The notes beneath the pieces were generated by a model that worked only from the letters and a program-made list of their open reading frames with translations, had not been told where the DNA came from and ran no database searches. From positions 1-54,822 of the forward strand of contig DUPC01000041.1 in NCBI GenBank assembly GCA_012838545.1: a stretch of 54,822 bases of DNA, given 5' to 3'. The translations under genes and the position numbers were made by a program. This DNA comes from Acholeplasmataceae bacterium (GTDB lineage Bacteria; Bacillota_I; Bacilli_A; ML615J-28; CAG-313). Shown one piece after another: positions 1 to 54,822 of the stretch (positions are counted from its first letter, which is position 1; each line of letters opens with the position of its first letter).

Positions 1-40
1 TTATAGCATAAATCATTCTTTGCTCCCTAAAGGACTGAAC

Positions 41-79
41 AAAAAAAGCAAAGTGTAAAAAGTTACATTTTGCTTTTTT
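41..79. terminator. bidirectional hairpin terminator
   Basis: An A-rich left arm and a T-rich right arm pair around a short loop (roughly 41-58 with 63-79), with the core AGCAAA pairing to TTTGCT and one mismatch. A runs on the left and T runs on the right would let it stop transcription in either direction. The gene it serves on the left lies outside the window. Confidence 0.5.
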
Positions 80-141
80 ATTTCTGTTCATTCTTTTGGG
101 TTCTCCCTAAAACTTTTTAAAGAACCTTTATTCTTTTGAAT

Positions 142-170
142 AAAAAACGAATCCCCAAGCAGGATTCGTT
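142..170 (-). terminator. rho-independent terminator of the RNase J gene
   Basis: Perfect 9-bp stem (146-154 with 162-170, AACGAATCC/GGATTCGTT) with a 7-nt loop. On the minus strand it is followed by a T run (complement of 141-147). It lies 13 nt past the rnj stop codon. Confidence 0.8.
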
Positions 171-182
171 ATTGGTATCTTA

Positions 183-1880
183 TTAAACAATCATAATAAT
201 CGGCACAATAAATGGTCGGCGTTCTGTTTCTTCATAAATATACTGGGAAAGTTGTTGCAAGATTTGGTGCCTAAAGTTTTTCACGATGATGTATTTATAA
301 CGGGCAAGCAGTCCTTTGAATATTTCGTCCGCTTTTTTGATTATTTTTTTGACTAAATCGGCGGATTTTTCCACATCGACAAACCCCTTGGTTTTGAGCG
401 TGGTCGGAGCCAAGATTTGCTTTTCCTTGTTTACCGTAAAGGCAATCGTAATAATTCCTTCATCGGCTAGGTGTTTGCGTTCTTTTAGAATGTTGCTGTC
501 GACGTCGCTTAGGCTGGAATCAAGATAGATATCGGTAGTAAATACCGCTGCCTTGGCTAACTTGGCGCCTTTTTCCGTGAAAGTCACAACGTCGCCGTTA
601 TCAAGAACAAAAGTATTTTCCTTTTTTAAACCCATATTAACGGCGATATTGGCATGTTTTTGCAACATATTATATTCGCCGTGAACTGGTAAAAAATATT
701 TCGGTTTGATTAGGGATAGCATTAATTGAATTTCCGCTTCCGAGGCGTGTCCCGTGGTGTGGGTATCGGTAAGTGGACTGTTTTTGATTACATTGGCACC
801 GGCTTGAACCATTTTGTTGATATTGCGATTAATGAATTGTTCATTGCCAGGAATTGCTTTACTTGAATAGATGACGGTATCGCCGGCTTGAAGTTTGATA
901 TGTTTGTGGGTGCCGTTGGCAATTCGCGATAAAGCTGCCATCGGTTCCCCTTGCGACCCCGTACAAAGCAAAGTAATCTTTTGGTCTTCAACATTCGATA
1001 GCTCACGGGTGTTGATAATGGTTCCTTTTGGTATATTGATGTATTTGAGCTTGGTAGCAACATCAATTGTTTTTTCCATACTGTGACCAAACACCACAAC
1101 TTTTCTTCCCGTTTTGTAACTGGCGTTCAAGATTTGTTGAACGCGGAATACATTGGAAGCAAAGGTAGCAACAATAATTCTTCCTTTGATTTGCGAGAAA
1201 AGATTTTGCATATTTTGGGCAATTTTCTTTTCCGAAAGGGAGAAATTGGTAATGTTCGCGTTGGTGCTGTCCGATAACAAACACAATACGCCTTCTTCGC
1301 CATAGCGTGCCATTTTATAGTAATCGGCTTTCTTGCCAATCGGGGTAAAGTCGAACTTGAAATCCCCCGTATAGATGACATAACCTAAATTGGTCTTAAT
1401 AGCAATTCCGAATGAATCGGGGATGCTGTGGTTGGTACGGAAAAATGATATTGAAAAATGAGGATATTTATATACCGAATCGTCGTTATAAGGGATTATA
1501 TTATAAGATAATTGTGGGTATTCGCGCATTTTATTGCGAATCAATCCTACTGCAAGCCCACTGGCATAAATGGCGGGGATTTTAACTTTTTGAACCAAAA
1601 ACGGAATGCCGCCGATGTGGTCTTCATGACCGTGGGTGATGAAGAGGCCCACAATCCGCTGTTCGTTTTCTTTGAGATAGGAGACATCGGGGATGATATA
1701 ATCGACACCCGGAGCTTCTCCCCCTGCAAACAATATTCCTGCATCGATTACGATGATTTGGTTTGCCACCTCAACGACGTACATATTCATTCCGACAGCG
1801 CCAAGTCCGCCTAAAGCAAATACTTTTACTTCATTGTTGGGATCTTTTCCTTTCTTGTTTTGTTTTTTACTTGAGTTCAT
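183..1880 (-). CDS. rnj: Ribonuclease J
   Basis: A metallo-beta-lactamase/beta-CASP ribonuclease that degrades and matures RNA in the cytoplasm of Firmicutes (5'-3' exonuclease plus endonuclease). The zinc motif HGHEDH lies at residues 83-88 of 565, after a conserved GGLGAVGMN stretch. Later metal and beta-CASP motifs are visible (DTHTTGHAS, PVHGEY), and the C-terminal domain is present. The length is close to the usual ~555 residues. The ATG at 1880 is preceded by AGAAAGGA. The basic Lys-rich N-terminus (about 15 residues) is a lineage-specific extension. It is transcribed alone, divergently from the HAD gene. Whether it is the J1 or J2 paralogue cannot be decided here. Confidence 0.95.
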   Translation of the reverse strand: MNSSKKQNKKGKDPNNEVKVFALGGLGAVGMNMYVVEVANQIIVIDAGILFAGGEAPGVDYIIPDVSYLKENEQRIVGLFITHGHEDHIGGIPFLVQKVKIPAIYASGLAVGLIRNKMREYPQLSYNIIPYNDDSVYKYPHFSISFFRTNHSIPDSFGIAIKTNLGYVIYTGDFKFDFTPIGKKADYYKMARYGEEGVLCLLSDSTNANITNFSLSEKKIAQNMQNLFSQIKGRIIVATFASNVFRVQQILNASYKTGRKVVVFGHSMEKTIDVATKLKYINIPKGTIINTRELSNVEDQKITLLCTGSQGEPMAALSRIANGTHKHIKLQAGDTVIYSSKAIPGNEQFINRNINKMVQAGANVIKNSPLTDTHTTGHASEAEIQLMLSLIKPKYFLPVHGEYNMLQKHANIAVNMGLKKENTFVLDNGDVVTFTEKGAKLAKAAVFTTDIYLDSSLSDVDSNILKERKHLADEGIITIAFTVNKEKQILAPTTLKTKGFVDVEKSADLVKKIIKKADEIFKGLLARYKYIIVKNFRHQILQQLSQYIYEETERRPFIVPIIMIV

Positions 1881-2046
1881 ATCTAATCCTTTCTATTTGT
1901 TAATTATTTAATCTATTATAATAGTATACCTTATTTTTGCCAAAATGGGAAGCAATAAGCAACTCAAATCAATCGGTTAGTAATTTAATAGTTAAATAAG
2001 CTAAAATGTGTTATACTACTTTCGAAGGAAATGAGGAGTATTACTT

Positions 2047-2832
2047 ATGATAAGACGCAAAGCCTTATTTGTTGATTTGGACGGCACGCTGTTTGATAAA
2101 CAAAACGGGATACCCAAATCGACAATTGACGCCTTAAACAATCTTTCTCCCGATGTCGATTTATATCTTGCCACCGGCAGGAGTTCTTATACATTGGCGG
2201 TAATTGAGGATATCATGCCTCTTTTTAAAGGGTTTTTGTTGTTAAACGGTCAACATGTTATGGTGGATAATCAAACCATCTTTTATAAACCCATGAAAAA
2301 AGCGGGTTTACTTAAGCTTCACGAAATCGCCTCAAAGTATCAAGCGCCAATCGGTTATGTTACTATTGACAAAGCATATGTTTATTCCTATTCAGAAGAT
2401 ATCCATAAATTTTTTTCGGAACGTTCCAATGACCGAATCGTCGATTGCCAAAAGGAAGATTTCGATTTTTCCGTTCCCGTTTCGATGGTTTGGCTGTTTG
2501 CGGGGACTGAGGTTATTGACGCAATGGCTAAAAGACTTCCCGAATTATCGTTCTTAAAATGGGGGCGTTTCGGTTGCGACATTGTGGATAAAGGCGAATC
2601 GAAACAGCGGGGAATAAAAGTAATCCAAGAAACATTCGGCTATTTGACCGAAGATATGTATGCCATCGGTAACGGAGAAAACGATGTCGAAATGTTCCAA
2701 GCAGTGGGAACCGCAATCGCCATGGGCAACAGTAACGACCACGTAAAAGAAAACGCTCATCTGGTGACAAGCGCTCTTTCCGAAGACGGAATTTACAAAG
2801 CCTTAAAACAATTAGGCTTGTTGGTTATTTGA
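2047..2832 (+). CDS. Cof-type HAD-IIB family phosphatase
   Basis: A cytoplasmic haloacid-dehalogenase superfamily hydrolase of the Cof/IIB subclass, which typically dephosphorylates sugar phosphates or flavin/PLP-type cofactors. Motif I is FVDLDGT with Asp10 as nucleophile and Asp12 as acid/base. Motif II is ATGRS, and motif IV is GNGENDVEMF near the C-terminus. The insert between motifs II and III is a type C2 cap. The 261-residue length is normal. GAGGAG precedes the ATG and a TATACT -10 lies at 2012-2017. The 3' end overlaps the converging def gene by 21 bp. The substrate cannot be read from sequence. Confidence 0.9.
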   Translation: MIRRKALFVDLDGTLFDKQNGIPKSTIDALNNLSPDVDLYLATGRSSYTLAVIEDIMPLFKGFLLLNGQHVMVDNQTIFYKPMKKAGLLKLHEIASKYQAPIGYVTIDKAYVYSYSEDIHKFFSERSNDRIVDCQKEDFDFSVPVSMVWLFAGTEVIDAMAKRLPELSFLKWGRFGCDIVDKGESKQRGIKVIQETFGYLTEDMYAIGNGENDVEMFQAVGTAIAMGNSNDHVKENAHLVTSALSEDGIYKALKQLGLLVI

Positions 2833-3405
2833 TGGTTCTTCCGGGAAAACAATCGGTTTACTGTTTTCGGGAACCAAAAAAGGATTGGCTTGATTAATTC
2901 TGTCGACAAACAAAAGGCCGTTTAAATGATCGTATTCGTGTTGGAATACAATCGCAATATAATTTTTCAAACGAAGGCGCACTTTTTTAAGTGCTCCTTT
3001 TTCGTATAAATAAGTATCCACGGTTACCCGGGTCGGACGGTGAATGTATCCAGGAGCTTCGCGGGGAACCGATAAACAAGCTTCGCCCATCGGCAGATAT
3101 GACAATTCATCGGAATAACTGACGATTTGGGGATTAATCATCGGGTACAAATGTTCATTTCCTTTTTCGTCGATTGCCCAAACGACTAGCATTCTTTTCG
3201 GCATACCTACTTGCACCGCCGCAATCCCCACCGAAGGGGTTAAATTATATTCTTGGGCGATTTCTTCATCCATGGAGTTATCGATATATTCAATCATCGA
3301 TAGAAGCAGTTTCTCGTCTTCTTGTGATAACGGCAGCGGTACTTCCTTTGATTTTTCTTTTAGAAGCGGATTTCCTTCTACGATAATGTCGGTTGCTTTA
3401 ATCAT
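2812..3405 (-). CDS. def: Peptide deformylase (type 2)
   Basis: Removes the formyl group from the N-terminal methionine of nascent proteins, using a metal ion. All three motifs are present: GIAAVQ (60-65), EACLS (108-112, metal ligand Cys110) and QHEYDH (155-160, ligands His156 and His160, catalytic Glu157). The second motif has Ala where Gly is usual (EGCLS). The long N-terminal helix region and 197-residue length fit the Gram-positive type 2 enzyme. The extreme 3' end overlaps the HAD gene on the other strand, so the two messages share a 21-nt complementary tail. Confidence 0.95.
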   Translation of the reverse strand: MIKATDIIVEGNPLLKEKSKEVPLPLSQEDEKLLLSMIEYIDNSMDEEIAQEYNLTPSVGIAAVQVGMPKRMLVVWAIDEKGNEHLYPMINPQIVSYSDELSYLPMGEACLSVPREAPGYIHRPTRVTVDTYLYEKGALKKVRLRLKNYIAIVFQHEYDHLNGLLFVDRINQANPFLVPENSKPIVFPEEPSNNQQA

Positions 3406-3482
3406 GTTTTCACCTCTAATCTCTTTTTAGATTATACTAAATAATGGAACATTATGCAAGCGGATTACAATTAACCCAAAAG

Positions 3483-3504
3483 AAAAAAGGGGGCCACCCC
3501 TTTT
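3483..3504 (-). terminator. rho-independent terminator after the YjcZ-like gene
   Basis: An 8-bp stem (3485-3492 with 3497-3504, AAAAGGGG/CCCCTTTT) with a 4-nt loop. On the minus strand it runs into a T run. It follows the stop codon of the small YjcZ-like gene. Confidence 0.7.
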
Positions 3505-3522
3505 CGCGACTATTTTCGATTA

Positions 3523-3663
3523 CTACCAGCGCACTGCGGTACCGATGATGACTAAAAGAATGAACAAGACTAAAATTAAGGCGTAACCGTAACCACCATA
3601 ATTTCCAAATCCACATGGGCTAACTGGTTGGCAACATCCATATCCATAGTTAGGTTGATACAT
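3523..3663 (-). CDS. YjcZ-family small spore/membrane peptide
   Basis: A 46-residue ORF. The Gly/Tyr/Cys-rich N-terminus (residues 5-26) is followed by one hydrophobic helix (about 28-44) ending in Arg-Trp. The string GGYGYALILVLFILLVIIG is the hallmark of the YjcZ sporulation peptide family of Bacilli. The start is supported by a strong AGGAGGGG just upstream. A CATACTATA box on the minus strand about 30 nt further upstream matches the sporulation sigma-K -10 consensus CATANNNTA, but I see no good -35. Its presence implies a sporulating organism. The exact role of the family is unknown. Confidence 0.85.
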   Translation of the reverse strand: MYQPNYGYGCCQPVSPCGFGNYGGYGYALILVLFILLVIIGTAVRW

Positions 3664-3757
3664 AAACTCCCCTCCTTTTGTCGTTAGACTACTTTATAGT
3701 ATGAGTTATGTATTGGGTTGGAATATGCGATAACCTATTTTTTTCTTTTGATGCATT

Positions 3758-4045
3758 TTAAAGCATCCGGTCAAACTCAGCTGCAACCTCGCCCCTGATT
3801 CCCAAATAGTTCTCTAAGCGCACCACGCGCTTTAACAATTCGCTGATTTGCCGTTTTTGTTCATTGATTTCCGTTTGCAATCTTTCAATCTCGTAATTAG
3901 GCATCATTTCTTCCCCCATCCACGGAGTTTGTCCCATTGACATCATCGGCTGCATTCCCTGAGGCATCATTGGTTGCATTCCCTGAGGCATCATCGGTTG
4001 GCCACTGAAACCAAATGGCATTTGGCGTTTTTTTCGGTTAAACAT
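3758..4045 (-). CDS. Met/Gln/Pro-rich coiled-coil protein, possible spore coat component
   Basis: A 95-residue protein. A basic start (residues 3-7) leads into a low-complexity segment with tandem MMPQGMQP repeats (about 18-36), then an amphipathic coiled-coil segment (about 50-80, ERLQTEINEQKRQ). I do not recognise a named family. It lies between the YjcZ-like gene and divergent ylbD, and a sigma-K-type promoter sits upstream, so a role in the spore coat is plausible but inferred. Such low-complexity Met/Gln/Pro proteins are common among coat proteins. Confidence 0.65.
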   Translation of the reverse strand: MFNRKKRQMPFGFSGQPMMPQGMQPMMPQGMQPMMSMGQTPWMGEEMMPNYEIERLQTEINEQKRQISELLKRVVRLENYLGIRGEVAAEFDRML

Positions 4046-4084
4046 CTTTTCCCTCGCTTTCCTTAAAATAATTGATTATCCATT

Positions 4085-4117
4085 CATAGTTTATGGTTTT
4101 TTTAGGTATTTGGTGCA
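4085..4117 (-). promoter_or_regulatory. candidate sigma-K-type promoter for the 95-residue protein
   Basis: Read on the minus strand, CACC (-35 region), a 16-nt gap and CATAAACTA match the Bacillus sigma-K pattern (mACm, 16-17 nt, CATANNNTA). It points at the gene starting at 4045, about 40 nt away. No sigma-A promoter is obvious there. The divergent ylbD shares the same short intergenic space. Confidence 0.5.
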
Positions 4118-4130
4118 CTTTTTCGCACCA
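4111..4130. repeat. short inverted repeat in divergent intergenic region
   Basis: Perfect 6-bp arms TGGTGC/GCACCA separated by 8 nt, between divergent coat-like genes and next to the candidate sigma-K -35. It could be a regulator site (for example for a sporulation regulator) or chance. Confidence 0.3.
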
Positions 4131-4171
4131 ATTCGACTTAAATGTAATAAACTAAAGTAGAGGTGAATGAT

Positions 4172-4522
4172 ATGGCTAGTCGGCTTGATGAATTTCGTGA
4201 GTTTGTCGCCCGTTTTCCCAAAGTTCATGACGAAGTGGCATCAGGAAGAAGAACATGGCAACAAATCTATGAAGATTGGGTGATTCTTGGCGAAAATCAT
4301 CACCAATGGGTACAGTATCAAGACGAAAACAAGGCAAAAGAACCGGTGGACTACTTAAGCGCCGATTCGCTAAAAAATGCTTTGAATTATTTAAAACGGA
4401 TTAACCCCGATTCTATCAGCAGAACGCTAAATACAATTTCCAAAGTCCTGCAAATAACGCAAGGATTTAATAATCGCAGACCAAATACCTTTAATTCCAA
4501 TAACAACAGTTGGTGGGATTAA
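4172..4522 (+). CDS. ylbD: YlbD-like spore coat protein
   Basis: A 116-residue protein. The N-terminal half matches the YlbD coat-protein family (LDEFREFVARFPKVHDEV, then GRRTWQQIYEDWVILGE, residues about 5-50). The C-terminal tail is Asn-rich and ends in Trp-Trp-Asp. The ATG at 4172 was chosen because AGAGGTG lies at the right distance; an in-frame GTG nine bases upstream falls inside that site. It overlaps ylbE by one base, as expected for a ylbD-ylbE pair known from Bacillus. The protein probably acts in the mother cell during coat assembly. The role comes from the family. Confidence 0.75.
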   Translation: MASRLDEFREFVARFPKVHDEVASGRRTWQQIYEDWVILGENHHQWVQYQDENKAKEPVDYLSADSLKNALNYLKRINPDSISRTLNTISKVLQITQGFNNRRPNTFNSNNNSWWD

Positions 4523-4746
4523 TGGATGCAAGTATTTTGAAGAAAATTTATGCAAATGAGTTGTATTTACGCTATCTTCGTTATAACCCTAAGTGGTATT
4601 TAATCCTCAATGAAAATCCCGGTGCCTACAAAGAGTTTGAACAAACGGTGAAAATTGCCACCAAACAAACCGCAAGCGACAAAATCGATAATTTTCGCAG
4701 ACAAGTGGATTTCATAAACGGAGTCATTCGTTACTTAAATAGTTAA
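4522..4746 (+). CDS. ylbE: YlbE-like family protein
   Basis: A 74-residue protein starting at the ATG that overlaps the ylbD stop (TAATG). It has the pattern of YlbE-like proteins: LRYNPKWYLILNENPGAYKEFEQ followed by a polar helical tail. The adjacency to ylbD is conserved in Bacillus. Its function is unknown. A perfect 13-bp palindrome right after the stop may terminate the pair. Confidence 0.75.
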   Translation: MDASILKKIYANELYLRYLRYNPKWYLILNENPGAYKEFEQTVKIATKQTASDKIDNFRRQVDFINGVIRYLNS

Positions 4747-4792
4747 CTGTCAAGTAAAATTACTTGACAGTTTGTTTATTTTAAGGTATAAT
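4745..4792 (+). promoter_or_regulatory. terminator palindrome overlapping the rpsP promoter
   Basis: A perfect 13-bp inverted repeat (4745-4757 and 4760-4772, AACTGTCAAGTAA) is followed by a T-rich tail and acts as a likely ylbE terminator. Its right arm contains TTGACA (4764-4769), which with TATAAT (4787-4792) and a 17-bp spacer forms a consensus sigma-A promoter for rpsP. One DNA element thus appears to end one transcript and start the next. Confidence 0.75.
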
Positions 4793-4820
4793 GGTTACAC
4801 TAATAAAGGAGGTAATTGAA

Positions 4821-5087
4821 ATGGCAGTAAAATTAAGATCACAACGTTTTGGTTCTAAGAAAAATCCTTTTTATCGGATAGTTGCGGCGGACTCAAGAAG
4901 CCCACGGGATGGACGGTTTATTGAGATTGTCGGTACATATAATCCTTTAACGGATCCTGCCCAAGTCAAATTTGATGAAGAAAAAGTATTGGCATGGTTG
5001 GAAAAAGGCGCAAAACCTACTGATACCGTCCGTTCACTTCTTGTTAAAGAAGGAATTATCGCCAAATTTGCTGAGAGCAAAAAGTAA
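4821..5087 (+). CDS. rpsP: 30S ribosomal protein bS16
   Basis: A component of the small ribosomal subunit. The protein is 88 residues, the standard length, with the typical start [20 protein letters not shown] and the [14 protein letters not shown] region. The ATG at 4821 was chosen because AAGGAGGT lies 7 nt upstream; an upstream in-frame ATG at 4791 lies inside the -10 box and cannot be used. It is followed 11 bp later by khpA, the usual Firmicutes arrangement. Confidence 0.97.
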
Positions 5088-5098
5088 GGCGGTATCCG

Positions 5099-5359
5099 AT
5101 GGGTAAAATTAATTATGAACAATTGGTGTCAGAATTAATTAAACCGCTCGTTACGCATCCCGAAGATGTGGTTGTAAAAGAACAATTGCGTTCCGCCAAC
5201 CAAGTGCATGTAGAAGTAACAGTACATTCCGATGATGTCGGTCGCATTATCGGCAAAAAAGGTCGCGTGATAAATGCAGTGCGGACTATTGCGCATGCCG
5301 CCGCAACCCGCGATAAAATGCAACTGGAAATTAGTTTGACATCAGAAAACGAAGAATAA
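5099..5359 (+). CDS. khpA: KhpA (YlqC) RNA-binding KH-domain protein
   Basis: A small single-KH-domain protein of 86 residues. The RNA-binding GxxG loop is visible as IIGKKGRVI. In Firmicutes it pairs with KhpB/Jag and affects cell elongation and mRNA handling. The usual order is rpsP-khpA-rimM-trmD. Here the unit is cut off by a terminator right after the khpA stop and a metal-resistance cassette follows instead of rimM. Confidence 0.93.
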   Translation: MGKINYEQLVSELIKPLVTHPEDVVVKEQLRSANQVHVEVTVHSDDVGRIIGKKGRVINAVRTIAHAAATRDKMQLEISLTSENEE

Positions 5360-5390
5360 GGACATTGCCAAAAGGGCAGTGCCTTTTTTT
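5358..5390 (+). terminator. rho-independent terminator after khpA
   Basis: Arms 5358-5369 and 5375-5385 (AAGGACATTGCC/GGCAGTGCCTT, with one bulge and one G-T pair), followed by a run of seven T. It separates rpsP-khpA from the arsR-ATPase-rimM-trmD unit. Confidence 0.85.
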
Positions 5391-5503
5391 CTTTTTTTGT
5401 TACCTTTCTTGACTTTTATTGCCAGAAAATAGGATGATATTCTAAAAAATAATGTCTTTTTTCGTTTTTTTAGAAAACCAAAGCATAATTCTTTCTATAT
5501 TAT

Positions 5504-5532
5504 TTGACAAGCAAAAAGGAAAAGCGTATAAT
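5504..5532 (+). promoter_or_regulatory. consensus sigma-A promoter of the arsR-ATPase-rimM-trmD operon
   Basis: TTGACA (5504-5509), a 17-bp spacer and TATAAT (5527-5532). Transcription should start near 5539, inside the inverted repeat at 5536-5561. Confidence 0.9.
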
Positions 5533-5535
5533 ACT

Positions 5536-5561
5536 TATGAATAAATGTTCATATATTCATA
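5536..5561. promoter_or_regulatory. putative ArsR/SmtB-type operator
   Basis: A perfect 8-bp inverted repeat, TATGAATA, 10-nt gap, TATTCATA. It sits at the predicted transcript start and just upstream of the ArsR-type gene. Metal-sensing ArsR/SmtB repressors bind AT-rich dyads of this kind at the same position, so autoregulation is likely. Confidence 0.75.
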
Positions 5562-5583
5562 TATAATAATAATGAGGTTTTTT

Positions 5584-5868
5584 ATGGAGTATAGCAGAGA
5601 AATCACTAAGTTATCGCAGATGTTTGCCATTCTCGGGGAAGAATCGCGTTTAGCGATTGTGATGTTTTTAATGAATAAAGAATCCAGCGTCAGCGAATTG
5701 ACTGAAAGGTTGCAAATGACCCAATCCGCTGTTTCGCATCAATTGCGTATTTTACGTGACACCCAAATCGTCAAAAAGAATAAAAAAGGACGCCACGTTT
5801 ACTATAGCATTAATGATGAACATGTTCAGACTATTGTCGAATCCGGACTTAAACACATGTTACATTAG
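5584..5868 (+). CDS. ArsR/SmtB-family metal-responsive repressor
   Basis: A 94-residue winged-helix repressor that probably leaves its operator when Zn, Cd or Pb binds. The recognition helix region is SVSELTERLQMTQSAVSHQLRILRDTQIV, followed by the wing KKGRHVYYSIND. The C-terminal helix (DEHVQTIVESGLKHMLH) carries Asp and His residues in the position of the alpha-5 metal site of SmtB/CzrA. There is no ELCVCDL motif (alpha-3 Cys site), so a Zn-type alpha-5 sensor is more likely. The ATG at 5584 is chosen over upstream in-frame starts that fall inside the operator. The gap to the ATPase gene is 8 bp. Confidence 0.88.
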   Translation: MEYSREITKLSQMFAILGEESRLAIVMFLMNKESSVSELTERLQMTQSAVSHQLRILRDTQIVKKNKKGRHVYYSINDEHVQTIVESGLKHMLH

Positions 5869-5876
5869 GGGGCCAC

Positions 5877-8360
5877 ATGGAAAAAGTTAATAAGAGTTAC
5901 CAAATAATTAACGTTAAAAGCAAAAAGAATTATAATCGCATTTTAGGCGAACTTCGAAAAATCAAAGAACTTTCGGATATTAATTTAAATAAAGATCAAC
6001 ATATGCTTCATGTCGGTTTAAAGCCGACGGAAGAAACAAGTATATCCCAAATTGAAGCCAAAATTCAAAAAGCGCTTCAACGTTACGAAAAAACCGCCAA
6101 TATCGAGGAATTTGAAGTAAAAGAATCTGTGCGGAAGGTTTTAATCTTAAAAGGCATCGATTGTGGGCACTGTGCAACGCGCATTGAAAATTTGGCCAAA
6201 AAAACTTTCAGTTTCGAAAAGCTGGTAGTGGATTTTGCCACTGAGCGCTTTATCATCGAAACCACTGATTTGGAACTGGGGGAAAACATATTACCTGAAG
6301 TTTCCCGATTGGTTCATAAGATTGACCCCCATATTCAAGTTCTTGACAGTAAAACCAAAAAACGGGTTTTTGCGGAAGAAGTTTATAAAATCAAAAAGAG
6401 CGATATCACCTTATTTTTAATCGGTATCGGTTTTTTGTTGGTTTCCTTTTTGTATTTGCCAAAATGGCAGATTAACGGTATCAATCTATTTGCCATGCTT
6501 AAACTTTTCTTTAAAGGCCAAGAATATGAGTTAAGTACTTATTCGATAATTACCTTACTTCTTGCCTTCTTGTTTATCGGCAATAAAGTAATTCTCCAAT
6601 TCATCCGAAATCTTTTCACCGGAAGAATTTTTGATGAAAATTTCCTCATGACCACCGCCAGCATCGGCGCCATCTTTACCCATCATAACATTGAAGCTGT
6701 TATGGTAATGATGTTTTATCAAATTGGTTCGTTCCTTCAACAGCGGGCGGTCAATCACTCCCGTAAATCGATTACCGAACTTTTGAGTTTTGAAGCAACC
6801 ACCGCCAAACTCAAACTTGGCGCGGAAGTCACCGAAGTGGAAGTCGAAAGCGTCTTACCGGGCGATATTATTTTGGTCAAAACCGGGGAAATGATTCCGC
6901 TTGACGGCGTCATCGTCGATGGTAAAACTTATCTTGACACCAAAGCTTTAACCGGTGAAAGTTTAAACAGAAGCGCCAAACCGGGCAGTGAAGTCCTGTC
7001 CGGCATGATTAACATGGGTGGCGTAATCGAAGTTAAAGTAACTAAGGCAAGCACCGAATCGACGATGTCCAAAATCATTGAAATGGTCGAAAATGCCTCA
7101 ACCAAAAAAGCCAAATCGGAAGAGTTCATTTCCAAGTTTGCCCGTTATTATACTCCGATTGTCAGCGCTTTGGCAATATTGATTGCCATTTTTCCTTTAA
7201 TTGTTAAAATCTTTGATTCCAGCTCCAGTTTGACCTTAAGCGATTCTGTTTACCGGGCGATGATTTTTCTCGTAATTTCTTGTCCATGCGCTTTGGTCAT
7301 TTCGATACCGTTATCGTTTTTTGCGGGGATTGGGATTGCCAGTAAGCGCGGTATCCTAATAAAGGGCAGCAACTACTTAGAAGCTTTAAATAATGTCGAA
7401 CAAGTTGTGTTCGATAAAACCGGAACCTTAACCAAAGGCGAATTCGGTATTAAAGAGGTTGTTCCGCTGAACCCGAGCACCACTGCCGAAGAATTACACC
7501 GGCTGGTGGCTTACGGTGAATATTACTCTACCCATCCAATCGGGATTTCCATCGTCGAAGAATATGGCAGAGACCGAATATTCCCAGAAATCATCGCCGA
7601 ATTTACCGAATACAGTGGCCGTGGTTTAAAAGCAACCATCAACGGTGCCAAGATCCTAGTGGGTAATTCGCGCTTAATGAAAGAAAACAAATTTGACGTA
7701 CCAAAAACCGATAAACCGGGCATGATCTTGCATGTAACCAAAGAACGCATATATTTGGGTTATGTTGTGGTAGGGGATGTTATCCGCGACGAAGCGGTTG
7801 ACACTATCCGCAGTCTCAAAAAACGCGGCGTAAAAAGGGTCCATCTTTTGACGGGTGATGCCAAGAGTGTGGCCGAAAGCGTAGCTAACGCATTGGATAT
7901 TGACGATGTTTATTCGGAACTTTTACCAAATGAAAAAGTCGAAAAACTAAATGAAATACGCGCGCATAATTCATCGCCAAAAAGCAAAACCATTTATATT
8001 GGGGACGGTATCAACGATGCGCCGGTTATCAGTTCCGCCGATGTCGGCATTGCCATGGGGGCAACGGGAAGTGATGCGGCGATAGCGATTGCGGATGTGG
8101 TAATCATGAGCGACAATCTGCAAAAGGTTGACGAAACAATAGAAATTGCCAAAAAAACCCGACGACTCGTGGTGCAAAATATTGCTTTATCCCTCGGCAT
8201 TAAAATTTTTGTTTTATTCCTGGGCTTAGTCGGTACAGTTACCATTTGGCTTGCCATTTTCTCGGATGTGGGCGTATCGCTCATTGCCATTTTAAATGCC
8301 ATGCGCGTTATGCGTTTATATAAACATCAAACCGAAACAGTCGAGGAACCAAAAGTATGA
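5877..8360 (+). CDS. P1B-type Zn/Cd/Pb-exporting ATPase
   Basis: An 827-residue heavy-metal efflux pump of the cytoplasmic membrane, of ZntA/CadA (P1B-2) type. An N-terminal HMA-like region without CxxC (about 1-75) precedes a true HMA with Cys96-GH-Cys99. The membrane core carries Cys469-Pro-Cys471. The phosphorylation site DKTGTLT starts at Asp513, the HP motif is in THPIG, and the hinge GDGIND is at about 709-714. The last-helix motif DVGVSLIAILNAMR is typical of the Zn/Cd subgroup rather than the copper subgroup. The stop codon overlaps the rimM start (ATGA), so translation is coupled. It is an unusual guest between khpA and rimM. It could be named cadA or zntA by other annotators. Confidence 0.93.
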   Translation: MEKVNKSYQIINVKSKKNYNRILGELRKIKELSDINLNKDQHMLHVGLKPTEETSISQIEAKIQKALQRYEKTANIEEFEVKESVRKVLILKGIDCGHCATRIENLAKKTFSFEKLVVDFATERFIIETTDLELGENILPEVSRLVHKIDPHIQVLDSKTKKRVFAEEVYKIKKSDITLFLIGIGFLLVSFLYLPKWQINGINLFAMLKLFFKGQEYELSTYSIITLLLAFLFIGNKVILQFIRNLFTGRIFDENFLMTTASIGAIFTHHNIEAVMVMMFYQIGSFLQQRAVNHSRKSITELLSFEATTAKLKLGAEVTEVEVESVLPGDIILVKTGEMIPLDGVIVDGKTYLDTKALTGESLNRSAKPGSEVLSGMINMGGVIEVKVTKASTESTMSKIIEMVENASTKKAKSEEFISKFARYYTPIVSALAILIAIFPLIVKIFDSSSSLTLSDSVYRAMIFLVISCPCALVISIPLSFFAGIGIASKRGILIKGSNYLEALNNVEQVVFDKTGTLTKGEFGIKEVVPLNPSTTAEELHRLVAYGEYYSTHPIGISIVEEYGRDRIFPEIIAEFTEYSGRGLKATINGAKILVGNSRLMKENKFDVPKTDKPGMILHVTKERIYLGYVVVGDVIRDEAVDTIRSLKKRGVKRVHLLTGDAKSVAESVANALDIDDVYSELLPNEKVEKLNEIRAHNSSPKSKTIYIGDGINDAPVISSADVGIAMGATGSDAAIAIADVVIMSDNLQKVDETIEIAKKTRRLVVQNIALSLGIKIFVLFLGLVGTVTIWLAIFSDVGVSLIAILNAMRVMRLYKHQTETVEEPKV

Positions 8361-8857
8361 ATTACATCAAGGTAGGTACTATTTCCAAACCCCTGGGGTT
8401 AAAAGGCGAACTTAAAGTAGCAACTGACAGCGACTTTGTGACCGAACGTTTTGCCAAAGGAAATGTTTTATTCGGAAATTTCCCCAGTGGGATGAAAAAA
8501 ATAACCATTTCTTCCTTTCGACTCCATCAAGGTAAACCCGTTATTACCGTTGACGATTTGTTTGATATCAATTTAATTCAAGATTATCTGGGAATCGATT
8601 TATTTGTCGATCAAGATACTTTAAAGCCGCTAAAGGAAGACGAATTTTATCTCCATGAATTGCTGGGCAAAAGAGTGGAAAATACCGAAGGCGAACTTTT
8701 AGGAACAGTAACGGACGTAATCTTTTTGCCTTCTTCGCCGGTATTGGAAGTAAAGGATGGAGAAAACGAAAGAATCTTAATTCCGTTTGTCAATGCTTTT
8801 ATCGCAAAAATTGACAAAGACTTAATTATTATTAATGAAATCGAGGGACTAAGATGA
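8357..8857 (+). CDS. rimM: Ribosome maturation factor RimM
   Basis: Binds bS19 and helps mature the 30S head. A protein of 166 residues with the typical RimM N-terminal domain (KVGTISKPLGLKGELKV) and a C-terminal PRC-barrel (about 90-166, FYLHELLGKRV...LIPFVNAFI). The ATG overlaps the ATPase stop and the rimM stop overlaps the trmD start. With a terminator after khpA, the only promoter I can see for this gene is the metal-regulated one at 5504. Confidence 0.95.
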   Translation: MNYIKVGTISKPLGLKGELKVATDSDFVTERFAKGNVLFGNFPSGMKKITISSFRLHQGKPVITVDDLFDINLIQDYLGIDLFVDQDTLKPLKEDEFYLHELLGKRVENTEGELLGTVTDVIFLPSSPVLEVKDGENERILIPFVNAFIAKIDKDLIIINEIEGLR

Positions 8858-9576
8858 TGCGCTTCACCATTTTGACTTTGTTTCCTGAAATGTTTGAAGG
8901 GGTTATCAACCAATCGATTATCAAACGAGCCCGGGAAAAAGGCTTAATTGAAATTAACCTCATTAACTACCGCGACTTTGCCACCAATAAGCACGGTCAA
9001 GTCGATGACTACGCCTATGGCGGAGGAGCCGGAATGGTAATCAGCGTGGAACCGATTCATCTTGCGCTGACATCGATTTCGGGCCTTGACAAAGCCAAAA
9101 AAATCTTGACTTCTGCTTCCGGCTATCCGTTAACCCAAAAGAAGTTAAACGAATTAAAAAATGAAGAACACCTTGTGATTGTTTGTGGACACTACGAAGG
9201 AATCGACAATCGGATTACCCATTATATCGACGAAGAAATATCAGTTGGCGATTATGTTTTGACCGGAGGAGAAATACCGGCGATGGTCCTTCTTGACGGC
9301 GTTACCAGACTCATTCCCGGGGTTATCAGCGAAGAATCGATTGAAAACGAATCTTTCTCCGATGAATTGTTGGAATACCCTCAATATACGCGCCCGCCGG
9401 TATATGACGGGCACGAGGTTCCGGAAATCTTGCTTTCGGGACACCATGCCAATATCAAAAAATGGCAACGCGCGGAAGCTTTAAAGAAAACCAAAAAAGT
9501 AAGACCGGACCTTTTGGAAAAAGCCGCTCTTACTCCGGAAGATTATGCTGTTTTAAGAGGTTGGGAAGAAAAATGA
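8854..9576 (+). CDS. trmD: tRNA (guanine37-N1)-methyltransferase
   Basis: Methylates G37 of tRNAs using S-adenosylmethionine, which prevents +1 frameshifting. It has 240 residues and a SPOUT trefoil-knot fold. Visible motifs are DDYAYGGGAGM, the SAM-binding knot region ISVGDYVLTGGEIPAM and the C-terminal RPxVY/HHANIKKWQR segment. Two adjacent ATGs (8854, 8857) are possible starts. It is coupled to rimM by ATGA overlap and to the downstream lipoprotein gene in the same way. rplS, its usual neighbour, lies separately at 11253. Confidence 0.97.
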   Translation: MMRFTILTLFPEMFEGVINQSIIKRAREKGLIEINLINYRDFATNKHGQVDDYAYGGGAGMVISVEPIHLALTSISGLDKAKKILTSASGYPLTQKKLNELKNEEHLVIVCGHYEGIDNRITHYIDEEISVGDYVLTGGEIPAMVLLDGVTRLIPGVISEESIENESFSDELLEYPQYTRPPVYDGHEVPEILLSGHHANIKKWQRAEALKKTKKVRPDLLEKAALTPEDYAVLRGWEEK

Positions 9577-10049
9577 AAAAAGTGCTTGTAGTTCTTGTTT
9601 TCCTATTAACCTTAACCGGTTGCACAAGAGTCAAAGGATATAACGAAGCAAATGTAAAAGACTTTGTCGATTTAATCATGGAATATGAAACCGGCAAAAA
9701 AAGCGGTGTAATATATATAGATTTGCGCCCTTTAGGAACCGAAGAAGGAAAAGAAGAGGGCACATATGCCAAAAGCCATATCCAAGGTTTTATCAATTAC
9801 AATGTTAAAAACGGAAGTGAAACCGAAATGGTAACTTGGCTAAAAGGCATGTACGATACCAAAACCGCCGTCATCTTGGTCGATAGCGACGGTACCGACG
9901 TTAAAACGGTTGCCAAGTGGTTGACCAATGCCGGTTACAAAAAAGTTTACTATTACGAAAAGGGTTTTTCTTCTTTGGAAGAAAAAGCAATCGATTTGCT
10001 CCATTTCGTCAGCGGGATAGAGGATTGCGGTTGCGGACCCGGGGAATAA
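9573..10049 (+). CDS. lipoprotein with degenerate rhodanese-like domain
   Basis: A 158-residue predicted lipoprotein. The signal peptide is followed by the lipobox LTGC with Cys17. The rest follows the rhodanese fold: an early IDLRP strand, KSHIQGFINY, then VILVDSDGTDVKTVAKWLTNAGYKKVYYYEKGF. The catalytic Cys expected in the strand-loop is replaced (VDSDG), so sulfur transfer is unlikely and a binding role is possible. The C-terminus CGCGPGE carries two close cysteines. The start at 9573 overlaps the trmD stop (ATGA); an earlier in-frame start would lie deep inside trmD. It ends the metal-resistance/trmD operon. Confidence 0.8.
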   Translation: MKKVLVVLVFLLTLTGCTRVKGYNEANVKDFVDLIMEYETGKKSGVIYIDLRPLGTEEGKEEGTYAKSHIQGFINYNVKNGSETEMVTWLKGMYDTKTAVILVDSDGTDVKTVAKWLTNAGYKKVYYYEKGFSSLEEKAIDLLHFVSGIEDCGCGPGE

Positions 10050-10055
10050 AAAAAG

Positions 10056-10093
10056 AAGCTTTAGTCTGTTCGATGGACTAAAGCTTTTTTTTA
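10056..10093. terminator. bidirectional rho-independent terminator
   Basis: A perfect 11-bp stem (10056-10066 with 10076-10086, AAGCTTTAGTC) with a 9-nt loop, A-rich before and eight T after. It ends the trmD operon on the plus strand and can serve cvfB on the minus strand. Confidence 0.92.
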
Positions 10094-10942
10094 TGGTTGG
10101 TAATCTTTTAGAACAATCCGCTTATCTTCAATGATTAGCAAACCCTCTTTATAAAGCAAACCAATGGCGCGCTTGAAAGCCCCCTTACTCATTTTGAAAA
10201 CTTGGTAAATCTCTTCGGGAGTCGAAGCATCCCCTACAGGCGCTACTCCTCCTCTAACGTTTAAAGCACGCAAAATTATTTGCGAATCGCTGATGCGCGC
10301 CAATTCTTTTTGTTCAATCAAAGTGCCATTATAATCGTTGTGTTTATTGATGTTGATGATTTTGACTGTTATTTTTTCGCCAATGCGATAAATTTTACGC
10401 ATCAAGCTTTTATGAATAAAAACATAGGCCAAAGCAGAAGTAAACAAACCAATTCCGCTTTCCGAAATGTGCGATACGATTCCTTCTGCTTCGCTGCCGA
10501 TTTCCAGTGGTGTTCCATTACCGTTAATATCATTCTTATTTATCAAACGAGCGACTAACTGGTCGCTTTTTAATTTTAGGATGCAAAATATTTCATCCCC
10601 AACAACCGGCCACTGTTTTTTGAAAGCCGGAAGAAAATCTTTCGAAAGCAAGATATCTTTGCTGATACCGATATCCACAAAAACACCAGCTTCCCCATGG
10701 ACGTTTACCACTTTTACCAAACCGTATTGGGTGGCAGTGATCAAAGGTTTTTCCAGGGTTGCGCAAAGTCTTTTCTTTTGGTCAAAGTATAAAAAAGCTT
10801 TAACCTTTTCGCCTATTTGTAAGGGATTGGGGGTCTGGTTGAAATGAAGGAAAAAATCTTCATATCCGTCTGTTAAAGTATAACTGATATCCGTTTCCCT
10901 TTTTACCGTTAATTCATTGATTTCGCCGATTTTAATAGCCAT
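10091..10942 (-). CDS. cvfB: CvfB/YitL-type S1 RNA-binding protein
   Basis: A 283-residue cytoplasmic RNA-binding protein. It has consecutive S1-like OB-fold domains (about 1-60, 65-130 with YGLVKVVNVHGEAGVFVDIG, and 145-215 with EIGSEAEGIVSHISESGIGLF). A C-terminal winged-helix segment follows (TPEEIYQVFKMSKGAFKRAIGLLYKEG). This is the architecture of CvfB, which affects virulence-factor expression in staphylococci. The gene converges on the trmD operon and shares its terminator. TATAAT on the minus strand (10965-10970) could be its -10 box, with a weak -35. Confidence 0.9.
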   Translation of the reverse strand: MAIKIGEINELTVKRETDISYTLTDGYEDFFLHFNQTPNPLQIGEKVKAFLYFDQKKRLCATLEKPLITATQYGLVKVVNVHGEAGVFVDIGISKDILLSKDFLPAFKKQWPVVGDEIFCILKLKSDQLVARLINKNDINGNGTPLEIGSEAEGIVSHISESGIGLFTSALAYVFIHKSLMRKIYRIGEKITVKIININKHNDYNGTLIEQKELARISDSQIILRALNVRGGVAPVGDASTPEEIYQVFKMSKGAFKRAIGLLYKEGLLIIEDKRIVLKDYQP

Positions 10943-11252
10943 AACAAAAACTCCTTATAAAGATATTATAACATTATTAACGGTTTTTTATTATGAATTG
11001 ACACTTTATTCATCCGTTGCTTTTTTTCCAGCAATAGTTTTTAAAAAAAGTTCAAACAAAAAGAAAAAAACATTTTATAAACACACCATTATCCAAAGAA
11101 ATATTGCTATATTATTTGAAAGTTGGGAGAGAATATGGTATAATAGTAAACGCTGTAAGAAATATGTGCTTACGGAATATTCCGCTACTATTGTCATGAT
11201 AGGTATGAATATCTTTTGAATATTTATTCAAAATAGAAAAAGGAGTGTTATT
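10943..11252 (+). promoter_or_regulatory. cvfB/rplS divergent intergenic region with rplS promoter and leader
   Basis: This 310-bp gap contains a strong promoter for rplS: TTGAAA (11116-11121), 17 bp, TATAAT (11139-11144). The leader of about 100 nt holds GTAAG/CTTAC arms (11155-11159 and 11169-11173) and the perfect palindrome CGGAATATTCCG (11173-11184). Firmicutes rplS genes often have an autoregulatory L19 leader; that assignment is tentative here because I could not compare it with a model. The left half is AT-rich with no gene seen. Confidence 0.65.
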
Positions 11253-11600
11253 ATGAGTCAACAATTGTTGGAAGCAGTAACCAAACCGTACTTACGTACT
11301 GATATTCCTAGCTTCCGTCCTGGTGACAATGTAAAAGTCCATGTGCGTATCAAAGAAGGCGAACGCGAAAGAATCCAAGTATTCGAAGGATTAGTTATTG
11401 CGCGTCGTGGTGGAGGTATAAGCGAAACCTATACCGTCCGTAAAATTTCTTCTGGTCTTGGCGTTGAAAGAACTTTCCCAGTTCATTCGCCAATGGTTGC
11501 CAAGATTGAAGTAGTTCGCAGAGGTAAAGTTCGTCGCGCCAAACTTCATTACATTCGTTTCCTTTCTGCAAAAGCTGCCCGTATCAAAGAACGTAGGTAG
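11253..11600 (+). CDS. rplS: 50S ribosomal protein bL19
   Basis: A component of the large ribosomal subunit at the 30S-50S interface. The 115-residue length is standard, with the signature [19 protein letters not shown] and the C-terminal [17 protein letters not shown] precedes the ATG by the right distance. The gene stands alone with its own promoter, leader and terminator, separated from trmD by cvfB. Confidence 0.97.
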
Positions 11601-11607
11601 TTTAATT

Positions 11608-11637
11608 CCCACTAAGGATTTCTTAGTGGGTTTTTTT
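11608..11637 (+). terminator. rho-independent terminator of rplS
   Basis: A perfect 9-bp stem CCCACTAAG/CTTAGTGGG (11608-11616, 11622-11630), a 5-nt loop, then seven T. Confidence 0.95.
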
Positions 11638-11699
11638 ATTCCTGATTTATTTCTTATTTTCTTCTTTAGTCTCATATAATGACTTTAGAGGGGATAATA

Positions 11700-12974
11700 A
11701 TGAAGAAAAAATATTTTTTTGTCGGTATTAAAGGTAGCGGGATGTCGGCCTTGGCGCAGTGCTTGCATGATTTAGGTCATGAGGTTTCTGGAAGCGATGT
11801 CGAAAGGGATTTTGCGACTTCCGAGGGATTGAGAAAAAGAGACATTCCAATCTATCCCTTTAATGAACGAAATATCGAAGGCGGTTTCCACTACATTATC
11901 AGCGCCGCTTATGACGACTCTCATCCCGAGGTAAAAAAAATCAAGGAAAACAACTACCCATATCAATACTACCATGAAGCTTTAAGCACGGTGCCGGGAA
12001 ACCAAATAGCCATTTCCGGAACCCACGGTAAAACCACCACTACCTCTTTAACCGCCCAAATTTTAAAAAGTAAACGAATTGCCATGGTTAGCGGGGATGG
12101 AACGGGCTTTGCCAAAAAGAATCCCAAATATTTCATTTACGAAGCATGCGAATACAAAAACCATTTTCACGTGTTTCATCCCAAAATTCTCGTAATCACC
12201 AATATCGAAAAAGACCACCCCGACTACTTTTCCACTATCGAGGAGGTAATCGATGCTTTTCAAAAAATTGCCAATCAAGCCGAGGAAATTATCATCAACG
12301 GGGACTCCCAAAACGGAAGAAAAATTAGCCATCCCAAACGCACTACCTTTGGGTTTAGGCCGGATAATGACTACCGAATTCGTTTGATTACGCAAACCAA
12401 GTACGGGTTTACCTTTTTGGTCAACCACCAAGTTTATTTTATTCCGTTTACCGGCAAACATATGATCTATAATGCCACCGCGGCGATTATCATTGGACTA
12501 AAACTCGGAATGCGTAGGGACGAAATTCAAGCTCAACTTCATTTTGCTAGGCTTCCGAGGCGCCGAATGCAAAGTTTTCAAGTGGGCAGGACCATCCTAA
12601 TTGACGATTATGCGCACCATCCGACGGAGATTCTTGCCCTTCATCAAGCGTTAAGGCAAAAGTATCCGGGGTTGAAAATCAACGTAATTTTTCAACCGCA
12701 CACTTATTCCAGGACCTTAGCCTTTAGACGTCAATTTGCCAAAGCTCTGGCAAGGTTTGACGATGTTTATATTGAAAAAGTTTTTGCATCGGCCAGAGAA
12801 AAAGACAATGAAGAACTTCAAAACAAAGTAAATGATTTCTTTCGTTCTTTCAAAGTGTTTACTCCGTTTGTGCTTCAAATAATTGATTTCTCTAAAGAAG
12901 AAGTTTGGGTTTTCTTGGGTGCGGGAATCGTCAATCATTGGTTAGATCACTTGTTGAAAAGCAACCTTAAATGA
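11700..12974 (+). CDS. murC: UDP-N-acetylmuramate--L-alanine ligase
   Basis: Adds L-Ala to UDP-MurNAc in the cytoplasm, the first peptide step of peptidoglycan synthesis. The protein has 424 residues with all three Mur ligase domains. The N-terminal UDP-binding loop is GIKGSGMSALA (about 9-19). The ATP loop is GTHGKTTTT (107-115, Lys111), followed by EACEY and TNIEKDHPDY. The C-terminal motifs are DDYAHHPTEI and FQPHTYSRT. These are MurC rather than MurD/E/F or Mpl features. The ATG at 11700 has GAGGGGA upstream. The murC-ccpA-tyrS order is also seen, more widely spaced, in Bacillus. The gene shows the host makes its own peptidoglycan. Confidence 0.93.
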   Translation: MKKKYFFVGIKGSGMSALAQCLHDLGHEVSGSDVERDFATSEGLRKRDIPIYPFNERNIEGGFHYIISAAYDDSHPEVKKIKENNYPYQYYHEALSTVPGNQIAISGTHGKTTTTSLTAQILKSKRIAMVSGDGTGFAKKNPKYFIYEACEYKNHFHVFHPKILVITNIEKDHPDYFSTIEEVIDAFQKIANQAEEIIINGDSQNGRKISHPKRTTFGFRPDNDYRIRLITQTKYGFTFLVNHQVYFIPFTGKHMIYNATAAIIIGLKLGMRRDEIQAQLHFARLPRRRMQSFQVGRTILIDDYAHHPTEILALHQALRQKYPGLKINVIFQPHTYSRTLAFRRQFAKALARFDDVYIEKVFASAREKDNEELQNKVNDFFRSFKVFTPFVLQIIDFSKEEVWVFLGAGIVNHWLDHLLKSNLK

Positions 12975-12999
12975 AAAAGAACAGTTTATTTTCATTTTT
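12969..12999 (+). terminator. weak AT-rich terminator after murC
   Basis: A 9-bp AT-rich stem AAATGAAAA/TTTTCATTT (12969-12977, 12989-12997) running into T. The murC stop codon lies at its base. Low GC makes it a weak stop, and some readthrough into ccpA is possible. Confidence 0.45.
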
Positions 13000-13000
13000 C

Positions 13001-13029
13001 TTGATAATACAATAAAAATGCAGTATAAT
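13001..13029 (+). promoter_or_regulatory. sigma-A promoter of ccpA-like gene
   Basis: TTGATA (13001-13006), 17 bp, TATAAT (13024-13029), about 40 nt before the ccpA-like ATG. No AAACG-type operator is seen here. Confidence 0.8.
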
Positions 13030-13071
13030 AAGTAATGAAAAAGAATGAAATAAAATGATAAGGAGAGAAAA

Positions 13072-14082
13072 ATGAACCAAGTAAAAATTTATGATGTTGC
13101 AGGGGCCGCTGGTGTTTCGCTAGCAACCGTATCCAGGGTTTTGAACCATCCCGAAAAAGTAAAACCAGCCACCAGAGAAAGAATTGAAAAAATAATCAAA
13201 GAACTCGGTTACAAACCGAATCTTAACGCCAAAGGATTGGCAAGTTCCAAATCGACGACTGTTGCGATTATGGTTCCGGAACTTACTCGCAGTTCGGTTG
13301 CCGAAATGATTAACGGAATCGCCGATTGCGCAAGACGCAGAGGTTATCTGCTCCGCTTGTTTGTCAATAACAATCGGGGACAAGAAGCACCGATTGAAAG
13401 CGAAAAAGAACTTTGGGGCGATGTCATCGCCTCTGGCGTTGACGGCGTGCTTTACATCAATGACGAATTAACCAATGAACACCTTGAACTGATCATGGAG
13501 GCATCGGTTGATGTCGTTTTGACCAACACGATTTGCAACGATCCGGGTGTTCCAAGCGTTTCCATCGATTACGTCAAAGCCGCTTACGATATTACCAAGG
13601 AAATGATATCTCGCGGCAACAAAGATATTTGGATGATTACCTCGATGCGCAAATACATGGTTAACGACCTAAAAGTCGAAGGCTACAACAAAGCGATGCA
13701 AGAAGCAGGTCTTGAACCGAAGGTAATCCCGGTATCCGGCAAAACCGAACTTAACGAAGCAACCTACAGAGAAATCTTATCCAAAAGCTATCCGGAAGTG
13801 GCGATTGTCGTTCGTGACTCGATGGCAGTATCGTTTATCAATATTGCCCGTACGTTCGGCATCAAGATTCCAGAACAATTGCAAGTAATTGGATTCCAAA
13901 ATACGAGGTATGCGGTATTGTCGCGACCAAAACTCACATGTATCAATACCCCAATTTATGAACTGGGCGAAGCCGCAATGAATCTCTTAACCAATCTAAT
14001 GGAAGAAAAAATGGGTGAGGATGTTGAAAACCTCCAACAATTGATTGATTACAATATTGTTTGGCGGGAAACTACCAAATAA
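13072..14082 (+). CDS. ccpA: LacI-family regulator, CcpA-like
   Basis: A 336-residue LacI/GalR regulator. The N-terminal HTH (IYDVAGAAGVSLATVSRVLN, residues 5-24) and hinge helix (NLNAKGLASSKSTTVAIMVPEL) closely follow CcpA, as does the length (CcpA about 334). A periplasmic-binding-like sensor domain fills the rest. The location between murC and tyrS fits ccpA of Bacillus. CcpA works with HPr-Ser-P to control carbon-source genes at cre sites. The four operons downstream each carry a cre-like operator, so this protein is the obvious candidate regulator. A pathway-specific LacI regulator is the alternative; no co-effector can be read from the sequence. Confidence 0.78.
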   Translation: MNQVKIYDVAGAAGVSLATVSRVLNHPEKVKPATRERIEKIIKELGYKPNLNAKGLASSKSTTVAIMVPELTRSSVAEMINGIADCARRRGYLLRLFVNNNRGQEAPIESEKELWGDVIASGVDGVLYINDELTNEHLELIMEASVDVVLTNTICNDPGVPSVSIDYVKAAYDITKEMISRGNKDIWMITSMRKYMVNDLKVEGYNKAMQEAGLEPKVIPVSGKTELNEATYREILSKSYPEVAIVVRDSMAVSFINIARTFGIKIPEQLQVIGFQNTRYAVLSRPKLTCINTPIYELGEAAMNLLTNLMEEKMGEDVENLQQLIDYNIVWRETTK

Positions 14083-14099
14083 CCCTCTAAGGAGTAATT

Positions 14100-15341
14100 A
14101 TGACATTTTTTGAAGAATTGCAGTGGCGGGGATTAATCCATTCCGTCACCGACGAAGCATTAATCGACATTTTAAACAACGGCCAGATAACATTCTACTT
14201 GGGCGCAGACCCTACCGGCGACAGTTTGCATGTTGGGCATTTGTTGGTCTATTTGTTCTCCAAACGCTTGGAATTAAAAGGGCATACCCCAATTTTCTTA
14301 ATTGGCGGAGCGACCAGTTCAATCGGCGACCCAAAACCGGGTGGCGAGCGGACGCTTTTATCCCGGGAAGAAATTGAATACAACGGCCAAAAACTCTACA
14401 AACAGGTGCTCAGGATGTTTAATTGCGAAATGGTCAATAACTATGATTGGACCCATAATATCGACGTATTGACATTCCTTCGCAATTACGGTAAATACTT
14501 CAATATCAATTACATGATTAACAAAGAAACCGTTAAAGCGCGGCTCGATTCGGGGATTTCGTATGCGGAGTTCTCGTACCAAATCTTGCAAGCTTTGGAC
14601 TTTGAACATTTATTTCGCACCAAAAACTGTCAACTTCAAATCGGCGGTCAAGACCAATGGGGTAATATCACGGGCGGCTTGGAATTAATCCGGAAAATGA
14701 ACGGGGCCGATGCCAAAGCATATGGCTTAACAGTGCCGCTATTAACCAAAAGCGATGGTGAAAAATTCGGAAAAACCGAATCCGGTTCCGTATGGCTCGA
14801 TCCTAACAAAACAACCCCGTATGCGTTCTATCAGTTTTGGTATAATACTCCCGATGAAGATGTTATCAGCCGTTTAAAACAATTTACATTTCTAACTAAA
14901 GAGCAAATTGAAGCGTTGGAAGAATCGCTCAAAACCGAACCGCATTTACGGAAAGCCCAAAAGGCATTGGCCAGCGAAGTAACTAAGTTTATTCATGGCG
15001 AAGAGGCTTTGGTTCAAGCAATCAGAATCAGCGAAGCACTCTTCTCGGGCGAATACCAAGATTTATCCCATCAAGAAGTCCAAATGGCTTTCGAAGGTTT
15101 ACCGGTGACAAATGTCGAACCGGGCACCGGTTTAATCGATGCTTTGGTTTTGGCCAAAGCGGCGGTTTCCAAACGGGAAGCCAGAACCTTTATCACCAAT
15201 GGGGCGGTTTCGGTAAACGGCAGAGTTGTCAATTCGCTTGAAGCAACACTTGATAAAAATAACACCGTCGGCGAAACATATGTAGTGATTCGTCGCGGAA
15301 AGAAAAATTATTATTTAGTTGAATTAACGAAAAAAAATTAA
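14100..15341 (+). CDS. tyrS: Tyrosyl-tRNA synthetase
   Basis: Charges tRNA-Tyr in the cytoplasm. A class I synthetase of 413 residues with the HIGH-type motif HVGH (44-47), the substrate-site motif GGQDQWGN and the KMSKS-type motif KFGKT (222-226). A C-terminal S4 RNA-binding domain is present (about 345-410, SKREARTFITNGAVSVNGR). It lies 17 bp after the ccpA-like gene with a good AAGGAG, so the two are co-transcribed. There is no room for a T-box leader, unlike many Firmicutes tyrS genes. Confidence 0.96.
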   Translation: MTFFEELQWRGLIHSVTDEALIDILNNGQITFYLGADPTGDSLHVGHLLVYLFSKRLELKGHTPIFLIGGATSSIGDPKPGGERTLLSREEIEYNGQKLYKQVLRMFNCEMVNNYDWTHNIDVLTFLRNYGKYFNINYMINKETVKARLDSGISYAEFSYQILQALDFEHLFRTKNCQLQIGGQDQWGNITGGLELIRKMNGADAKAYGLTVPLLTKSDGEKFGKTESGSVWLDPNKTTPYAFYQFWYNTPDEDVISRLKQFTFLTKEQIEALEESLKTEPHLRKAQKALASEVTKFIHGEEALVQAIRISEALFSGEYQDLSHQEVQMAFEGLPVTNVEPGTGLIDALVLAKAAVSKREARTFITNGAVSVNGRVVNSLEATLDKNNTVGETYVVIRRGKKNYYLVELTKKN

Positions 15342-15350
15342 TTAAGCTTT

Positions 15351-15382
15351 GTCCTTGTGTTTGAATACGCAAGGACTTTTTT
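15351..15382 (+). terminator. rho-independent terminator of ccpA-tyrS
   Basis: A 7-bp stem GTCCTTG/CAAGGAC (15351-15357, 15370-15376) with a 12-nt loop and six T. It closes the housekeeping region before the glycan locus. Confidence 0.85.
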
Positions 15383-15490
15383 GCTTTCCTGATATTTTAA
15401 TTTTCAAATATTTGGTTTGTTTAGCAATTAATTTTTTCTTTATTTTTAAAAGCAGCTTAAGAAAAGGGTAAAAAACTAATATTTTTCTTT

Positions 15491-15528
15491 TATAAACGTT
15501 ATCATTTTATTTTCAAGTATGCTATAAT
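15491..15528 (+). promoter_or_regulatory. promoter of unit A with LacI/CcpA-type operator
   Basis: TATAAACGTTATCA (15491-15504) matches 13 of 14 positions of the cre-like pattern TGTAANCGNTNNCA. It overlaps the -35 (TTATCA, 15499-15504) of a promoter with TATAAT at 15523-15528. A repressor there would block RNA polymerase binding. The start codon is at 15548. Confidence 0.7.
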
Positions 15529-15547
15529 ATCTTTAATGAGGTGACCT

Positions 15548-16633
15548 ATGAAAGTTATTGAAGCATTAGAAAAGCTCATTCAAACAGCGATTGACGATGG
15601 TGCCTTTCCCGGCGCCAACTATTGCATTGTTTCCAAAAACCACAGTTTCTTTGGTTCTTTAGGGAGCAGAACCTTATTTCCGGAAAGCGAAAAGAACAAT
15701 ATCGATACTATCTATGATATGGCTTCTTTATCGAAAGTGATTTCCACCACTAGTTTGATTTGGAAATTGGTGGAGAACGGTCTGTTAAGGCTGCATACAA
15801 CCGTACAAACCTTTATTCCAAAGTTTCGTCATCAAGAAGTAACGGTTTGGGATTTATTGACTCATTCTTCGGGATTGCCCGCCGATGTATCAAGAGCCAA
15901 GGAAATCGAAAGCAAAGAAGAATTGATGGAAAAAATATTTGCGATGGATTTGGTCTATCCCCGTAATTCCAAAATTGTCTATTCGGATATTGGTTACATT
16001 TTGTTGGGCAAAGTCATCGAAAAAATTACCGGTGTCTCTTTAGATCAATATGCCAAGGAAGTCTTATTTTCGCCGCTGGAAATGTTTGATACCACTTATA
16101 ATCCACTTGATAAAAAACGGTGCGCTCCGACGGAAGAACGTAAAGACCGCGTCGTTCAGGGGATTTTAAGGGGAGAAGTTCATGACGAAAAAAGTTACAT
16201 TTTAGGTGGAGTGGCAGGTCACGCCGGCTTATTCTCCACGGTAACTGATGTATCGCATTTCCTTAAAATGATTCTTAATAACGGTGTTTATAAGGGTAAA
16301 CGCATCTTTTCTAAAGCCACCATTGATATGCTGTTTGTGCCTAAAGTGGAAATGAGTCACCCGTTGATCAAAAACCACGAACGGCGGGGCATAGGTTGGA
16401 TTATTCAATCGAACTATTCTTCGGCAGGTGATTTGGTCAGCGACCAAACAATTCTTCATACCGGCTTTACCGGTACCAATATTTGGATCGATCGCCAAAA
16501 TGAAATCGGTTTTTGCTTATTGACGAATCGCGTTCATCCAACCAGGGATAATTTAAAAATCATTACTGTTCGACCAAAACTAGCAAACTATATTATGGCG
16601 CATCTTGATGAATTTAAAAAGGAGGATCTATAA
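15548..16633 (+). CDS. AmiE/YbbE-like serine hydrolase (beta-lactamase fold)
   Basis: A 361-residue class C beta-lactamase-fold hydrolase with no signal peptide, so probably cytoplasmic. The catalytic triplet is SLSK (Ser60, Lys63), YSD (Tyr145) and HTG (304-306). The segments CAPTEERKDRVVQGILRGEVHDE and GGVAGHAGLFS resemble Bacillus YbbE/AmiE, the N-acetylmuramyl-L-alanine amidase that acts after NagZ in muropeptide recovery. A NagZ homologue lies in the same locus (46609), which supports the assignment. Penicillin-binding or esterase activity is the alternative. It is the first gene of unit A, abutting the GNAT gene. Confidence 0.75.
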   Translation: MKVIEALEKLIQTAIDDGAFPGANYCIVSKNHSFFGSLGSRTLFPESEKNNIDTIYDMASLSKVISTTSLIWKLVENGLLRLHTTVQTFIPKFRHQEVTVWDLLTHSSGLPADVSRAKEIESKEELMEKIFAMDLVYPRNSKIVYSDIGYILLGKVIEKITGVSLDQYAKEVLFSPLEMFDTTYNPLDKKRCAPTEERKDRVVQGILRGEVHDEKSYILGGVAGHAGLFSTVTDVSHFLKMILNNGVYKGKRIFSKATIDMLFVPKVEMSHPLIKNHERRGIGWIIQSNYSSAGDLVSDQTILHTGFTGTNIWIDRQNEIGFCLLTNRVHPTRDNLKIITVRPKLANYIMAHLDEFKKEDL

Positions 16634-17617
16634 ATGCGTTATTTATATTACGAGGATAAATATTTTGACGGTTTGTTGAAACTTTGGAACGATGAAGCTC
16701 AAATCAGAGGTTTCTACAAACCTTTTACACCGGAAGGTTTTCGGGCTCATTTAATCAATCATCCGGATTTCGCGGAATCGGCTTCATTTGTGGCGCTAGA
16801 CGGCGATGAAGTGGTAGGGTTTATTTGCGGGATTGTCAAGAAAGCAGATATCACCGATTTATCGAAACCTGGATACTTAACCGCCATTTTGGTAAAGAGC
16901 ACCCATCGCCGCAAAGGCATCGGGGCAAAATTATTGGAAATGTGCGAAATAGACCTTAAACGCAAAGGCCGCAAAGCCATTCGCGTCGTTTTCCTCAGCA
17001 ACATGAACTGGCCATGGTACATTCCCGATACCGATAAACATGACCACCCGGGAGCCCCGGCCGTACCGGTCAATTCTCCGGAATACTTTCTCCTGCTGCA
17101 TCATAAATTCGATGTCCAAGGATTTTGCGATGCTTTCCATTTGCCGCTTGATCAATACGAAACCCCTCAAGATGTATTTGACAAAATGAAAGTCAACCAA
17201 GAAAAAGGCTTTAAAATTGAATTGTACGATCCGGCAGTTCACTATGGACTTGAAGAATTTTACGTTAATATTCAAAACGAAGCTTTCGAACGGGCTATCC
17301 GTTATAACCTTTCTTTGGAAAAACCGAATCCGTTTTTGGTTGTTTCCCAAAAAGGAAAAGTGGTCGGTTGGACCGGCGCCATGTATACCGAACCATCGGG
17401 AAGAGCCCATTTTGACGGTATTGTAACCGATCCGACTGTCCGGGGCGTAGGGCTGGGAAAAGCCTTGTTCTGCACGCTTTGTCAATATTCCAAGGAACAC
17501 GGTTCGAAGTTCATGACCTTCTTTACTGGTCTTGACAACCTCGCCCGGAATATCTATTTATATGCGGGGTTTAAGATTGTACAAACATTCGCAATAATGA
17601 AAAAGGAGTTGAAATAA
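16634..17617 (+). CDS. tandem GNAT-domain acetyltransferase
   Basis: A 327-residue cytoplasmic protein with two GNAT folds. The N-terminal domain has the acetyl-CoA loop THRRKGIGAKLLEM (about 93-106). The C-terminal domain has DPTVRGVGLGKALFC (about 265-279). AAGGAGGA precedes the ATG directly after the amiE-like stop. It is related in architecture to the second double-GNAT protein at 52448, which starts with a similar layout (LWN..., NHPxFxExASFVA). Two such proteins at the two ends of the locus suggest an amino-sugar or amino-acid substrate, but the target is not known. Confidence 0.82.
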   Translation: MRYLYYEDKYFDGLLKLWNDEAQIRGFYKPFTPEGFRAHLINHPDFAESASFVALDGDEVVGFICGIVKKADITDLSKPGYLTAILVKSTHRRKGIGAKLLEMCEIDLKRKGRKAIRVVFLSNMNWPWYIPDTDKHDHPGAPAVPVNSPEYFLLLHHKFDVQGFCDAFHLPLDQYETPQDVFDKMKVNQEKGFKIELYDPAVHYGLEEFYVNIQNEAFERAIRYNLSLEKPNPFLVVSQKGKVVGWTGAMYTEPSGRAHFDGIVTDPTVRGVGLGKALFCTLCQYSKEHGSKFMTFFTGLDNLARNIYLYAGFKIVQTFAIMKKELK

Positions 17618-18315
17618 TGCTTGCACCACGAAAAATCCTTGCCATCGGCGCTCATATCGGCGATATGGAACTAACCGTCGGCGGACTGCTTGCCACAAAC
17701 GCTCTTAATGGCGGAACCAACCTTTTGCTGGCTTTAACCGCAGGCGAAAGAGGAAATCCTCCTCATTTAACGCAAGACGAATATCGCAAACAAAAAGTGC
17801 AAGAGGCCGAAGCCTTTGCCCAGATAGTTAACGGAAAAACCATCGTGTTTGAATACAAAGACGGGGAACTTCCCAACAACGAAGAAGTTAGACTAAGAAT
17901 CGCGCAAATTATTCGCGATTTTGCTCCTGATGTGATTGTTACCCATTGGAAAAGCACGATGCATAAAGACCACAATAACACCCACCTGATGGTTCCCGAT
18001 GCGCAGTTTTACGCCGGTATCGATGTGGGCGATAAACTTCAGGGCAAACGCCACTATGCACCGATTTATTTTTGCGAAAACTGGGAAGATGCGGATGAAT
18101 TCGAACCATATATTTATGTCGACATTACTCCGGGATTTGAACTTTGGCAAAAAGCGATGCAAACCCATTGGTTTATCATGAACAGCAAATCTTTCTCTTA
18201 TTACGATTACTACTCCGCGCTGGCAAGAGTCAGAGGTTGTTTGAACCGCACGCAATACGCGGAGGGGTTTGCGGTATACGATCGCCAAAAACGCATCAAA
18301 AGGGAAATGTTGTAA
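17617..18315 (+). CDS. PIG-L family N-deacetylase
   Basis: A 232-residue zinc-dependent deacetylase of the LmbE/PIG-L type, acting on N-acetylglucosamine-containing substrates in known members. The N-terminal metal motif reads AHIGDMELTVGG (12-23). The usual AHPDDxE has Gly in place of the first Asp, the proposed catalytic base, as in the AHPGDxE subgroup. The third ligand region HKDHNNTH (about 114-121) is intact. There is no signal peptide. It overlaps the GNAT gene by one base (TAATG). No NagA-type deacetylase is seen in the window, so this enzyme may supply deacetylation before NagB. That is inference. Confidence 0.82.
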   Translation: MLAPRKILAIGAHIGDMELTVGGLLATNALNGGTNLLLALTAGERGNPPHLTQDEYRKQKVQEAEAFAQIVNGKTIVFEYKDGELPNNEEVRLRIAQIIRDFAPDVIVTHWKSTMHKDHNNTHLMVPDAQFYAGIDVGDKLQGKRHYAPIYFCENWEDADEFEPYIYVDITPGFELWQKAMQTHWFIMNSKSFSYYDYYSALARVRGCLNRTQYAEGFAVYDRQKRIKREML

Positions 18316-18316
18316 A

Positions 18317-20629
18317 ATGAAAAAGATGTTTAAAGGGCTGATTGCCCTTTTCTTAATGATTTTAAGTTTTGTCTTTTTGTTTTCTTCCAGCATTGTTACA
18401 ACCCATGCGATGGAAGAAGAACCGCTTTTTGTAAACGGCACGAAAGTCACGCATCTCAACTCCACGACGCAAGTTACGATTCCTAAGAATTACCAAACAC
18501 CGGTAGCGGAAATGCGAGGGGTATGGGTTGCCACGGTATTTAACATTGATGTTGCCAAACAAGCGGGAACCTCAGAAAACGCGATTCAAAGCTATAAAGA
18601 AAACTTTTTGTCCATCTTGAATCGGATGGAACTCTATAACATGAATACCATCTTTTTCCAAATTCGCCCTTCCAACGATGCTTTTTATCAATCAGCGTTA
18701 AATCCATGGAGCGAATTTTTGGCCGGTCACGGAGTAAATCCTGGTTGGGATCCGCTTGAATGGATGATTGAAGAAACCCATAAGCGGGGAATGTCTTTTC
18801 AGTGTTGGCTCAATGCTTATCGTATTACTCCTAGTGCGATTTTGCCGAGCGGCGTCAAAGCTTCACAATATTCGCACGAAGAATTAATCAGTCTAAAACA
18901 CCAAAGACTTAACAATTTGTCCGAAATCAGTTTCGCCCGGAAGCACCCCGAATATGTAATTTTAGGTGAAAGCGACACTAAATTGATTTTGAACCCCGGG
19001 GAACCGGCAGTCCAAGACTTTTTGGTGGACACAATCATGGAGATTGTCAACAATTATGACGTTGACGGTTTGCATTTTGATGATTATTTCTATTTATCCG
19101 GAAGCGGCTCCAACTACCAAACGATGAATCGGAATTTTGCGGGGGGGAGCACAGTTTGGAATAATGCCGACACTTTGAACGATTTAGGAACTTATGAATG
19201 TTATCTCAAGAACCCGGCCTCTTTTCAAATACCGGCTGGTTTATCGTTAGGCGATTTCCGCCGCGAAAGCATCAATAATATGATGCGCAAGATTCGACAA
19301 GCAATCGATCAATATAACCTTGAAACAGGAAAGTTTGTGGAATTCGGTTCCAAACCAGCCGCGGTTTGGCGTTCAAGCAGCGAGCATTGCCCAGGCAATG
19401 AACGCACCTCAAGCGACGGATCCAATACCCATTGTTATGCCTACAGTTCGTATTACGATTTATTTGCCGATACCAAAAAATGGGTTGAAGAAGGTTTGGT
19501 CGATTATATTGCTCCTCAAGTCTATTACGACTTTGCCAATCGGGAAGTGCCATATGCGGATATTGTGGATTGGTGGGCTGAAGTTGTTACCGAAACCAAT
19601 ATCCTTCGGGAAGCAGAAGGTTTAAAACCGGTTAAAATGTATGTTGCCCACGGAATCTATCAATTTGAAGACAGCGACACCCGTTTTTTGGATCCTAAAG
19701 AAATGGTTTATCAATTGAAGTTTAACCAAAAATACCCTTGCATCAAGGGTTCCGCGGTCTATGCCTATAATGATTTATGGGCCAATTCGACCTGGTTGTT
19801 GGAACAAGGCATGGCTTATTTTCGTACCATTTGGAATCAACCGGTTTTGCGGCTGTCACGTGGTGAATTTGATGCAAGCAATCTTTTGATTGATAAAGTT
19901 AATATCATCAAAAAGCAAGCGGAAGGTGAATATAAAATTATCATTCCGCACCAGGAAAACATTAGCTATTATGTCTTGTATCAAGCCGATTCAGCCGGAA
20001 TCGTCGATATCGACAGTTCGCAAAATCGTCTGGATATTATGCCGGCGCACAGTGAGGGAGTAGTTTTTACCCTAAACAAAGAAAGCGGTAAACGTTACTT
20101 TCTTCAACCGGTATCGCTAAATTATCATTCATCTTTAAATCTTGCAGAAATTGAATTTAGTGAAGCAGTAGACAACACTCCGCCGGTACTGGGGGAAATC
20201 ATTTTCAATGAAGGCAAAGAAACAATTACACCGTTAACCGATGTTTTGATTAAATTCAAAAAAGCTACCGATTCGGAAGACCAAGTAATCGATTATCAAA
20301 TCTTGATTTCGATTTCGGGACCTAATGGAAACTTCCGTTATGAGGTGGAAGACTATGAAATCGTTGACGATTACATATATGCTTATTGGTATTCCTTTGG
20401 TTTCGATAGCGAAGAAGTGTGTGTAAAAGTAATTGCGTCCGACGGCGAATTGGAAACCTACAGTATTTCCAACGTCGCAAAACTTGTTGTCAACAACCAA
20501 AACCCTGACCCTAATCCCGAACCAAATCCAAAACCAAAAGGATGTCAAATGGGAGCCGGTTGGCAAGTTTTCTCCTATGTGGTTTTGGGATCGGTGGTTT
20601 TGCTTCTTAAAAAACGAGAAATTAATTAG
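18317..20629 (+). CDS. secreted GHL10 glycosidase with Cys-type C-terminal anchor (paralogue 1)
   Basis: A 770-residue surface enzyme. A signal peptide (about 1-31) is followed by a GHL10 catalytic domain (PF02638/DUF187, about 55-510). Visible motifs are MRGVWVATVFNID, FFQIRPSNDAFY and DGLHFDDYFY, with acidic residues in the barrel. A beta-rich region with Ig-like segments (about 610-735) follows, then an Asn-Pro-rich linker. The tail is KGCQMG, a hydrophobic helix and KKREIN. The related E. coli enzyme DigH (YddW) cuts denuded peptidoglycan glycans. The ATG at 18317 was chosen because upstream in-frame codons overlap the PIG-L gene and lack a signal peptide. It is the last gene of unit A. 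Confidence 0.88.
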   Translation: MKKMFKGLIALFLMILSFVFLFSSSIVTTHAMEEEPLFVNGTKVTHLNSTTQVTIPKNYQTPVAEMRGVWVATVFNIDVAKQAGTSENAIQSYKENFLSILNRMELYNMNTIFFQIRPSNDAFYQSALNPWSEFLAGHGVNPGWDPLEWMIEETHKRGMSFQCWLNAYRITPSAILPSGVKASQYSHEELISLKHQRLNNLSEISFARKHPEYVILGESDTKLILNPGEPAVQDFLVDTIMEIVNNYDVDGLHFDDYFYLSGSGSNYQTMNRNFAGGSTVWNNADTLNDLGTYECYLKNPASFQIPAGLSLGDFRRESINNMMRKIRQAIDQYNLETGKFVEFGSKPAAVWRSSSEHCPGNERTSSDGSNTHCYAYSSYYDLFADTKKWVEEGLVDYIAPQVYYDFANREVPYADIVDWWAEVVTETNILREAEGLKPVKMYVAHGIYQFEDSDTRFLDPKEMVYQLKFNQKYPCIKGSAVYAYNDLWANSTWLLEQGMAYFRTIWNQPVLRLSRGEFDASNLLIDKVNIIKKQAEGEYKIIIPHQENISYYVLYQADSAGIVDIDSSQNRLDIMPAHSEGVVFTLNKESGKRYFLQPVSLNYHSSLNLAEIEFSEAVDNTPPVLGEIIFNEGKETITPLTDVLIKFKKATDSEDQVIDYQILISISGPNGNFRYEVEDYEIVDDYIYAYWYSFGFDSEEVCVKVIASDGELETYSISNVAKLVVNNQNPDPNPEPNPKPKGCQMGAGWQVFSYVVLGSVVLLLKKREIN

Positions 20630-20644
20630 TTTCAGACTTCCTAA

Positions 20645-20683
20645 AACGAGTAAGGGGAATTAATTTTCCTTGCTCGTTTTTTA
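20645..20683 (+). terminator. rho-independent terminator of unit A
   Basis: An 11-bp stem with one G-T pair, AACGAGTAAGG/CCTTGCTCGTT (20645-20655, 20668-20678), followed by a T-rich run. Confidence 0.88.
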
Positions 20684-20881
20684 TTTTTTAAAAATCCAAA
20701 AAAGGGGAAAAATGGTTGCGTTCATCTTCATCATTTTAAAAAAATAAGGGCATTTGCTTTTTTTTGTATTTATTGGGAAGGGTAAAATATCACCTTAAAT
20801 AAAAATAATGCTAATTCGAAATAGGTTTTTTTTGTTTTTCAAGGGCCAAAGATAAACCGAAATAATTCAAAAACAAAAACC

Positions 20882-20911
20882 AAGATGCATCAATTTGGTG
20901 CGTCTTTTTGG
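20882..20911 (+). terminator. second hairpin with T run upstream of unit B
   Basis: An 8-bp stem AAGATGCA/TGCGTCTT with one G-T pair (20882-20889, 20899-20906), a 9-nt loop and a T run. No gene lies directly before it, so it may be a backup terminator or an upstream RNA end. Confidence 0.5.
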
Positions 20912-20943
20912 CTTTTTTTAAAAAAGTCAATTGTTTTTGATAA

Positions 20944-20981
20944 TTAAAACGCTTTCTAAAATCTCCAACATATGGTATAAT
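20944..20981 (+). promoter_or_regulatory. promoter of unit B with LacI/CcpA-type operator
   Basis: TTAAAACGCTTTCT (20944-20957) carries the shared core AAACGCTTTC and overlaps the expected -35 position. TATAAT is at 20976-20981. The -35 itself is weak, so the operator could also be an activator site. Confidence 0.65.
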
Positions 20982-21019
20982 GAAACTAAATAAAATGCAA
21001 TGAAAGGCGGTTTCTTGAA

Positions 21020-21898
21020 GTGAAAATATATGATACTCATAGCGATATTTTCGATAATCTTTATCGCAAATATCGAAAAGGTGTAAGCGACCCCTTTCTT
21101 ACCGACCATTTGTCATCCTTGCAAGAAGGAGAGATTGCGGGGGGAATTTGGGTAATCTATTCCGAAAGCGACTTTGATATTATTAGCGCATATCAAGATG
21201 CTTTAGAAGTCTTTGCGCCATATGAAAGGTCTTTCACGGTAATCAAAGGTTTGGAAGGTCTACGCAATGTCAAGGATTTGGCAACCTTGGATAAGCTGTA
21301 TCAAATGGGAATCAGACACGCTTCGCTTACTTGGAATGAAGCCAATCATCTTGCGGGGGGCGTTAAAGGTCCCAAAGAAGTCGGTTTATCGGCTCTTGGG
21401 AAAGCTTTTATCGCTTATATGAATGAGAAAAAGATGATTGTCGATGTCTCCCATTTAAACGAAATAAGTTTTTATGATGTTTTAAACGAAAAACCTCGCC
21501 TTCTCATTGCTTCACACTCCAACAGTCAATTTTTATCACAACATCCACGCAATTTAACGAATGAACAATTAAAAGCTTTAAAGGAAGCCGGCGGAATGAT
21601 TGGCGCAGTAGCCGCACGGCGTTTTGTTTCCTTAGATTCTTTAAAGCAAAACATTAAGGGCTTTGTCGATCAAATTGAATTCTTGGTTAACATTATGGGC
21701 GAAGACCATGTCATGTTGGGACTTGATATGATGAATTTCTTGCCCGGATATGTGAACGACAACCTTGACGATTTGAATAGTCATAGCGAAGCTCAAGGAA
21801 TCATTAAAGAAATGTTTGCGCGGGGGTTTAGCGAAACCTTAATTAAAAAAATCAGCCATCAAAATTTTGAAAAATTATTGCAAAGGAGTCTATTATGA
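21020..21898 (+). CDS. M19 (renal-type) dipeptidase
   Basis: A 292-residue zinc dipeptidase of the amidohydrolase fold, cytoplasmic because no signal peptide is present. The metal motif DTHSD is at 5-9; DVSHLNE and ASHSN supply further ligands, and MLGLDMMNF fits the late Asp motif. Family members hydrolyse dipeptides and tolerate D-residues at the C-terminal position, which suits peptides released from peptidoglycan. The start is a GTG with AAAGGCGG upstream. Its stop overlaps the next GHL10 gene by 4 bp. It leads unit B. Confidence 0.88.
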   Translation: MKIYDTHSDIFDNLYRKYRKGVSDPFLTDHLSSLQEGEIAGGIWVIYSESDFDIISAYQDALEVFAPYERSFTVIKGLEGLRNVKDLATLDKLYQMGIRHASLTWNEANHLAGGVKGPKEVGLSALGKAFIAYMNEKKMIVDVSHLNEISFYDVLNEKPRLLIASHSNSQFLSQHPRNLTNEQLKALKEAGGMIGAVAARRFVSLDSLKQNIKGFVDQIEFLVNIMGEDHVMLGLDMMNFLPGYVNDNLDDLNSHSEAQGIIKEMFARGFSETLIKKISHQNFEKLLQRSLL

Positions 21899-24363
21899 AA
21901 AGAAGTGTATGTTTAACCTTATCGACCTTTAAAAAGAGTTTATTCTTTTTGATGGTAATCGGCTTAATGCTTTTAACGCTACCCAGTTTTCCGGTTTCGG
22001 CCGAAACCGTTTCCTATGTTGAACCGATGGAAGAAATGCGCGGTGTATGGGTTGCGACGGTTTCCAATATCGATGTTGCCAAACAAGCCGGCACATCGGA
22101 AGCAGCGATTAACCAATGGAAACAAAACTATTTATCAATCCTTGAGCGCATTAAACTCAACAAAATGAATGCTATTTTCTTCCAAGTCCGTCCGGCCAAT
22201 GATGCTTTTTACCCATCGCAATACAACCCGTGGAGCGAATATCTTGCTGGATACGGTGTTAATCCGGGTTGGGATCCGCTTGCTTGGATGATTGAAGTAA
22301 CGCATGCGGAGGGGATTGAATTCCATGCTTGGCTTAATCCTTATCGAACTTCGGTAGGTTCATATTCCGTCAAATACGATACTGCCATTAACGCTGGTAC
22401 GCTTGATGCTTTAAAACCCGATGTTCAAGCATATAAACGCAATTACGCAAGCGGAAGAAGATTGGCAGCCGGAAGCGGGTACGACAACCCATTCTTGGAT
22501 CCGATTGACTCCAGTTTTCAACAAAAAGTTTTAATGGGTGCTGAAGGCAAGATGGTTTTGAACCCTTCCCATGAAGCAACCTTAACGCATTTATCCAATA
22601 CGATTTTCGAAATCATTACCAACTATCAAGTTGACGGAATTCATTTTGACGATTATTTCTATCCGGCTGCCGAAAATTATGACGGTTATCCGGTTGAACC
22701 TTGGGCGGATGATGCTGATTACGCCAAATACTTAGTTAACGGCGGAACGTTAACAAAAGCCGATTGGCGAAGAGACAATGTCGACAGAATGGTCAAGATG
22801 GTTTCGGATTTGGTAAACGAACACAACAACCAATCCAATACCCATAAAGTAGCTTTTGGTATCAGCCCTGCTCACATGTGGGCTCCGGCTCCAGAGAACT
22901 GCTCCGTGGGTGTTCCGGGGGGTACGGTCGGTGCACCTTGTTGGGGTTATTCGACTTATAATCAATTGTATGCAGATACGAAAAAATGGGTTGAAGAAGA
23001 ATGGATTGACTATATTCTTCCTCAATTGTATATGGAATTCGGCGACAGTTATCGGATGTTCGTTAATTGGTGGGCCAATGTGGTGGCGCCAACGAGAGTA
23101 AAACTTTACATTGGCACACCGGTCTACCGAATCAATGAATGGAATGACGAACGAGCCATTTCAAAACAGATGCTTTATAATGGAACCAATTCCGATTTGG
23201 TAGGCAAAATCCATGGCTATGTCCTATATAACTATACGAGTGTAGCCGCTGGGGGCATATTCGCCAGAGGAATGGGCTTGGTAAGGGGGTTTTGGCAAAA
23301 GGGTGCGTTAACACCGATTTACCAAGAAATAGAAGCGCCAACCCCAAGCATCCCTGACTTTTCCATCATTGAAAAAGGCGACAAATTGCAAATTAGTTTT
23401 GCGGAAGTCGAAAATGCCAAAGGTTATGCGATTTACCGCTTTAAGGAAAATTCGGAATATGAATTTACCAAAGCCAACATGGTTGCATTGGTAAACCAAA
23501 CCGACACCGGAAAAGTGCATACAATCGAAGCAACTGCCGAAGATGCCGATGTCTTTGTTATGAAAGTTTTTGATAAAAACAACCAGTTGGCTGCGGGTTA
23601 TGTGGAAAAAGATACCAGTGAAATTGTTCCAAATCTTGCGCCGGTTATTTCGGAGATTGACTTTGGCGGCAAAGACCACATTATGGGTGGCGAAAGCGTC
23701 ACAATTAAAGCCAAGGTTTCTGACCCGGAATCCGCTCCGGTTACGGTTACTTTAAAGATTGCAATTGACGGTGTCGATTACAAATACGATTTTCCAATGA
23801 CTTTGGATGAAAATGGCTTCTATACTTATACGTGGGTTGCCTATTATCTGAATTCAAGCAACGCTAAAATGAAAATTGAGGCTAGCGACGGTTTTAAGTT
23901 GTCTGAAATCGAATCCGATCCATTTATCCTTGGTACACCGGAAGAAAACCTGGCTCCGGTAATATCGGATGTTTCGTTTGGTTTGGAATCCAAAATTGAC
24001 GGAAGAAGCAGAATAACCATCAACGCAAATGTAACAGATGATTCCGATACCCTTGCTATTGCGCTATATTATGCCAAGGATGGACAAAACTTCCAAAAAA
24101 TTCATGATTTTGAGAAGAATGAAACCGGGGAATACTCCTTTGAATGGACCGTGCCAAACGAAGAAGCAAGCGAGGCCCGCTTAAAACTTGTGGCAAACGA
24201 CGGCGAATTAGAAACAGCGGAACTGTCCGATGCTTTCCAAATCGTACCAAAGAAATCATCGGGCGGCGGATGCAAAACGGGAAGCGTAGGGTTGATTATT
24301 CTATCGCAATTCATCGTTTTATCCAGCGTTCTATTGTTGATGCGGAAGCGGGGTAAGATGTAA
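21895..24363 (+). CDS. secreted GHL10 glycosidase with Ig-like repeats and Cys-type C-terminal anchor (paralogue 2)
   Basis: An 822-residue surface enzyme. The signal peptide covers about 1-36. The GHL10 domain (about 42-470) has MRGVWVATVSNID, FFQVRPANDAFY and DGIHFDDYFYP, very close to paralogue 1. A fibronectin-like segment (about 485-575) follows. Two Ig-like repeats each begin with Ala-Pro-Val-Ile-Ser (about 582-680 and 688-780). The tail is SSGGGCKTG, a hydrophobic helix and RKRGKM. It shares the anchor pattern with four other proteins here. It is likely to cut glycan chains outside the cell. It is coupled to both neighbours by overlaps. Confidence 0.88.
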   Translation: MKRSVCLTLSTFKKSLFFLMVIGLMLLTLPSFPVSAETVSYVEPMEEMRGVWVATVSNIDVAKQAGTSEAAINQWKQNYLSILERIKLNKMNAIFFQVRPANDAFYPSQYNPWSEYLAGYGVNPGWDPLAWMIEVTHAEGIEFHAWLNPYRTSVGSYSVKYDTAINAGTLDALKPDVQAYKRNYASGRRLAAGSGYDNPFLDPIDSSFQQKVLMGAEGKMVLNPSHEATLTHLSNTIFEIITNYQVDGIHFDDYFYPAAENYDGYPVEPWADDADYAKYLVNGGTLTKADWRRDNVDRMVKMVSDLVNEHNNQSNTHKVAFGISPAHMWAPAPENCSVGVPGGTVGAPCWGYSTYNQLYADTKKWVEEEWIDYILPQLYMEFGDSYRMFVNWWANVVAPTRVKLYIGTPVYRINEWNDERAISKQMLYNGTNSDLVGKIHGYVLYNYTSVAAGGIFARGMGLVRGFWQKGALTPIYQEIEAPTPSIPDFSIIEKGDKLQISFAEVENAKGYAIYRFKENSEYEFTKANMVALVNQTDTGKVHTIEATAEDADVFVMKVFDKNNQLAAGYVEKDTSEIVPNLAPVISEIDFGGKDHIMGGESVTIKAKVSDPESAPVTVTLKIAIDGVDYKYDFPMTLDENGFYTYTWVAYYLNSSNAKMKIEASDGFKLSEIESDPFILGTPEENLAPVISDVSFGLESKIDGRSRITINANVTDDSDTLAIALYYAKDGQNFQKIHDFEKNETGEYSFEWTVPNEEASEARLKLVANDGELETAELSDAFQIVPKKSSGGGCKTGSVGLIILSQFIVLSSVLLLMRKRGKM

Positions 24364-25634
24364 TGAAACTGAAACGTTACGTTACTTCGCAAGAAGACAA
24401 CCCCTATGTTACGTATTTTGGTTGCGACGAAATCGTAAATTTGCCGAAATTTCATTTCAAACCGGAAGATATTAGGGGCGTATGGGTGTCGAACGTTGCC
24501 AATATCGACACCCCGAAAATGAAAACCAAAGAAGAATATCAACAGTATTTAAAAGCGATGATTGAACGAATCGCTTCCTACAACATGAATACCATCGTCT
24601 TTCAGGTGCGCCCCGCAAACGATGCTTATTATCCCTCTCTTTTGAATCCGTGGTCGCGTTTCATCACGGGAACGGAAGGAGAGGATCCTGGTTTTGACGT
24701 GTTGCAATTTGTGATTGACGAATCTGCCAAATACAATATTCGTGTTCACGCCTGGATGAATCCTTATCGGGTTAGCTTAAAAAGTTTAAACGATTTAAAC
24801 CAAACCAAAGAGGAATATTTAAGCACGCTTGATGCCTTGAATTTTGCCAGACGACATCCGGAGTGTACGATTTTAGACGGTGCGGGAAAGGTTATTTTAA
24901 AGCCTTCTTCGGACGAGGTAATCGAATTTATAACCGAAACGGTCTTGGAAATCGTCAATAATTATGATGTGGAAGGAATTCACATCGACGATTACTTTTA
25001 TCCTTATGCCAAGATTGATCCTCAATATGAAATCGGCGATTATAATGCTTATTGCAAGCGTTTCGGCTTAATCGATTTTGACAATTGGCGACGCCAAAAT
25101 GTTGACATATTAATCAAAAGCATTAACAAAGCACTGAAAAAATCGTTTAGCAAAACTGGAAGAAAAGTCCATTTCGGCATTAGTCCTTTCGGTATATACC
25201 GTACCCATTCGTCCTTGAAAGAAGGCGGTTGGGAAAAAGGATCGTTCCATTCTCCGAAAGCTTTGGAGTGTTACAACGATTTATATTCAGATATTTACAA
25301 ATGGATGAAAGAAGGTTGGATTGATTATGTCGTTCCTCAAGTCTATTTCCCATTTGAACGTCCCGATGTTACCTATCACGATTTGACCAAGTGGTGGGCA
25401 GGAATTGCCAAAGAAACTAAAACGATGCTTTATATAGGTCAAGGGTTATACCAAATGGGCAAATCCGAATATTGGCAAAATCCGGAGGAAATCACCAATC
25501 AATTGCGCTTTAATCAATTGTTTTCTGCGGTTAAAGGCACCATCTTTTTCACCTATCATGATTTGGTTCCAGGTGATAACCCGATTAAAGATGAAGCATT
25601 GAAGCAATTAAAAGCCATGTGGAATCCGAAGTAA
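24363..25634 (+). CDS. cytoplasmic GHL10 glycosidase (paralogue 3)
   Basis: A 423-residue stand-alone GHL10 domain. It has the family motifs IRGVWVSNVANID, FQVRPANDAYY, AWMNPYR and EGIHIDDYFYP. There is no signal peptide, no Ig domain and no C-terminal helix, so it should act inside the cell, presumably on imported oligosaccharides. That split, two surface copies and one internal copy, suggests successive cuts on the same polymer type. It begins on the last base of the preceding stop (TAATG) and is followed by the unit B terminator. Confidence 0.85.
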   Translation: MKLKRYVTSQEDNPYVTYFGCDEIVNLPKFHFKPEDIRGVWVSNVANIDTPKMKTKEEYQQYLKAMIERIASYNMNTIVFQVRPANDAYYPSLLNPWSRFITGTEGEDPGFDVLQFVIDESAKYNIRVHAWMNPYRVSLKSLNDLNQTKEEYLSTLDALNFARRHPECTILDGAGKVILKPSSDEVIEFITETVLEIVNNYDVEGIHIDDYFYPYAKIDPQYEIGDYNAYCKRFGLIDFDNWRRQNVDILIKSINKALKKSFSKTGRKVHFGISPFGIYRTHSSLKEGGWEKGSFHSPKALECYNDLYSDIYKWMKEGWIDYVVPQVYFPFERPDVTYHDLTKWWAGIAKETKTMLYIGQGLYQMGKSEYWQNPEEITNQLRFNQLFSAVKGTIFFTYHDLVPGDNPIKDEALKQLKAMWNPK

Positions 25635-25641
25635 GATTTGA

Positions 25642-25671
25642 AAAGCAGCGGTAATAAGTCGCTGCTTTTTT
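25642..25671 (+). terminator. rho-independent terminator of unit B
   Basis: A perfect 9-bp stem AAAGCAGCG/CGCTGCTTT (25642-25650, 25660-25668) with a 9-nt loop and T run. Confidence 0.92.
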
Positions 25672-25717
25672 AATGTTTTTAACTGTTTCTATTTGGAAAA
25701 TTAAAATATGTAACTGC

Positions 25718-25746
25718 TTGAAAAAAAACGCTTTCTTTGCTATAAT
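25718..25746 (+). promoter_or_regulatory. promoter of unit C with LacI/CcpA-type operator
   Basis: TTGAAA (25718-25723), 17 bp, TATAAT (25741-25746). The spacer holds AAAAAACGCTTTCT (25723-25736) with the same AAACGCTTTC core as unit B. A bound regulator would cover the promoter. This drives about 23 kb of genes with no other strong promoter seen. Confidence 0.78.
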
Positions 25747-25803
25747 GAATTAAAGTTTTTTTAACATTTTGTTAAGTAGATTTTACTAAAGGAGAACTTC
25801 ACC

Positions 25804-27624
25804 ATGCAACTCTTTCCTGTACCGAAGAATGTTAAAAAGCAAGAAGGACAATTTAAGACCGAAAATATTCAGCATCTTGCCTTTCTGGGCTTTACGGAAA
25901 ATGAGCAAGTGCACTTGTTGAAAAAAGCCAGTCGGGCTTTTGGTAAAGATATTACTAAATCTGACGATCCTTTTTCAATTCAAGTGATTCAAACGGATCT
26001 GCCAAAGCAAGCCTATGCTTTGACTGTTACCCAAGAGCAAATTTCCATTAAAGCCGCAGATGTCGAAGGTGCGCATTTTGCTTTTACGACCATAGGTCAG
26101 TTGATTATCAACAGAATAATCCCTTGTGTAGAAATTTTCGATGAACCGGATTTATTGATTCGGGGCGTTTTACTGGATATCAGCCGCTCCAAAGTCCCGA
26201 CTTTGGATACTTTGAAAGAAGTTGTGGATTGGTTGGAACAATTGAAATATAATCATTTGGAACTATATGTGGAAGGTTTCTCCTTTGAGTATCAAAGCTT
26301 CCCGGAAGTGCTGGATGGGGGTAACTATATTACCGTTACAGAATATCAGGAATTGGAACAATATTGTCTTGAGCGATGCATCGACTTAGTGCCGAATCAA
26401 AACGGTTTTGGCCATATGAGCGATTGGCTGAAAAGAGCGGAATTCCAAGACTTGGCGGAAATGCCAGAAGGGTTCTTTATTTGGGGAGCACATCGTGCAC
26501 CCAGCACCCTCAATCCGCTAGATGAAAGAAGCGCGGAACTAGTCACCAAAATGTATCACGATATGTTGCCTTATTCCAACTCAAAGTATTTTCATATGAA
26601 CTTTGACGAGCCCTACGAACTTGGAAACGGGAAAAGCAAGGAATATTGTGAAAAGGTCGGAAAAGCTCAAGTTTTTATTGAATTCATGGAACGCATGGCA
26701 AAAGTGGTGCGCTCCTACAAAAAGCGCCCGTTGATTTGGGGCGATGTGTTAATCCATTATCCGGAAAGTTTATCATCCTTAAGTAAAGATTTAATTTTTG
26801 TCGATTGGGGATATTCCGCCAATTACCCTTTTTATAAACATTTAAAAATGTTGGCTGCTGCAGGAATTGATTTTTTAGCCGCTGCCGGTACATCCACTTG
26901 GGCGGTTGTTACCTCGCGATATCAAGATATGATCGGTTCAATCCGCAACGCCAGTCTTAATACGATTAAATACAAAGGGCTGGGGATTCTCGTAACCGAT
27001 TGGGGCGATATGGGACACTTGCAATATCTTCCTTTCAGTTACCCGGGCTTTATCTATGGGGCGCTAGCCAGTTGGAACTTTCATGAGGCTCATGAGTATT
27101 TAATCGCGCCTTTTTTAAGCCGGATAGTTGAAAACGCTTTTCTGGCGCAGCTGATACTAGACATGTCGAATTACACCAGACTTGAGGGCGAATACCGCTC
27201 CTACGGCAGCCGTTTGTTTAGCGCGATTCTTTGGGCAGAACACAGCGGAAAAGATTTAAAAGACTTTTTGACCAAGATGGAAGTTAATATCATCGATGAA
27301 AAAAACCGCTTGGCCTTAAAAAAGGAATTTGACGGGTTTGCTTCGCGCTTGAATACTATTACCTCTTTAACACCGGTTGCCCAAACGGTTAAAGAAGAAT
27401 TGGGCAATGCCTTAAATTTATTACAAACATTACTAAAAGCCAACGAAATGTTTGCTTTTAAAAAATACGAAACGATTGATGAGATTATTGGAGAACTAAA
27501 AGCCTTTTTGACAAATCATGCCAAACTTTGGCAGATACGGAATAAGCTGGCGGGCTTAGGCGAAAGTTCCCGTCGCATTACGCAACTAATCAGCGTATTG
27601 GAAAAATTGAAAGAAGGAAGTTGA
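25804..27624 (+). CDS. GH20-family beta-N-acetylhexosaminidase-like protein
   Basis: A 606-residue protein without a signal peptide, so cytoplasmic. An N-terminal GH20b-like domain (about 1-110) precedes a TIM barrel opening with RGVLLDISRSKVPTLDTLKEVVDWLEQLKYNHLELY in abbreviated form: RGVLLDISR at about 120. The substrate-assisted catalytic pair is Asp268-Glu269 in HMNFDEPYELG. The C-terminal third is helical. It would remove terminal GlcNAc or GalNAc residues from imported fragments. The start has AAAGGAG at good distance. The exact sugar specificity is unknown. It opens unit C directly ahead of the importer genes. Confidence 0.82.
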   Translation: MQLFPVPKNVKKQEGQFKTENIQHLAFLGFTENEQVHLLKKASRAFGKDITKSDDPFSIQVIQTDLPKQAYALTVTQEQISIKAADVEGAHFAFTTIGQLIINRIIPCVEIFDEPDLLIRGVLLDISRSKVPTLDTLKEVVDWLEQLKYNHLELYVEGFSFEYQSFPEVLDGGNYITVTEYQELEQYCLERCIDLVPNQNGFGHMSDWLKRAEFQDLAEMPEGFFIWGAHRAPSTLNPLDERSAELVTKMYHDMLPYSNSKYFHMNFDEPYELGNGKSKEYCEKVGKAQVFIEFMERMAKVVRSYKKRPLIWGDVLIHYPESLSSLSKDLIFVDWGYSANYPFYKHLKMLAAAGIDFLAAAGTSTWAVVTSRYQDMIGSIRNASLNTIKYKGLGILVTDWGDMGHLQYLPFSYPGFIYGALASWNFHEAHEYLIAPFLSRIVENAFLAQLILDMSNYTRLEGEYRSYGSRLFSAILWAEHSGKDLKDFLTKMEVNIIDEKNRLALKKEFDGFASRLNTITSLTPVAQTVKEELGNALNLLQTLLKANEMFAFKKYETIDEIIGELKAFLTNHAKLWQIRNKLAGLGESSRRITQLISVLEKLKEGS

Positions 27625-27628
27625 GACT

Positions 27629-30600
27629 ATGAAGAAGAAGTATTTGATTCTGATTACGGTAGGAGTTATTGTTCTGGTTTTAATCGGCATTAATTTTGTC
27701 GGAGGTACCAAGGAACCTGTCTCTTTTACCTACAATCCTCAAGCTTGGACAAAAACAACCGACAATAGCAGTTATTATCAATATCTTGAAAAACAGAAAA
27801 AAGATCACAATGCAACTGATGTTCAACTCGACCAACCAATCGTCATACCGGCTTGGGATTACGAACCTAGCCAAACCACGGCCCAGTTCGGGAATCCTTT
27901 GGTGAATCCGGAAGATAAGATTTCCGAAGCAAGCAAAGCTTATTTGGTTAATAAGGATGCGGTGGAAGGGTTAGAAGACGCTATAGAGGATACTCTTCTT
28001 TATGCTCCCGAACAAGACCAAGTTGCTTGGTCCTTCCAAGTCGAAGAAGCAGGCTTTTATCAAATATCCGTACGCTATTATCCAATTAAAGGCAAAAGCT
28101 CATCCATTGAAAGAACGCTTTTAATAAACGGAAAAGTACCGTTTGAAGGTGCCAGCTTTGTCTTCCATCGCATTTGGGACAATAACCCCGAAAGCATGCA
28201 GTTGGATGAAAACCAAAAATACATCTTTAAGCAAGACGTCAACGGAAACGATATCAAACCGAATCAAATCGAAAAACCAGCTTTTAGAAAAGTTCCTTTA
28301 AGAGATGACTTGGGTTATGTTACGGAAAACTATCGTTTCTATTTCCCTGCCAACGATTCAAGCGATCCAAATGATGTCAATACGATTGCGCTCATTGCCA
28401 TTAAGGAATGTATTTTAATCGATCAAATCTATATCGAAAGCGTAACCAAAACTCCAACATATTCAGAATACAAGGCTCAATATGCCAATCTGCCAAATAC
28501 CCCAAGTTATTCTTACCGGGTGGAAGCCGAAAGCGCCACCAGCAAATCTTCCCCAACGCTTTATCCGATTACCGACCGTTCCAGTTATGTAACGACTCCA
28601 AACAGTCCGAAGGAGTCAAAACTCAATGCCATCGGCGGCGACAAGTGGAAAGTTTTGGGTGACTGGATAAGTTGGGAAATCGAAGTGCCCGAAGACGGTT
28701 TATATAATATCTCAATGAGAGCAAAGCAAAACTTGGTCAGAGGCCTATACTCCAACCGAATTGTATACATTGACGGCGAAGTTGCCTTTGACGAGTTAAA
28801 TTACACTTTATTTGCCTATTCGTCCGATTGGCAAAATGTCACTTTGGGAAATCAAGACGAGGCTTTCCTCTTCTATTTAACCAAAGGCAAACACACGATT
28901 ACGATGGAAGTAACCCTTGGGGAATATAGCACCTTGATTGAACGAATCCAAGGGTCAATTAACTATCTCAACAAATTATATCGCGATATCATTAAATTTA
29001 CCTCTCCTGCCCCAGACCCTAACCGGGACTATGAACTTACGAAACGTCCCGGTTTGGACATGGTGGAAAGAATGACCTGGGCAGCCGACGAACTGGAAGA
29101 TATCTCTAAATCGATTGAAACGATTTCCGGAACCAAATCGGATAAAACCGGAACAATCGATACGATGGTTGTTCAGTTAAGAGACTTTATCGATCGTCCG
29201 CGGGATGTGCCTAGACGCTTATCGTCTTTTAACACCAATATCTCTTCTTTGGGTACGCTTCTAACGACCTTAAGAGAATATCCGCTTACGATTGACTATC
29301 TCATGGTTCATACGCCTGATGTGAAACTTCCAAGGGCAAATGAAACCTTCTTCCAAAAAATTAAGAAATCAATTCTGAGTTTCTGGTATTCCTTCTTCAT
29401 CGATTATTCCGCAATCTCTTCGACAGACGAGGTTGAAGGCACGGAATCGATTGAAGTTTGGATGTCCTTGGGACGTGACCAAGCCAATGTCATCAGACAC
29501 TTAATCGACGAAAACTTTACCCCGAAAACCGGCATCAAAGTTGACTTGAAACTGACTGGAACGGACGTCTTGCTTAAAGCGACGCTCGCCGGAATTGGAC
29601 CGCACGTGGCAATCAACGTCGACAGCACTTTACCGGTAAACTACGGGTTAAGAGATGCGGTGTTGGATTTGCGGGAATTTCCTGATTATCAGGATGTCAT
29701 TGAACGCAATTCCCAATTGTCCGATGAAGAATTCGAAAAACTCGATCCGGCATTAAAAGAATGGCGCTTTAAAATGAGTGCTCTGCGCCAATTCCAATTT
29801 AACGGGGCCGCTTATGCTCTTCCGGAAAAACAAATCTTTATGATGATGTTTGTCCGCACGGATATTTTAAGCGAACTTGGTCTTCTCGAAAAAGTTCCAA
29901 ATACTTGGGACGAAGTAATCGGACTTGTTGCCGATCTGCAAACCCATCAGCTTCAATTCTATTTGCCGGTTAACGATGCAGGGGCATCGGCCTTGAATCC
30001 GGTTTTTGTCTCAATGCTTTACCAAATGGGCGGCAATCTATATATCAACGACGATATGGAAACCGGTCTTATGGAACCGGTAGCCCTTGATGCCTTTGAA
30101 TATTGGACCGAATTCTATACGCTTTATTCATTCCCGAAATACGCCAACTTCCTAAACCGCTTCCGTTCCGGGGAAATGCCTCTAGGCATTGCTTATTACG
30201 AAGCTTACAACACGTTGAGCGTATTTGCGCCGGACTTACGGGGAAAATGGGCTTTCTATCCGATTCCGGGAATCGAAAAACCGGTGTTGGACGATAGCGG
30301 CAACCCTGTCTTGGATAATGAAGGAAAACCGGTAACATATATTGACCGCACTTCAACCTCGGTCGGTACCGGAGTAGTTATCTTAAAACAACCGGCATTA
30401 AAAAGCGAAGCCGACAAAATGGCCAGCTGGGAATTTGTCAAATGGTGGACTTCGGCCACAACCCAGGTGCAATTCGGACGCGAAATGGAAGGAATTTTGG
30501 GAAGCGCGGCCCGTCATGCCACCGCAAACGTTCAAGCGCTTGAACAACTCGCCTGGCCAACAGCCGATTTGAAACAATTGAAATATCAATGGAACCAAGT

Positions 30601-30787
30601 GCGGGAAATCCCGAATGTTGCTGGAGGTTACATTACCGGTCGGGAAGTCGAAAACGCCTATCGGAAAGTAATCAATAATTTGGTTAATGCCAAAGAAACG
30701 TTGTACGAATATGCCCAAAATATCCAAAATGAGATCGATCGCAAACGTAAAGAATTCAATTTACCGCTTGCAACGAGGTCTCAATAG
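27629..30787 (+). CDS. giant membrane-anchored solute-binding protein with carbohydrate-binding-like domains
   Basis: A 1052-residue surface protein. One N-terminal hydrophobic helix (about 5-25) has no lipobox Cys, so it is an uncleaved anchor or a simple signal peptide, unusual for a Gram-positive binding protein. Two beta-sandwich, CBM-like regions follow: about 125-230 (VEEAGFYQISVRYYPI) and about 296-445 (YRVEAESA...WEIEVPEDGLYNISMRA). A helical linker leads to a family 1 solute-binding domain (about 605-1010, IEVWMSLGRDQANVIRHL). It probably feeds one or both permease pairs downstream. It lies 4 bp after the GH20 gene. Confidence 0.82.
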   Translation: MKKKYLILITVGVIVLVLIGINFVGGTKEPVSFTYNPQAWTKTTDNSSYYQYLEKQKKDHNATDVQLDQPIVIPAWDYEPSQTTAQFGNPLVNPEDKISEASKAYLVNKDAVEGLEDAIEDTLLYAPEQDQVAWSFQVEEAGFYQISVRYYPIKGKSSSIERTLLINGKVPFEGASFVFHRIWDNNPESMQLDENQKYIFKQDVNGNDIKPNQIEKPAFRKVPLRDDLGYVTENYRFYFPANDSSDPNDVNTIALIAIKECILIDQIYIESVTKTPTYSEYKAQYANLPNTPSYSYRVEAESATSKSSPTLYPITDRSSYVTTPNSPKESKLNAIGGDKWKVLGDWISWEIEVPEDGLYNISMRAKQNLVRGLYSNRIVYIDGEVAFDELNYTLFAYSSDWQNVTLGNQDEAFLFYLTKGKHTITMEVTLGEYSTLIERIQGSINYLNKLYRDIIKFTSPAPDPNRDYELTKRPGLDMVERMTWAADELEDISKSIETISGTKSDKTGTIDTMVVQLRDFIDRPRDVPRRLSSFNTNISSLGTLLTTLREYPLTIDYLMVHTPDVKLPRANETFFQKIKKSILSFWYSFFIDYSAISSTDEVEGTESIEVWMSLGRDQANVIRHLIDENFTPKTGIKVDLKLTGTDVLLKATLAGIGPHVAINVDSTLPVNYGLRDAVLDLREFPDYQDVIERNSQLSDEEFEKLDPALKEWRFKMSALRQFQFNGAAYALPEKQIFMMMFVRTDILSELGLLEKVPNTWDEVIGLVADLQTHQLQFYLPVNDAGASALNPVFVSMLYQMGGNLYINDDMETGLMEPVALDAFEYWTEFYTLYSFPKYANFLNRFRSGEMPLGIAYYEAYNTLSVFAPDLRGKWAFYPIPGIEKPVLDDSGNPVLDNEGKPVTYIDRTSTSVGTGVVILKQPALKSEADKMASWEFVKWWTSATTQVQFGREMEGILGSAARHATANVQALEQLAWPTADLKQLKYQWNQVREIPNVAGGYITGREVENAYRKVINNLVNAKETLYEYAQNIQNEIDRKRKEFNLPLATRSQ

Positions 30788-30795
30788 GAGGAATT

Positions 30796-32157
30796 ATGAA
30801 ATTTAGTCCTACATTATATGTCCTATTGATGATTCTGTTTGCCTCCGCAAGCTTCTTTATCATTACCAAAATCAACCAAAAGAAAAAGCAATTTGCTTCC
30901 AAATATCCGAATCTTTCCCGCAGCGAACGTCTTGAACGTATGAAACAAGAACGTTTGGAATTTGCCCAAGCCAAAAAGGAAATGCGTAAGGCAATCAAAA
31001 TTAAAAAACAAGAATGGAAAGAAGAAGATAAAAGAAACGACGAAATTGCCAGAGCAAATGTCTTGGCGCTAAAAGCGGAAGTAGAAGAAAGCAAAGCTGT
31101 ATTCGAAAAAGTAAAAGCTGAATATTTTGCGGATAAAGAAAACCCGGAATTGGAAGCCTTGTATTTGGACACCATGAAGAAACACGACCGGCTTTGCCAA
31201 AAACTCCGGATTGAAAAAGATCGCATCTCGCTTATTCGTCGAATTGAACGTTGGAGCAAACGCGGAGGGCGCTTGCGCAGGGAATTATTTATCAAACGCC
31301 AATACTACTATTTGGTTACCCCTTATGCGCTGCTCTTTGTCATTTTCACCGTCATTCCGGTGGCGATGTCGTTAATATTGAGTTTTACCTACTTCAATTT
31401 GTTGGAATTTCCGACATGGGTCGGTTGGGAAAACTACATGCGTTTGTTTGTAGACGACAAAGTCTTTATCATCGCAATCCGAAATACTTTAATCCTAGCC
31501 ATCATCACGGGACCGCTAAGTTACTTATCGGCTTTCGTGTTTGCTTGGCTAATCAATGAGTTAAGACCGAGACTAAGAGCGTTCATGACCTTAATCTTCT
31601 ATGCACCGTCAATTTCGGGTAATGTTTACTTGGTATGGAAACTCATTTTCAGCAGCGACATGTACGGTTACGCCAATGCGTTTTTGTTGAATTACAACTT
31701 TATCGATGAACCGATTCTGTGGCTTCAAAATCCAAAATACATCATTTGGATAATTATGCTCGTACAATTGTGGTTAAGTTTGGGTGTAAGTTTCCTTGCG
31801 TTTATTGCGGGGTTGCAGTCAGTTAACCGTGAACTGTATGAAGCCGGAGCCATCGACGGAATCAAAAACCGTTGGCAAGAACTTTGGTTCATAACATTAC
31901 CTCAAATGAAATCGCAACTCATGTTCGGTGCGGTTATGCAAATAACGTCAAGTTTAGCGATTGCGGAAGTAGCCACACAGCTGGCGGGATTTCCGTCCAT
32001 CGAGTATGCCGGACATACCATCATTACCCATTTGATGGACTATGGTAGTTTGAGGATGGAAATGGGTTATGCTTCAAGTATCGCAACGATTTTGTTCTTT
32101 ATGATGATTGGAGCAAACCTCTTAGTACGAAAAGTTTTGCGAAGGGTGGGAAGTTAA
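30796..32157 (+). CDS. sugar ABC transporter permease with coiled-coil N-terminal extension
   Basis: A 453-residue MalF/UgpA-type permease. The C-terminal part (about 175-450) has the membrane helices and the EAA loop LYEAGAIDGIKNRWQELWFITLP that docks the ATPase. The unusual part is the N-terminus: an extra helix (about 5-25) and a long charged coiled coil (about 33-165), rich in Lys and Glu. Such an extension is not found in ordinary permeases and may contact the other large proteins of this cassette. It is followed after one base by its partner. Confidence 0.87.
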   Translation: MKFSPTLYVLLMILFASASFFIITKINQKKKQFASKYPNLSRSERLERMKQERLEFAQAKKEMRKAIKIKKQEWKEEDKRNDEIARANVLALKAEVEESKAVFEKVKAEYFADKENPELEALYLDTMKKHDRLCQKLRIEKDRISLIRRIERWSKRGGRLRRELFIKRQYYYLVTPYALLFVIFTVIPVAMSLILSFTYFNLLEFPTWVGWENYMRLFVDDKVFIIAIRNTLILAIITGPLSYLSAFVFAWLINELRPRLRAFMTLIFYAPSISGNVYLVWKLIFSSDMYGYANAFLLNYNFIDEPILWLQNPKYIIWIIMLVQLWLSLGVSFLAFIAGLQSVNRELYEAGAIDGIKNRWQELWFITLPQMKSQLMFGAVMQITSSLAIAEVATQLAGFPSIEYAGHTIITHLMDYGSLRMEMGYASSIATILFFMMIGANLLVRKVLRRVGS

Positions 32158-32158
32158 C

Positions 32159-33184
32159 ATGGCACGTGAAAAAATGCGCATCGACGATGATTCTTTACGT
32201 GAACAGATTCTATCTAAAGCCGATATTAAACGGGCCCGTCGTCAAGAAAAAAAACTTAAAAAATTCGGGATTCGGGATGAATCCAAAATGGGCAAAGTGG
32301 AACGTTTCTTTTACCTCCAACAAAAGAAACGCCGAATTAAACGCAAGAAAAGAATTAGCCGGAGCCTCGGCGGGGACATCGCTTTATTCATTGTGTTGGC
32401 TCTCTTTGGTTCATTTAGCGCCTATCCTTTGATTTATACGATATTTGCGGCGTTCAAGCCGTTAAATGAGCTCTTCATTTATCCGCCGCGTTTGTTTGTG
32501 CAAAATCCTACTTTAGATAATTTCACCGATTTGATAATGTTGATGGAAGAATCCTGGGTTCCGTTCTCGCGGTATTTCTTCAATACCATCTTTATTACCT
32601 TGGCAGGAACCGTCGGACACGTCCTTATTGCTTCGATGGCGGCTTATCCTCTAGCCAAACATAAGTTCCCGGGTTCCAAACTTCTCTTTGCTTTGGTCGT
32701 ATATTCCTTGATGTTTGCACCTCAAGTAACCGCTACGCCAAGCTATATCATCTTTAGTACAATTGGCCTAATCGACAGCCCTTGGGCTATCATTATCCCG
32801 GCTTTCTCCAGTTCCTTGGGGTTATATTTGATGAAGCAATTTATGTCTGATATCCCTATGGAACTGATTGAGTCTGCGAAAATCGACGGAGCCAATGAAT
32901 TCCAAATTTATTGGCGCGTTGTCATGCCGCTAGTCAAACCGGCATGGCTTACCTTGATTATCCTTCTATTCCAGCGCCTATGGAATAACGATGGAGGAAC
33001 ATATATCTACAGCGAGCAATTGAAACCGCTGTCTTATGCGCTCCATCAAATTGTGAATGCGGGGGTCGGACGTGCCGGTACTGCTTCAGCCGTAATTTTA
33101 ATTATGATGATTGTACCAATATCCGTTTTTATCCTTTCCCAAACACAAATCATCGAAACCATGGCGCATTCCGGAATGAAGTAG
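32159..33184 (+). CDS. carbohydrate ABC transporter permease (MalG-type)
   Basis: A 341-residue inner-membrane permease partnering the previous gene. A basic, Lys/Arg-rich cytoplasmic N-terminus (about 1-75) precedes six or so membrane helices. The EAA loop is ELIESAKIDGANEFQIYWRVVMP. No ATP-binding subunit gene is present in the window; Firmicutes sugar importers often share one MsmX-type ATPase encoded elsewhere. Confidence 0.9.
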   Translation: MAREKMRIDDDSLREQILSKADIKRARRQEKKLKKFGIRDESKMGKVERFFYLQQKKRRIKRKKRISRSLGGDIALFIVLALFGSFSAYPLIYTIFAAFKPLNELFIYPPRLFVQNPTLDNFTDLIMLMEESWVPFSRYFFNTIFITLAGTVGHVLIASMAAYPLAKHKFPGSKLLFALVVYSLMFAPQVTATPSYIIFSTIGLIDSPWAIIIPAFSSSLGLYLMKQFMSDIPMELIESAKIDGANEFQIYWRVVMPLVKPAWLTLIILLFQRLWNNDGGTYIYSEQLKPLSYALHQIVNAGVGRAGTASAVILIMMIVPISVFILSQTQIIETMAHSGMK

Positions 33185-33197
33185 GGAGGGCATTTAA

Positions 33198-36005
33198 ATG
33201 CAAAAATATTTCAGAAAAATATGTTTATTTCTCTTGCTTTTAATCAGTATGATTATTATCCCGACCTTTGTGGTGGATGCGGCGACATACAACTATGACT
33301 TTTGGAAAAACGTTGTCCCATCCTCGGAAGGACTTGCCTATAAAGATACTTATTATGGTAAAGATATTCCATTTGGCGGTGCGGAACAAAAAGCCTGGAG
33401 CGGAACCCAAAAAGACGGAACCGCTTATACAACCAAAAAAAGCGTGTGGGTTCGCAAAGAATCCGTCACAATGCCTTTTTCTGCTTGGGATGTCAACCAA
33501 TGGGAATTTCGCAACCTAAGCGATTATACTTCCATATCCTTACACGAAATGGTTCAGACCAAGGAAGTCATTCGCCCTCAAACGCCGGTAACGGTCGTTA
33601 TCCCTAATGGCGTTCCGGATTTACACCGTGTGCAAGCTGATGCTAAAGACGAACTTGCTGAATTCATTGAAACCGAATTCGGCAGTCTCGATGATTATCC
33701 GGAAATCATGAAGACCTTCATTCAAGATATTGTGAACCAAACAAATGCGGATTTTGCGGCTGCGGAAGAAATTGACGATATCGTAAATATTCTTCTTGCC
33801 ACCAAAAAAACGCTCATTGCCACCGAACCGATTGCTTCCCAGAATCCGGAAACCATTGAAGAAGTTAAGGCAAGTGCCAAATCGGCAGTTAACGATTATG
33901 CCACGGCTTATAATTACCAAGCTGATAAACAAACCGAAATCAATAGTTTTGTTTCCGATGCCAATGATAAAATCGATGGCAGTGACGAAATCTTGGAAAT
34001 CGTAAGCTCTTTCGATGAATTGAAAGATAATGTCAATCAAGTCTTTATTCTTGTAAATGTGGTTGCCAAAGATCTCTTTATTTCCGAATATGCAAGCGGA
34101 GAGGGTTTCGACCGTTATTTGGAAATCTATAACGGCACCGATAACGTAGTTGATTTATCAAAATACGCTTTAAGAATTTTCCCAAGCGGAGTCAGCGGTC
34201 CAATCAACGATTCAACGATTGTGCCGTTAAATGGATCCCTTGGTACAAATCAAACCTTAGTCATTGCCCATGAAAATGCGGGTAGTGCGATTGCTGAAAA
34301 AGCAGATTTATCATCAAGTATCGCTTGTTCTTTTGACGGCAACGATGCGATTGCTTTGGTTAAGAAGAACAGCTTCAACAATTGGGAAATTATTGATTTG
34401 TTCGGCACAATCCTCAATACGGGACCGCTTAATGCCGGGATTTCCGAAGACAGCATTTCTTACGAAGATTTCAAGGTTTTTGGCGATAAGATTTATCTAT
34501 TGGATGCCAGACATTTATATAAAGAAACCGTCATTATCAATGAAATGCCGGTGGAAGTCCAAGGCAGAAGCTGCATCTTCGTTATTAACAGCGAAATGAA
34601 ATGGGAAACGGTTTATGATGAATTTGTCATAACCGATTATGTTAAAGCAAAACTTGATGCTTTCTACCGTTTCACCACACCGCTTGATGAAATTACTCCC
34701 GCTCAAGTCAAATCAACCGACTTGATGGTTAAAGCACCATATGTCCCTTACAGCAAAGATTCTTCCAAAGCAGCAATTTATCTCTATAGCGCGGAAGGGT
34801 TGGCTATTACCGAAGGACATATTTATGTAGCGGATACCAAACATTCCCGGGTTGTGAAAATCAACAAAACAACCCTCGAGGTGGAAGAAGTCTTCTTAAC
34901 TCCTGACGACCCTACCTTCTTCCAATATGATGGCTCGGAAACCTTAGCCGAAACACTTAGAACGGTTTACCGGCCATCGAAAATTGTCGTCAATAATACC
35001 GAGCGTTTATACGTTATTGCCAAAGGGGTTTATGAAGGGATTATGGAATACGGTCCAACCGGAAACTTCAATCGCTTCATGGGTAAAAACGAAGTTGTGG
35101 CAAATCCTTTGAAACTCTTCTGGGCAAAAGTGTTCTCGGAAATCCAACTCGCAACAATTGCCCTTGACTTACCGCCGGAATTTACCAATATCACAATTGA
35201 TAAAGCCGGATTCCTTTATACGACATCCAAACCGGACCCAGACGATCCGCTTGCTTCCAAGATGATTAAAATGATTAACACCAACGGCAAAGACGTCTTA
35301 AAACGAAACGGTTATGTATCTCCGGATGGCGATGCCCGCTATGTAGCCGCAACCGATGTCAAAGGTGCGATTTTGGGTCCAACCATTTTCTCAGCCATTT
35401 CGGTCAACGACATCGGCAATTACACAGCGGTAGACAGCAAACGGGGACGACTGTTCACTTACGACTCCGAAGGAAACTTACTCTATATTTCGGGCGAAAA
35501 AGGCCAATTGTCCAACAGCATCAATGATCCGGTCGCCGTCAATTATTTCCCAACTACCAATCTTGACGGAGCAGAAACTGAACTCGTATTGGTGCTTGAC
35601 CGCGGTTCCAAAAGCATCATTTCCTTTGCCACTACAACTTTTGGTGATTTAATCAACAAAGCTACTAAATTATATTTGGAAAATGATGTTATCGGGGCCG
35701 AACAATACTGGCGCGAAGTAATTAAAATGAACAGTAACTACGAACTTGGCTATATCGGTATCGGCAAAAGCTTGTTAAGAAGAGGCCAATACAAAGAAGC
35801 CATGGAATACTTTGAACTTGGCCACAGTTCCACTTATTATTCGAAAGCATATCAACAATACCGCGACAATTATTTAAAAGAAAACTTCGATTGGATTATG
35901 TCCGGAATCCTGTTGGGATGCTTTGTGCTAATCGCCGCTGTTTATTTCGTGCGCTTAAGAAAAGGATATAAACCGGAAGAAGAGGAGGGTGGCGCCAATG
36001 ACTAA
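33198..36005 (+). CDS. membrane-anchored NHL-propeller/lamin-tail/TPR protein
   Basis: A 935-residue surface protein with a signal peptide (about 1-28). The first strand pattern of an NHL-type beta-propeller (YNYDFWKNVVPSSEGLAY) appears at about 30-110. A helical insert (about 135-285) and a lamin-tail-like domain (about 288-400, DLFISEYASGEGFDRYLEIYNGT) interrupt it. The propeller then resumes (about 420-815, GLAITEGHIYVADTKHSRVVKI). TPR-like repeats (about 820-885) and one membrane helix (about 900-922) end in an acidic cytoplasmic tail. Similar NHL-TPR proteins accompany DUF5696 proteins and permeases in some Bacilli, from memory. The function is unknown; scaffold or substrate receptor for the importer is a guess. 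Confidence 0.72.
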   Translation: MQKYFRKICLFLLLLISMIIIPTFVVDAATYNYDFWKNVVPSSEGLAYKDTYYGKDIPFGGAEQKAWSGTQKDGTAYTTKKSVWVRKESVTMPFSAWDVNQWEFRNLSDYTSISLHEMVQTKEVIRPQTPVTVVIPNGVPDLHRVQADAKDELAEFIETEFGSLDDYPEIMKTFIQDIVNQTNADFAAAEEIDDIVNILLATKKTLIATEPIASQNPETIEEVKASAKSAVNDYATAYNYQADKQTEINSFVSDANDKIDGSDEILEIVSSFDELKDNVNQVFILVNVVAKDLFISEYASGEGFDRYLEIYNGTDNVVDLSKYALRIFPSGVSGPINDSTIVPLNGSLGTNQTLVIAHENAGSAIAEKADLSSSIACSFDGNDAIALVKKNSFNNWEIIDLFGTILNTGPLNAGISEDSISYEDFKVFGDKIYLLDARHLYKETVIINEMPVEVQGRSCIFVINSEMKWETVYDEFVITDYVKAKLDAFYRFTTPLDEITPAQVKSTDLMVKAPYVPYSKDSSKAAIYLYSAEGLAITEGHIYVADTKHSRVVKINKTTLEVEEVFLTPDDPTFFQYDGSETLAETLRTVYRPSKIVVNNTERLYVIAKGVYEGIMEYGPTGNFNRFMGKNEVVANPLKLFWAKVFSEIQLATIALDLPPEFTNITIDKAGFLYTTSKPDPDDPLASKMIKMINTNGKDVLKRNGYVSPDGDARYVAATDVKGAILGPTIFSAISVNDIGNYTAVDSKRGRLFTYDSEGNLLYISGEKGQLSNSINDPVAVNYFPTTNLDGAETELVLVLDRGSKSIISFATTTFGDLINKATKLYLENDVIGAEQYWREVIKMNSNYELGYIGIGKSLLRRGQYKEAMEYFELGHSSTYYSKAYQQYRDNYLKENFDWIMSGILLGCFVLIAAVYFVRLRKGYKPEEEEGGAND

Positions 36006-36639
36006 AGGTCAACAAATCTTAGAAGACTATATTAAGTTTCCCCTCTATATTCTTACTCATCCAATCCAAGGATACCGTCAATTCAAAGAAGAGAAAAAAG
36101 GCAAAACATCCGTAGGATTGTTTTACCTTGCGATGATGATACTTGCTTCTATTTTTGAATACAAATACACCGGACCGGTTGTTGCGATGTATGACCAAAC
36201 TAAATTCAGCAGCATCTCCATAATCGTTTACACGATTGTTCCGGTTGTTGTGTTGGCTGTTGCCAACTGGAGTATTACCACCCTTTTGGACGGCAAAGGC
36301 AAAATGAAAGAAATCTTCCTAATGGGTTGTTATTCTTTCTTCCCGGTGGTCTTTACGACATTCCTATGCGTTATTTTAAGCAATGTCGTAACGGAAAACG
36401 AAGTCGGTTTCCTCAACTTGTTATATATCGTTGCTACCTTTTTGCAAGGTTATCTAATATTTATGGGGTTAGTTGTGCTTCATGAATACGGCATCGGTAA
36501 AACTTTGGCAACTGTCTTCTTAACCGTCATCGCAACCATGGTTATCATGTTTATTGCTTTGTTAATATTTGACTTATCTCAACAAATCTATGGATTTTTA
36601 TATTCACTGTATTATGAAATCTCCATGAGGTTCTTTTAG
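35998..36639 (+). CDS. YIP1-like multi-pass membrane protein
   Basis: A 213-residue protein with about five membrane helices. The N-terminus (DYIKFPLYILTHPIQGYRQFKEEKKGK) and the helix spacing fit bacterial YIP1-domain proteins. The ATG at 35998 is chosen because GGAGGG lies about 8 nt upstream; a GTG at 35989 sits on that site. It overlaps the preceding gene by 8 bp, so the products are made together. The role is unknown; it probably forms part of the same membrane assembly. Confidence 0.7.
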   Translation: MTKGQQILEDYIKFPLYILTHPIQGYRQFKEEKKGKTSVGLFYLAMMILASIFEYKYTGPVVAMYDQTKFSSISIIVYTIVPVVVLAVANWSITTLLDGKGKMKEIFLMGCYSFFPVVFTTFLCVILSNVVTENEVGFLNLLYIVATFLQGYLIFMGLVVLHEYGIGKTLATVFLTVIATMVIMFIALLIFDLSQQIYGFLYSLYYEISMRFF

Positions 36640-36647
36640 GAGGTGAC

Positions 36648-39600
36648 ATGATGGAAAATACTGTGACGAAAAGATATTGGCCTAAATGGTTAACCTTTAA
36701 AAGAACGCTTCTGTTACTTCTTTTCTTTGGGGTTACAATCTTCCTCTTAGTCTACTTCTTGGGTGGCTACAAACCGCTTGTGGAAGCATCCAATGCCCAA
36801 CCTTTCTCCAAAGAAGGTTTCATCCCTTATTCCGAATTGGAAGAAATGGCGTATGCGGAAGTGGACAAGTGGATTGACGAACTTCCTTATGACGAAAGCG
36901 ATACTTGGGAAGATAAAATCGCATCCTTAAGATACAATGAACAAAAAACGCCGCTTGAAAGCGCAATTGCTCAAGAAAGTACCAAAGCCGATACCGAAAG
37001 AAAAGCTTTGGCAAAAGAGGTAACTACTTTAACGCAAGAGATAAGCGCTTTAGAGACGGAACGTCAAACAAAAATTGACGCGGGAGCTTCGGAAGACGAT
37101 GACGAAATCAAGGAAATAGATGACCAAATCGCCGTCAAAGAAGCGGAAATCCAAGCGTTGAATGATGAAATTGCATTTTGGGATAATGAGTTCAATCGAT
37201 ATCAAGACCTATATATAAGCATGCTTTTATTGACTTTGCCGAAAAAAGCAGAATATCGGAAAACCCAAATGCTTGCCTCGTTCACTTTCGAAAAAATGTT
37301 CGAAAATGACGATTATGCTTTCTATTTTAATAAACGCAACACGATGTTCAAACTGGTGGAAAAAGCAACCGGAGTGGAGTGGTATTCCAATCCGCAAGTT
37401 CCAGACGATTTCAACGATACCACGGTCAATAGCGAAATTCAAAGATCGACCGTCAATCTTTACTACATCGGCAGCAAAGGTTCGACCAAGCTGTATAACA
37501 CCTTTACATACAGCGTTTCCGATGTTGGTGAAGATAAAGATGAAATCGAACCAAACTTTAGTGTAAAAATTGATCTCCAAAACAAAACAATTCAAGTATT
37601 GTACGTGTTGGAAAAACGCGGGATTGACTACACTTATTTCCCATATCGCATTTCGAAAGAACGTTTGGAAGAAGTTTTGGCTCGCAATGCTCAATTAATC
37701 GAAGCTGGTGAGCTTCCAGAAGACAAACGTTTAACCGACTGGGAAATAGCGTTAATCAAAACCGAATATTTTGAATTAAAGAAAGAAACAATGGAAGACG
37801 GAACCGTTCGGGAAGTTTATCACCGAAAAGGTTCGGTTGCGCCAAACGATATTAAATTGCAAATCCGCAAAGACTTATATAAATATTTATATGAGATGTG
37901 CGGATATACTCAGGAAGAATCCGAACGGGATAATGCGGAATTCAATGTAGAAATCGATATTGCAAAACCAACCTTTGAAATCGCCATTGAATATCAGTTA
38001 ACTGAATTCGGTTTAAAGACCACTTTGTTGGCTAACTCGATTGTGGAAACTCCGGAATATCCGATTGCCAATATTGATATTTTGCCTTATTTCACGATTG
38101 CTCACCATTCCAATGAAGGTTACATGATTATTCCTGACGGCAGCGGCGCCATAATGAATTACAACAACGGAAAAACTACCTATAATCAATATTCGCAACG
38201 CGTCTATGGCAATGATCTTGCGAAGAAGCAGCTTATCAAACAAACAGCTACCGAACAAATCCTTTTACCGATGTTTGCAACAGTTAACACTACCAAACAA
38301 ACGGGTTTTTTGGTCGATGTTATCCAGGGCGCTCCGCAATTGCTTTTGACCGCCGATATCAGTAAACGGACCGAAGCTTATAATAAAATCTATTATTCCG
38401 CTTATTTCCGGGAAAGCCAAAGAGTCACAATCGGTACCGGATGGTATGCCACCGAACATGTCAAGTGGACGAAAAACATGGTTAAAACCGATATTGTTTT
38501 GGATTATCATATGTTAAAAGCAAGCGAATTGACTTATTCGCAAATTGCCAAAAAATATCGCAATATTTTAATTGACCGTTTTCAATTGACCAAAAACGAC
38601 AATACCGACAAAACGGTTGTAAACATTGATTTGCTCGGTGTTTATGATTTTCGCAATGATTTCCTTGGTATCGGTTATACCGATAAGAAGACTTTGACAA
38701 CTTTCCAACAAGCCATGGAAATCATCGATGCTTTAATCGAATTCCAAGATGATATCAATATCATCTATCGCGGTTGGCGCGATGAAGGATTGGTCGACGA
38801 AAGCTTCCAAGACATGAGTTACAGTAAACTCTTAGGGCGAAAGAAAGCACTCAATGAATTGAGTGAAAAACTTGATGAATTAAATATTGACTTATATCCA
38901 TTCGTCAATTTTGGTGAAGTCAACCAATATCAGGAGCGTTTTGGCCGTAATTACTACACGGCGCGCGATGTGGCAAGCGATATCCTTCAGAAATATCCGT
39001 TCGACCCGTCGACCTATTTGTTCGACAAAACCAAACGTCCGATTTATCCGGTTTCGCCAAGATTCTACGAACGTTTCATGCAAAATATTGTTGAAGAATA
39101 TGATTTTGGTTTCGATAATATGGCTTTCGAAAACCTTGGCAGCGCCTTAGTTGGAGATTACAAGAAACGCAACGAATTTACGAAATTCTCTGCAATGCTT
39201 GCCAGCATCAATTCTTTAGAAATGGCAAGGGGACGTTTTGCCAAAATGGCACTCTATTCGCCATACGATTTTGCTTTGCCATATACTTCAATTGCCTTGG
39301 ATGTTCCATACACTTCATCCACATACGAGATTTTTGACTATTCAATTCCGTTTTATCAAATGGTTATATCCGGTTTATTCGATTACAGCGGAATGGTCGT
39401 CAATGCCAACGATGAAAAAGGTTTGAACTTCCATATCATGCATATTTTAGAAACCGGATCGAATGTTCACTTTGTCTTCAGCTTCGAAGATTCCGCTAAG
39501 CTTATTCAAACCGATTACAATTATTATTATTACACTCAATACAGCAAATGGATGCAAGACGTTGAAGACCTAACCGGTATCATCAACAATATCGGCATTC

Positions 39601-39773
39601 ATGGCAAAGAATTAATGAGCCATGAATTGGTGGGCAACAACACTTATCGGGTAATCTACGAAAACGATGTGGAAAGGGTTACGATTTATTTCAATTATTC
39701 CGATGCCATCGTAACAGCAGACGGCATCGACATCAATCCGTTAAGTTATGTTTATCAGAAAGGAGTGCTTTAA
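36648..39773 (+). CDS. DUF5696-like large membrane-anchored protein
   Basis: A 1041-residue protein anchored by one N-terminal helix (about 22-42). A coiled coil (about 104-185, repeated Glu/Lys/Ile heptads) precedes the DUF5696-like region. That region has a beta-rich half (about 210-580, NNGYMIIPDGSGA-type strand) and a likely TIM-barrel half (about 650-900, LLGVYDFRNDF then LYPFVNFGEVNQYQERFG). No catalytic residues can be named with confidence, but a barrel beside glycosidases hints at a sugar-active enzyme. The ribosome site AGGAGGTGA fits the second ATG (36651) slightly better than the first. It sits between the YIP1-like gene and the second permease pair. Confidence 0.75.
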   Translation: MMENTVTKRYWPKWLTFKRTLLLLLFFGVTIFLLVYFLGGYKPLVEASNAQPFSKEGFIPYSELEEMAYAEVDKWIDELPYDESDTWEDKIASLRYNEQKTPLESAIAQESTKADTERKALAKEVTTLTQEISALETERQTKIDAGASEDDDEIKEIDDQIAVKEAEIQALNDEIAFWDNEFNRYQDLYISMLLLTLPKKAEYRKTQMLASFTFEKMFENDDYAFYFNKRNTMFKLVEKATGVEWYSNPQVPDDFNDTTVNSEIQRSTVNLYYIGSKGSTKLYNTFTYSVSDVGEDKDEIEPNFSVKIDLQNKTIQVLYVLEKRGIDYTYFPYRISKERLEEVLARNAQLIEAGELPEDKRLTDWEIALIKTEYFELKKETMEDGTVREVYHRKGSVAPNDIKLQIRKDLYKYLYEMCGYTQEESERDNAEFNVEIDIAKPTFEIAIEYQLTEFGLKTTLLANSIVETPEYPIANIDILPYFTIAHHSNEGYMIIPDGSGAIMNYNNGKTTYNQYSQRVYGNDLAKKQLIKQTATEQILLPMFATVNTTKQTGFLVDVIQGAPQLLLTADISKRTEAYNKIYYSAYFRESQRVTIGTGWYATEHVKWTKNMVKTDIVLDYHMLKASELTYSQIAKKYRNILIDRFQLTKNDNTDKTVVNIDLLGVYDFRNDFLGIGYTDKKTLTTFQQAMEIIDALIEFQDDINIIYRGWRDEGLVDESFQDMSYSKLLGRKKALNELSEKLDELNIDLYPFVNFGEVNQYQERFGRNYYTARDVASDILQKYPFDPSTYLFDKTKRPIYPVSPRFYERFMQNIVEEYDFGFDNMAFENLGSALVGDYKKRNEFTKFSAMLASINSLEMARGRFAKMALYSPYDFALPYTSIALDVPYTSSTYEIFDYSIPFYQMVISGLFDYSGMVVNANDEKGLNFHIMHILETGSNVHFVFSFEDSAKLIQTDYNYYYYTQYSKWMQDVEDLTGIINNIGIHGKELMSHELVGNNTYRVIYENDVERVTIYFNYSDAIVTADGIDINPLSYVYQKGVL

Positions 39774-39776
39774 TCG

Positions 39777-40880
39777 ATGTTTAGTAAACTGAAAGAAAAA
39801 ATTAAAGCGTCCTTTTCTGAACTTGGGGTAACTATAAAGGAAAAATACCGCAATTCCAAATTACCGGACTTTTTCGCCAAATGTTGGCATTACATTTTGA
39901 TTGGTTTATACTACGTCTTTTGGCCGTTCATTAAGTTAAAGCAAAAAACCTACGACAAGTTAAGATATGACCAACAAAAAATAGTTGTTTCCATTATTTT
40001 CTTGTCTCCCGTCCTTTTCGGATTTATCGTTTTCTTTGCTTATCCGTTGATAATGTCGTTTATCTACTCTTTCAGTACCGTGCAAGCGGCAGGCGGAAAA
40101 GCTACGATATACTTTGGTCAATACTTCCAAACCAAAGGGGTCTACGAAAATCCGATTTACGACTTGTTTCACAACTATAAATATGCTTTTAGAGTGAATG
40201 CGGACTTTCCGGTGCAACTGGTTAACACAATCCGCGATACAGCAATCGACACCGTGGTTATTGCCATTTTCAGTTTGTTGATTGCGGTAATGTTGAATAG
40301 CAAATTTAGAGGCCGTGCCTTTGTCCGAGCGGTCTTCTTCCTACCAGTTATTCTAAACTCCGAAGCGATTGATGCGGCGATTGATAAAGCCAGTACCGTG
40401 GATGCGGTGTTGAATTCGATGGGAAGCGGTGCCTTAAGGGCCATCTTTGACTTAAATATGTTTATGGTGTCAATCGGTTTGCCGGTCGGCTTAGTTAATT
40501 TCCTATCCGGCATTACAACCGCAATCTACCGGACCATTTCCTATTCCGGGGTGCAGATCTTGATTTTCCTTGCGGCTATTCAATCTGTGCCAACGCATCT
40601 TTATGAGGCCGCGCGAATAGAAGGGGCGACGAAGTACGAGTCGTTCTGGAAGATAACCTTGCCAATGGTATCGCCAATTATCATGACTGTTGTTGTTTAT
40701 ACGATTATCGACTCATTCTTAAGATCGGAAGTCAACGATATTATCAATATTCAATTAACAAATGCGAATTACGGCTATCATGCAGCTATGTCATGGATTT
40801 ACATGCTTAGTTCAATATTGCTTTTAACCGTATCGTTATTCTTGTTATCGAAGGTGGTGTTCTATCAAGATGAAAGATAA
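39777..40880 (+). CDS. sugar ABC transporter permease, second pair (MalF-type)
   Basis: A 367-residue permease. A basic cytoplasmic N-terminus with one early hydrophobic segment (about 35-50) precedes six or so helices from about 70 onward. The EAA loop is LYEAARIEGATKYESFWKITLPM. The segment between the first helices (about 100-145) is long and may face outside. It starts 3 bp after the DUF5696-like gene and overlaps its partner by 11 bp. Confidence 0.88.
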   Translation: MFSKLKEKIKASFSELGVTIKEKYRNSKLPDFFAKCWHYILIGLYYVFWPFIKLKQKTYDKLRYDQQKIVVSIIFLSPVLFGFIVFFAYPLIMSFIYSFSTVQAAGGKATIYFGQYFQTKGVYENPIYDLFHNYKYAFRVNADFPVQLVNTIRDTAIDTVVIAIFSLLIAVMLNSKFRGRAFVRAVFFLPVILNSEAIDAAIDKASTVDAVLNSMGSGALRAIFDLNMFMVSIGLPVGLVNFLSGITTAIYRTISYSGVQILIFLAAIQSVPTHLYEAARIEGATKYESFWKITLPMVSPIIMTVVVYTIIDSFLRSEVNDIINIQLTNANYGYHAAMSWIYMLSSILLLTVSLFLLSKVVFYQDER

Positions 40881-41934
40881 AAAGAGCCGCCAAGAATTAA
40901 AACAAATGGCGATTGCCAAATACCAAGCAATTAAAGCGGATTTGCAAAATCCGGTTAAAAAAGCGGTCCGTTCTCGCAAAATGGCCGATAGTGCCAGTTC
41001 CTTTTTAAGAGCTGTGATTATTACGGGATTATCGTTTATCATTTTATTCCCGATTTTCCAACAAATCACTCTCGCGTTAAGACACCCCGAAGATATCAAC
41101 AATCCATTGATTATTTGGATTCCGGAGAAATTTTCACTTCTTAACTTTACCATTTCAATTCGGCTTCTTTCCTATTGGAAAGCTTTAATCAACAATATCA
41201 AAGTATCTACAATCGTTATGCTTTTGCAAATCGCTTCTACTTCCTTAGCTGGGTATGCTTTTGCAAGGTTAAAGTTTAAAGGCAGCAACGTCCTATTCTG
41301 GATTCTCATGATTACCTTAATCATGCCTCCACAAACAACTGCTGTTTCGCGACTTTTATATTTCAGCAACTTTGATATATTGGGAATCATTAAGCTCTTT
41401 AACGGGGGCAAGACCATCATGATCAGAGGAGCGGGAAAAGACGGAATCTTCTACCTCATGGCCGTAACCGGCCAAGGCATCAGAGCATCGCTTTTCATCT
41501 ATCTCTTCCGTCAGTTTTTCCGAGGTATTCCGGTTGAACTGGAAGAATCCGCACAAATCGACGGTGCCAGCATCTTCAGAACTTTCTGGAGCGTAATGTT
41601 GCCGAACGCTCGCGGAGTCATGGTAACCGTGGGACTGTTTGCCTTTGTATGGCAATGGAATGACGTCTTTTATTCCAACCTCTTTAGTGTGGACTCGGCG
41701 AACTTTCCGCTGCTTTCACCGCGTTTGCTAAATACGGCGGAATGGCTCAACAACTTGTTGAAAGCAACAGGCTTATCGTTCCTCGTTGGGCCGGATATTC
41801 GCGACAATCCGCTCTTTACTTCATTGATTGCCAATACTTCAGCTTTCCTGATAATGTTACCACTTTTAATCGCTTATCTATTTGTTCAAAGACTCTTTGT
41901 TGAGGGTATTGAAAGAACCGGAATCGTGGGTTAA
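40870..41934 (+). CDS. carbohydrate ABC transporter permease, second pair (MalG-type)
   Basis: A 354-residue membrane permease with EAA loop ELEESAQIDGASIFRTFWSVMLP and the typical C-terminal PLLIAYLFVQRLFVEGI ending. A basic N-terminus (about 1-45) precedes the first helix. Two complete permease pairs in one operon are unusual; they may form two importers or one system with alternative pores. No ATPase gene lies nearby. Confidence 0.9.
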   Translation: MKDKKSRQELKQMAIAKYQAIKADLQNPVKKAVRSRKMADSASSFLRAVIITGLSFIILFPIFQQITLALRHPEDINNPLIIWIPEKFSLLNFTISIRLLSYWKALINNIKVSTIVMLLQIASTSLAGYAFARLKFKGSNVLFWILMITLIMPPQTTAVSRLLYFSNFDILGIIKLFNGGKTIMIRGAGKDGIFYLMAVTGQGIRASLFIYLFRQFFRGIPVELEESAQIDGASIFRTFWSVMLPNARGVMVTVGLFAFVWQWNDVFYSNLFSVDSANFPLLSPRLLNTAEWLNNLLKATGLSFLVGPDIRDNPLFTSLIANTSAFLIMLPLLIAYLFVQRLFVEGIERTGIVG

Positions 41935-41951
41935 GAAAGGAATGGGTGGTT

Positions 41952-42644
41952 ATGAATTCTACAAAGTTTATGAATAGCAAGATATATCGTATCTTTGATT
42001 ATATCTTCCGCTTAGTTTTGTTAAACTTTCTGATTTTCATAACCGCCCTTTCTTTATATTTATTTTTACCCGAAAGTATCCCCAATTGGATAAAAGATAC
42101 TTTGAGTTATATGCAGATGGGCTTGTTTTTCTTTCCTTCGCTTGTGGCAACTTTTGATGTCATCAAACAATACGAAGAAAACAAAAGCACAGCTATCTTC
42201 CGTCCTTTTTTTCAATCCTTGAAAAAACATTATAAAATCAGTTTCTTAATGGGAATCGGAATCTTAATTATTTCCCTCTTATTAACCAACAGCATCACTG
42301 TCTTTTTGCAACAATTTCAAAATGGCCTTATCAATGTTATCGGTTTCTTTCTAACGGTTTCGGTTATCCTGGTTTTGCTTTTTTGTTTAGTACATTTACC
42401 CCTTGTTTTAGTTTATTTTCGGGGTTTACGCTTAATTGATTATGGGAAACTTTCGTTGATTTGGGCTTTTCGTGATTTTGTCTTAACCTTAATGATGGTT
42501 GTTATAGTAGTATTTGTCCTGGTAACCGATTTTGTATTTCCTTACTTTTTGGCCTTTTTTGGAATAAGTTTACCAATCTATTTATTGGTTAAAATGACTT
42601 TCAAATCGTATGCCATATATTCCGAAAAACATAAAGGAGTTTGA
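41952..42644 (+). CDS. YesL-like (DUF624) membrane protein
   Basis: A 230-residue protein with about five membrane helices. The start pattern (NSKIYRIFDYIFRLVLLNFLIFITALSLYLFLP) matches DUF624/YesL proteins, which often sit in sugar-importer operons of Firmicutes, such as the B. subtilis yes cluster. Their role is not known. The ATG at 41952 has AGAAAGGA ten bases upstream. It is followed directly by the first phosphodiester glycosidase. Confidence 0.75.
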   Translation: MNSTKFMNSKIYRIFDYIFRLVLLNFLIFITALSLYLFLPESIPNWIKDTLSYMQMGLFFFPSLVATFDVIKQYEENKSTAIFRPFFQSLKKHYKISFLMGIGILIISLLLTNSITVFLQQFQNGLINVIGFFLTVSVILVLLFCLVHLPLVLVYFRGLRLIDYGKLSLIWAFRDFVLTLMMVVIVVFVLVTDFVFPYFLAFFGISLPIYLLVKMTFKSYAIYSEKHKGV

Positions 42645-42645
42645 G

Positions 42646-44607
42646 ATGTATAAAAAATATTTAACTTTATTATTGCTTTTATTATCTTTAAGTTTTATTT
42701 CATTAAAAGGAACGTCTTTACCTATTTTTGCTTTTGAAGAAGTAAATACCCCATCCCCCTATGTTAAACGCATTGTGCCGATGGAAACCAAGTCTTTACC
42801 GGGTGGTGTGGAACTTCGTTCGCAAGGGGTTAGAACCCAAAATAACGGCGACCCCCAAGGAAGTTGGCTTGACCGCGACGTTCATTCTTTGGTAGCTCCT
42901 GGGTCCAACACCGCTGTTAGGGTTGTTTCTTGGGGTTTAAGCGCTGCCAACGGTTTTTCCGCGGGAACGATGGTAGAGATTGCGCAGGATTATCAAATAA
43001 AGCATCCTGGTACCATTGTTATTGGCGGAATCTCGGGGGATTTCTTTAACAACCAAACCCCTGATGGAAATACCAAAGAACCGTTAAACAACTGGGTCAG
43101 CGAAGGAGATGTCATTAAGAAAGATGTTTTGGAACCTGATTTCCATAATGTTTTAGGTTTTAAAGAAGATCGCTCTTGGGTGGAAGGAAAACCTACCTCA
43201 ACCGAAAATCTGCAATTAAAAATCCTAAATGAGGGCGATGTTACCGATGTATACGATATCGCCAATATTATAGGAACATCTGGGGACACCCTTAATCCAA
43301 ACGGTATCAATATCGTTTATCCGGGTTTTGACGGCAATCTTGACACAACTGGTTACACGATTGTAAAAGGTAATTATGAAACCTTCAAACAATCAAGAAC
43401 GGGTTTGCAAGGCAAAATCTATATTGAAAATGATAATTTGGGTTCCTTCTTAAAAGGCGAAATCAAGGAAATAATTCCCGGAGGAGAAGCCATTTCCAAG
43501 GTTCCTTTAGGCACTTTTTATATCCTTTCCAAAGACGAAAGTATTCAGACAATTTTACCGGTTAATACCAAAATTAAATGCGAATACACTTTAACGGGCG
43601 AATTTGCCGGTGTCGACAATACCGTGGGTTATATCTTCAAGATTCTTGAAGATGGCAACTCCAACTTTCAACAATATAACGGTTCGCACAGTTATATATA
43701 TTTGCCGAGAGCCAGAGCCGCCATCGGCTTCAAACCGGACAAATCTGTCGTTCTATTAACTGCCGGCCTTGGTTCTATCACTGGAAGCAATCAAGCTGGA
43801 CCATCACTTTTTGAACTTGCCGAACTCTTAAAACTCGAAGGATGCACGGAAGGCTTTAACTTAGACGGCGGAGGTTCGGCTTCCATTGTAGCCAGAACCG
43901 AAACAGGCGGATTGGAAATGTTGAATACCCCATCCGACGGCTCTCCAAGAGCAATCGGCAACGGAATTTTATTCGTAATGCAAGATCCAAACATCAGAGT
44001 TACGGAAACGACTTCCAAATCCATCACTGTCGAACAAACGGCGCCAATTAAAAACGGTACCTTAACCCAGGCGGATGTTGTGTTGGCGGGAAAACGCTAC
44101 AGTTTATTAGACGGTCCGGTTATTCTCACTGACCTTAACAAAAACAGCCGTTACAACTTAAAATATGAATTTACTTACGAGCATAAAGGACAAGCATATT
44201 ACGGCGAAATAAACGAAACGGTATATACCGATTCGGTCGATGCGCCGGATATTAGGCGTTTTAAAGTAAGTAATGTTACCGAAACAAGCGTTGATATCGA
44301 ATATCAAATTCGCGGCGATAATCTTGATGAATATTACATTAATTATCAAGGCCAAAACCATTATTTAGATGATAAGGAAGGAACGGTAACTTTAACCGGT
44401 TTTACCAAAGACGATACCGTTGAATTTATCCTCTATGTTTATTATTCAACCCAACCCGGCATTACCAAGCGGGTGGAAAGCGAACCTCTGTCGGTCACCT
44501 TTAAAGCCAAAACAGGCGGTGGGGGTGGCTGTCAAATGGGTACAAATATCTATTACTTTATCGGTTTATTTGCGCTAGGGCTTTTTATCTATAAGCGCAG
44601 ACGTTAA
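42646..44607 (+). CDS. secreted phosphodiester glycosidase (NAGPA domain), Cys-type anchor (paralogue 1)
   Basis: A 653-residue surface enzyme. The signal peptide covers about 1-29. The NAGPA-type domain (PF09992, about 80-450) has the signature LDGGGSAS at about 406-413 followed by NTPSDGSPRAIGNGILFV. The family includes the human enzyme that frees GlcNAc from GlcNAc-1-phosphodiester mannose. Fibronectin-like segments (about 465-620) follow. The tail is TGGGGGCQMG, a hydrophobic helix and KRRR. The ATG at 42646 has AAGGAG upstream; earlier in-frame ATGs lie inside yesL. It may release GlcNAc from phosphate-linked wall polymers. Confidence 0.87.
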   Translation: MYKKYLTLLLLLLSLSFISLKGTSLPIFAFEEVNTPSPYVKRIVPMETKSLPGGVELRSQGVRTQNNGDPQGSWLDRDVHSLVAPGSNTAVRVVSWGLSAANGFSAGTMVEIAQDYQIKHPGTIVIGGISGDFFNNQTPDGNTKEPLNNWVSEGDVIKKDVLEPDFHNVLGFKEDRSWVEGKPTSTENLQLKILNEGDVTDVYDIANIIGTSGDTLNPNGINIVYPGFDGNLDTTGYTIVKGNYETFKQSRTGLQGKIYIENDNLGSFLKGEIKEIIPGGEAISKVPLGTFYILSKDESIQTILPVNTKIKCEYTLTGEFAGVDNTVGYIFKILEDGNSNFQQYNGSHSYIYLPRARAAIGFKPDKSVVLLTAGLGSITGSNQAGPSLFELAELLKLEGCTEGFNLDGGGSASIVARTETGGLEMLNTPSDGSPRAIGNGILFVMQDPNIRVTETTSKSITVEQTAPIKNGTLTQADVVLAGKRYSLLDGPVILTDLNKNSRYNLKYEFTYEHKGQAYYGEINETVYTDSVDAPDIRRFKVSNVTETSVDIEYQIRGDNLDEYYINYQGQNHYLDDKEGTVTLTGFTKDDTVEFILYVYYSTQPGITKRVESEPLSVTFKAKTGGGGGCQMGTNIYYFIGLFALGLFIYKRRR

Positions 44608-44622
44608 CCCCTTTATTTTAGA

Positions 44623-44645
44623 CTTTTTCAGGTTTGCTGAAAAGG
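44623..44645 (+). terminator. weak hairpin between the two phosphodiester glycosidase genes
   Basis: A 9-bp stem with one G-T pair, CTTTTTCAG/CTGAAAAGG (44623-44631, 44637-44645), without an immediate T run. It may be an mRNA processing or partial attenuation site between the paralogues. Confidence 0.3.
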
Positions 44646-44685
44646 ATAAACTATTTTTAATTTAATTCTTTTGGGAGGAAAGAGA

Positions 44686-46602
44686 ATGAAAAAATTATTT
44701 GCTTTATTTCTATTACTTTGCGTTCCCCTTTCATTGGCGTTGACCAAATCAAATGTCGTAGAAGCTGCTGATGAGGTACCACTATCGCCATACGTCCTTA
44801 AGTTGGAAGATGTAATTACCAGAAGGAGTTTGGAGGGCGGTGTTGAACTTAACAAGCAAATCGTCAAGACGCTTAGATTTGGCGATACAAACGAAAACCT
44901 TTGGGCAGAAAATACTTACCAATATGTTACCATGCCTGCCCAGGGAAACGATGCCATTAAAATCGTAACTTGGTCGGAAGGAACCGCCGACGAGTGGAAA
45001 TCATCCACTGTCCGCAAGACTGCCCTCGACTTTGAGGAGAAAAATCCTGGTTGGATTGTTGTGGCAGCGGTTAACGGCGACTTCTTCGATATTAACGCAA
45101 CCTACCAACCGACCAGCACTTTTGTTCAAAACGGCGACATTTATAAACGCGATACCGTTCACGAAGTTATAGGGTTTACCGGTCCTCGTACGCACATTTG
45201 GGGCAAACCTACTTCAAACTCATATATGTCGCTTAAGGTTTTGGATGGCAACAATGTAACCTCCAATACACCAATCAGTAAAGTGAATCAGGATCCGGAA
45301 GATTCTGGCATTACCCTTTTAACCACTGATTTCAAAGGCACAGTTGACTTAACCGGTTATACCGTTTATGTTGGTTCATACACCGTTAACCGGAAAACGC
45401 CAAAGGGTTATTTTGTTCGCGGAAGCATTACCGGAACCGACACAACCATGACGGAAATTTCTCAAGTTCCTACCGGACAATTCTATTTGGTAACAAAGGA
45501 TGCTGATTATGCAGAATTATTGGTAAAAGGGACAACATTAAAATGCGAATATGAGTTATCTGGTGAGTTTGCGGGAGTTAAGAACGTCATGGGAACCAGA
45601 TACCAAATTATTAAAGAAGGCGATGTCCAATTCCAAGGCAAACAAACCAAAGAAACTCATTCAGACTATGAATTCATAAACAATGCCCATCCAAGGACCG
45701 TTCTTGGTTATAAACAGGACGGCAGCGCTATCCTCATGGTTATTGATGGACGTCATCCTGGTTATCAAAGAAACGGCGTTAGTCTATTTGAGGCAGGAGA
45801 ATTGTTAAGGCTTGCGGGAGCCTTGGAAGGATATAACCTTGACGGAGGAGGGTCGTCTACTTTGGTTGTTCGCAATGAAGAAGGCGAACTTGAAGTAATC
45901 AACACGCCAAGTGATGGCGGCGAAAGAAACATTGGCAACGCAGTGTTGTTTGTCATGCAAGACCCTAAAATCCAACCGACAAAGGTTGTAGGCAACTTCA
46001 TTAAGTTTGAACAAACCGGTCCAATCGCTGACGGGATTATAAAAGACATCAGTGTTCGCGTGGGCGGCAAAGTTTATCCGTTCAACGGTAATTCGGTAAC
46101 GGTTACCGGACTAAACAAAAATTCTAATTATAATGTGACTTATTACTATACCATTGTGGAAAACGATGGCACGGTACGCCAATGTGCAAGCAAAGAATTT
46201 AAAATCAAAACCAATGATGTAATTTTTCCGGAAATCAGGAAGTTTGAAGTAGACGATGAATTGCACCTTGGAGTGGAATTGAGTTATCGTTACAGCGATG
46301 ACGCTGGATCGGTCGAAGAAGCTTATATCGAATACGGCGACGAAAAAATAATCTTAACGGAAAAAAGCGGTACGATTGAAATTTCCGATTTAATCCAAGA
46401 CGAAACATATGAATTTAAGTTATTCCTGAAATTAAAGAACGGCGATTTAATTGACAGCGATATCGTAAGCGTGGTTGCAAAAACCAAAACCTCTACCGGT
46501 GGCGGCGGTGGCGGTGGCTGCAGTACCGGTGCTGTCCAATATTTCCTTGTTATGTTGAGCGTGTTATCGCTTGGCGTACTAGCAATCAAACGGAGAAAGT
46601 AA
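44686..46602 (+). CDS. secreted phosphodiester glycosidase (NAGPA domain), Cys-type anchor (paralogue 2)
   Basis: A 638-residue paralogue of the preceding protein. The signal peptide covers about 1-26. The NAGPA domain carries LDGGGSST at about 385-392 and NTPSDGGERNIGNAVLFVMQDP. It is followed by two beta-rich segments. The tail begins with a run of seven Gly, then CSTG, a hydrophobic helix and KRRK. The ATG at 44686 has GGAGGAAAG upstream. Tandem duplication with divergence suggests two linkages or two sugars as substrates. Confidence 0.87.
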   Translation: MKKLFALFLLLCVPLSLALTKSNVVEAADEVPLSPYVLKLEDVITRRSLEGGVELNKQIVKTLRFGDTNENLWAENTYQYVTMPAQGNDAIKIVTWSEGTADEWKSSTVRKTALDFEEKNPGWIVVAAVNGDFFDINATYQPTSTFVQNGDIYKRDTVHEVIGFTGPRTHIWGKPTSNSYMSLKVLDGNNVTSNTPISKVNQDPEDSGITLLTTDFKGTVDLTGYTVYVGSYTVNRKTPKGYFVRGSITGTDTTMTEISQVPTGQFYLVTKDADYAELLVKGTTLKCEYELSGEFAGVKNVMGTRYQIIKEGDVQFQGKQTKETHSDYEFINNAHPRTVLGYKQDGSAILMVIDGRHPGYQRNGVSLFEAGELLRLAGALEGYNLDGGGSSTLVVRNEEGELEVINTPSDGGERNIGNAVLFVMQDPKIQPTKVVGNFIKFEQTGPIADGIIKDISVRVGGKVYPFNGNSVTVTGLNKNSNYNVTYYYTIVENDGTVRQCASKEFKIKTNDVIFPEIRKFEVDDELHLGVELSYRYSDDAGSVEEAYIEYGDEKIILTEKSGTIEISDLIQDETYEFKLFLKLKNGDLIDSDIVSVVAKTKTSTGGGGGGGCSTGAVQYFLVMLSVLSLGVLAIKRRK

Positions 46603-46608
46603 ATAACA

Positions 46609-48180
46609 ATGGACTCATTTAAAGCTCAAGTACAAAGCCTATCGCTTGAAGAAAAAATCGGACAAATGATTGGTTTAGCCTTTCATGGAACTACTTACAA
46701 TGACGAATTGCGCATGCAGGTTGAAGAAATCAAAGTAGGGTTAATCATTTACTTTAAAGACAATATTCAAAACCCTCAACAAGTATTTGAACTAAACAAA
46801 ACTATTCTAGAAAAAGCAAAAATACCGCCTTTCATTGCTCTTGACCAAGAAGGCGGAATGGTTGCCCGGGTGACTGAAGGTATTGTTCAGTCGCCTGGCG
46901 CCATGGCGATTGGCGCAACCCATAAACCTCAATATGCCTACCAATTGGCTTATAATATGGGGTGCGAACTTAGGGCTCTTGGATTTAATTTCAATTTCGC
47001 TCCGGTGGGCGACATCAACAACAATTCGCAAAACCCCGTAATCAATGTTCGCTCTTATTCGGAAAATCCCGAAGAAGTGGCCGAATTTGTGGTTTCCGCA
47101 ACGCGGGGTTACCATGATGCCAAATTGATGACATCAATTAAACATTTCCCTGGTCATGGCGATACAAATGTCGATTCACACATTGGTTTGCCGAAAGTCG
47201 ATTTTGACGAAAAACGTCTGTTTGAGGTGGAACTCAAACCGTTCCTAAAAGCCAAAGAATTTAACTTGCCGGGGATTATGGCAAGTCATGTTATGTTTAC
47301 CAAATATGACGAAGAATTCCCGACTACGCTTTCCCAAAAAGTTATTACCGGCTTGTTAAGAGAAAGAATCGGTTATGACGGTTTGGTGGTAACGGATTCC
47401 TTGACCATGCAAGCTGTTTGGTCCCACTATACATTGGAAGAAATCGTTCTTTACGGCTTCAATTCAGGTTGCGATATCTTGTTGCTTTGTGGAGCAAGAG
47501 ATATGGCGATGCAAAAAAGGTTCTATGAACTGGCATTAAACTATGCCAAGAGCGGTCAAATACCAATGAAAGTAATTGATAAAGCCGTAGAAAGAATATT
47601 GCGTTATAAAGCGATGTATCAAGTTAGAGCCATAGCCACCTCGTTTGATTCGGTAAAACCAAAACTTTTAGATCCCCAAGCTGTCAGTTTTAGCGAAAAA
47701 GTAAGTCTGAAAAGTATTTCTTTAATTCAAGACCCGCATGGTTGTCTGCCGATAAAACCACACGAAAAAGCATTGATTGTTTTTCCGAAAATAAAAGTAG
47801 TGACGCTTGTGGAGGATCCGGTCAGCGGACTTTCCTCGCTTCATGATTATATGAAGGATTGTTCCGATAAGTTTTATATTTCTTTAACACCGACTTCAGA
47901 AGAAATAAAAACATTGAAAACATTGGTTGAAAAATACGAAAAAATCGTATATTGTAGCTATAATGCCAGGCTGAATGAAGGGCAAGCGGAAGTTATCAAA
48001 CAAATCGATGTTAAGAAATTAGTCGTTGCTTCGCTTCGCACACCGTATGACTTACAAGTACTGCATCCTGATACGACTTATCTTTGCGCTTATGAAGCAA
48101 CGCCTTTAAGTTTTAAATCATTAGCCAAAATTTTAACCGGAAAAGAAAAACCAACAGGAAAAATTCCTGTATCAATTTAG
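46609..48180 (+). CDS. nagZ: GH3 beta-N-acetylglucosaminidase, NagZ-type
   Basis: A 523-residue GH3 enzyme without a signal peptide, so cytoplasmic. The diagnostic loop KHFPGHGDTNVDSH starts at Lys178 and supplies the His-Asp acid/base of NagZ-type enzymes. The nucleophile is Asp263 in VVTDSLTM. A C-terminal GH3-like domain (about 370-523) is present, as in the Bacillus type. NagZ removes GlcNAc from GlcNAc-MurNAc(-peptide); in Bacillus it works with AmiE. The AmiE-like gene at 15548 is the matching partner. It lies 6 bp after the glycosidase gene. Confidence 0.92.
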   Translation: MDSFKAQVQSLSLEEKIGQMIGLAFHGTTYNDELRMQVEEIKVGLIIYFKDNIQNPQQVFELNKTILEKAKIPPFIALDQEGGMVARVTEGIVQSPGAMAIGATHKPQYAYQLAYNMGCELRALGFNFNFAPVGDINNNSQNPVINVRSYSENPEEVAEFVVSATRGYHDAKLMTSIKHFPGHGDTNVDSHIGLPKVDFDEKRLFEVELKPFLKAKEFNLPGIMASHVMFTKYDEEFPTTLSQKVITGLLRERIGYDGLVVTDSLTMQAVWSHYTLEEIVLYGFNSGCDILLLCGARDMAMQKRFYELALNYAKSGQIPMKVIDKAVERILRYKAMYQVRAIATSFDSVKPKLLDPQAVSFSEKVSLKSISLIQDPHGCLPIKPHEKALIVFPKIKVVTLVEDPVSGLSSLHDYMKDCSDKFYISLTPTSEEIKTLKTLVEKYEKIVYCSYNARLNEGQAEVIKQIDVKKLVVASLRTPYDLQVLHPDTTYLCAYEATPLSFKSLAKILTGKEKPTGKIPVSI

Positions 48181-48189
48181 GAGAAAAAC

Positions 48190-48912
48190 ATGAAAATTAT
48201 TGTTGTAGAGAATTATGAACAGTTAAGCAATGAGGCTGCAAAAATCATTATTAACCAATTGCAAAAGAAACCAAACAGCGTTATGGGACTAGCCACCGGG
48301 GCGACCCCGATGGGAATGTATGAAGCTTTAAGAAAAGCTTATGCCAATGGCGAAGTTTCTTTTAAAGATGTAACAACCTTTAATTTGGATGAGTATTGCG
48401 GCATTGATCCAAATCATCCGCAAAGCTATCACTATTATATGCAACAAAATCTTTTTAATCATATCGATGTCAAACCGGAAAATGTGCATCTTCCCTCAGC
48501 CACATCAGATTGGAATTCTGCAGCAAAATCCTATAATGATTTATTGAAACAAACAAAAATCGATTTGCAGGTTCTCGGCATCGGTTCCAACGGCCATATC
48601 GGCTTCAATGAACCGGGTACGTCATTTGAACAAGAAACATTCGTGGTGGAACTTGCGGAAAAGACGCGGCTCGATAATCAAAGGTTTTTTAATAGTCTTG
48701 AGGAAGTCCCGCGTTTTGCCATAACCATGGGTATCAAAAACATCATGCAGGCCAAACAAATCCTTTTATTAATCAGCGGCAAGAACAAAGCCAAAACCGC
48801 CAAGCGGTTATTGGAAGGAAAAGTCGGCACTGATTTCCCTGCCAGCGTCTTACATTTACATAAAAGTGTAACGATAATCCTGGATGAAGATGCTTACGGT
48901 TTAGCGAAATAA
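48190..48912 (+). CDS. nagB: Glucosamine-6-phosphate deaminase
   Basis: Converts glucosamine-6-phosphate to fructose-6-phosphate and ammonia, feeding amino sugar into glycolysis. A protein of 240 residues, the compact Gram-positive form. Visible motifs are ATGATPMGMY (phosphate binding), NLDEYCG and LGIGSNGHIGFNEPG. It ends unit C with GGAGAAA before its ATG. Its position proves that the locus ends in amino-sugar catabolism. nagA and a GlcNAc kinase are not in the window. Confidence 0.96.
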   Translation: MKIIVVENYEQLSNEAAKIIINQLQKKPNSVMGLATGATPMGMYEALRKAYANGEVSFKDVTTFNLDEYCGIDPNHPQSYHYYMQQNLFNHIDVKPENVHLPSATSDWNSAAKSYNDLLKQTKIDLQVLGIGSNGHIGFNEPGTSFEQETFVVELAEKTRLDNQRFFNSLEEVPRFAITMGIKNIMQAKQILLLISGKNKAKTAKRLLEGKVGTDFPASVLHLHKSVTIILDEDAYGLAK

Positions 48913-48926
48913 AGCGTTTTAAAGAA

Positions 48927-48953
48927 CCTCGAAATCCCGAGGAAAAATTTTCT
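48927..48953 (+). terminator. weak terminator of unit C
   Basis: A 5-bp GC-rich stem CCTCG/CGAGG (48927-48931, 48938-48942), then AAAAATTTT. Short, so some readthrough into the next promoter region is possible. Confidence 0.5.
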
Positions 48954-48961
48954 TATATCAA

Positions 48962-49009
48962 TTGCAAAACGTTTTCATTTATGATATACTATAAACGCAA
49001 ACGTTTTCA
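48962..49009 (+). promoter_or_regulatory. promoter of unit D with two LacI/CcpA-type operators
   Basis: TTGCAA (48962-48967), 17 bp, TATACT (48985-48990). Operator 1, GCAAAACGTTTTCA (48964-48977), covers the -35; operator 2, CGCAAACGTTTTCA (48996-49009), lies after the -10. Their CG centres are 32 bp apart, about three helical turns, so two dimers could bind the same face. Confidence 0.82.
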
Positions 49010-49038
49010 AAATACTTAATTAGGAGGAAAATAAGATA

Positions 49039-52000
49039 ATGAAAAAAGTATTTGCTTTTTTAAGTGTATTAGCACTTACTATCGCTGTGCTTGGTTTCGC
49101 AACAAAACCAGCGGTTGTTAATGCGGCTGATCCAAAACCAGGTATGTGGATTGAGGATCCAACATTAGAACCAGGGGAAATCCCTCTATATGTTGCAGGT
49201 AGTGCTAAAACTACTTTCCCTAATCATTTTGATATTGATGCAGCAAAAGGCACACCATACGAAGACAATGCACATCGTATTGGTGACGTCTATCCGTGGA
49301 ACGAAACGAAAGTAATCATACCACGCTATGATGCAGAAGGCAATAAAGTTGGTACTTACTCAGTTTATCCACTAGGCAGCAACACAGCTACTGGTGCTAT
49401 TGCTGGTCAAATGATTTGGAAATGGATTAGTGACGGTCAAGGCGGTGCTAAAGTTGATGCAACATTCGGTTGGGTATCACTATCGCAAGTGCGTCACAAT
49501 ATATCCGGTGTTGATGTAACATTCATGACTTCCCAAACCAGAACTGGTGAAGCAGATGGTAAAGGTTCAACAACAGCACACATTGTTTTTGATGGCAATG
49601 GGAAAGCCGTTCGCGGTTTATTAGGTGCTACATATTTCCAAGCTCCAGATCCAGAAAATCCAAAAATTCTTTTTGAACCTATTTTTGGTTACAAAGATGG
49701 CGAAATCGTCAAAATTAAAAATGGCGATACTTCTGAATTGGACCGCGAAATGGTTCAAACTGATGAAGATGATCTAACAAAACCATTACTTGATGAACTT
49801 GGAAATCCTGTTCTTGATGAATATGGAAATCCAATGTATGAAAAGAAATGGGTTGAAACAGAAAATCCAGCTCTATTCTACAAACGCATCTTGTGGCAAC
49901 ATTTTGAAGAAGCTCCAGAAGATTTAAATACTGTTGGCTACATGCAACCAGGTTGGAGAGCAGACTATTGGGATTTCTATGATCCAGAAGAAAAGATCGC
50001 TTATCTATTCTTAGAAGGCGACGATGGCAAATACGGTGCTGTTAACCAAGAACAAGCAGATATTCACAATGCTACTCTAGGATTAACAGAAGGAGACCCA
50101 GGTTTCCATACTGCAAACACCACTCGTAAACATTTCTTATGGATTACGGTTCCAAACGGTGGTATTTTCTATGACTTCGGGTATCTAGAAAGAATCGCTA
50201 ACGGCGGAAAAGAATACGATAAATTCTATGAAATTTTCGCTCAAGCATTACAATATGGCCGTACAGAAGAGTATCAAGCAGTAAGAAGAGCATATAACTT
50301 CTCCGCAAAACCTCTTGAATTAACTGAAGGCGTATTTGAAGAAATTCCTTATATGGTATTACCAAATACCAAGACATTTGAGGTTAAACCTGGAACAACA
50401 TTAAAACCATCTTGGTTAGTTAATATTGCAGGTATGCTTGGTGGTTACACTGATCTAAATGATATCTTCAGTTATCAAAATCTTCCTGAATCAGAACTAG
50501 AAATTGAAGTAGACATTGATGGCAAACGTACTGTTTACGATTTCTTTGCAGGCGTTCGTTACTACAGTCGCGAAGAAATGGTTACCGACTTTGTCAAAGA
50601 TTTCTATACATACCTAAAAGAAGACCGTCCAGCAGGTGCTGAACCGGCTGTAGGAACCGATGTTGACTTATCGACATTTGAAAACTTCGCTCATGGCGAA
50701 GGCAAGACATCCGGTTTTGAAGGTTCATGGGTTAATGCAATGCAAGACTATGTAATGTGGGAAAACGGTGCTGCACGTCCAGACTCTGGAAATAACCCTA
50801 ACTTCTTCATTACTCATGAAAAATACTATGACAAGTGGATTGCTCTATTCGATGTATTTGATGAAGCAATAAAACTTCATAGCGCATCTGCAGCAGGATT
50901 ATGGGGTGTAGGTGCTTATACACCAACTCGCCGTGTTAACCTGTATGTTCAAAACAAGACTCTTGTCAACGGTGCATTGGATTTAGAACCAGAAAACTGG
51001 ATTTATAGACCTCATGCATTTAAATACGAAACATGGACTGAAATGTTAACTGCGTTCTTAACAGATTTCTACAATTACTTAGGAACTAAACAGTTTATTG
51101 ATACAGAAGCAATTTCTGTAACAGACTTCATCCATGGTGCAGAACAAACCGAAGGCTTCGGAGGCATTTGGCCATCTAAGTTCGGTACAACCGCTGCCGA
51201 TCCTACATACGGTGTTTATCCATTATGGGGTCACTATGCAGAAAAACCTACCAAAGGCGTTGACAACTTTGCCGGTCAATACTATGACAAGTGGATGTGG
51301 CTATTCGAACACTTCCATGAAATCTATGTTGGTGCTGGCTTAGGTGCAGGCTTATGGAGTCAAAGCGCATGGACACCTTCTGTAAGATTTGCTAGCTACT
51401 TGAAGGATCCAAATAACTTCTTCACTGCTGAACAAAAAGACTTGTTAACAGAAAAAGAATTGTTAGTAATGCCAATTTACGTTGAAGAATCCGGCTTTGA
51501 AGAACAATTCCCTCCTGCATATCGTGACTTAGTTCTCAATGTAGGTAATGAATTGAATAGAACATTTGTTATTGATGTGCGTGTTCATAACAAGGCAACA
51601 GGCTTATCTTCAGCAATTCGCTTTGAACTAATTGTTACTGATACTTACACACCAATTCTTGAAATTGACACCAACAAACTATATGTTCCATTTGGTCAAA
51701 AGACAATTGATATCTATTCAATTGCCAAAGCTTATGACAGAAATTACTCTAAGACCAACAAAAATCTCAAGGGTAACGAAATCACAAGATTTATCGAAAT
51801 TGACCTTCCTGCAGGATTTAATCCTAACAACTTAACAGAAGGTAGACATGAAGTTAAGTTCACAATTAAAGTTGGAGATAAAGTTGCTTCTAAACGCGTC
51901 TTTATCGTAGTTCCAGACGTATCAAGACCAGTAGTTGAAACTCGTGACCTATATCTACCAAACGGCGCATCCTTTAATCCAGTTGACGGTATCATGTTCG

Positions 52001-52353
52001 CTTATGACGGAGTTGATGGCAACCTCTTCAACTCGGCATTCAGATGGTATGCAGTTACTAAAGGAGATGATATTGACACAACTCAAGCTGGCGAATACAC
52101 CGTCGAGTTAATCGTAACCGATAATGCAGGTAATACTACAACTGCTTCCTACACAGTTTATGTATTTGAAAAAGACACTGCTGATATCGATACCGATGAA
52201 TTATTAGATGACATTAAGGAAATTGTTGATGAAGCTATTGACGAAATACCAGAAGGTCCAGGCTTCAGCTGCAATAATGATACAGCTGCATACTTTATCT
52301 CAGTTATCGCTGTCCTTGGTGTTGCTCTACTTGTATTTAGAAAGAGACAATAA
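49039..52353 (+). CDS. large abundant surface protein with duplicated domain and Cys-type anchor
   Basis: A 1104-residue secreted protein. The signal peptide covers about 1-29. The N-terminal region (30-500) has no family I recognise. Two copies of a ~125-residue domain follow, at about 512-640 and 667-790; both have FL/FV-DFY-YL, a Gly-Phe-rich middle, YYDKW and AGLW-TP. Ig-like domains (about 870-1045, VVETRDLYLPNG...GEYTVELIVTDNAGN) precede an acidic linker and the tail FSCNND, helix, FRKRQ. Codon choice (CCA, ACA, GCT, GAA) differs from the CCG-using neighbours and suggests very high expression. AGGAGGAAAA precedes the start. A surface-layer or polymer-binding role is inferred. Confidence 0.7.
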   Translation: MKKVFAFLSVLALTIAVLGFATKPAVVNAADPKPGMWIEDPTLEPGEIPLYVAGSAKTTFPNHFDIDAAKGTPYEDNAHRIGDVYPWNETKVIIPRYDAEGNKVGTYSVYPLGSNTATGAIAGQMIWKWISDGQGGAKVDATFGWVSLSQVRHNISGVDVTFMTSQTRTGEADGKGSTTAHIVFDGNGKAVRGLLGATYFQAPDPENPKILFEPIFGYKDGEIVKIKNGDTSELDREMVQTDEDDLTKPLLDELGNPVLDEYGNPMYEKKWVETENPALFYKRILWQHFEEAPEDLNTVGYMQPGWRADYWDFYDPEEKIAYLFLEGDDGKYGAVNQEQADIHNATLGLTEGDPGFHTANTTRKHFLWITVPNGGIFYDFGYLERIANGGKEYDKFYEIFAQALQYGRTEEYQAVRRAYNFSAKPLELTEGVFEEIPYMVLPNTKTFEVKPGTTLKPSWLVNIAGMLGGYTDLNDIFSYQNLPESELEIEVDIDGKRTVYDFFAGVRYYSREEMVTDFVKDFYTYLKEDRPAGAEPAVGTDVDLSTFENFAHGEGKTSGFEGSWVNAMQDYVMWENGAARPDSGNNPNFFITHEKYYDKWIALFDVFDEAIKLHSASAAGLWGVGAYTPTRRVNLYVQNKTLVNGALDLEPENWIYRPHAFKYETWTEMLTAFLTDFYNYLGTKQFIDTEAISVTDFIHGAEQTEGFGGIWPSKFGTTAADPTYGVYPLWGHYAEKPTKGVDNFAGQYYDKWMWLFEHFHEIYVGAGLGAGLWSQSAWTPSVRFASYLKDPNNFFTAEQKDLLTEKELLVMPIYVEESGFEEQFPPAYRDLVLNVGNELNRTFVIDVRVHNKATGLSSAIRFELIVTDTYTPILEIDTNKLYVPFGQKTIDIYSIAKAYDRNYSKTNKNLKGNEITRFIEIDLPAGFNPNNLTEGRHEVKFTIKVGDKVASKRVFIVVPDVSRPVVETRDLYLPNGASFNPVDGIMFAYDGVDGNLFNSAFRWYAVTKGDDIDTTQAGEYTVELIVTDNAGNTTTASYTVYVFEKDTADIDTDELLDDIKEIVDEAIDEIPEGPGFSCNNDTAAYFISVIAVLGVALLVFRKRQ
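50570..51405 (+). repeat. tandem duplicated domain within the surface protein
   Basis: Copy 1 lies at about 50570-50960 and copy 2 at about 51035-51405. Shared landmarks in order are FLxDFYxYL, a Phe-HG-GF motif, YYDKWxxLF and AGLW-x-TP. They are diverged at DNA level, so the duplication is old. Confidence 0.65.
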
Positions 52354-52404
52354 CTAATACTTTAGTTTAGTTTCCTTTCTAATCCGTAATTTTAAATATA
52401 GGGT

Positions 52405-52427
52405 AGGGGAAAGGGAAACTTTCCCCT
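52405..52427 (+). terminator. hairpin after the surface protein gene
   Basis: A perfect 9-bp stem AGGGGAAAG/CTTTCCCCT (52405-52413, 52419-52427) with a 5-nt loop but only a poor T run. It may terminate partially, giving high surface protein and lower downstream expression. Confidence 0.6.
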
Positions 52428-52447
52428 TCCTTAAATAAGGATATATT

Positions 52448-53404
52448 ATGGAGATTCAAAGTTTAGTCGTTTTCAATAATGATTTCCAATCACTCTGGGA
52501 ATTGTGGAATAAAAACTATGGTTTTATATATCCAATAACTGCCGAATTGTTTGCGCGTAATATTGTTAATCACCCGGGTTTATTCAAAGAAGCATCCTTT
52601 GTGGCTTTTGAAAATAACCAAGTGGTTGGCTATATTTTGGTGAAGAAGGAACATCTCCTTCCACTTGAGGAATATAATAAAGTAGGATGGATTAGTTTGT
52701 TTTTGGTTGATCCAAAATATCGCAAGCAAGGCATTGGAACACAGTTATTGGAAAAAGCCCAAATAGTGCTAAAAAATCATAGTGTGAAAAAAATCCATTT
52801 AGGACGCGATTATCATAATTTCTTTCCCGGCTTGCCGTTTGATTTAAAACAATCGGCTTCTTGGTTTGAAAAGCGCGGGTTTACTTCACCCTATTCTACA
52901 CATGATTTGCTTCGTTCGATTAATGAAACGACACCTAAACTACCAATCATGCAATCTCCATATGTTATTAGACCAGCAACAACAAACGATTTTCCTTCCC
53001 TTCGTCAACTCATATTAAACAATTGGCCGACTAGGTGGCTAAGTGAGTTTGATGAATATATGGCAATGGGCGGTACAGGAGAAGAATACTATATCGCTCT
53101 AGACGGAAGCGCAGTATGCGCCTTTTGCAAAGTGGTTTTACCGTCTGCTCCTCTAAAGCTTATCAGTTATAGTTCGACTTGGCGGGCAAGGTTTAAGGGG
53201 CTTGCAGGGATAGGACCGCTTGGTGTTGATCAAAGTTACCGTGGACGTCATCTTGGCTACAATATTGTGGCTAGCGCAGTCAATCACTGTTTCGGTAAAG
53301 CTACCGATATCATTATTGATTGGACTAATTTGATTGATTTCTATCGGCAATTTGGATTTGAAATATGGAAATCATATATGTATTTTTTTAAGGAGGAAAA
53401 ATGA
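52448..53404 (+). CDS. second tandem GNAT-domain acetyltransferase
   Basis: A 318-residue protein with two GNAT domains. The N-terminal domain has the acetyl-CoA loop DPKYRKQGIGTQLLEKA (about 93-109). The C-terminal domain has DQSYRGRHLGYNIV (about 259-272), a less canonical loop. It resembles the protein at 16634 in layout and N-terminal sequence. Its stop overlaps the start of the lipoprotein gene (ATGA). The substrate is not known; an amino sugar is a reasonable guess from context. Confidence 0.8.
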   Translation: MEIQSLVVFNNDFQSLWELWNKNYGFIYPITAELFARNIVNHPGLFKEASFVAFENNQVVGYILVKKEHLLPLEEYNKVGWISLFLVDPKYRKQGIGTQLLEKAQIVLKNHSVKKIHLGRDYHNFFPGLPFDLKQSASWFEKRGFTSPYSTHDLLRSINETTPKLPIMQSPYVIRPATTNDFPSLRQLILNNWPTRWLSEFDEYMAMGGTGEEYYIALDGSAVCAFCKVVLPSAPLKLISYSSTWRARFKGLAGIGPLGVDQSYRGRHLGYNIVASAVNHCFGKATDIIIDWTNLIDFYRQFGFEIWKSYMYFFKEEK

Positions 53405-54822
53405 AAAAGCTAACAAAATTTTGGTTATCCTTGATTATTGTTGTTATGGCTTTTGTGATTGTAGGTTGTGACTCATCAAACAACGGCAACAACGGAAACA
53501 ACGGCAACAACGGAAACAATGGCGACAATGGTAATGACAATGATGGTGTTCCTTGCTCAACCGACATGAATCAAGAGAAATGCTATGACCCGGAAACCTG
53601 GGATTGGGAATTGAACCGTAGCGAATTTGACGGTAAACAAATGGAAATCAAAATCATGGTTGGCCTAGCCTATGAATATGACCCATTTGACAAAAAGTAT
53701 ACCGGTACTCGCCAAACTGAAAGACAAGAATGGCATACCCGTGTTGAAGCAGCTTATAACATTAAAATCAAATACGAAGAATACCCAACCGAAGCATCTT
53801 GGGGTCCATCGCGTATTCAATGGATCACAGAAGCTCATACAGGTGGAATTCCAAACCGTGGTGAAATTTATTTAATCGATACAAACTGGATTTCAACCTT
53901 CATTAAAGCTGGTGCGATTTCGGAATTATATAATTCCAGAACCAAGAAAGGTTTCTTTGCTGATTTCAATTATACCCAAGATAAAGTTTACATGGATATG
54001 ACTTCAATCCAAGGTAAAACTTATGGTTACTTACTTGGTGAAGCACGCCCAGACTTCTATTTATACTACAATCAAGATTTGATTGACAGCCTCAATTTAC
54101 CAGACCCAGCTACACTATGGAATGAAGGTAAATGGGACTGGACCGCATTCACAAGCTTACTTGCAACCGCAAAAACAAAACTACCTGAAGGTTCTTATCC
54201 AATGGGTGGGGTTGCGGCCGACGTAATTCAAGGTTTGGTTGCTGCTCGCGGCGGTAAATTTGTTGACCAAGGTCTAAAGAAAGTCTTGTTGTCAAATCCA
54301 ACGGTAGTTAAAGCTGTCGAAGATTTACAAGAAGTTTATAAATTATACTGGGATAAAGAACAACTACACAGCGATGTTGGCGGAAACTTTATTTCGGGTA
54401 AGACATTATTTGCTTCCGGTTCGTTATGGTTCTTAAAATCCAATATGAGATTTGGTCCGGCTGAATTCAAAATTTCGGCAGTTCCTTTTCCTACTGAAAC
54501 CGGCGATGCCGCTGCAAAAGCAAACTTTAAGATTCCTGTAGGATTCAGTGCAGGATATGCAATTAAACCTCTTGAAAATGGTCCGAACGGCTTAAACAGC
54601 AAAATCATCTTTAACATTCTCGATGACTTAATGAGAGGATTAAAACCAGAAGTTAAAGCAACCGAAGGTTCCGCAGACGAACGTTATCGTATATGGTTGA
54701 AACAACGGATTGACTCTGAAGAATCGATTGAAGCGCTAATGTCAGTTCAAAACAGCAAATACTATCATCTAGAATTATTACAAACTGTTTCCATGACAGT
54801 TGGTAATGGTTCACACTTCAAA
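53401..54822 (+). CDS. lipoprotein solute-binding protein of an ABC importer (cut by window end)
   Basis: 474 codons run in frame to the last base with no stop, so the gene is partial. The signal peptide ends in the lipobox VIVGC (Cys about 23). A low-complexity Asn-Asn-Gly linker (about 26-47) and a Cys-containing segment lead to a family 1 binding domain (MEIKIMVGLAYEYDPF, later YYNQDLIDSLNLPDP and LWNEGKWDWTAF). AGGAGGAAAA precedes the ATG. Unlike the binding protein at 27629 it has a normal lipid anchor. It may serve one of the two permease pairs or permeases beyond the window. Confidence 0.87.
   Translation, partial: MKKLTKFWLSLIIVVMAFVIVGCDSSNNGNNGNNGNNGNNGDNGNDNDGVPCSTDMNQEKCYDPETWDWELNRSEFDGKQMEIKIMVGLAYEYDPFDKKYTGTRQTERQEWHTRVEAAYNIKIKYEEYPTEASWGPSRIQWITEAHTGGIPNRGEIYLIDTNWISTFIKAGAISELYNSRTKKGFFADFNYTQDKVYMDMTSIQGKTYGYLLGEARPDFYLYYNQDLIDSLNLPDPATLWNEGKWDWTAFTSLLATAKTKLPEGSYPMGGVAADVIQGLVAARGGKFVDQGLKKVLLSNPTVVKAVEDLQEVYKLYWDKEQLHSDVGGNFISGKTLFASGSLWFLKSNMRFGPAEFKISAVPFPTETGDAAAKANFKIPVGFSAGYAIKPLENGPNGLNSKIIFNILDDLMRGLKPEVKATEGSADERYRIWLKQRIDSEESIEALMSVQNSKYYHLELLQTVSMTVGNGSHFK
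53478..53543 (+). repeat. 9-bp tandem repeats encoding an Asn-Asn-Gly linker
   Basis: Six consecutive units of about AACAACGGN (53478-53531) followed by degenerate copies. They encode a flexible Asn/Gly/Asp tether between the lipid anchor and the binding domain. Such repeats can change copy number by slippage. Confidence 0.85.

Follow-up and report, generated by a model that had tools for sequence, protein, structure and literature searches.

The window, by which we mean the whole stretch of 54,822 nucleotides analysed here, contains a metal-efflux module in which two genes serving translation are embedded. Downstream of rpsP and khpA, a terminator and a consensus promoter with an ArsR-type operator precede arsR, a putative zinc-type efflux ATPase, rimM and trmD (Table 1), all identified with Pfam and NCBIfam profiles. 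An earlier sequence-only reading had named these features and the order of these four genes, and both were borne out, with the dyad best read within the boundaries given in Table 1. The ATGA overlaps that it described from the ATPase onward are present at 8357-8360 (ATPase/rimM) and 8854-8857 (rimM/trmD), and a further one at 9573-9576 (trmD/lipoprotein) extends the unit by one gene beyond trmD; arsR and the ATPase are separated by 8 bp, without overlap. Only two promoters with a 12/12 match lie on the + strand between 3000 and 13000, one of them the promoter of this unit. The gene for TrmD is single-copy, with one match in the genome (G000).

Table 1. Features of the arsR-ATPase-rimM-trmD locus and its upstream neighbours (window coordinates).
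Feature	Position	Strand	Evidence or remark
Promoter of rpsP-khpA, TTGACA-17-TATAAT	4764..4792	+	12/12 match; 3' of strong hairpin 4745-4772
rpsP (ribosomal protein S16)	4821..5087	+	TIGR00002 112 bits, PF00886
khpA (KH-domain RNA-binding protein)	5099..5359	+	PF13083 74.9 bits
Intrinsic terminator 3' of khpA	5358..5385	+	dG -14.5 kcal/mol, z -2.9; T-rich tail to ~5399
Promoter of arsR-ATPase-rimM-trmD-lipoprotein unit	5504..5532	+	TTGACA-17-TATAAT, 12/12 consensus
Predicted ArsR operator (SmtB/CzrA-type)	5537..5552	+	ATGAATA-AA-TGTTCAT, near expected transcription start
arsR, ArsR/SmtB repressor	5584..5868	+	NF033788 92.6 bits; alignment with CzrA and SmtB
P1B-2 type Zn/Cd/Pb efflux ATPase (predicted)	5877..8360	+	TIGR01512 480 bits; aligned with 4umv
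rimM (ribosome maturation factor)	8357..8857	+	TIGR02273 118 bits
trmD (tRNA m1G37 methyltransferase)	8854..9576	+	TIGR00088 308.6 bits
Rhodanese-like lipoprotein, last gene of the unit	9573..10049	+	PF00581 and LPAM_1
Terminator hairpin closing the unit	10050..10092	+	z -4.1

The usual bacterial trmD operon, found in E. coli, B. subtilis and others, has the order rpsP-khpA-rimM-trmD-rplS, and the window shares with it the rpsP-khpA and rimM-trmD orders. If a trmD operon is defined by adjacent khpA-rimM-trmD-rplS genes transcribed with rpsP, the window departs from it while keeping the rimM-trmD adjacency: khpA and rimM lie 3 kb apart, the operon being split by a terminator, by an operator-bearing promoter of metal type and by the two metal genes, and rplS is displaced from trmD by the lipoprotein gene and a cvfB-like gene of opposite orientation. 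The trmD operon of B. subtilis shares with the window both the terminator after khpA and an rplS with its own promoter (PMC10100781).

The repressor scores well above curated cut-offs (NF033788, 92.6 bits against a cut-off of 55; PF01022, 52.2 bits against 22), is the only PF01022 protein of the genome and aligns along its length with CzrA and SmtB. Its residues D78, H80, H91 and H94 align with the alpha5 ligands D84, H86, H97 and H100 of CzrA. The signature DxHx10Hx2(H/E) defines zinc-type alpha5 sensors (PMC8790569). Among the ArsRs of the 25 syntenic loci that carry the gene, 23 keep the alpha5 aspartate and first histidine. The two exceptions, in genomes G010 and G012, also have no operator, and in the genomes that are their sisters, G007 and G014, arsR itself is gone, a pattern that looks like regulator decay in progress. 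As a side observation, three loci of one genus (L067, L075 and L077, genus g2) keep the ArsR ligands with a cysteine replacing the last histidine, and have another dyad, around ATATCTA...TAGATAT, instead of the usual operator. A CadC-like sensor (alpha3N, Cd/Pb) was rejected for the window, whose ArsR lacks the cysteine pair of the CVC motif found in the ArsRs of G002 and G033.

The operator core, TGAATAAATGTTCA, lies at 5538-5551, and the dyad starts 5 nt after the -10 box. Because the 1.71-Mb genome has five matches to the general core pattern plus its TAT extension, the motif on its own is weak evidence; taken across relatives, it provides strong evidence for an operator. Of the 25 loci with arsR, 20 have the pattern TGAR-N6-YTCA in their promoter region, against 0.34 predicted by dinucleotide shuffling, and the 10 loci lacking arsR have none (Fisher p 1.6e-5 for the contrast, a value that overstates independence because the sequences are related). 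The pattern usually lies 9-17 nt past the first base of the TATAAT box. A promoter matching the consensus at 11-12 of 12 positions lies at the equivalent place in 13/25 arsR-bearing loci, window included. Two arsR-less loci, L084 and L099 (from G018 and G034), have dyad-like repeats between a 12/12 promoter and the start of the ATPase gene, that stretch of G018 containing TAAACATAGTTTA several times; these repeats are possibly the operator of another regulator.

The ATPase carries an N-terminal CxxC domain, CGHC at 96-99, CPC at 469-471, K776 in TM7, D797 in TM8 and DKTGT. Over 21 orthologues, C96/C99, C469-P470-C471, K776, D797 and DKTGT are invariant, and the class residues align with the solved zinc ATPase 4umv. 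By these residues the protein meets the criteria of the Zn/Cd/Pb P1B-2 class, and transport of such metals is predicted. Since the ArsR has alpha5 ligands and no thiolate pair, and the ATPase has the residues of this class, we predict that the operon is induced by zinc.

A further metal-related gene may close the unit. The lipoprotein ends in a CxC motif whose cysteines, C152 and C154, are invariant in 18 orthologues, while its rhodanese-like domain shows no conservation at the position normally held by the catalytic cysteine. Of 33 readable loci with the ATPase, 28 have the lipoprotein gene after trmD, as does 1 of 7 without the ATPase (p 7e-4, which overstates independence in the same way); this one locus is that of G002, whose congeners carry the ATPase. 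Outside the order, related rhodaneses match the 146-position model no further than position 141, the CxC tail being unseen there, and the literature that we searched contains no description of this protein. It is thus a candidate metal-handling partner of the ATPase or metal-binding surface protein, so that rimM-trmD are probably bracketed by metal genes.

The sequence-only reading had proposed comparison with relatives to date the insertion. We searched 60 relatives with TrmD and with the ATPase and annotated the fetched stretches. Of the order's 42 readable genomes, 35 have the ATPase directly 5' of rimM, and both families are represented: 14/15 genomes of the window's own family (window included) and 21/27 readable genomes of the other. 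No such arrangement was found in the class members fetched from outside the order. The 35 rimM-adjoining ATPases form one clade with a support of 100, which splits by family (14 + 21) and stands apart from every other sampled P1B ATPase. In a tree of concatenated RpsP, KhpA, RimM, TrmD and RplS, the order forms one group, with the seven genomes without a rimM-adjoining ATPase scattered inside it. One ATPase clade that divides by family marks a single insertion, older than the ancestor shared by the whole order and inherited vertically since, and the trees indicate that the ATPase was lost from its place before rimM at least four times.

Beyond the order, the arsR-ATPase pair is widespread in the class and further afield. 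In a wider set of 149 genomes of the class, the best out-of-order ATPases frequently have arsR as a neighbour and in no case rimM or trmD within 1.5 kb. A search of genome contigs with the ATPase alignment returned, among the matches listed, only distant, non-syntenic relatives, and in none of the out-of-order loci examined among these matches does rimM or trmD lie beside an arsR-ATPase pair. By these comparisons the pair is a common module, and the special feature is that it has been joined to rimM-trmD. The ATPase of G033, which falls outside the clade and has no rimM found beside it, was left out of all counts. G002, the one member of the window's family without a rimM-adjoining ATPase, has another arsR-ATPase pair just downstream of rplS (L068:8007-10538), with a CVC-bearing, CadC-like ArsR and an ATPase of a different clade.

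Do rimM and trmD have a promoter of their own? A strong constitutive promoter late in the ATPase gene had been named as something that could overturn the sequence-only reading, and a consensus scan of the last 1.1 kb, which would miss promoters within that gene that are weak or not of sigma-A type, finds no + strand site of at least 9/12 between 7211 and rimM; in the window, the 700 bp before rimM likewise hold no promoter-like site at or above the threshold. Across the 35 loci, six promoter-like sites were seen 0-600 bp before rimM versus 10.0 expected from synonymous-codon shuffles. Most of these few come from G005, G019, G026 and G031, where a promoter-like site, accompanied in three of the four by a hairpin, lies between the ATPase gene and rimM; separate transcription of rimM has thus probably evolved about three times. 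Of the 35 loci, 16 have the complete set seen in the window, in which the sensor keeps its ligands, the operator is present and rimM lacks a promoter of its own.

The anatomy favours metal-inducible co-expression of rimM-trmD. We consider it probable, though by some distance short of certain, that this is a zinc-inducible efflux operon that has enclosed rimM-trmD since before the ancestor of the order, and in which RimM and TrmD are boosted by metal rather than dependent on it. From the arrangement we infer the metal response, the co-transcription and the sources of basal expression as follows. At low zinc, an ArsR dimer on the operator just 3' of the -10 box would block the promoter. At high zinc (or Co/Cd), metal at the alpha5 sites would release ArsR, and a single transcript encoding the efflux pump, RimM, TrmD and the lipoprotein would rise. 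The sequence-only reading had called the promoter 'metal-repressed'; this should read 'repressed unless metal is present', because repression by ArsR holds while metal is scarce and is relieved by metal.

Formation of m1G37 is essential (PMC6335274). But what would supply RimM and TrmD at low zinc? Most likely, promoter leak would combine with transcripts from the strong rpsP promoter, a candidate source, that in part read through the khpA terminator. We take ylqC of B. subtilis to be the counterpart of khpA. In that species a terminator lies downstream of ylqC, and some transcripts stop there while others continue through rimM and trmD (PMC10100781). The parallel is inexact, since the operon of B. 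subtilis is longer and its readthrough transcripts originate from promoters that precede rpsP (PMC10100781). With two basal sources likely, leak from a 12/12 promoter and khpA-terminator readthrough, boosting by metal is favoured over dependence on it; the suggestion that essential tRNA methylation would depend on metal is unsupported as stated, both sources being plausible. A strongly leaky khpA terminator may leave the operon hardly regulated at rimM-trmD.

Several other explanations deserve weighing. A recent placement of rimM-trmD, as the sequence-only reading implied, or an assembly artefact, which it had allowed for, would be in keeping with the usual bacterial gene order and with the absence of the ATPase before rimM from seven order genomes and from the other class members examined; however, 34 independent relatives with equivalent junctions exclude the artefact, and together with the family-split, fully supported ATPase clade they refute this explanation, to which we attach next to no credence. 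Alternatively, the linkage could be incidental, with rimM-trmD transcribed mainly through rpsP-khpA readthrough or cryptic internal promoters, zinc appreciably changing the efflux genes only, and the gene order a frozen accident. The pairing in B. subtilis of a transcript ending after ylqC with longer ones that include rimM (PMC10100781) speaks for this, as do the 12/12 promoter of rpsP and the persistence of the linkage through about seven changes in arsR presence on the ATPase tree. Yet most relatives have a terminator at the equivalent place after khpA and a fresh consensus promoter before the metal genes, and the ATPase-rimM junctions overlap or have gaps of at most 18 bp in 32/35 loci, with a promoter signal not above background. 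On balance, we find an incidental linkage unlikely.

At the other extreme, the coupling could be adaptive, zinc acting through ArsR to set RimM and TrmD levels, and with them 30S maturation and m1G37-dependent decoding, alongside zinc export. The coupling has lasted through the diversification of two families, and the 16 loci with the complete set would fit such gating. A precedent is the Salmonella metal-transport gene mgtA, whose Mg2+ control through TrmD and m1G37 feedback likewise ties m1G37 synthesis to metal homeostasis (PMC6335274); there, the metal works through a leader ORF and the activity of TrmD (PMC6335274), whereas in the window it is trmD transcription that would respond, and to zinc. 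Against gating stand the many escapes: loss of arsR at 10 of the 35 loci, of its ligands at 2, a new rimM promoter at 4 and loss of the ATPase in 7 genomes. We also know of no zinc requirement of TrmD or RimM, and we judge adaptive gating to be decidedly improbable. Regulator loss and the gain of a separate rimM promoter have, by these counts, occurred repeatedly; since arsR was lost at 10/35 loci and a rimM promoter gained in four, coupling to the sensor is not indispensable, also in the metal-boosted operon that we prefer.

How does this operon compare with known ones? Like the arsR/smtB-type efflux operons (czrA, smtB/ziaR, cadC-cadA, arsR-zntA), it has an autoregulated alpha5-zinc ArsR, here predicted, an operator at the promoter and a P1B-2 ATPase directly 3' of arsR; unlike them, it has rimM, trmD and a CxC lipoprotein gene in the same overlapping unit. 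The literature that we searched contains no report of trmD-rimM inside a metal-regulated operon. As an instance of operon capture, an essential gene standing behind a metal-sensing promoter for as long as an order has existed is unusual. The relatives amount to a natural experiment, some having sensor and operator intact and others showing the loss of arsR or of its ligands, the gain of a separate rimM promoter or the removal of the ATPase. Comparing them could reveal in what ways an essential gene copes with a foreign regulator or gets free of it, and whether translation is affected by zinc status.

Finally, the window yielded some minor observations. No RNA family reaches its Rfam gathering score anywhere in the window; a probable L19 leader RNA lies before rplS at 11177-11212 (RF00556, 24.1 bits, gathering score 36, E 0.1), and its conserved TTCCGCTACTATT core is also present 5' of rplS in the relatives G020 and G031. 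On the minus strand, the product of an ORF at 3758-4045 has a repeat rich in Met, Gln and Pro (GMQPMMPQ), and a short coding-looking stretch nearby, at ~3560-3660, is rich in Tyr, Gly and Cys; their products are possibly small coat-like proteins.
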